Assembly (NCBI GenBank): GCA_021786815.1
Contig: JAJYMR010000264.1
Location: forward strand, 1-35,755
Direction of reading: 5' to 3'
Source: Deltaproteobacteria bacterium
GTDB taxonomy: Bacteria; Desulfobacterota; Binatia; Binatales; Binataceae
Length of the DNA stretch: 35,755 nucleotides
In this document: piece by piece, positions 1 through 35,755 of the stretch
How the letters are laid out: each line of letters begins with the position of its first letter
How positions within the stretch are numbered: the stretch's first letter is position 1
The notes under the pieces: model-generated
Seen by the model: the letters and a program-made list of their open reading frames with translations, nothing else
What the model was told of the DNA's origin: nothing
Database searches by the model: none
Program-made: the position numbers and the translations under genes

Positions 1-117
1 CTTCGCCTTGAGCATGGGCAGAAAGACTTCCGGCACCGTCACTGCCAGTTGATCGCGAACCCACCTCTCCTTACCGGGTTTGGTCCGAATCAGGTACCAT
101 TGCGGCGTCGATGACAT
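1..117 (-). CDS. NusG/RfaH-like transcription (anti)termination factor, N-terminal fragment running off the left edge
   Basis: Minus-strand translation from ATG at 117: MSSTPQWYLIRTKPGKERWVRDQLAVTVPEVFLPMLKAK. WYLIRTKPGKE..V..QL..VFLPML matches the NGN domain. GGGAGGA RBS-like sequence just upstream of the ATG. Confidence 0.75.
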   Translation of the reverse strand, partial: MSSTPQWYLIRTKPGKERWVRDQLAVTVPEVFLPMLKAK

Positions 118-202
118 GATTCCTCCCCAAGATCACCGGAATGCGCGACGCCGATATTACATCGCAGGCACCGCGTTGACGCAAAACCGACGCACGGATA
201 AC

Positions 203-239
203 GGAAAGGCGGCTGCGCCATGCTACGCAACCGCCTTCC
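203..239. terminator. Stem-loop downstream of the DUF1302 gene, possible terminator
   Basis: GGAAAGGCGGCTGCG ... CGCAACCGCCTTCC inverted repeat with one bulge and one mismatch; no clear T-tract. Confidence 0.4.
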
Positions 240-261
240 AAATCAGGCATTTGCGAGCGCT

Positions 262-2157
262 TTAGATCTCGTACGTGAAGCTCGCTTCGATTTCGTTCAT
301 TGTCTGGTCGCGGCTGAAGGCGAACGGGTCGGTGTACCGGCCGCTCTGGCCCAGGTACCACGTCGCGTTCAATCCGAACAGCACGTTGCGCGAGTAACGA
401 TAGGTGTTGGTAATCGTGTAGTTGCCGACCTCGTCGTCGACATCCCATGAGAACACGTTACCCATCGTCAACTGCCCGTTCATCAGCCAGTTGGTCGCTG
501 CCAGGAAGAAAAAGTTGTTGTCCGGGCGAATCTTGCCGATGAAATTACCGAAGTAGGGAACTGCGTCGCCATACAGGGAGGGATACCAGGTGTTGACATA
601 CTGGAACGTGAGGAAGGTGTGTTGCTTGGAAATCCACGGAATGTAAGTCGGACGGTCGCCGGCGACGATGAATCGCGTCTCCTGAGTCCAGTTCCAGCTT
701 CCAAGTCCCAGTTGTGGGCCGCGCGTTTTCGGGTTGGCCAGGGAGACACCGACTCGCGGCGCATAGAGAAAGTCGTAGCGATAAACGACGTCGGTAAAAT
801 CCTTGTCGTAATATGTGCCGGTCGAGCCGAAGAAGGGGTTACGCTGGTAAGCCTGGGACAACAGTATTCGTTCGGTACCGACGACCGAACCAATCTTGGG
901 CTTGCCAAAGTCGAACTGGGTAAAGCTGGTGTAAATCCCGGGGTAGGCCTCCGTGAATCCGGCTGGCGTAGCGCACATAGTGCACAGACCCGGAGTGGAA
1001 AGGCGATCCTCGTACAGGAAAATGAAACTCGCCTGCAGCCCGTTCCCAATCGGAAGCAGCGACGAATAGCGGAATCCGAACTCGCTGTTCTGGATGGTGT
1101 TGGTGGGATACGGGGTTACCGAGAGGACGTTCTCCTGCAAGAAGACACCGGGGTTGAACAGGCTGACCGGAGCCCCGTTTGCGGTGACTAGAGCGAGCGG
1201 ATGCCACGGTTGGCTGGCGAACGTCCCCTCACCGACCGGCTGCCCGAACATACTGTACGTCGGGTTCCCACCCCCGCCCAGCGCTCCGGGGTAGATCCAT
1301 GGGCTGCGCGGGTCGGTGGTATTTACGATCGTTCCATCACCATACCAATCGCCCGGTATCCAGAAGAATTCCGCTTCATTGTTCGCGGTCTTCAGGAAGT
1401 CGGGGAGGATATAGTTGAACTTGATCATGTTGAGGTTTTCGCGCAGGTATTCCGGCGTCTCGAAATTATCCCAGTGATACATGAAGTTGACGCTGTTGGT
1501 GATTTCGGTGCCGGATAGCGCGTCCGCCTCGGTCCAGATGACCTCCTGTTTGCCCACGCGCATCGAGAAATTGTCAGTGAAGTTCAACTGCGCGTAGTAC
1601 TCGTGCAGGTTATTCTGGAAATACTCCTGTTGTAGGGTGTTCTGTGAGTATGGATACCAACCGAGATTGGACGGCACCACACCCATGCCTTTTATCGAGC
1701 CGAAGGCGTCGTACCACGGGCGATAGAAAGCGAAGAAGTCCGCGTCCTTCAGTATCAGCGTGTCGAACCGGCCGAAGAATTTGTAGTTTTTGACGAAGTG
1801 ATAATCGGGGCGAATATCACCGATCTGGCGGGCCTGAACCAGATCCCATCGGGTGAAGGCGAAGCTTCCGCCATTGCCATAACTCGCCGGGACTCCGGGA
1901 CTGATAACGACCTGGCTCGGAATTGCTCCCGTCGCAAGCGACTTGGATGGAACGCCGTTGTTTTTGAGGCTTGACTCGCCCCATCGGCCCGACCATCGCG
2001 ACTGAAAAAATCCGAATACTGAAAAATCGCCCTGCGTGATCGTGGCCATTGCGGCTGACGACCACATCATCGCCGTTCCCGCCACGGCGACTACCAGGAG
2101 ACTCCTCCACAAACCGCGAACCGTTCCCTCAGCTCTGTTAGCCATAGACTCCCCCAA
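262..2157 (-). CDS. DUF1302-type outer membrane beta-barrel protein
   Basis: 631 aa; N-terminal signal sequence; motif SMRVGKQEVIWTEADALSGTEITNSVNF, aromatic-rich beta-strand character and aromatic/acidic C-terminus. Confidence 0.7.
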   Translation of the reverse strand: MGESMANRAEGTVRGLWRSLLVVAVAGTAMMWSSAAMATITQGDFSVFGFFQSRWSGRWGESSLKNNGVPSKSLATGAIPSQVVISPGVPASYGNGGSFAFTRWDLVQARQIGDIRPDYHFVKNYKFFGRFDTLILKDADFFAFYRPWYDAFGSIKGMGVVPSNLGWYPYSQNTLQQEYFQNNLHEYYAQLNFTDNFSMRVGKQEVIWTEADALSGTEITNSVNFMYHWDNFETPEYLRENLNMIKFNYILPDFLKTANNEAEFFWIPGDWYGDGTIVNTTDPRSPWIYPGALGGGGNPTYSMFGQPVGEGTFASQPWHPLALVTANGAPVSLFNPGVFLQENVLSVTPYPTNTIQNSEFGFRYSSLLPIGNGLQASFIFLYEDRLSTPGLCTMCATPAGFTEAYPGIYTSFTQFDFGKPKIGSVVGTERILLSQAYQRNPFFGSTGTYYDKDFTDVVYRYDFLYAPRVGVSLANPKTRGPQLGLGSWNWTQETRFIVAGDRPTYIPWISKQHTFLTFQYVNTWYPSLYGDAVPYFGNFIGKIRPDNNFFFLAATNWLMNGQLTMGNVFSWDVDDEVGNYTITNTYRYSRNVLFGLNATWYLGQSGRYTDPFAFSRDQTMNEIEASFTYEI

Positions 2158-2168
2158 GCCAGATGGAA

Positions 2169-2318
2169 CTTCCGTGGTTGGCCAAGAACCCCAAAACCCT
2201 GGCCTCCCCCGCTATGACGCTTGTGCGCCGCGCCCTCCCAGGCATCTTCCGCGGTTGGCCAAGAACCCAAACCCTGGCCTCGCCGCTATGACACCTGTGC
2301 GCCGCGCCCTCCCAAGCA
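2169..2318. repeat. Imperfect tandem duplication (2 copies, ~77 and ~73 bp) upstream of the DUF1302 gene
   Basis: CTTCCGTGGTTGGCCAAGAACCCCAAAACCCTGGCCTCCCCCGCTATGACGCTTGTGCGCCGCGCCCTCCCA (from 2169) recurs from 2246 with small differences; each copy contains the palindrome TTGGCCAA (2178-2185, 2255-2262). Confidence 0.85.
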
Positions 2319-2644
2319 CGTCACGGCGGCGAAATAGCACCCGCGCATACAGGATGTCAACCATTCTAATTTTTGCTCTGTCGATAAGGCGCGCTTTTAC
2401 TTACGCAAGTTCAGGCTTCTCCTGTGATGGTTGGGCGGACCTAACCGGTGCATCCCGGCGGATGACCGTCCCGCGGCATTTCCGATGAGCAAACCCGAAC
2501 ACGGAGACCGGCCACCTGCGCCGTCGCGGCCTGTTGAAATGCGCATATGCGCGAAAGCACACGCGCAGAGGCGCTTCGGACACCTAGATTCAGGCGAGCG
2601 CGGGACCGCTCGGTGCGAAAACGGAGGGCCGATGCCTCAGGGCG

Positions 2645-3238
2645 CTAGTATTCGCTTGCGAGATCTTCGGCGAGCGCGTGTGCGAGGGCGCCCGATATTT
2701 CAGCTCTCACGGAGAGGTTCGGATGGTCCACCTCGATCGCGGCCTTGCCCGCCTCGGCCAGCGCCAGGAACGCATTAGCGTCGACTGCCGCGTCAAAGTG
2801 GATGAACTGAACTGAGCTTATTCGCTCGGTTGACATCTGCCGCGTGTCGAACCTGGCCGGAAACCTTCGGTCGCCGAGTTTCAACCACACGTGGTTCTCC
2901 AGTCCGACCAGCCGGCGAAGCGCCGCGTCGCGCTCGGCGGACTCGCCGAACTCAATAAGCATCGTGGCCGCGAATCCGCCCGCGCGCGGCAGCAGTTCGT
3001 TGTACGTGTCGATCTCGTGCTGCAGGGCCTCGGGCGCCGCGATCTTCTCGGCGCGCAACATCTCCTCGATCTGGTACCAGACCGTCCGTCCGTTCTCGAA
3101 CAGCAGCGTCAGATGCGCGCCGACCGCGAGCCTGCGCCGGTTTTTCTCATGGATGAACAGGGCGCGAAGGCGCGGCCGCACCATTTCCCATTGTTCGAAA
3201 GGAAGAATCTCGTCTCTGCTGACAGGTTTCATCGTCAA
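2645..3238 (-). CDS. DUF3501 family protein
   Basis: 197 aa; MKPVSRDEILPFEQWEMVRPRLRALFIHEKNRRRLAVGAHLTLLFENGRTVWYQIEEMLRAEKI is typical of DUF3501; sits beside rubrerythrin and Fe-S genes. Confidence 0.75.
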   Translation of the reverse strand: MTMKPVSRDEILPFEQWEMVRPRLRALFIHEKNRRRLAVGAHLTLLFENGRTVWYQIEEMLRAEKIAAPEALQHEIDTYNELLPRAGGFAATMLIEFGESAERDAALRRLVGLENHVWLKLGDRRFPARFDTRQMSTERISSVQFIHFDAAVDANAFLALAEAGKAAIEVDHPNLSVRAEISGALAHALAEDLASEY

Positions 3239-3289
3239 ATCCGTGTGCGGCTATCGACGCCAATTGCAACGGCGCGCGCAATCGTAAGA

Positions 3290-4633
3290 CTACTGGCCCT
3301 CTTGCTTGGGCGCTTCGGGCACCTTGTCGGGAAATCCGCCATCCTCGTAGGCGCGAGCCAGCACCTCGATGGGATGAAGCGGATGGGTGCCGGTGGCCTG
3401 TTCAATCTGGAGCGCCGAGAGCGGGCAATCGGTCGCCATCACCTTGCCCTCGGCGTTGCGCATCCCGTCAAAGGCTTTCGCGCCGCATTTCATCGAAAGC
3501 TCGAAGAACTCCTTCTTCATCGCCCACGTGCCGTCGTGCGCACTGCACGCGTCGACAGTGACGATCTCGGCACCGGGTATGAGACGCATCAGATCGCGCG
3601 AGCGAAAGCCGATTTGCTGGGCCTTCAAATGACACGGCACGTGGTAAGCCACTCTGCCCGGCGTGCTGCGGAAATCGCGGTTGAAAGCGCCGTCGCTCTT
3701 TAGCTTCCAGAGCATCTCGTGCACATCGACGATGGCCCCGGAAAATTCCCTGACTTCGTCACCGGCGAGCAGGCTCGGATACTCCAGGCGCATCGTGAGC
3801 GAGCAGGTCGGGTTGAGCACCGCGACCTTGTAGCCCTCGCGCACCATCGGCAGCATCGAGGCCACGTTGGCGCGCGCCTGCTCGCGCGCGAACTCAACGT
3901 TGCCGCTGTCGAGCGCGGGCATCCCGCAACAGTTCTGCTTCGGGCAGGCGATCGCGCATCGGTTCTTCGCAAGCACGCTCACCGCCGCACGTCCGGGGCT
4001 GGTGTTGTAAAAGTTCACAAAGCAGGTGGGAAACAGGATCACCTTTGCGGCGGGATTCTCTGGCGCCTTGGGCAGGCCCGTGCGCGCGACCCATTTTTCG
4101 AACGTTTCGGCCGCGAACTCGGGAAGCTTCTTGTCGCGATGAATCCCGAGCGTCATCTCCATGGCGACGCGCTGGAGCCGGATGCGCGAACCCAGGTTGG
4201 CAAGCGCGGGCGCGGCTGCGCCGAGCCGTCCGAGCATGTCCGGATTGCCGAGCAAACGCTCACGAAGCGGCACGCCCGACTCCTTCGCTTTCACCGCCCT
4301 GACGCGGGCCATCAGGCGCGGAAAATCGAGCTGAAATTCATGGCCGTCGCGCGGCGTGTAGGGGCATCGCACCTCGCACAGCTTGCATCCGTAACAAAGC
4401 TCGACGACCCGGTCCTTCTCGGCTGGCGTGAGCTTCAGAACGTCGCCGTCGTTGCGATCCACGGCCTCGAACAGCGCCGGAAACGACGGGCACATGTTAA
4501 AGCACAGCCGGCACCCGTGGCAGATGTCGAAGACACGGTCGATCTCCTTGGCGAGACCGGCGCGCTCCCAGTACTTCGGCTCGGTCGTGTTGTATGAGAG
4601 ACCGTCGGTCGGCCTCGACTCTATACGACTCAT
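3290..4633 (-). CDS. (Fe-S)-binding protein, heterodisulfide reductase subunit B / GlpC-like (two 4Fe-4S motifs plus CCG domains)
   Basis: CHGCRLCFNMCPSF and CYGCKLCEVRCPYTP ferredoxin motifs; CPKQNCCGMPALDSGN CCG-type motif. Start taken at internal MSRIESRPTDG (4633) rather than 4729. Confidence 0.8.
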   Translation of the reverse strand: MSRIESRPTDGLSYNTTEPKYWERAGLAKEIDRVFDICHGCRLCFNMCPSFPALFEAVDRNDGDVLKLTPAEKDRVVELCYGCKLCEVRCPYTPRDGHEFQLDFPRLMARVRAVKAKESGVPLRERLLGNPDMLGRLGAAAPALANLGSRIRLQRVAMEMTLGIHRDKKLPEFAAETFEKWVARTGLPKAPENPAAKVILFPTCFVNFYNTSPGRAAVSVLAKNRCAIACPKQNCCGMPALDSGNVEFAREQARANVASMLPMVREGYKVAVLNPTCSLTMRLEYPSLLAGDEVREFSGAIVDVHEMLWKLKSDGAFNRDFRSTPGRVAYHVPCHLKAQQIGFRSRDLMRLIPGAEIVTVDACSAHDGTWAMKKEFFELSMKCGAKAFDGMRNAEGKVMATDCPLSALQIEQATGTHPLHPIEVLARAYEDGGFPDKVPEAPKQEGQ

Positions 4634-4783
4634 CGGAATTGCCTTCTCCAGGGATGCGCCCGGGCGGCGCGGCGAGAAACGGACCCGGCAACATGCCATC
4701 GCATGTTCCGGCGCGGGCGAAAGCTTCAATCCGGGGCCGGCCGAAACTTGTCCGGCCGGCCCGCGACAAGGTTAATTCCGACC

Positions 4784-5203
4784 TTAACTTAGCGACTGTG
4801 CTGCCTTGGCGAAACGTCCCGCGTGCGACTTTTCGGCCTTGGCCAGCGTCTCGAACCAGTCCGCTATCTCGGGAAAGCCTTCCTCGCGCGCCGTCTTCGC
4901 CATCCCGGGATACATGTCGGTGTACTCGTAGGTTTCGCCGTGAACCGCCGATTTGAGGTTCAGCATGGTGTCGCCGATCGGCTGATCGGTCACCGGGTCA
5001 CCCACGCTCTTGAGATAGTCGAGATGGCCATGGGCGTGGCCGGTTTCGCCCTCCGCGGTATCGCGAAACAGGCCGGCAATTTCGGGCTGACCCTCGACGT
5101 CCGCAACCTTTGCGAAGTAGAGGTAGCGGCGGTTGGCCTGGCTTTCGCCCGCAAAGGCCTCCTTCAGGTTCTGGTGGGTTTTGGTTCCCTTGAGATTCTT
5201 CAT
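4784..5203 (-). CDS. Rubrerythrin family protein lacking a rubredoxin domain
   Basis: 139 aa; [29 protein letters not shown]...[12 protein letters not shown]...[21 protein letters not shown]...AEKSHAGRF diiron ferritin-like motifs; no C-terminal CxxC pair. Confidence 0.9.
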
Positions 5204-5206
5204 TGA

Positions 5207-5758
5207 TCAAGCCTCCTCGCCTGTCCTGGACCTGGATTCTTCAGCCGATCCGCGGGTTGAGCCCCGCCTTTGCGTCGCCCGCCGCGTGCGGCCCCTGCCC
5301 GCGCATGCGGGGCAGAGCGCATGAATTTCGAGCGAACTTCCCAGCACCTTGAAATCCCCGATCTCCTTGCAAGCGTCAAGCAGAGCGCTTACGTCGGGAA
5401 TCTCCACGTCGCGAATCCGCCGGCACTTCACGCAGATCACATGATGATGCGGCGTGACGTTGCCGTCGTAGCGGGCACTGTCGTGCAGCATCGTCACCTT
5501 GCGCGCCTCGCCGATCTCGCACAGCGTATCGAGCGTGCGATGGACGGTGGCGAGCGAGATATGGGGATGCTCGCGGCGCACCATCTCGTAAATCACGTCG
5601 GCGCGGGGATGCTCAGCCGATGAAAGCAGCGCCCTGATTATCGCAAGCCGCTGCGGAGTGACCGCCAGCCCGCCCCTTCGGCATCGCTCGGCGAACTCGG
5701 CCAGACGGCGCGCGGCATAGCCGGCGCGGCGCCCCTCACTGACCAGCTGTAGTTCCAT
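5207..5758 (-). CDS. Fur family transcriptional regulator (PerR-like)
   Basis: VTPQRLAIIRALLSSAEHPRADVIYEMVRREHPHISLATVHRTLDTL ... HHHVICVKCRRIRDV ... CPACAG structural-zinc cysteine pairs. Confidence 0.85.
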   Translation of the reverse strand: MELQLVSEGRRAGYAARRLAEFAERCRRGGLAVTPQRLAIIRALLSSAEHPRADVIYEMVRREHPHISLATVHRTLDTLCEIGEARKVTMLHDSARYDGNVTPHHHVICVKCRRIRDVEIPDVSALLDACKEIGDFKVLGSSLEIHALCPACAGRGRTRRATQRRGSTRGSAEESRSRTGEEA

Positions 5759-5765
5759 CGTTTAG

Positions 5766-5782
5766 ATGATAATTACTATCAT
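5766..5782. promoter_or_regulatory. Fur/PerR-type operator
   Basis: ATGATAATTACTATCAT: 6-bp perfect arms ATGATA/TATCAT; as 7-1-7 reads TGATAAT-T-ACTATCA with one mismatch; lies 7 bp upstream of the fur start codon. Confidence 0.7.
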
Positions 5783-5952
5783 TCGATTCCAGCTATCGTC
5801 AAGTACTTATATGCATCCGCGGCCGCCGCCCGCGCTTTGGCGACTGCGCCGAAATCGCGCGATGATGGGCGGTACCGGGCCGCATCGGCCGCGGCGCTCG
5901 CCGTCGCCCGGCCGAGACGGTTCGGCCAACGCTCGAGCGAGGGAGCACGCAC

Positions 5953-6762
5953 ATGATTCCAGTCGCATTGACTGTCGCGGGCTCGGATTCCAGCGGCGGC
6001 GCGGGAATCCAGGCCGACCTGAAGACCTTCGCCGCCTTCGGCGTGTTCGGCGCAAGCGCGATTACCGCGCTTACCGCGCAGAACACGCTCGGGGTGCGCG
6101 CTATCGCGAACCTCGAACCCGAGTTCATCGGCGCGCAGATAGACGCGGTATGTGACGACCTGGAGGTAAGCGCCGTAAAGACCGGAATGCTGTCGAACGC
6201 GGCGGCGATCGAAAAGGTCGCCGTGCACGTGCGCGCGCAGCGCCTTGCGAACCTCATCGTCGACCCCGTCATCGTTGCGGCAAGCGGTGACCGGCTTCTG
6301 GAGCATGACGCGATCACGATGCTCAAGTATGCGCTGTTCCCAGCGGCCACGCTCATCACTCCCAACATACGCGAGGCCGAGATTCTCGCCGGATGCGCGG
6401 TCAGAACCGCCGACGACATGCGCGAGGCGGCGCGGCGGTTGGTCACGATGGGCGCGCATTCGGTCCTGGTCACCGGCGGAGCGCTCGAGGGCGACGCGGT
6501 CGACGTGTTCTTCGACGGGCGCACGATGCGCGATTTTCGCGCGCCGCGGGTTGCGGTCGGACGCGCACATGGCGCGGGATGCACCCTGTCGGCCGCAATC
6601 GCGGCCTCGATGGCCCGCGGGCAGAATCTCGAGGATGCGATCGCGCTTGCCAAGCGGTACGTTACCCATGCACTCGAAACCGCGCCCGAGATAGGCCATG
6701 GCTCGCGCCCGCTCAACCATCTGGTCGGCTCGTTTCCGACCGATGTTGTAACGCCGCGATAG
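5953..6762 (+). CDS. thiD: Hydroxymethylpyrimidine/phosphomethylpyrimidine kinase
   Basis: [51 protein letters not shown] and [12 protein letters not shown] motifs. Confidence 0.9.
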
Positions 6763-6848
6763 GCTGCAGCAGGCTGCTCAGGCTGGCTTCCTCCGCTTGT
6801 TGCTCCTAGATTCTATCGGGCGCAAATAGTGATTTCGCGACGCACGGG

Positions 6849-8252
6849 GTGCGGAGGAGGTGTCACGCTTTGGAAGCCGCTCAGAAGAGGCTCCGGGATA
6901 TCGCTTCGACGGTGGATGTTGAAAAAGACGGCGCCGGCCGCAACCGCAAGCAACTTTTTCGGATGGAGGTCGCGCTCTGGCTTTTCGCATTCGTCGTCTT
7001 CCTGTTCTCGCCCGTTATCCAGATGACGGACTCGAAGTACTCGATGCTCACGGCGGAGAGTCTGCTTTATAATCACACCTTCGACCTGAGTTCTTACAAA
7101 ATCCGGCACTTCAAGCCCGACCTGCCGTTCAACACGATTCGCGGCCACAATGCCTATCAGCTCCAGATGACCAACGGGCACAAGGTTCTGTACTTCTTTT
7201 CGCTCGGGACATCAGTCCTGTCCGTGCCGGCGGTCGCGGCGGCAAACCTCTTCGGCATCTCAGCCGCGACCCCGGATGGCCGCTACAACCTGTTCGGCGC
7301 GATTATTATCCAAAGGACACTCGCGTCGTTCCTGATGGCGGTGCTGGCGTGGGTCTTCTTCCGCACCGCGTCGCTCCTGCTGAGCCCGGCGTGGAGCATG
7401 CTCGTTGCGGTGGGAGGCGCTTTCGGCACCCAGGTCTGGAGCACGGCGTCGCGCGGTATGTGGTCGCACACATGGGAAATACTGCTCGGCGGCATCGTGG
7501 CCTACATGCTGCTCAGCGGCGAGAAGAACGGCGCGCCGCTGCGTCCGATTCTGCTCGCGACGCTTCTGTCGTGGATGTTCTTCGTGCGGCCGACCGGCGC
7601 AGTCCCGATCTTTTTCGTCACCTTGTACGTTCTCCTCTTCCACACTCGTTCATTTGTCGCGTACGCGCTGACCGGCGCCTTCTGGCTCGCCGTCTTCATC
7701 TGGATTTGGGTGAGCACCTTCGGAACGCCGCTGCCGGTGTACTACGCGCCCACGCGCAACACCATATCGGTCTTTTGGATAGGACTTCTTTGCAACCTGG
7801 TGAGCCCCTCGCGCGGGCTGTTTGTCTATGTACCCGTCGTCGCCTTCGTTCTCTATCTCACGGCGCGTTACTGGCGCGCGATTCCGCATCGACGGCTGGC
7901 TGTCACTTCGCTCCTGACGATAGCCGTGCTCACCTTCACCTTCGCTACCCATCGGGTCTGGTGGAATGGGCAATGTTACGGGCCGCGTTTCTTTGCTGAC
8001 GCGCTCCCATGGTTCTATCTGCTGGCGGTGCTCGGCTGCGCGGCGATCCCCGAGGACCGGCGCACGCTCGGCTCGAACCCGATGCTCGGGGTCGGAGCCG
8101 TGCTGCTCGTGCTCAGTATCGGGATGAACGCCCGGGGAGCGCTGTCGTGGGACACGGCGGAATGGAATGGAACCCGGCCGCTTCAACTTCAGGAGCGCGT
8201 CTTCGATTGGTCGCAGCCGCAGTTCCTCGCCGGATGGGTCCGTGCGCATTAG
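6849..8252 (+). CDS. Polytopic membrane protein, possibly glycosyltransferase-like
   Basis: 467 aa with many hydrophobic segments; NTIRGHNAYQLQMTNGHKVLYFFSLGTSVLSVPAVAAANLFG. Start uncertain (MEVALWLFAFVVF at ~6963 possible). Confidence 0.55.
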   Translation: MRRRCHALEAAQKRLRDIASTVDVEKDGAGRNRKQLFRMEVALWLFAFVVFLFSPVIQMTDSKYSMLTAESLLYNHTFDLSSYKIRHFKPDLPFNTIRGHNAYQLQMTNGHKVLYFFSLGTSVLSVPAVAAANLFGISAATPDGRYNLFGAIIIQRTLASFLMAVLAWVFFRTASLLLSPAWSMLVAVGGAFGTQVWSTASRGMWSHTWEILLGGIVAYMLLSGEKNGAPLRPILLATLLSWMFFVRPTGAVPIFFVTLYVLLFHTRSFVAYALTGAFWLAVFIWIWVSTFGTPLPVYYAPTRNTISVFWIGLLCNLVSPSRGLFVYVPVVAFVLYLTARYWRAIPHRRLAVTSLLTIAVLTFTFATHRVWWNGQCYGPRFFADALPWFYLLAVLGCAAIPEDRRTLGSNPMLGVGAVLLVLSIGMNARGALSWDTAEWNGTRPLQLQERVFDWSQPQFLAGWVRAH

Positions 8253-8312
8253 CTGCGTGAATGACGTGCGTCAACGCGAGGGCAGCGCGGGGCGCTTTAA
8301 GCGGGTCCAGCC

Positions 8313-8732
8313 GTGGCCCGGTTGCAGTGCGATAGTGTGAGGTGTCCCTTGGCCGCGGGCTGGAAGGAAAGCGAGATAATCCCGAATCTGTTCGTCGGCG
8401 ACCTTCAGGACGCGCAGAAGTTCGACGGCACGATAATCAGCGTGCTGCCGGATCTCCCCGAGGACGAGCCCTGGCAGGCACTGCATCTGCCGTTCATGGC
8501 CAACGGGATCGAATCGCTCGACGGCGCCGCCAAAATAATCGACGACGCTCTCGCTCTCGGCCAGTGCGTCCTGGTCCATTGCGAGGAGGGATGCGAGCGC
8601 GCACCGCTGGTGGTCGCGTGGTTCCTGAAAACGCGCCGCGCGATGACGCTCGACGAAGCCTACGCCCTGCTCCAAAGCCGGCGGCCGATGGTGCGCAACC
8701 GCGCCCGATGGCTGGGAAGCCACGGCCGCTGA
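8313..8732 (+). CDS. Dual-specificity protein phosphatase-like protein
   Basis: IIPNLFVGDLQDAQKFDGTIISVLPDLPEDE...VLVHCEEGCERAPLVVAWFL: HCX5R catalytic motif followed by AP. Confidence 0.7.
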   Translation: MARLQCDSVRCPLAAGWKESEIIPNLFVGDLQDAQKFDGTIISVLPDLPEDEPWQALHLPFMANGIESLDGAAKIIDDALALGQCVLVHCEEGCERAPLVVAWFLKTRRAMTLDEAYALLQSRRPMVRNRARWLGSHGR

Positions 8733-8850
8733 CTCCTTCCCGTTCGCATCGTTTCTCCGCCGCGCAAGCAAAACCCCAAATCGTCCCTTCGTGCAACTGC
8801 GCATGTCGCCAGGTGTATCCTTCGGACGCAGCCAAAATGCCGTAAGACGC

Positions 8851-8902
8851 GTCTTTGCGGCGCGTTTGCGCGGCAAAAGACAACCGGCTTGGCAATAAGC
8901 CG
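8851..8902. terminator. Two consecutive stem-loops, possible terminator region
   Basis: GTCTTTGCGGCGCgtttGCGCGGCAAAAGAC (8851-8881, imperfect) then CGGCTTggcaatAAGCCG followed by TTT (8885-8902). Confidence 0.4.
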
Positions 8903-8929
8903 TTTACGTCCAAGGTTTCCGTAAATCCC

Positions 8930-8945
8930 GACCGCCAGGGCGGTC
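8930..8945. repeat. Inverted repeat GACCGCC-AG-GGCGGTC
   Basis: Perfect 7-bp arms in the intergenic region before the efflux operon. Confidence 0.5.
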
Positions 8946-8987
8946 TTGGCATGGGCATAGCTATACTTGGCACGGGCATAGCTATAA
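8946..8987. repeat. Tandem 21-bp direct repeat (2 copies), each with palindrome ATAGCTAT
   Basis: TTGGCATGGGCATAGCTATAC / TTGGCACGGGCATAGCTATAA, 19 of 21 positions identical. Confidence 0.85.
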
Positions 8988-9045
8988 CAAGGACGAGGCC
9001 GGCGCGCGTTTCCCATCGAAACCAAGGGGCCGCGACCCTTCTCTT

Positions 9046-9073
9046 GATTATTCAATTGATTTATTGAATCATC
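9046..9073. promoter_or_regulatory. AT-rich inverted repeat, candidate operator of the efflux operon
   Basis: GATTATTCAAT-tgattt-ATTGAATCATC: 10 of 11 positions complementary; 46 bp before the TolC-family start codon. Confidence 0.5.
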
Positions 9074-9119
9074 GAGGCAAAGGACAGCCGGCCATGCCAT
9101 CCCGAGGACACTTAATCCC

Positions 9120-10496
9120 ATGACGCTCACGAGAAAAACCACGGCTGCCGCTCTCGCAATCGCGATAAGCTTTTGCCTTGCTCCCCGCGCACACGCCGCG
9201 GAGGCGACTCGCGAGCGAATATCGTTCAAAGAGGCCCTTTCGCTCGCGCTCAGCCATAACCGCGTGCTGCGCGCCGCCGAGCTTTCGAGCGCGGCCGCCG
9301 GGCACGACGTGGGAGTGGCGCGCGGAGCGATGCTGCCGCGCCTGGACGCGCTGGAAAACTACTCGAATACCAATACCCCGGCACTGGTATTCGCGAACCT
9401 GCTCAATCAGCAGGACTTCGGGCCGAACGATTTCCATATCGATCGGTTGAACTATCCCGCCTCGTTCTCGAACTTCCAGTCGATGATCCGGCTGACGCAG
9501 CCAATCTTCACCGGGGGCAGGCTCTGGGCCTCGCTCAAGGCCTCGCGCGACGCCGCCGATATGGCCAAATGGCGCGCGATTCGAACCCGCCAGGAAACCG
9601 AATTCGCGGTCGTACAGGCCTACTACGGCTCGGTCCTGCTCGAGGAACGGGTCGGCGTGCTCGAGCGCGCGCTGGCCGCCGCACGGGCCCATCGTGAGCA
9701 GGCCGACAACATGTTCAGGCACGGGATGGTGGTGAAGGCGGACGTGCTGCGTGCGCGGGTGATGGAGGGTACGTTCGAGCAGGAGCGCAACGTCGCCCGC
9801 AACCAGCTCCTGACCGCGTGGGACGCCCTTGCCCATACGCTTGGAACCGAGGACCGCCGGCTCGCGCCGTTGGTTAACCCGCCCGAGCTCGCGCGTGTCG
9901 CGCCAGTCACGCAACCGGGCCTGGAGGATCTGGTCACGAAGGCGCTCTCGATACGCCCCGAGCTCAGGATCGTGCAATCCCAGATCGATCAGGCGGAACA
10001 AAACCTCAAGATTGCGCGCGCCGACTATCTCCCGACGCTAAGCGTGTCGGCCGCCTACGAGAACGATAGCGAGTCCCTGGTCCGCGCGGGCAACAGCTAC
10101 AGCGTGTTCGTGACCGGCCAACTCAATCTGTTTGACGGACTTGCGACCAGCTCGCGGACAGCCGCGGCGATGGAGCGGCTCTCGCGGGCGCGCGAGCTCG
10201 AGGACGATCTGCGCCACGCGATCGCGCTCGACGTTCAGAGAGCCTACCACGCGCTCGCCGCCGCTTCGGAAAATCTCGGCGTGGCCCGCCATAACGCGGC
10301 CTACGCCTCCGACGCCGCCCGAATCCTGGAGGACCGCTACGGCTCCGGACTTGCCACCAACGTCGAGGTCCTGGACTCCGAGACCGAGCGCAAGCAGGCC
10401 GACATGCGGCTTGTCGAAGCCAGGGTCGCGGTGCTGGTGGCTCGCGCGGCGCTCAAGCTTGCTTCGGGCCAACTCAACCTCGGAACCGAGCCATGA
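9120..10496 (+). CDS. TolC family outer membrane efflux protein
   Basis: 458 aa with signal peptide; ISFKEALSLALSHNRVLRAAEL, internal duplication and a RATNVEVLD-like motif (SGLATNVEVLDSETERKQADMRLVEAR). Confidence 0.85.
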   Translation: MTLTRKTTAAALAIAISFCLAPRAHAAEATRERISFKEALSLALSHNRVLRAAELSSAAAGHDVGVARGAMLPRLDALENYSNTNTPALVFANLLNQQDFGPNDFHIDRLNYPASFSNFQSMIRLTQPIFTGGRLWASLKASRDAADMAKWRAIRTRQETEFAVVQAYYGSVLLEERVGVLERALAAARAHREQADNMFRHGMVVKADVLRARVMEGTFEQERNVARNQLLTAWDALAHTLGTEDRRLAPLVNPPELARVAPVTQPGLEDLVTKALSIRPELRIVQSQIDQAEQNLKIARADYLPTLSVSAAYENDSESLVRAGNSYSVFVTGQLNLFDGLATSSRTAAAMERLSRARELEDDLRHAIALDVQRAYHALAAASENLGVARHNAAYASDAARILEDRYGSGLATNVEVLDSETERKQADMRLVEARVAVLVARAALKLASGQLNLGTEP

Positions 10497-11599
10497 ACCA
10501 CAAGTCTGAAGAGCGGAGGCCGAAAGGAAAGCTCATCGCCGTCCTGGCCGGGGCGGCGGCGGTACTGATCGCGCTTGTCGTGCTTTTGGGACGCGGCAGG
10601 ATCGAGCCGGGGCTGCTGAGCCCGCCGGTCTCGCGCATTCCCAATCTGCCGGTCGACGTTGTGCGGCTGGAGACGGTCGCCAATACGCGCGACGCGATCG
10701 GAACCGTGCAGTCGCGTGTCGAAGTCGATGCGGCAAGCCGCGTCTCGGCCACCGTTCGCGAGGTTACGGTGCACGCGGGCGAGCGGGTAAAAGCCGGACA
10801 GGTGCTGGCGCGGCTCGACGACTCCGACCTCGCGGCCGCGGTTGCGCGGGCCCGGGGGCAGGTCGCGGCGGCAACCGCAAACTTCACACGCGCGAGCAAG
10901 GACGAGCGCCGGTTCAGCGCCCTGCTCAAGCGCGGCTCGGTGACCCCCCATGAATTCGACGCGGCCCAGGCGAACTATCGCGCCGCGCGCGGCGATGTCG
11001 AATCCGCAAAAGCCCAGGTTACCGCCGCCGAGGCCTCGCTCAAGTACGCGACCGTGCGCTCTCCGGTCTCAGGCGTAGTGGCCGAGCGCCTGGTCGAGCC
11101 GGGGGACCTGGCGCTTCCGGGCAAGCCTCTCGTGCGCGTGTACGATTCCCAGGCGCTTCGAGTCGAACTGCGTGTTCCCGAGGAGCTGACGCGCGAGGTC
11201 TCCATCGGAATGCCGCTTACGGTGAGAATTGAGGCGGCCGGCCGGACAATCGCGACGAAAATCAACGAGATCGTTCCCGCTGCCGACCCCGCAAGCCGCA
11301 CTTTCCTCGTACGCGCGCCGCTGCCGTCGGACCCCGCGCTCAGGCCGGGGATGTACGCGAGCGCCTCGTTTGACGTGGGCACGGAGAAGATTCTCACCGT
11401 CGCCCGCTCGGCAATCGAAAGTGTCGGCCAGCTCGAAACCGTCAGGGTTATCGAGCACGGCGCGGTCCGGGTGCGCCAGATCACGACCGGGCGCGCTTTT
11501 GGCGAGCGGGTGGAAGTGCTCTCCGGGCTTCTACAGGGCGACCGGGTGCTTCTGGGGGGCGCCGACGAGCGAATGGCCGCCGATGGAACGTCCAAATGA
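10493..11599 (+). CDS. RND efflux periplasmic adaptor (membrane fusion protein)
   Basis: VDAASRVSATVREVTVHAGERVKAGQVLARLDDSDL lipoyl/hairpin motif; ATVRSPVSGVVAERLVEPGDL; follows tolC with ATGA overlap. Confidence 0.9.
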   Translation: MNHKSEERRPKGKLIAVLAGAAAVLIALVVLLGRGRIEPGLLSPPVSRIPNLPVDVVRLETVANTRDAIGTVQSRVEVDAASRVSATVREVTVHAGERVKAGQVLARLDDSDLAAAVARARGQVAAATANFTRASKDERRFSALLKRGSVTPHEFDAAQANYRAARGDVESAKAQVTAAEASLKYATVRSPVSGVVAERLVEPGDLALPGKPLVRVYDSQALRVELRVPEELTREVSIGMPLTVRIEAAGRTIATKINEIVPAADPASRTFLVRAPLPSDPALRPGMYASASFDVGTEKILTVARSAIESVGQLETVRVIEHGAVRVRQITTGRAFGERVEVLSGLLQGDRVLLGGADERMAADGTSK

Positions 11600-14500
11600 G
11601 TGAGAACGGCGAAAAACTCGGCTTCACCGCCCGGATCGTCGATCGATTCCTCGGCTCCAACCTTTCGGTGCTGCTGCTGCTCGCCTCGCTTGCGGCCGGC
11701 GCACTCGCGCTTGCCGTCACGCCGCGCGAGGAAGATCCGCAAATCGTCGTCCCGATGGCCGACATCATCGTGCAGATGCCCGGCTCGACGGCCGCCGAGG
11801 TCGAAAACCTCGTCACCATCAATCTCGAACGCCGGCTGTGGGAGATGGAGGGCGTCAAGCACATCTACTCGGTCTCGATGCCGGGGCAGGCGATGGTCAC
11901 GGTGCGCTTCGATGTCGGGTTCAGCGAGACGCAGGCACTGGTCGAGATCTACAACAAGCTCGAATCCAATCGCGACGCCGTGCCGCCGGGCGTGACCGGA
12001 TGGATCGTCAAGCCGGTCGGGATCAACGACGTTCCGATCGTCACCCTGACCCTCTACAGCGCGACCGAGAGCGACGCGCAGTTGCGCCGAATCGCCGACG
12101 AGATTCTCCATCGCCTGCAACAGGTGCCGAACACCGGCAAGTCGTTTATCGTCGGCGGACGCCCGCGCCAGATCCGCGTGATGCTCCAGGCGGACCGCCT
12201 GGCCGGGCATGGGCTCACGCCGCTCGAAGTGTCGCAGGCGCTTCAGGGCGCCGACGCCAACCTGCGGGTCGGGACATTCGACCGTGGAAACGAAGTGTAC
12301 CTGGTGGACAGCGGTCCGTTCCTGCACAACGCCGCCGAGGTGCGAAACCTGGTCGTCGGCGTGCGCGACGGGCGTCCGGTTTACCTGCGCGACGTGGCCC
12401 GCGTGCTCGATGGACCCGCCGAAGCCACCAACTACGTAAGGCTCGGCTTCGGACCCGCGGCTCATTACCTGCTCCACGAGCCGGGGCAGATCAAACTCGA
12501 TTCGGTCGGCATGCGCGGCCAGACTTTTCCGGCCGTCACGATCGCGATTGCCAAGCGCCAGGGCACCAACGCCGTCTCCGTCGCCGAGCAGGTCCTGCAC
12601 CGGGTCGAGCAGTTGAAGGGCGTGGCAATACCATCGGACGTTCACGTGATGGTCACGCGCAATTACGGCGAGACCGCCAACGAGAAGGTCAATGAACTGG
12701 TGCGCGAGCTGCTTATCGCGGTCGCGATTATTGTCGGCCTGCTCGCTTTCTCGCTCGGGATTCGCGAGGCGTTCATCGTCGCGATCGCGGTGCCGGTCAC
12801 GCTTGCGATCACGCTGCTCGGAAACCTGCTCGCTGGCTACACGATAAACCGCGTGACCCTGTTCGCGCTCATCCTTTCGCTCGGACTCCTCGTTGACGAC
12901 CCGATAGTCGACGTCGAAAACATCCATCGCCACTTCCGCCTGCGCACCCATCCGCCGCGCCAGGCGACCCTGATCGCGGTGGACGAGGTGCGGCCGCCGA
13001 CCATCCTGGCCACCTTCGCCGTCATCCTGTCGTTCATCCCGATGCTGTTCGTGACGGGGATGATGGGCCCGTACATGCGGCCAATGCCGTTCAACGTGCC
13101 GCTTGCGATGCTGATGTCGCTGGTGGTCGCGTTCACCATAACGCCGTGGGCCTGCTTCCATCTGCTGCGCAAGGACTACGAGCATCCCGCCGGCAAGGAA
13201 CCCGAGGAAGAAGCCGCGTGGGTCCGCCGATGGTATCGCAGGGTGCTCGAACCGATGCTCGACAGCCCCCGCCGCGCGCGAATGTTCCTTTACGCCGTGG
13301 TCGCCGCGCTGGTCGGCTCCGTCCTGCTGGTCGTCTTTGGCTTCGTGCCGGTCAAGATGCTCCCGTTCGACAACAAGAACGAGCTTGAGCTCGTGGTCAA
13401 CATGCCCGAGGGAACGCCGGTCGAGAACACCAACAAGGTGCTCGACGATCTCGGGCGGCTGATGGCGCGCGAGCCGGAAGTGACCGCCTTCGAGAGCTAC
13501 GCGGGCACGGCGGCGCCGTTCGGTTTCAACGGGATGGTGCGCCATTACTACATGCGGCGCGACCCGTGGCAGGGCCAGGTCCGTATCCAGCTCGCGCCCA
13601 AGGCCGATCGCGCCCAGGGTTCGCACGAGTTCGCGCTCAGGATTCGGCCCGAGGTCGAAAAGATCGCGCGGGCCGATCACGCCAAGGTGATCCAGATCGT
13701 CGAGACGCCACCCGGACCGCCCGTGCTGGCCAGCGTGGTCGCGGAAATTTACGGTCCGGCCGCGGGCAGCGAATACGCTCAGATGATCCGCTACGGACGC
13801 TCGCTCAGGAAGGTCTTCGAGAAGACCGCCGGCCTCGCCGATACCGACGATTCATCGATCGCCCGCGAGCCGCGCCTTGAATTCATGCTCGACAGGCGCA
13901 AGGCCGCGCTCAACGGCGTCAATGTCGAGCAGGCGGCCCAGACGCTCGCGATCGTGCTCGGCGGGCGCGCCGCCGTCCCCGTCCATACCAATACCGAGCG
14001 CACGCCGCTGATGGTCGAACTCAGGATGCCGCGCGCGGACCGCTCGTCGCTCGAGCGTCTGCTGTCCTCGGTCAGACTTCGCGGCGCGGCGGGCGCGATG
14101 GTGCCGCTGTCGGAATTGGGCACGGTCAAGCGCACGCTCGCGGAGCAGCCCATCTATCACAAGGATTTGCGGCGCGTGGTTTTCGTGATGGCCGAGACGG
14201 TCGGCGAAAGCCCGGTCAACGAAGTGCTGTGGCTCGAAAAGCACACCGCAAAGATGTTTCCGCCGGGCTACACCGTCAACTGGTCGGGCGAAGGCGAATG
14301 GCACATCACGGTGACCGTGTTCCGCGACCTCGGAATCGCCTTCGGCGCGGCGCTGTTCTTCATCTTCGTGCTGCTGGTCGCGCAGACCGAGTCGATGGTG
14401 ATCGCGCTCATCATCATGGCCGCCATCCCGCTCACCCTCATCGGCATCATGCCCGGCTTCTTCATCCTGAACCTGCTGACCGAGAGCCATATCGCGGGCT

Positions 14501-14883
14501 ACGCGGATCCGACGTTTTTCACCGCGACCGCGATGATCGGAATGATCGCGCTCGCAGGCATCGTGGTCAGAAATTCCATCATCCTGATCGACTTCATCCA
14601 TCACGGCATCGCGCGCTGCCTCACGCTCAAGGAAGCAGTGCTCGAAGCGGGCGCGATCCGGCTGCGCCCGATCGTGCTGACCGCGGGCGCGGCGGCGCTC
14701 GGCTCGGTGGTGATCACGCTCGATCCGATTTTTTCGGGCCTGGCGTGGGCGTTCATCTTCGGCATCTTCGCCTCGACCGCGTTCACGTTGGTCGTGATCC
14801 CACTCATCTACTACATGGCGTATCGCAATGCTCCGGCTCTGCCTCCGGGCCTTGAGCCGGATGAGGAGGAAGTCCAACAATGA
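11596..14883 (+). CDS. RND family efflux transporter permease
   Basis: 1095 aa; PREEDPQIVVPMADIIVQMPGSTAAEVENLVT; LILSLGLLVDDPIVDVENIHRH in TM4; second TM block at the C-terminus. Confidence 0.95.
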   Translation: MSENGEKLGFTARIVDRFLGSNLSVLLLLASLAAGALALAVTPREEDPQIVVPMADIIVQMPGSTAAEVENLVTINLERRLWEMEGVKHIYSVSMPGQAMVTVRFDVGFSETQALVEIYNKLESNRDAVPPGVTGWIVKPVGINDVPIVTLTLYSATESDAQLRRIADEILHRLQQVPNTGKSFIVGGRPRQIRVMLQADRLAGHGLTPLEVSQALQGADANLRVGTFDRGNEVYLVDSGPFLHNAAEVRNLVVGVRDGRPVYLRDVARVLDGPAEATNYVRLGFGPAAHYLLHEPGQIKLDSVGMRGQTFPAVTIAIAKRQGTNAVSVAEQVLHRVEQLKGVAIPSDVHVMVTRNYGETANEKVNELVRELLIAVAIIVGLLAFSLGIREAFIVAIAVPVTLAITLLGNLLAGYTINRVTLFALILSLGLLVDDPIVDVENIHRHFRLRTHPPRQATLIAVDEVRPPTILATFAVILSFIPMLFVTGMMGPYMRPMPFNVPLAMLMSLVVAFTITPWACFHLLRKDYEHPAGKEPEEEAAWVRRWYRRVLEPMLDSPRRARMFLYAVVAALVGSVLLVVFGFVPVKMLPFDNKNELELVVNMPEGTPVENTNKVLDDLGRLMAREPEVTAFESYAGTAAPFGFNGMVRHYYMRRDPWQGQVRIQLAPKADRAQGSHEFALRIRPEVEKIARADHAKVIQIVETPPGPPVLASVVAEIYGPAAGSEYAQMIRYGRSLRKVFEKTAGLADTDDSSIAREPRLEFMLDRRKAALNGVNVEQAAQTLAIVLGGRAAVPVHTNTERTPLMVELRMPRADRSSLERLLSSVRLRGAAGAMVPLSELGTVKRTLAEQPIYHKDLRRVVFVMAETVGESPVNEVLWLEKHTAKMFPPGYTVNWSGEGEWHITVTVFRDLGIAFGAALFFIFVLLVAQTESMVIALIIMAAIPLTLIGIMPGFFILNLLTESHIAGYADPTFFTATAMIGMIALAGIVVRNSIILIDFIHHGIARCLTLKEAVLEAGAIRLRPIVLTAGAAALGSVVITLDPIFSGLAWAFIFGIFASTAFTLVVIPLIYYMAYRNAPALPPGLEPDEEEVQQ

Positions 14884-15110
14884 CACTGGAGAGAAAGGTT
14901 CGCGCACTGGCCGGCTCGCTCGTTCTGGTCGGTCTTTTCCTGTCGCTGGTATGGAGTAGCTACTGGCTGTTCCTGGATCTGTTCGTGGGCCTGAACCTGC
15001 TGCAGTCGGCGTTCACCGGATTCTGCCCCGCGGAGAAAATACTCGCGCGGCTCGGAACGCCCCATCCCACGACCCCGCAGAGCGCAAGCGGTCCGCATCC
15101 CGCGGCCTAG
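14880..15110 (+). CDS. DUF2892 (YgaP-like) small membrane protein
   Basis: 76 aa; MTLERKVRALAGSLVLVGLFLSLVWSSYWLFLDLFVGLNLLQSAFTGFCPAEKILARLG; ATGA overlap with the RND gene. Confidence 0.8.
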   Translation: MTLERKVRALAGSLVLVGLFLSLVWSSYWLFLDLFVGLNLLQSAFTGFCPAEKILARLGTPHPTTPQSASGPHPAA

Positions 15111-15148
15111 CGGAGCACCGCCGTTCGGACGATGCGGGAGAAGAAACG

Positions 15149-15469
15149 ATGCGTAACGGATGGTCACGCATTCTCGCTGTCGGCGCCGTAACGGCCGCCT
15201 TTTCAGTACTTGCGCTCGCGCCGATTCCGGCCGCGGCCCAAACCAGCAACCTGCCACCTCGCACGCATACTCGCGAGACCGGGATGAGCCTCAAGGCGCA
15301 CGAGATGCAGAAGCGGGTGGCCGAGGAAATCACAGCCGCCAAGGGCAAGGGCGAGAACGTCTCGCTCGCCGAAAAGCACAAGGACGAGGGCGACCGGGCA
15401 CTCGAAGCAGGCCACTTGCGTATCGCCGTCGAGCATTACGAGGCGGCTCAGAAGGCGCTCGGAAAATAG
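15149..15469 (+). CDS. Small exported hypothetical protein
   Basis: 106 aa; cleavable-type signal peptide (...LALAPIPAAAQ) and charged helical C-terminus; follows the RND operon. Confidence 0.6.
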   Translation: MRNGWSRILAVGAVTAAFSVLALAPIPAAAQTSNLPPRTHTRETGMSLKAHEMQKRVAEEITAAKGKGENVSLAEKHKDEGDRALEAGHLRIAVEHYEAAQKALGK

Positions 15470-15484
15470 CGCGTGGAAATCGCG

Positions 15485-15514
15485 GCATGCGGCGACGGTC
15501 GCCCCGCCGCATGC
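15485..15514. terminator. Stem-loop, possible terminator of the efflux operon
   Basis: GCATGCGGCG-acggtcgccc-CGCCGCATGC: perfect 10-bp stem 16 bp after the 15469 stop; no T-tract. Confidence 0.45.
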
Positions 15515-15739
15515 TCGAAGGCGCAGAACCGTCCCCAGCGGCACGTTCCGCGTCTTGTCGGCGAGACGCCGGATGCATCAGGAAGTGGCAGCGATGCAAC
15601 GTCGGTAGGCGACGGGATTTTGTCGCGACCCGCCATCGGCTCGAAATAGCGATACAAAGACGCGAAAAATCGGACTCGGGGAGAACCCCTCCGAGGCACG
15701 CGATATGCACTATCCCTGCGCGACTTCGCGCGATGCGAG

Positions 15740-16021
15740 GTGACGCGGGACGGTCTTATGCGCCGGACGTTCGCAATAATCGCCTTGTGTGTGCTCGCTA
15801 CCGCTACAAGCGGATGCTTTGGCGGAATCCAGTTCGATGCCTTCTCCTGGAGGGCCGCGCCAGAAACGCCTGGCGCCGCCCCTGAAGAAAGCGCCAGCAC
15901 CGCCGGACACATCCCCGCGCCATCCAGCTTCGATCTCCTGCGGCTAACCCTGCCGATGTCCTCCAGCGCGGCGCCGCCAAGCCATAACTCAAGCGCCACG
16001 GGACAGACGCCCGCACCCTAG
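15740..16021 (+). CDS. Putative small lipoprotein
   Basis: 93 aa; MRRTFAIIALCVLATATSGCFGG lipobox-like sequence; start may be the internal M at ~15758. Confidence 0.45.
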   Translation: MTRDGLMRRTFAIIALCVLATATSGCFGGIQFDAFSWRAAPETPGAAPEESASTAGHIPAPSSFDLLRLTLPMSSSAAPPSHNSSATGQTPAP

Positions 16022-16038
16022 CTCCACGCATTGAGTAC

Positions 16039-16084
16039 GTGCTCGCCGGCTCCTTTCGAGAACGAAAGGAAGCTCGGCGGGCAC
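16039..16084. terminator. Long stem-loop, possible terminator
   Basis: GTGCTCGCCGGCTCCTTTCG-AGAA-CGAAAGGAAGCTCGGCGGGCAC; near-continuous ~20-bp stem with small bulges. Confidence 0.55.
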
Positions 16085-16160
16085 GATTGTCCAACGATCA
16101 CACGCTCGTCTGGCGGCCGGCGCATGGCATGAATGCAACGGGTCCGGTAAAACCTTCGCA

Positions 16161-16862
16161 ATGGCTGATGATACGACGAATTTCGAAGAACAGTGGCTCA
16201 TGAGTCAGGCGCCCGCGACCGGACGCCGCGCCCAGGCCCATCGATTGGCCGCCGCGATGCGCCGGGTGATCGATCAGCTCGTGCAGGTCGCCGCGCCCGA
16301 GGACGATTTGCGCACCGCGGCCGACGCGCTCGAGCGATACGCCAAACGCCTGTCACGTTATCCCGTTTCGCGCGTCTATGAAGGATTCGCGGAAAGCGCC
16401 AACGCCGGCGATCCTCATGCCTTTTTCGACCATAGCCCGCTTATCGGCCTTGCCAATCCACTCGCTCCACCAATCAAGGTCATGGCGGTCGGCGACAAAG
16501 TGATAGGGCACGCGAACTTCGGCGTCGCGTACGAAGGGCCGCCCGGCTACGTCCACGGCGGATTTCTCGCTGCGTCGTTCGACGAGGTGCTCGGGATGGC
16601 GCAAACACTGACCGGCAATCCCGGGATGACGGGAACCCTGACGATACGCTACCGTAAGCCCACGCCGCTTCTGACCGATCTCGTGTTCGAAGCGAAGGTT
16701 GACAGGATCGACGGACGAAAGATTTTCGTGAGCAGCCAGGTTTCGGCTGAGGGAGTGAAGACGGCGGAGGCCGAGGGACTTTTCATTTCGGTAGGCCAGG
16801 AGCGGTTCGCAAAGATGGCCGAGGCGGTGCTCGCCAAGGCCGCGCCGCAGCCGAAAAAGTAG
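16161..16862 (+). CDS. PaaI-type hotdog-fold thioesterase family protein
   Basis: GPPGYVHGGFLAASFDEVLGMAQ...GTLTIRYRKPTPLLTDLVFEAKVDRIDGRKIFVSSQVSAEG. Confidence 0.8.
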   Translation: MADDTTNFEEQWLMSQAPATGRRAQAHRLAAAMRRVIDQLVQVAAPEDDLRTAADALERYAKRLSRYPVSRVYEGFAESANAGDPHAFFDHSPLIGLANPLAPPIKVMAVGDKVIGHANFGVAYEGPPGYVHGGFLAASFDEVLGMAQTLTGNPGMTGTLTIRYRKPTPLLTDLVFEAKVDRIDGRKIFVSSQVSAEGVKTAEAEGLFISVGQERFAKMAEAVLAKAAPQPKK

Positions 16863-16896
16863 TCGTTTTGCAAACCGGTTGGGAGAGAGTCTGACA

Positions 16897-17217
16897 ATGT
16901 ACAAAATCGTGGCGATTTGGGGTTCACCCAAGGACAGCGACATCGAGGCGTTCGAAAAGTATTACCACGACGTGCACGTTCCACTCGCGCGCAAAGTGCC
17001 GGGTCTCAAGAAACTCGTGCTCACACGCATCGACTCTGGCCTCGAAGGCGCAAAGCCGCCCTTCTACCGCGTGGCCGAGCTTTACTTCGACAGCAAAGAG
17101 GCGCTGGACAACGCGCATCATGCGCCCGAGTGGAATGCGATGCGCCAGGACGCGGGCAAGATGGTCGAGCGTTTCGGCGTGACACTGACCGCGGCCCTCG
17201 GGAAGCCGGAAGAGTAG
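16897..17217 (+). CDS. EthD family protein
   Basis: MYKIVAIWGSPKDSDIEAFEKYYHDVHVPLARKVPGLKKLVLTRI; ORF-track start 16879 shortened to MYKIV. Confidence 0.8.
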   Translation: MYKIVAIWGSPKDSDIEAFEKYYHDVHVPLARKVPGLKKLVLTRIDSGLEGAKPPFYRVAELYFDSKEALDNAHHAPEWNAMRQDAGKMVERFGVTLTAALGKPEE

Positions 17218-17243
17218 TTCCTACGTTCAAGTTTCGTGGCGAT

Positions 17244-17269
17244 GCCCGCGTCACCCACGCGGCGCGGGC
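17244..17269. terminator. Stem-loop between convergent genes, possible bidirectional terminator
   Basis: GCCCGCG...CGCGGGC between the EthD (+) and polX (-) stops. Confidence 0.45.
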
Positions 17270-17310
17270 ACCGCATTTGAAGCCTGCGCAGATCTACTCG
17301 CTGCCGCGAC

Positions 17311-19020
17311 TCAACCGCGCATGTGGCGGCGGAGGTCTTTGAGCGAGAACGTGTTGAGCACGTCGGCCGGCTCGATCCATCCGCGACGCGCCTGGTTCAC
17401 TCCATAAACAAGGCCACCGAACTGGCTCGGATGATGCGCGTCGCTCGAGATGATGAGCTTTACGCCCGCGTGCTTGGCCGCTAGGCAGGCGGTGTCGATC
17501 AGATCGAGCCTGTCGGGCTGCGAGTTGACCTCGAGCGCGCATCCTTCGCCGTGCGCGGCCTTCAGCACCTCGGCAAGATCGAAGGCGCTCGGCTCGCGCT
17601 TGCCGAGCAGGCGTCCGCTCGGATGCCCAATCGCGTCCACGTTGGGGTTTTTGATCACGCGCACGAGCCTGCGCGTCATGTCGCGGGGCGCCTGGTCGAA
17701 CTTGTAGTGGACCGAGGCGACCACCCAGTCGAGTTCGGCGAGCACGTCGTCGGGAAGATCGAGAGTGCCGTCCTCGATGATATCGACTTCGATTCCGCGC
17801 AGCAGCGTGACTCCCTCGACGCGTGACTGAACCTTCTCGATTTCGCGCCATTGCCTGCGAAGCCGCTTGGGATCGAGCCCGTGCGTCATCGCAAGCCTGC
17901 GCGAATGGTCGGTCACGGCGAAGTATTCGAGTCCCACGGCTTGCGCGCCGTGCGCCATCTCCTCAATCGTCGCGCGGCCGTCGGTGTAGGTGGAATGGGT
18001 GTGCAGGTCGCCGCGCAGGTCCTTGCGCTCGATCAGATGCGGGAGCCTTCCCTCGGCGGCCGCTTCGACCTCGCCGCGGTCCTCGCGCAACTCGGGCGCA
18101 ATCCATTGAAGGCCGAGCTTTTCGTAGATCTCTTCCTCGGTGCGTCCTGCGATCGGCCTTTCACCGCGCAAGAGCCCGTACTCGTTGAGCATCAGGCCCT
18201 TCTTCTGCGCGATTCTGCGAATATGGACGCCGTGCGCTTTCGACCCGGTGAAGTAAACCATCGCCGCGCCGTAGCTCTCGCGCGCAACGACGCGCAGATC
18301 GACCTGGAGCCCGCCTTTCAGCACCACGGTCGACTTGGTCTCTCCGCTGCCGAGCACCTGCTCGATTTTCGGGTACGCGAGCAGGCGCTCCATCACCTCG
18401 GCGGGCTTCGAGGAAATCGCGAGCATGTCGAGGTCGCCGACCGTGTCGCGCTTTCTGCGAAAGCTCCCCGCGGCTTCCACGATTTCCACGGCGCGCGATT
18501 TCTTCAGGTACGCGACGAGTTCGTCGACCTCGCCCGCGGCCTCCGCGTAAAGCCATCGGCGCGCCTCGGTCTCGGGCCGCTTCTCCAGGGTTTCCTTGAG
18601 CCGCTCGGCGGTCTTTTTGCCGAAACCGCGCAGCGATTCCAGCGCGCCGGAATCTATCGCCCTGCGCAGATCCGCGACGCTCTTTATCCCAAGCTCTTCG
18701 GCGAGCGCGCGCACGCGCTTGGGACCGAGCCCGGGAAGGCCCATCAGTGCGACCACGCCTTCAGGCACCTTGGCGCGAAGCTCGCGATGGAGCGGAATAT
18801 CGCCGGACTTGACGAGTTCGTGGATTTTGCCGGCCAGATCCTCGCCGATTCCGGGGACCTCGGCCATCTCCTCGACCGCCATCTCCGCAAACGGCACGGG
18901 ATGGTCGCGCACGGCGCGCGCGGCGTTGCGATAGGCGCGGACGCGAAAGAAATTCGCGCCGCTAAGCTCGAGCATATCAGCGATCTCGTCGAAGACTCTC
19001 GCGATCTCCTGATTCTGCAT
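17311..19020 (-). CDS. polX: DNA polymerase/3'-5' exonuclease PolX (Pol X + PHP)
   Basis: MQNQEIARVFDEIADMLELSGANFFRVRAYRNAARAV; HhH motifs; VGDLDMLAIS; PHP motif GDLHTHSTYTDG and TDHSRRLAMTHGLD. Confidence 0.92.
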   Translation of the reverse strand: MQNQEIARVFDEIADMLELSGANFFRVRAYRNAARAVRDHPVPFAEMAVEEMAEVPGIGEDLAGKIHELVKSGDIPLHRELRAKVPEGVVALMGLPGLGPKRVRALAEELGIKSVADLRRAIDSGALESLRGFGKKTAERLKETLEKRPETEARRWLYAEAAGEVDELVAYLKKSRAVEIVEAAGSFRRKRDTVGDLDMLAISSKPAEVMERLLAYPKIEQVLGSGETKSTVVLKGGLQVDLRVVARESYGAAMVYFTGSKAHGVHIRRIAQKKGLMLNEYGLLRGERPIAGRTEEEIYEKLGLQWIAPELREDRGEVEAAAEGRLPHLIERKDLRGDLHTHSTYTDGRATIEEMAHGAQAVGLEYFAVTDHSRRLAMTHGLDPKRLRRQWREIEKVQSRVEGVTLLRGIEVDIIEDGTLDLPDDVLAELDWVVASVHYKFDQAPRDMTRRLVRVIKNPNVDAIGHPSGRLLGKREPSAFDLAEVLKAAHGEGCALEVNSQPDRLDLIDTACLAAKHAGVKLIISSDAHHPSQFGGLVYGVNQARRGWIEPADVLNTFSLKDLRRHMRG

Positions 19021-19132
19021 CGGCCGAGCCGCCCTTGCGGCCGGACACAGATGCCGGCCGCCTGTTTTCAACTTCTTAAGCGGCGAGCCTTAACGCAAGC
19101 TCGCGCGCACTCGTGCTTCGAAACGAGCCCTT

Positions 19133-20029
19133 CTAGCGCTGTCCGACCCACGAGGGCTTTGCGACCTTGCGCCATCGCGCACGGATAGCCTCGTACTCGG
19201 CTTTGGGCAGCGGACCCGCTGCGGCGGCCGCCGCGTTATCCGCGATTCTGGCGGGGTTGGTGGTTCCGACGATCGCGGTATGAACGCCGGGAATGCTCAA
19301 CGTGAAGCGCAGCGCGATTGCGACCGATTCCTTGAGCTCGCGCTTGAAGAAATCGTACTCGAGTTCGCGAAGCCGTTCGCGATACGGGCGCGAGTAGAAC
19401 TCCATCGGGATTTCGCCCTTCCGCCAGGCGGCGTTTGCAATCGGCCGCTTCGCGATCACGCCCATCCCGCGCTCCATTGCGGCCGGAATGATTTCCTCGA
19501 GCGCCTCCTGGTCGGCGATACTGACGGATATCTGCAGCGTGTCGAACGCGCCGCTCTGAACCGCGTACATCGCCTCTTCGCCGTCGCCGCTATATCCGAT
19601 ACAGCGAATCTTGCCCGCATTGCGCGCGCGCGCGAGCGCCTCTATAGCGTCGCCCTTGCGAAGAACCGCCGCGGAACAACTGTGAAGCTGAACGAGATCC
19701 AGATGGTCGGTGCGAAGGCGCTTGAGACTACGCTCGATACTGTTCGCGATGAGCGCCGGGCTGAACTCCGCGCCTCCGAGTCCGTCGCCGTGTCCGCACT
19801 TGGTCATCAGGACGTACTCTGCGCGCCGATGCGACACGGCGCGGCCGATTAATTCCTCGCTATCGACGTAGCACGCCGCCGTGTCGAGCACGTTTACGCC
19901 GGCATCCAGCGCCGCGTTGAGCAGCTTTTCGGCAACCGGCGCGGCCACGCCCTGGTAGCCGATCTCCGAGCCGCCGAAACCGAGAACGCTTACCTCGAAC
20001 CCCGTCTTTCCGAATTTCCGCCGTTCCAT
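19133..20029 (-). CDS. Aldo/keto reductase family protein
   Basis: MERRKFGKTGFEVSVLGFGGSEIGYQG; LDTAACYVDSEELIGRAV; LDLVQLHS; start set to MERRKFG at 20029. Confidence 0.9.
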   Translation of the reverse strand: MERRKFGKTGFEVSVLGFGGSEIGYQGVAAPVAEKLLNAALDAGVNVLDTAACYVDSEELIGRAVSHRRAEYVLMTKCGHGDGLGGAEFSPALIANSIERSLKRLRTDHLDLVQLHSCSAAVLRKGDAIEALARARNAGKIRCIGYSGDGEEAMYAVQSGAFDTLQISVSIADQEALEEIIPAAMERGMGVIAKRPIANAAWRKGEIPMEFYSRPYRERLRELEYDFFKRELKESVAIALRFTLSIPGVHTAIVGTTNPARIADNAAAAAAGPLPKAEYEAIRARWRKVAKPSWVGQR

Positions 20030-20123
20030 GGACCCAAGGTTAGGGCGAAGCGCGAGTCCGTGGAAGCGTGGAAACGGACGGAGCGGGTTGCACCCGATTC
20101 GTCGCGCGACAACGCCCGGCGGA

Positions 20124-20813
20124 CTAGGTCGCGACCGGGCTCGGCCCGCGTCTCTCGCCGCCGCGCGCGGCAGCTTGCGGGACCACGCGCTCCATCGGCA
20201 GCGCCTTCCACAGGTGCCACAGGGCGAGGACGGCCACTCCGGCCGCGAAGACAAACATCAGTATGCCGCCAAGCTGCGGATAGGAATTCACCGTGAAGTT
20301 AGCGACCTGCTTGGTGCCGATTATCACTGGCATGAACGGCTTGATTTTGATTTCGGCGTGCGGATCGAGATCGTGGCCGAATATATAGAGTCTGTAGACG
20401 TATCGACCGAATGCAAAGAACATCAAATATGCGGTAATCACCGCAAGATCGACCAGACTTCGCCCGTTGCCGATAAACGCGACCCGCAGCGCGAGAAGCA
20501 TCAGAACCCCGACCGCGAACGGGATCCAGTCCAGGTCCGCGAGATGAGCCTTCTCGATCTTCTTCATGCCGATGTAGTGGTTCAGTTCGTTGATTTCCTG
20601 TACATCGTGTCCGCCGTGGCCGCCTTCGATCTTGTACGAATAGATACTCACGTAAAGGCCATATGGATATTGCGGCGCGAACATGCTGATACGCCATAAC
20701 GGCGCCAGGTAGCTAAGCCCAAGTACGACGACCAGCGCCATCAGCCAGAGCCGTGAGTAGTTGCCGATCGGTTCCTCGAGCTTTTTGTACAGAGCCTGTA
20801 AATGAGAATTCAC
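20124..20813 (-). CDS. Polytopic membrane protein linked to the nos cluster, function unknown
   Basis: Probable GTG start (VNSHLQALYKKLEEPIGNYSRLW...); several TM segments; conserved-looking GGHGGHDVQEINELNHYIGMKKIEKAHLADLDW. Confidence 0.7.
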   Translation of the reverse strand: MNSHLQALYKKLEEPIGNYSRLWLMALVVVLGLSYLAPLWRISMFAPQYPYGLYVSIYSYKIEGGHGGHDVQEINELNHYIGMKKIEKAHLADLDWIPFAVGVLMLLALRVAFIGNGRSLVDLAVITAYLMFFAFGRYVYRLYIFGHDLDPHAEIKIKPFMPVIIGTKQVANFTVNSYPQLGGILMFVFAAGVAVLALWHLWKALPMERVVPQAAARGGERRGPSPVAT

Positions 20814-20903
20814 CGTCGTGTCCTCCCGTAGCGGAGATTCCCGGCGCGTCGGGCGGTGCGGGAGCTTCACGTTGAGGCATCGCGCGCCCGGGCATCTCGG
20901 ATC

Positions 20904-21746
20904 TCAGATAGCGTCACCTCGCGCGAATGACCTCCAGGCGAGCAGCCATGCCGCAAAGCCGACCAAAATCGGCCAGAGCGTGCCGAGCACGAACAGCCAT
21001 CCCGTGCCAATCCGGTTCGCCAGGTAAAAGCCCACCGGGCCGAGCACGCCGAGCGACGGCTCCGCCGCCGACAGCAGCGCCATCCGTGCCGTCTCCACCG
21101 GGTTCAGGCACGCGAGCAGGAACACCGCCCGCGCATTGAGCCGCCATTGGAGCATCAGCCCGATCAGCGCGAAGTCGAGCATCACAACCGCTCCGACCCA
21201 GATAACGAGCAGATAGACCATCGCCTTGGCCTGGTTGCGCACCGCAACCGACACCGCAAGCGCGATTCCAACGAATGCCCATCCCAGCGAAGCCGAGATC
21301 GCGATCGCCCGGCCCACGAATGGCCACGGGATGCTCTGTCCGAAAGCGAGCCGTCCGTACACGCCGAGCATCACCATCAACACGGCCAGCGGCACCATCA
21401 GGACCGCGTATCGGACCAGCGACACGCCGCCGAAGTATTCGTTTCGGGTTATCGGATGGCTCAACAGCAGTTCGAGCGTTCCGTCCTCGCGCGCGCGGCT
21501 TATCACCTGCCCCGAACCGGTCAGCGCCAGAAGCGGGATGAGCAGCACCAGGCCGTTGCACAGCGAGAGCAGCACGCGGCCCATCCCGGCAAAACCGAGC
21601 ACGTCCGATTCCCTGAGCCCGACCAGAACGAACATCGCGCCCAGCGCCACGTACAACCCGAGCAGGAAGACGAGCCATCGCGAACGCTTCACTTCGGCCA
21701 GATCAAGCCGCGCAACCGCGGCAAGCCGCGTCATCGCCTCTCCCAT
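20904..21746 (-). CDS. nosY: ABC transporter permease NosY
   Basis: MGEAMTRLAAVARLDLAEVKRSRWL...SRAREDGTLELLLSHPITRNEYFGG; start overlaps the nosL stop. Confidence 0.85.
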   Translation of the reverse strand: MGEAMTRLAAVARLDLAEVKRSRWLVFLLGLYVALGAMFVLVGLRESDVLGFAGMGRVLLSLCNGLVLLIPLLALTGSGQVISRAREDGTLELLLSHPITRNEYFGGVSLVRYAVLMVPLAVLMVMLGVYGRLAFGQSIPWPFVGRAIAISASLGWAFVGIALAVSVAVRNQAKAMVYLLVIWVGAVVMLDFALIGLMLQWRLNARAVFLLACLNPVETARMALLSAAEPSLGVLGPVGFYLANRIGTGWLFVLGTLWPILVGFAAWLLAWRSFARGDAI

Positions 21747-22240
21747 CAGTGCCCCTCCGCGCCCATCGGCGGCATACCCGAGCGAAGCTCCTTCTTTCGC
21801 ACGCGCACGTACTGTTCGGCCTCGGCCAGCGACATCGCGCCGTCGGTTCCCTTGCGCACGGCGCCAAGCCCGTAACCCATCGGGCTTTCCTTGCCGCGCA
21901 CGAACCCGACTTCGTCGGCTTTGAGCCACTTGTCGCCGTCGAATGCGTGGAAGTAGAGCGCATGGACCCTGGGACGGCGCTGCTCGACGAACGCAAGCAG
22001 GCATCCCGGGTCGTCGAAGTCGTAAACTTCGCCGCCCGCGGTCTGAAGCTGGGCCGCAAAACGTGGATCGCTGATACTCATTCCGCATTCGGCGCACGAT
22101 TCGCGGTCGTAGATGATCGGGCGCACGCCTTCGGGCGGCTGTTGCAGGCGATGCACGGCGAACACCAGCACCGCTGCCGCGACCAGCACCAGCGCGAACG
22201 CGATTGCCCTTGATTTCGAACGCGATGCGATGGTTCTCAC
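21746..22240 (-). CDS. nosL: Nitrous oxide reductase accessory protein NosL
   Basis: RESCAECGMSISDPRFAAQLQTAGGEVYDFDDPGCLLAFV; CxxCGM motif. Confidence 0.88.
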   Translation of the reverse strand: MRTIASRSKSRAIAFALVLVAAAVLVFAVHRLQQPPEGVRPIIYDRESCAECGMSISDPRFAAQLQTAGGEVYDFDDPGCLLAFVEQRRPRVHALYFHAFDGDKWLKADEVGFVRGKESPMGYGLGAVRKGTDGAMSLAEAEQYVRVRKKELRSGMPPMGAEGH

Positions 22241-22247
22241 GCCTCCG

Positions 22248-23117
22248 TTATTCCTTTACGTCAACGCTCTCCATGTCGCGGACGACGATGTTGCCGAAGT
22301 CGCCGTCGCACTTCTCGGAGATCTCGGCGAGCAGTTGCGCCTTCTCCGCGCGCGTCACGGTTCTTGCCCATGCCCCTGCCGCGCCCGGATTGAACCCGCG
22401 CCCGCGCAGCCATTCGACGTGGGTCTTCGCGATGTCGTAAAGCTCGATCACGCTGACCGTGCGCGACTCGAGGAAGGTGTTCACCGAGCCGTCGAAGCTC
22501 ACCCGTCCGCTTTCCAGCGCGAGCACGTGATCGACCAGATGCTGGATCTCTTCGAGGCGGTGCGAACAGAGGATCAGCGTCGAGCCGTCGGCAACCTGTT
22601 CGTAAAGCCTGTAGAACGCGCGCCGGCTTGCCGCGTCAAGGCTCGCCGTGGGCTCGTCAAGGATGAAAAGGTCGGCGCGCGTTGAAAGCGCAAGCGCGAG
22701 CATCAGCTTCTGCCTGGTGCCGCCCGAAAGCGCGCGCACCGGAAGCCCGGCCACGGCTCCAACGTCGAATCCGAGTTGCGAGGCGGTCGCCGCGATTGCC
22801 TCCGGAGCAAGTCCGCGCACCACCGCAACCGTCTCGACGATTTCCTCGACCGTGGCTCCGAGTTGCGGCGCCACCTGCGGAACGTAGGCGAGGCGCTCGG
22901 CAAGGCGCGTGCGATGCTCGAACGGCGAATGGCCGTCGAGCCGCACCTCGCCTTCGCACGCGAGCAGCCCCATGATGATTCGCGTAAGAGTCGATTTTCC
23001 CGAACCGTTGGGGCCGATAAGCGCAACCTTCCGTCCGACCGGGATGACGGCCGAAACGTCGCTCAGCGCCTTCACCTCGCCGAACCACTTGCTCACGTTC
23101 TTGAGCTCGATGCGCAT
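22248..23117 (-). CDS. nosF: ABC transporter ATP-binding protein NosF
   Basis: Walker A GPNGSGKST; ALSGGTRQKLMLALAL signature; LFILDEPTASLD Walker B. Confidence 0.88.
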   Translation of the reverse strand: MRIELKNVSKWFGEVKALSDVSAVIPVGRKVALIGPNGSGKSTLTRIIMGLLACEGEVRLDGHSPFEHRTRLAERLAYVPQVAPQLGATVEEIVETVAVVRGLAPEAIAATASQLGFDVGAVAGLPVRALSGGTRQKLMLALALSTRADLFILDEPTASLDAASRRAFYRLYEQVADGSTLILCSHRLEEIQHLVDHVLALESGRVSFDGSVNTFLESRTVSVIELYDIAKTHVEWLRGRGFNPGAAGAWARTVTRAEKAQLLAEISEKCDGDFGNIVVRDMESVDVKE

Positions 23118-24475
23118 CAGGAATGCACCGATGAACGCGCGCTCGCCGAGCCAGCCGGCGGTTCCATCCTGGGCATCGGGTCAACCAGCAGCGGCCTGGG
23201 TTTGAACAACGGGAACATCTCGCTAATCGTGTCGAGCGCGTCGAGCGCTACCGTGCCGCGGAAAAAGGTGAGATTCGGATGACTCTCGATGAGCGTGCCC
23301 GAGAGGCTTCTGAGCTCGTAGGGGACGTCGCCAAACCCGTCGCCGTTCAGGTCGTAGCCGCGATAGTCGTCGAAGTAATTTCGCCGCCATCGCGTCCGCA
23401 TCAGATCGCCCCGGCTCTCGACCCGCACCTGTACCAGGTTGTCACTGAGCGTGTTGTCCTCGAATTCGTTGTTCGTCTCGCTGCTCAGGAACACCATCGC
23501 CGTGTCGCAGAACATGAAGCGGTTGCGAAGCAGGCGGTCGGTCTGATTCGGATGAAATGGGCAGGTGTCGAAATAAACGCCGACGTGGTCGCGGATGAAG
23601 CGGTTGTCTTCGAGCGTCAGGTTGCCGGACTCCTTGCCGCCGACGCCGAAGCCGTCCGATTCAAGGTTGCCGGCGAACAGGTTTCGAGCGATCCGGATAT
23701 CGTCGGAGTACATCACGAAAACGCCCACCACGTCGTTCAGATAGCGGTTGTCCTCGACCACGCCGCCGTTGGAGTACATGAAATGCGTTCCGTAGCGGCC
23801 GTTGCGCACGAAATTGCCGACGACCCGGACGCGGGGCGAGAACCATACGATGAGGTCGCGCGAATTCTCGATTACGTTGCCGGCGATCAGCGAGTTGCGC
23901 ACGCCCCAGCATCGGATGGCGTCGCCGCGGATTCCGAGCGGTGTCGCCGGATTGCCAACGATATGGTTGTCCTCGACCGTCAGGCCCTCGGAGCTGTCGA
24001 TCACGATCCCGTACAGCGCGTTCCTGATCGTCACGCCGCGCACCGTGTCGTTCCTGCCGCGCACGTAGACGGCGGAATCGGTCTTGTCGTAGCGATCGCC
24101 ACTTCCGTCCACGGTTAAGCCCTCGATTGCGGCGTTGTCGCTCTCGACAAGCACGGTGCGGCCCTCGCCGGTGGAACGGATGATCGCGCCCGACGGTCCC
24201 CATAGCGTCACCGGATGGCGAATTATCACCGGTCCCGGGTAAACGCCCGGCGCAAGCCGAAAGACGGCGCCCGGACTGGCCGCGTCGAGCGCCGCCTGGA
24301 GCGAATCACCCGGATGAAGATCAAGTCCCGTGGCGGGACGCGCGGGCGGCCTGATGGACGGCGGAGTCAGAGCCGGGGAGGCATTGCGTGCCCTGCCTCC
24401 CCACGCCGGCAGTATCGCGATCGTCGATACCAGGACCGCGAGCAGCCACACGCTCCGTTTCCGAACAAGCTCCAT
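23117..24475 (-). CDS. nosD: Periplasmic nitrous oxide reductase maturation protein NosD
   Basis: Right-handed beta-helix repeats (GVTIRNALYGIVIDSSEGLTVEDNHIVGN...); start set to MELVRKRS at 24475 (24496 also possible). Confidence 0.9.
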   Translation of the reverse strand: MELVRKRSVWLLAVLVSTIAILPAWGGRARNASPALTPPSIRPPARPATGLDLHPGDSLQAALDAASPGAVFRLAPGVYPGPVIIRHPVTLWGPSGAIIRSTGEGRTVLVESDNAAIEGLTVDGSGDRYDKTDSAVYVRGRNDTVRGVTIRNALYGIVIDSSEGLTVEDNHIVGNPATPLGIRGDAIRCWGVRNSLIAGNVIENSRDLIVWFSPRVRVVGNFVRNGRYGTHFMYSNGGVVEDNRYLNDVVGVFVMYSDDIRIARNLFAGNLESDGFGVGGKESGNLTLEDNRFIRDHVGVYFDTCPFHPNQTDRLLRNRFMFCDTAMVFLSSETNNEFEDNTLSDNLVQVRVESRGDLMRTRWRRNYFDDYRGYDLNGDGFGDVPYELRSLSGTLIESHPNLTFFRGTVALDALDTISEMFPLFKPRPLLVDPMPRMEPPAGSASARSSVHS

Positions 24476-24521
24476 AGCTACTCCGCCGACACACAAGCCG
24501 CGCCGTGCTTTGCTTCTCCCA

Positions 24522-26525
24522 TCATCGCGCGGACGCCGTGCTGGTCGCGCCGGTTGGTTTGACCAGCAGGTACCCCGCCATCTCCAGATGCAGCGCCGAG
24601 CAGAACTCGGTGCAGTAGAACGGGAACACGCCGGGCCGATTCACCACGATAGTCACGTTGGCCGTTTTTCCCGGCTCCATGCTCAGGTTGACGTCGTATT
24701 CGCCGACGCCGAAGCCGTGCGTTGCGTCCTGGGTCTGCTCGATATTGGTCACGTGGAAGTGGACGGTATCGCCCTGGTTGACTTCGACGATATCGGGCCG
24801 CATGTGGCTTCGGACCTCGGTCATGTAAACGTCAACCACGTTGCCGTGGCGCTCGATGCGCGCCTTGTCCTCGCTTGGCGTCGCGTTCGGGTCAATCTCG
24901 TGAGTGAGAGCGTTGGTGCCCATCTTGTAGATGCTCCACGGCTTGACCAGATCGGAGCGGATCGCCTGCGCGTAGTGAGGCTCGCCGACTCCGAGCGGCA
25001 TGTTGTAGAGCAGGTGCATGTGCTCGCCCGAAATATCGATGAGTTGCTCGTCCTGCGGCAGAAGCGGGCCAACATTCTTGAAGCGGTCGATGGACCACTT
25101 ATCGAGAGCGACGAGGTACTGGCCCCACGGATGCTCCGTGTTGCTGCCCGGGATGCACAGATGGCCGACGTTGTACTGGACCGGGATCTTCTCGACCACC
25201 TTGAGCGTTTCGAGCGACCATTTGGCGACCTTCGACTCGATGAACAGGCTCGTATAGGCGTAGCCCCGGCCGTCGAATTGCGTATGCAGCGGGCCAAGCC
25301 CGATCTCGGCCTGGCCATGAAGCGCGTCCTTGAACGCGATGATCGGTACGCCGTAGGGATCGCGGCCCTCGAACTTCTTCGCGTCGATCGCAGCCTTTAT
25401 TTTCGCGAAACTGAACACCGTAACGTGGGTGTCGAGCTTGCCGTTTACGCAGATGTATTTGCCGTCGGGCGTAACGTCGACGCCGTGAGGGCTTTTGGGC
25501 TCGGGAACGAAATAGAGGATGCCTTCCTCGGCCGCGACTTTGAGCGGGATCAGCCGCATCCCATCGACCATCCTGTACTTGCCGTCCTGCTGCGCCACTT
25601 CGGCCGCCTTCTTCCAGTTGAAGACGTGCAGGTAGTCGTATTCGTTCTGCGAAGCGCCCTGTTCGAGCGGAGGTTTGCCCTCCATGTCGCCGCCATAGGC
25701 GCGCTCGGTATCGAACGAGTTCGTGAACGACCATCCGTAGCTCGCGAGCTTGCCCGCGTCGCTCAAGTCCTGCATGTACGGCGGAAGCTCGATCGCGAAC
25801 GACTGGCTCTTGTCGATCAGCCCTTTGGTGCGGTCGAATTTCCAGAAGACGGCGATACCGCGGTATTTGTCGTCGAAGCTCTTCTGATTGAGCGGTGCGT
25901 AAGTGCCGCCGATCGGCACCGGGTACTGCGAGGTCTCGATAATGTATTCGGTGTTCGGCGTGACAAACGTTCCGCCGTGGTCGCTGTTCATCAGTTCGCT
26001 TCGGACGATCTGATGGGTGGTGAAGTCCTTCAGGCTTATCACCGCGACCCGCGCGTTCGCCTTGTCATTGATGAACAGGAATTGACCGTCATAATCGCCG
26101 TTGGTCTGACTCAGGTTGGGATGATGCGAATCGCCCCAGGTCAGCGTTTCGCCCTGCGGCGAACTTGCCTTGAGCATCGCCTTGGTGTCGTCGTCGAAGC
26201 CGTAGCCCTGCCACGGTTCGGGGGTGAAGACGCCGATGACTTTCAGGATGCGCATCGAGGGCAGCCCGGCCACAATTACCTGGCCGCTGTGCCCGCCGGA
26301 CATAAAGATAAGGTAGGGATCGGGCCGGCCCGGCGGCATGTAGGTTTCAAGCGCCGCCTTCACGTCGTCGGGATCGAGATTGCGCTGCTTGATTATCTGC
26401 TGGACTGCCGTGCCTTCCTGAGCACCTTCGCGCGGACCGCACGACCAAATTAGCAGTCCCATCGCCAACAAAACCCCTGCGATAGTCAACCCTTTGCTGG
26501 CGAGGGATTTTCCCTTGGCTTTCAT
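24522..26525 (-). CDS. nosZ: Nitrous-oxide reductase, Sec-type (clade II-like)
   Basis: GDSHHPNLSQTNGDYDGQFLFINDKANARVA (CuZ region), HGVDVTPDGKYICVNGKLDTHV, GEPHYAQAIRSD, CuA motif CTEFCSALHLEM; Sec/lipoprotein-like N-terminus MKAKGKSLASKGLTIAGVLLAMGLLIWSCGP, no twin-arginine motif in the called N-terminus. Confidence 0.96.
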   Translation of the reverse strand: MKAKGKSLASKGLTIAGVLLAMGLLIWSCGPREGAQEGTAVQQIIKQRNLDPDDVKAALETYMPPGRPDPYLIFMSGGHSGQVIVAGLPSMRILKVIGVFTPEPWQGYGFDDDTKAMLKASSPQGETLTWGDSHHPNLSQTNGDYDGQFLFINDKANARVAVISLKDFTTHQIVRSELMNSDHGGTFVTPNTEYIIETSQYPVPIGGTYAPLNQKSFDDKYRGIAVFWKFDRTKGLIDKSQSFAIELPPYMQDLSDAGKLASYGWSFTNSFDTERAYGGDMEGKPPLEQGASQNEYDYLHVFNWKKAAEVAQQDGKYRMVDGMRLIPLKVAAEEGILYFVPEPKSPHGVDVTPDGKYICVNGKLDTHVTVFSFAKIKAAIDAKKFEGRDPYGVPIIAFKDALHGQAEIGLGPLHTQFDGRGYAYTSLFIESKVAKWSLETLKVVEKIPVQYNVGHLCIPGSNTEHPWGQYLVALDKWSIDRFKNVGPLLPQDEQLIDISGEHMHLLYNMPLGVGEPHYAQAIRSDLVKPWSIYKMGTNALTHEIDPNATPSEDKARIERHGNVVDVYMTEVRSHMRPDIVEVNQGDTVHFHVTNIEQTQDATHGFGVGEYDVNLSMEPGKTANVTIVVNRPGVFPFYCTEFCSALHLEMAGYLLVKPTGATSTASAR

Positions 26526-26598
26526 TGCCGCAATGCTCCTTCTTGGCCACCGCGCGACGGAACAGCGACCGGATTTTTTCAAAGATTCGATGAGAGAT

Positions 26599-27087
26599 TT
26601 ATTGCTCTTTCCCGAGCGAACGGACGTGGGCGATAAGCGCGTCAACTACTTTCGGCTTGCTCTGCAAGTCAGGGTTGGACGCCATCAGCGGGCTCTTGCC
26701 GACTGCGGCGCCTCCGTAAACGATCGCCGTGCCGATAGTCTTGTCGTTAGTGGCGGCCTGCCACTGCTTGTCGTGGAAGTTCTGAGGCTTGGGCGTGAGC
26801 AGCTTGGCTCCCGGACCGTCGCCGCGTCCGTCCTGCCCGTGGCAGGTTGCGCATCGGGTCTGGAAAATCTCCTTGGCTTCCTGGACCGGGTTCTCACCAC
26901 CGGTCGCGGGCGCACCTTCAGCCGCCGGAGTCTCCTCGGCTGGCGGCTGCGCGGTCTGCTGCGCCTGCTCCGCGGGCGCCTGCGGGGTCTCGGCCTGTTT
27001 GCCCTGACAGCCGATAAGCAAGCCCGCGATTATAAGAACCGGAACGGATGCACCTATTACGCCTAACCGTCGATGCGTCGAAAACAT
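26599..27087 (-). CDS. Monoheme c-type cytochrome, predicted lipoprotein
   Basis: MFSTHRRLGVIGASVPVLIIAGLLIGCQG lipobox; CATCHGQDGRGDGPGAKLLTPKPQNF heme motif; directly upstream of nosZ. Confidence 0.88.
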   Translation of the reverse strand: MFSTHRRLGVIGASVPVLIIAGLLIGCQGKQAETPQAPAEQAQQTAQPPAEETPAAEGAPATGGENPVQEAKEIFQTRCATCHGQDGRGDGPGAKLLTPKPQNFHDKQWQAATNDKTIGTAIVYGGAAVGKSPLMASNPDLQSKPKVVDALIAHVRSLGKEQ

Positions 27088-27328
27088 GCATTCAAAATCA
27101 CGCAAATCGCGTTCCACGGGCGAATGTTCCGCAAATTCAACCGGGCTTTTGGCTCGCGATTCCGAAAGTCGCAGCGCTTGTCCCTTTTGGGAGCAGGAGC
27201 CGAAGCACACACGTGTCGCGAATCGGGCGTCAGAAAGATGGCTCGCCCACGGTCAAATAGGTAGCTAAAATACCTGTTTTTGGCTCGTTGATGTGGACCT
27301 TGCGCGCGGACGACGGCCTAAGACGACT

Positions 27329-27347
27329 GGTTTTGAGCATCAAAGCC
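27329..27347. promoter_or_regulatory. Inverted repeat between the divergent cytochrome genes
   Basis: GGTTTTGA-GCA-TCAAAGCC, 7 of 8 arm positions complementary; spacing does not fit an FNR box. Confidence 0.35.
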
Positions 27348-27478
27348 GGGTCAAAATCATCCGAGGTCTGAGCTTTGTGGTCCAAAGCATGCTTCGGGAC
27401 CCGGATAGCGACGCGCCCCGGCGCTTCGTCGGAAACGCTGTCGATGGAAAGATCAGGCTTCGCAAAAGGAGAGTTGCG

Positions 27479-27997
27479 ATGCACAAATGCGAACGCCCGC
27501 GAATCGCGAAACGGGCATTGGATAACTTCGGGCTGCGCCGCGCGCACCGGCGCCTCGCGAGCGCAGGGTTCGCGCTAATCCTCGCTGCTGCAGTGGTTGC
27601 AACGCATGTCGGGCTCGCTGTGTCGGCCGAACCTGCGCCGCCCCCGTCTGATGAGCTGATATTGACCGGGAAGGCCGACTACCTGGTGCATTGCGCGCCA
27701 TGTCACGGAACCAGCGGCACAGGTAACGGCCCGGTCGCGGAATTCCTCAAGCAGCGCCCCGCGGATCTCACCCGGCTGTCCGAGAAAAGCGGCGGGCGCT
27801 TCCCCGAAAAGCACGTATTCAAGGTTATCGAGGGTACCGCCATCGTCAAAGCGCATGGCACGCGCGAGATGCCGGTATGGGGCAACGTGTTCAGCACGCA
27901 GGCCCTCGATCCGTTCAACCGGGCCCAGACCGAACGCGAGGTTCACGACCGGATCGACCGCCTCATCGGCTATTTGAAGTCGATCCAGCGGAAGTAG
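27479..27997 (+). CDS. Monoheme c-type cytochrome, exported
   Basis: MHKCERPRIAKRAL...LILAAAVVATHVGLAVSAEP signal; CAPCHGTSGTGNGPVAEFLKQRPADLT; distal MPVWG Met ligand. Confidence 0.88.
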   Translation: MHKCERPRIAKRALDNFGLRRAHRRLASAGFALILAAAVVATHVGLAVSAEPAPPPSDELILTGKADYLVHCAPCHGTSGTGNGPVAEFLKQRPADLTRLSEKSGGRFPEKHVFKVIEGTAIVKAHGTREMPVWGNVFSTQALDPFNRAQTEREVHDRIDRLIGYLKSIQRK

Positions 27998-28042
27998 AGT
28001 GCTTCGCCGCACGTACCCGCACGCGCGGCGAAACCGCGCCTG

Positions 28043-28834
28043 CTAGACCATGAAGCCGCCGTCAACGCTGATGACCTGGCCGGTGATCGCACCCGCCGCG
28101 TCAGAGGCGAGCAACGCCGCCATCGGACCCAGTTCGTCGGGTTCGACGATTCGCCGCTGGATATTCTGGCTTTCCGCGCCTCGCTTCGCCTCCTCGGGGC
28201 TGACGCCCATCATCGCGCCGAGCACGTTCCAGTCGACCAGCTTCGTATTCGTCCATCCCGGGCAGAGCACGTTGACGTTGATACCGTATGGCGCCGCCGC
28301 GTGGGCGAGCGAGCGCGTGAAACCGATAAGCCCGTGTTTCGCGGCCGAATACGCAAGCGGTCCGCCGCCGTTCTTCGCGTAGCCGGAACCGATACTGATA
28401 ATCCGCCCCCACTTCTGTTTCATCATGTAGGGAAGCGCGGCGTGGGTGGCATAGAACGCCTGGGTCAGGTTCAGGAAGAGGTTGTCCTCGAAGGCCTTCG
28501 GGTCATGTTTCAGATGGTCGAGTTGATCGGGGCCCTCCGCGACGAGTCCGCCCGCGTTGTTGACGAGGATATCGAGTCCGCCGAGTTTGCGCGCCGCCTC
28601 GTTGACGCCCGCCGTGATCTGCTCGCGGCTCATCACGTCCATCGCAACCGCAAATCCGCGCTGTCCCCGCGCCTTGATTTCGCCGGCGACCGCTTCCAGC
28701 TCGCTCATCGAGCGCGACGATACCGCAACGTCAGCGCCCGCATCCGCCATCGCAAGCGCCATCGAGCGGCCGATACCGCGTCCTCCACCGGTCACCAGCG
28801 CCCGCCGTCCCGTGAGGTTGATAATGTTCTTCAT
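28043..28834 (-). CDS. SDR family NAD(P)-dependent oxidoreductase
   Basis: ALVTGGGRGIGRSMALAMADAGADVAV; NNAGG; YSAAKHGLIGF; ITGQVISVDGGFMV. Confidence 0.92.
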   Translation of the reverse strand: MKNIINLTGRRALVTGGGRGIGRSMALAMADAGADVAVSSRSMSELEAVAGEIKARGQRGFAVAMDVMSREQITAGVNEAARKLGGLDILVNNAGGLVAEGPDQLDHLKHDPKAFEDNLFLNLTQAFYATHAALPYMMKQKWGRIISIGSGYAKNGGGPLAYSAAKHGLIGFTRSLAHAAAPYGINVNVLCPGWTNTKLVDWNVLGAMMGVSPEEAKRGAESQNIQRRIVEPDELGPMAALLASDAAGAITGQVISVDGGFMV

Positions 28835-29068
28835 GACGTCTGTCTCTCTCCGTAGCGAAATGAACCTGTTTTGGTATCACGAGCCTGGTCAGGGTAACCC
28901 GCTCGCGGACGGATTGCATAGGGGGCCCGTATCAGGACGGCGGACGCGCTCGGAGGGTCGAGCGCGACGCCGAGCGTCCTTCGCCGGGTTCGAGTCGTAA
29001 TCGGCTTTCGTGGCAGGATGCCGGTGAGCGCCTTGGGCGAATCCTACGCGCGCGAAGCAGCCGGCGGT

Positions 29069-31702
<2,634 letters not shown>

Positions 31703-32012
31703 TTACCTGCCGAGCTTGCTTGCCCGCCGACATCAGGGCATGGTGGCGTTCCCGCCGACGCAACCATTCGGAACAGCCGGACCCGCCCCGCCACTGGCTG
31801 AACGCTCACCCGCCGGATGTCCGGCATATCGCCACCCTACTTGATGCGGGGACGCTTGTGTAGGTGTGCGCGCGACCGACTTACGCTTTCGCCTTGATCC
31901 GCAGACCCAGCGCAAGAGAGGTTCGAGCTTTCCGCCGAGCGAAAAGGTGAGAAATTCCGGGCTGCCGGCGCTTCTTGGCACACGCCGCAATTCGATATAC
32001 ACCTAATTTGAT

Positions 32013-32612
32013 ATGAATCGAACAACCGCCAGCAATGGGAACGACACGCTGTTGAGGTTCTGCAAGGCGCTGGCGGATGAGAGCAGGCTGAAGCTCGTCG
32101 GATTGCTGGCGAAAAACGAGCACAACGTGCAGGAGTTGGCCGCGATGCTCGGGCTCAAGGAGCCGACGGTTTCGCATCACCTGTTGGTTCTGAAGCAGCT
32201 CGCGCTGGTCAGGATGCGGGCCGACGGCAATACGCATTGGTACCGGTTGGATCAGGACGCTCTGCACCGGATCGCGCGCACCGTGTTCAATCCCGAAAAC
32301 CTGGCGCGCCTGGCAGCCTCGGCCGAGGCAGAGGGATGGGAGCGCAAGGTCCTGTCCAACTTCGTCGAGGGCGAGCGCTTAATCGAAATCCCGGTATCGA
32401 GACGCAAGCGATGGGCGATTCTGAAGTGGCTTGCGGCGGATTTCGACCCGGCGGCCACCTACGACGAGGCGCAGGTGAACGCGATCCTGAAGCGACGGCA
32501 TCACGACTGCGCGATGCTGCGCCGCGAGCTTATAGGATATCGGATGCTGGCGCGCGAAAAGGGTATGTATCGCCGCTTGCCGGAATCCGAATGGCGCGCC
32601 GCGGACACGTAG
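32013..32612 (+). CDS. ArsR-type HTH regulator with C-terminal DUF2087
   Basis: LLRFCKALADESRLKLVGLLAKNEHNVQELAAMLGLKEPTVSHHLLVLKQLALV wHTH; C-terminal IPVSRRKRWAILKWLAADFDPAATYDEAQVNAILKRRHHDCAMLRRELIGYRML matches DUF2087. Confidence 0.85.
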   Translation: MNRTTASNGNDTLLRFCKALADESRLKLVGLLAKNEHNVQELAAMLGLKEPTVSHHLLVLKQLALVRMRADGNTHWYRLDQDALHRIARTVFNPENLARLAASAEAEGWERKVLSNFVEGERLIEIPVSRRKRWAILKWLAADFDPAATYDEAQVNAILKRRHHDCAMLRRELIGYRMLAREKGMYRRLPESEWRAADT

Positions 32613-32652
32613 GATCGCGCATCGAGGCGGCGGGGCTGTCGCGCGTAAGAAA

Positions 32653-32748
32653 TGGCGGAGGGGGGAGGGAGTCGAACCCTCCGGCGACAGTATTAGCCGC
32701 CAGGCCGGTTTTGAAGACCGGTGCGGGCACCGGCCCGCTACCTCCTCC
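32653..32748 (-). tRNA. selC: tRNA-Sec (anticodon TCA)
   Basis: Minus strand: GGAGGAGG TA GCGGGC CGGT GCCCGC A CCGGT CTTCAAA ACCGG, long variable arm GGCGGC..GTCGCC, T arm GAGGG TTCGACT CCCTC, 3' CCCCCTCC G CCA. Features: 8-bp acceptor (one A.C mismatch) plus 5-bp T stem, 6-bp D stem with 4-nt loop, anticodon TCA, encoded CCA. Confidence 0.95.
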
Positions 32749-32810
32749 GCATCGTAAAAGGCCTTAAGATTGCAGGAGAACTTCTGTAGACCCTAGGCGT
32801 TCCAGAAAAT

Positions 32811-32831
32811 TGACCACCATTCTGACCACCA
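32811..32831. repeat. Short direct repeat TGACCACCA x2, candidate recombinase-binding sites
   Basis: TGACCACCA at 32811-32819 and 32823-32831 (12-bp period), between selC and the integrase. Confidence 0.45.
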
Positions 32832-32834
32832 CGA

Positions 32835-34163
32835 TTGACTGACGTTTGTGATGCACATAAAACCGTGCGGATGACGCACAACGCGAGTGAGCAGGGAAAA
32901 GCGCGCCGGGGGACTCGCCGTCGCGGCCGGGGTGAGGGGCTGCTCCATAAACGTAAAAGTGACGGTCGATGGGAAGTACGCATCGACCTAGGACGCGGGC
33001 CTGACGGAAAGCGGAAACGCAAGAGCATATACGGGTCAACACAGGCAGCGGTCATCGAGGAACTCGATCGGTTGCGCGGGCAACTGCGTGATGGAGTGGA
33101 CCTGGCCGCGGCCGACCAAACCTTGGCGGTGTACCTGCGGCACTGGTTAAGGCAGATGCAGGCATTGTTGCGACCCCGTACGTGGGAGTCGTACACGACC
33201 ATAGTGGAGAAACACGTAGTTCCCACGCTCGGTCAGGTTAAGCTTTCTGAGCTCACGCGTCTATCTGTTGCACGGTGGTTAACAGGCCTGCATGCGAAGG
33301 GATACGCCGATCAGACGCTACGGAATTGCCGCGAAGTCGTGCGCCGTGCTCTTGCCGACGCCGTCGGCCGTGCACTCACGAGTAATCCGGCGGCAAATGT
33401 TCCGCTTCCGCGCGCGCAGCGCCCTGAGAATAGCGAAGCCGACGATGATGGCGCCGATGCGGCGGACGCAGAGGTTAACGCGCTGACGCCGGTCGAGGCG
33501 GACCAGCTCCTGAAAGCCGCTGATGAGGCCGATGGCCGATACGCCCCGCTGTTTGCAGTGACGCTAGCGCAGGGACTGCGTCGAGGAGAGGTCCTCGGGC
33601 TTAAGTGGAGCGACGTTAACTGGGAGAAGCGCACATTGCGAGTGCGGCGCGCGCTGCAGCGGGTCCGTTTGCCCGAGTCCGAGATGGTTGGTCAAAATGG
33701 GTCGCAACGGCCGCGCAGGACGAAGCTGGCTCTAACCCCGGTGAAGTCGAAGAAGAGCCGCCGTACTATACCGCTTGCGGACGTCGCCGTAGCTGCGCTT
33801 GAGGCTCGGCGCGCACGTCAGGAATCGGAGCGCATGTTAGCTCGCGATCGGTGGATCGAAACCGGGCTGATATTTGCAGCGTCCGATGGCGGACTCCCTG
33901 ACCCTTCACATGTGGACGCCGTGTTCGCGGACGCACTGGACCGGGCCAAGGTTCGGCGGATAAGGTTGCACGACCTCCGACACACGACCGCGTCTTGGCT
34001 GCTGTCCCGTGGGGTGCAATTGACGGTGGTGAGCCGGATACTGGGACACTCGACGGTGAGTATCACGGCTGACATTTACGGCCATATTTCGGAAAACGCG
34101 ATGACTCGGGCGGTCGCGGAAATTGATGCGGCGCTGGATGAGGTAAAGGGGAAACATGGATGA
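32835..34163 (+). CDS. Tyrosine recombinase / site-specific integrase
   Basis: QGLRRGEVLGLKWSDVNW (Arg I), TPVKSKKSRRTIPL (Lys), RLHDLRHTTASWLLSRGVQLTVVSRILGHSTVSITADIYGHI (H-R-H-Y). TTG start at 32835 or ATG at 32871. Confidence 0.93.
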   Translation: MTDVCDAHKTVRMTHNASEQGKARRGTRRRGRGEGLLHKRKSDGRWEVRIDLGRGPDGKRKRKSIYGSTQAAVIEELDRLRGQLRDGVDLAAADQTLAVYLRHWLRQMQALLRPRTWESYTTIVEKHVVPTLGQVKLSELTRLSVARWLTGLHAKGYADQTLRNCREVVRRALADAVGRALTSNPAANVPLPRAQRPENSEADDDGADAADAEVNALTPVEADQLLKAADEADGRYAPLFAVTLAQGLRRGEVLGLKWSDVNWEKRTLRVRRALQRVRLPESEMVGQNGSQRPRRTKLALTPVKSKKSRRTIPLADVAVAALEARRARQESERMLARDRWIETGLIFAASDGGLPDPSHVDAVFADALDRAKVRRIRLHDLRHTTASWLLSRGVQLTVVSRILGHSTVSITADIYGHISENAMTRAVAEIDAALDEVKGKHG

Positions 34164-34815
34164 GCAGCTCAGGGCAGACGTGCAGGCACTTGGTTTGCCT
34201 GAGTGGATAATACACCGGATATTCCTAACGCCGGCTGAAGTCGCAGCGCTGTTCAGGGTATCGGAACAGGCGCTAAGTGATTGGCGGAAGGAAAAGGGGC
34301 GAACCGGAGGGCCGCCCTTCGTGCCCAAAGGCCGAGTCGTACGATATCCGACCAAGTTATTTGTTGCTTGGCTGCGGGACCGCCTGAAGGGAGCGATGCC
34401 GACAGGTACGGTGGTGCTGGTTCCGAGCGCTAAACCGGTGGACGTCGTTTGGCTTCATCAGGTTGCCGAGATCCTGGAGCGTGTAGTAGCCGCGCACTCC
34501 CTTCGACCGCCCCGTCTTGAGCAACTGCTGTCGGAATCCACGAAGCTCTGTGAGCTGGCGCAACTTGTGGCCGAAAGCGAGCCACGTGCGGTTGACCCGG
34601 CAACGGCCGGCGGCCTGCGACGGCGCTATCGGCGCCTGAGCAGGGTCCGCGATCGAATTCTCCGCACCTCGCGGCCGCGCCGGCGCGAGAGCCGCGCACT
34701 ATCGGTTGGCGTCAGAGTTCTAGCCCAGAAGCTCAACCGGCTTGCGAGCAACCCCGAAGTAAAGAATATCCTGACGTTGAGAGCGCTTGCCGGCGAGCAG
34801 ATCCAGGAGACCTGA
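34156..34815 (+). CDS. Helix-turn-helix (AlpA/excisionase-like) protein with basic C-terminal extension
   Basis: FLTPAEVAALFRVSEQALSDWRKEKGRTGGPPFVPKGRVVRYPTKLFVAWLRDRL; start overlaps the integrase 3' end by 8 bp. Confidence 0.7.
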   Translation: MDEQLRADVQALGLPEWIIHRIFLTPAEVAALFRVSEQALSDWRKEKGRTGGPPFVPKGRVVRYPTKLFVAWLRDRLKGAMPTGTVVLVPSAKPVDVVWLHQVAEILERVVAAHSLRPPRLEQLLSESTKLCELAQLVAESEPRAVDPATAGGLRRRYRRLSRVRDRILRTSRPRRRESRALSVGVRVLAQKLNRLASNPEVKNILTLRALAGEQIQET

Positions 34816-34867
34816 GAGCAGCTGCACCAGCACCTCTTGGCTCAAGAAGCTGCTTGCCGAGGGCGCT

Positions 34868-34887
34868 GTCCCTATATGATATGGGAC
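34868..34887. repeat. Imperfect palindrome GTCCCTATATGATATGGGAC
   Basis: Near-palindromic 20-mer downstream of the HTH gene. Confidence 0.4.
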
Positions 34888-34977
34888 GGAGTTTCGGCGT
34901 GTTTCCGGCGAATCGTGAATCGTGTCGCGCGCCAGTTCCGGATCGTACGGGATCCGGTGCACCTCGGATGGTTCACG

Positions 34978-35334
34978 GCGTGCGTCCTTGGACTTTCCGA
35001 CGCGGCCCACGGCTCCATCAGACGCGGGCGAGCACAGGACTCCCCGGTTCTCGTGTGAAGTGTTTCCGTACGTGCACGGGGTTTCCGACCGCGCAGGACC
35101 CAGACGCCCTCGCGATATCGATGCATCCGATGAAGCCTTCCTGTTCGCCCATGGCGTCGGCGTCCTGGAGCGATTCACTTTCGCGGCTCAATACCCGGCC
35201 CGCACGCACCCCTGTCAACGCTTCGCTGCTTCCCTTGCGGAAAACCGCGCGTGACTCGAGGGCGTCGTGGGTCGCTAGCCCTTCAACGTACGACTCTTTC
35301 ATTCGCAACACTTCGCCGGTTTATCCCGGGGCAC
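34978..35334 (-). mobile_element. Group II intron remnant (5' RNA domains, no reverse transcriptase)
   Basis: Minus-strand ATGAAAGAGTCGTACGTTGAAGGGCTAGCGACCCAC (MKESYVEGLATHDALES...SEALTGVRAGRVLSRE) and CGGAAACCCCGTGCACGTACGGAAACACTTCACACGAGAACCGGGG...GGAAAGTCCAAGGACGCACG (ARSETPCTYGNTSHENRGVL...GAVGRVGKSKDARR) are the conceptual translations characteristic of the segment upstream of the RT in many bacterial group II introns. Boundaries approximate; GTGCC at 35334 is a possible 5' end. Confidence 0.65.
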
Positions 35335-35353
35335 GGGGAGTTTCAAAGGCTTA

Positions 35354-35383
35354 ATCGGGGTGATTTTCGGCTGCGCATTGACA
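35354..35383. mobile_element. Possible insertion-sequence terminus (IS21-like)
   Basis: Minus strand TGTCAATGCGCAGCCGAAAATCACCCCGATT resembles IS21-family ends (TGTCAAnnnGCAGnnAAAAT); no transposase in the window. Confidence 0.3.
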
Positions 35384-35684
35384 CTCGTGAGCGCAAGACG
35401 CGGAAATCGCGTTCACGCGCTCGATCTATGAAGTAGACAAGCGTCCGGTCGCGACCTTGAGAACGTGCAGCAGGACGTCGCGCCGCATCGGCACCGCTCT
35501 TTACCGCGCCTATCTGCGGCGTCTTAGCGGACCGTCTCTTGGAACACCATCGACTCCGGGTCTGTCGCTCATGGCCACTCGATCGCATACCATCCCGCAT
35601 TTCCAGAATCAGCGAGCTTTTTGATGCGTGAATTTTCCTTTTCTTAGCGTTCAGGAATTGTTGCAAGGCGAAGCTGCATTTGTT

Positions 35685-35699
35685 TGACTGATGCAGTCA
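35685..35699. repeat. Inverted repeat TGACTG-ATG-CAGTCA
   Basis: Perfect 6-bp arms with 3-bp centre. Confidence 0.4.
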
Positions 35700-35729
35700 T
35701 GCTCTCAGCCCGGAAATCCTTTCCCGCAA

Positions 35730-35752
35730 TTGGATACCCATGGGGGATCCAA
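35730..35752. repeat. Palindrome TTGGATACCCATGGGGGATCCAA
   Basis: 23-bp near-palindrome with perfect TTGGAT/ATCCAA arms and CCCATGGG core, at the right edge. Confidence 0.45.
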
Positions 35753-35755
35753 TGT

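Follow-up and report, generated by a model that had tools for sequence, protein, structure and literature searches.

A tyrosine-integrase island likely inserted at the 5′ side of the selenocysteine tRNA gene selC in a Binataceae genome

The window, a stretch of 35,755 nucleotides that makes up the entire contig C101 (one of 420) in an 88%-complete genome of a Deltaproteobacteria bacterium of the family Binataceae, carries a tyrosine integrase gene beyond the 5′ end of an intact tRNA-Sec gene, selC. The best explanation, which we regard as likely, is a 5′-type tyrosine-integrase island at selC that entered by a crossover in the anticodon loop, with selC positions 1-42 and the DNA upstream supplied by the element.

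Under this explanation, the attP site of the circular element would comprise a pair of arm-type sites, the upstream DNA and selC positions 1-42, including the core CTTCAAAACC, and would recombine with the host selC at the anticodon loop. The 5′ half from the element would thereby be joined to the 3′ half of the host to give one intact chimeric selC, and the host's own 5′ half and promoter would be displaced to the distal island end, outside the contig. Recombination would yield, in this order, the host 5′ flank, the displaced 5′ half, the island, the arm pair, the chimeric selC and the host 3′ flank. The window reads, from the left, host 3′ side, selC, pair, integrase, a gene for an HTH_17 protein, decayed DNA and contig end, and this order fits the right part of the proposed product.

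Organization of the selC locus

The features of the locus are listed in Table 1. The selC gene was detected by ARAGORN and by Rfam (tRNA-Sec, 70.9 bits), and its fold resembles the selC folds of relatives. Every selenoprotein requires tRNA-Sec; a selB gene is present on contig C250 (above the curated cut-off), so selC has a use in this host.

Table 1. Features at the selC end of the window
Feature	Position	Strand	Basis
selC (tRNA-Sec)	32653..32748	-	ARAGORN, Rfam; intact
selC 3′ half, read as host-derived	32653-32706	-	positions 43-93 identical to G007
Proposed att core CTTCAAAACC, anticodon loop and stem edge	32707..32716	-	fragment ends in relatives
selC positions 1-42, proposed attP-derived	32707..32748	-	at least 5 differences in positions 1-32 from all compared selC
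Divergent selC/integrase intergenic region	32749..32870		inspection; must house the promoter of one gene or both
Tandem pair TGGTGGTCAGAATGGTGGTCA, proposed arm-type integrase sites	32811..32831	-	9/9 repeat, offset 12
Tyrosine integrase	32871..34163 (ORF open from TTG 32835)	+	Pfam, PHROG, kin comparison, tree
HTH_17 protein, excisionase-like	34156..34815	+	Pfam 8e-7; PHROG 66 excisionase 2e-4
Decayed DNA up to contig end	34816..35755		contains part of a group II intron and short stretches that recur elsewhere in the genus

The open reading frame 32835-34163 (+) encodes a tyrosine integrase by its matches to Pfam Phage_integrase PF00589 (5e-24, above the curated cut-off) and to the PHROG 1 integrase (8e-71). 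All of the PF00589 hallmarks of the C-terminal catalytic domain (R, HxxR, H and Y) are present, the catalytic residues being seen in the translation as the R of GLRRGE, K, HDLRH, LGHS and the Y of ADIYGH, and the active site looks complete. The initial annotation placed the start of the gene at 32835, from where the frame is indeed open; TTG 32835 is merely the first possible start, and ATG 32871 is the likelier one because homologues align from about residue 13, that is, from about this codon. With the ATG start, a gap of 122 bp separates the integrase from selC. The position of the integrase beyond the 5′ end of an intact selC, and its divergence from it, were reported correctly: coordinates, ARAGORN/Rfam and Pfam/PHROG agree. 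No close relative of the integrase was found in viral contigs and genome contigs, and the nearest phage and plasmid integrases match it at only about 30-33%.

The start of the HTH_17 gene overlaps the 3′ end of the integrase gene. The decayed DNA to its right contains a fragment of a group II intron (35079-35297, minus strand; RF02005, 155.6 bits), in which domain V gave no match. The contig ends about 2.9 kb from selC. A search of the right part of the window found no direct repeat of selC or its flank, in agreement with the earlier inspection, and the distal att site most likely lies beyond the window, as had been supposed. Because the right end holds only 940 bp of decayed DNA and the window is the whole contig, the missing second att site is uninformative.

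The two halves of selC have different affinities. Outside the core, the 3′ half shows 0 differences from that of relative G007 over 51 positions, whereas the 5′ half differs from every other compared selC at 5 or more of 32 positions; among other pairs with similar 3′ halves, 1 of 76 reaches five differences in the 5′ half. The changes affect the D-arm region without disrupting pairing of the D-stem. The gene appears to be chimeric, with its 5′ half from the element and its 3′ half from the host. Compensated divergence in place could also have produced the 5′ half differences, and is conceivable since the selC of G015 shows four D-stem changes.

In line with the initial proposal, the element most probably occupies the 5′ side and thus provides the upstream DNA of selC, and the promoter of selC would now be element DNA; expression of selC may therefore be under the control of the element. 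No consensus sigma-70 promoter was found in 32749-32870, although the scores are just as low in several relatives.

Insertions at the anticodon core in related genomes

Relatives in the same bacterial family carry islands of both polarities at one selC core: 3′ fragments in G007 and G016 start at CTTCAAAACC, and 5′ fragments in G023 and G020 stop there. In G007 and G016, an integrase is located 3′ of selC and is followed, about 8-9 kb away, by a selC 3′ half starting at the core. G030 represents the empty site for the 3′-type island of G007, having a PNPOx-type gene 5′ and an AcrB-type gene 3′ of selC, and the same two genes flank the G007 island on its outer sides.

The displaced 5′ halves end exactly at the core. 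The copy on contig C74 of G023 is identical to that genome's own selC over 42 nt, and the copy on contig C23 of G020 precedes the intact gene by 4.5 kb; a second selC fragment of G023 (C21) stops three bases earlier. On the 5′ side of its intact selC, G023 has an integrase, an HTH_17-like protein and an SSB. Past the C74 fragment, the DNA shows synteny with what lies 5′ of the intact selC of G010, where the nearest shared gene is farther from selC. Taken together, the 5′ halves of G023 and G020, the 5′-side integrase of G023 and the synteny with G010 make 5′-type insertion at selC in these relatives very likely. Since their displaced 5′ halves end exactly at position 42, positions 1-42 of the window selC are proposed to be element-derived. 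The initial annotation had suggested looking downstream for a direct repeat of 32700-32830, as for a crossover upstream of selC; a crossover in the anticodon loop is most likely, and its distal signature should instead be the host selC 5′ half ending at CTTCAAAACC.

Searches for this displaced host 5′ half in the 88%-complete, 420-contig assembly did not find it, and no empty site for the window genome was found among the relatives compared. The same-genus genome G001 gave no match to selC, which its assembly may lack; selB is present there. The GH15 and PNPOx-type proteins, which are 5′ neighbours of selC in relatives, were not found in the window genome (G000). Two candidates were set aside: both matches to a possible second selC-like sequence in the window genome proved to be tRNA-Ser genes, and the ArsR gene neighbouring selC in the window could not serve as a synteny anchor, as its orthologues are not beside selC elsewhere.

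Several other loci were noted. On contig C314 of the window genome, a 5′-type relic is located at tRNA-Ser(TGA): locus positions 98-127 duplicate positions 10-39 of the tRNA gene exactly over 30 nt, 2.9 kb upstream of the intact gene (3010-3100), near which there is a GTGGGCA arm pair. In G002, an 86-aa remnant of a related integrase (locus positions 8424-8681) lies 5′ of selC in the divergent orientation seen in the window, and a GTTTGCAAA arm pair separates the two; this is possibly a decayed relative of the window arrangement. Three selC copies with duplicated flanks are present in G060, and G050 has a second selC copy without most of the variable arm. The upstream copy of G050 was considered as a 5′-type island and rejected, since the upstream region is repeated in tandem along with it.

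Arm-type sites and alternative readings

Only two exact copies of TGACCACCA occur in the window, at 32811 and 32823, 12 bp apart. The pair has the form TGGTGGTCA-GAA-TGGTGGTCA, reads toward selC and is located on its 5′ side, 97 bp from the anticodon. The closest kin integrase, at a tRNA-Arg gene in G004, has the pair TGGCTGTCAGAATGGCTGTCA, that is, TGGCTGTCA-GAA-TGGCTGTCA. The arm-site scan was devised after repeats had been spotted by eye in several flanks, and the kin loci, which were examined after the scan was designed, serve as its test. All 13 kin loci examined have a tandem repeat of two units of about 9 bp, matching at 8 or 9 positions, in the interval from tRNA gene to integrase. It is always 3′ of the tRNA gene, at a distance of 87-153 bp from the anticodon, and reads in the same direction as the window pair. 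A 9/9 pair at these offsets was found in 0.27% of control stretches. Pairs were also found in other 5′ flanks, those of selC in G021, G034, G023 and G002 and of the tRNA-Ser gene on C314, at 87-107 bp; 8-match pairs among them are weaker evidence because at least 8 matches are reached in about 3% of control stretches. Where both a clear pair and a displaced half are visible (G007, G016 and the tRNA-Ser gene on C314), they are on the same side.

The arm pair bears on whether this integrase acted at selC, which the preferred explanation assumes. An unlikely alternative is that the integrase is part of an island with another attachment site, such as a tRNA gene located right of the contig end and facing the integrase C-terminus, and that it came to abut selC by rearrangement or decay. 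Kin integrases do aim the C-terminus at their tRNA gene (toward its 3′ end in 15 of the 15 with a tRNA gene in the locus), whereas the window integrase presents its N-terminus to selC; the decay of the DNA right of the HTH_17 gene and the failure to find a displaced selC fragment would also suit such an origin. Against it, the pair between integrase and selC has the kin distance and reading direction from the anticodon core, and a search immediately downstream of the integrase gave no pair.

It is much less probable that the element brought a complete selC, as in tRNA-dependent lysogeny, the whole gene then being element DNA. The two identical full selC copies found 4.2 kb apart in G012, and a 5′ half in the window unlike those of relatives, could be taken that way, but G007 has exactly the same 3′ half, and a second selC is absent from the genome assembly.

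Equally improbable is a 3′-type island that contains the nos cluster and lies between the AcrB-type gene (ending at 14883) and selC, with the integrase on the right as a relic. Islands of the 3′ type are common at selC in the bacterial family, and in G007, G030, G060 and G062 an AcrB-type gene adjoins selC, or its displaced fragment, on the 3′ side; in the window its homologue is 17.8 kb away, with the nos cluster and a second glgP between, so that the 3′ side has its own history. The interval 20907-31702 encodes nosZ, nosD, an ABC ATPase and permease, and cytochrome c, together with the glycogen phosphorylase paralogue, of which another copy is on C292. However, no selC 3′ fragment is present near the AcrB end and the 3′ side of selC has no arm pair; moreover, an insertion there could be a separate, older event that leaves the 5′ reading unchanged. 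The 3′ flank of selC also lacks an integrase, and the window a displaced 3′ fragment.

Least probable of all is a mis-assembly that joined selC to an unrelated integrase contig: the genome is fragmented into 420 contigs, but the distance from arm pair to core fits the kin and would hardly result from a random join.

Integrase phylogeny and known systems

In the integrase tree, the window integrase falls within an 11-row clade (support 99/99) whose tRNA-placed members are all 3′-side users. The 5′-side integrase of G023 is distant from this clade, on a long branch, and since the two are far apart in the tree, 5′-side use of selC probably arose at least twice. In the window line this use was probably accompanied by an inversion of the integrase gene with respect to the arm pair. 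Around the anticodon loop, the stem forms an almost perfect inverted repeat (CCGGT...ACCGG), a symmetry that may ease a change of side. We tentatively extend this to a broader proposal, which we find possible rather than probable: that a clade of 3′-entering integrases switched polarity by flipping arm sites and gene orientation around a near-palindromic core, that the island replaces the D-arm half and promoter of selC and so makes selenocysteine decoding dependent on resident mobile DNA, and that at least two unrelated integrases of the family did so at selC independently.

Islands in tRNA genes are usually taken to spare the host promoter and 5′ half; the element described here most likely swaps both. 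With 3′- and 5′-type islands on one anticodon core, these loci are suited to testing what determines the side, be it arm position, overlap polarity or the integrase. They also call for caution in island finding and promoter annotation, as a single-copy tRNA gene may have mobile DNA upstream of it.

The initial annotation had treated the 5′-side arrangement as atypical. It does belong to a minority, a 5′ tDNA fragment having been recorded for 159 of 3919 islands in Islander and a 3′ fragment for 3760 (Hudson, Lau and Williams 2014, PMC4383910), but the class was already known and is recurrent in this bacterial family. The window island resembles the 5′-fragment islands in its tyrosine integrase, the proposed crossover in the anticodon region, the intact tRNA gene and the location on the 5′ side; it differs in that the displaced 5′ fragment is not seen in the window genome, the target is selC and the integrase is new. 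The 3′-type selC islands of G007 and G016 share the target, the anticodon core and related integrases (33%), and Pf prophages at tRNA-Sec share the target gene, their site being its 27-bp 3′ end (PMC7549136). In both, the 3′ half is displaced and the island lies beyond the 3′ end, whereas the window has the 5′ side and a reversed integrase. Islands associated with dusA replace the 5′ end of their target gene and supply a new upstream region (PMC4482086), much as proposed here, but the target is protein-coding and the integrase is of another family. In tRNA-dependent lysogeny, the element likewise inserts within a tRNA gene of the host, whose function is preserved by tRNA sequence that the element carries; there the host gene is not restored and is complemented by a complete phage tRNA (PMC10865867), whereas the window has one rebuilt, apparently chimeric selC. 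The window island thus adds to the known 5′-fragment minority, and its unusual part is the probable change of side within an integrase clade.
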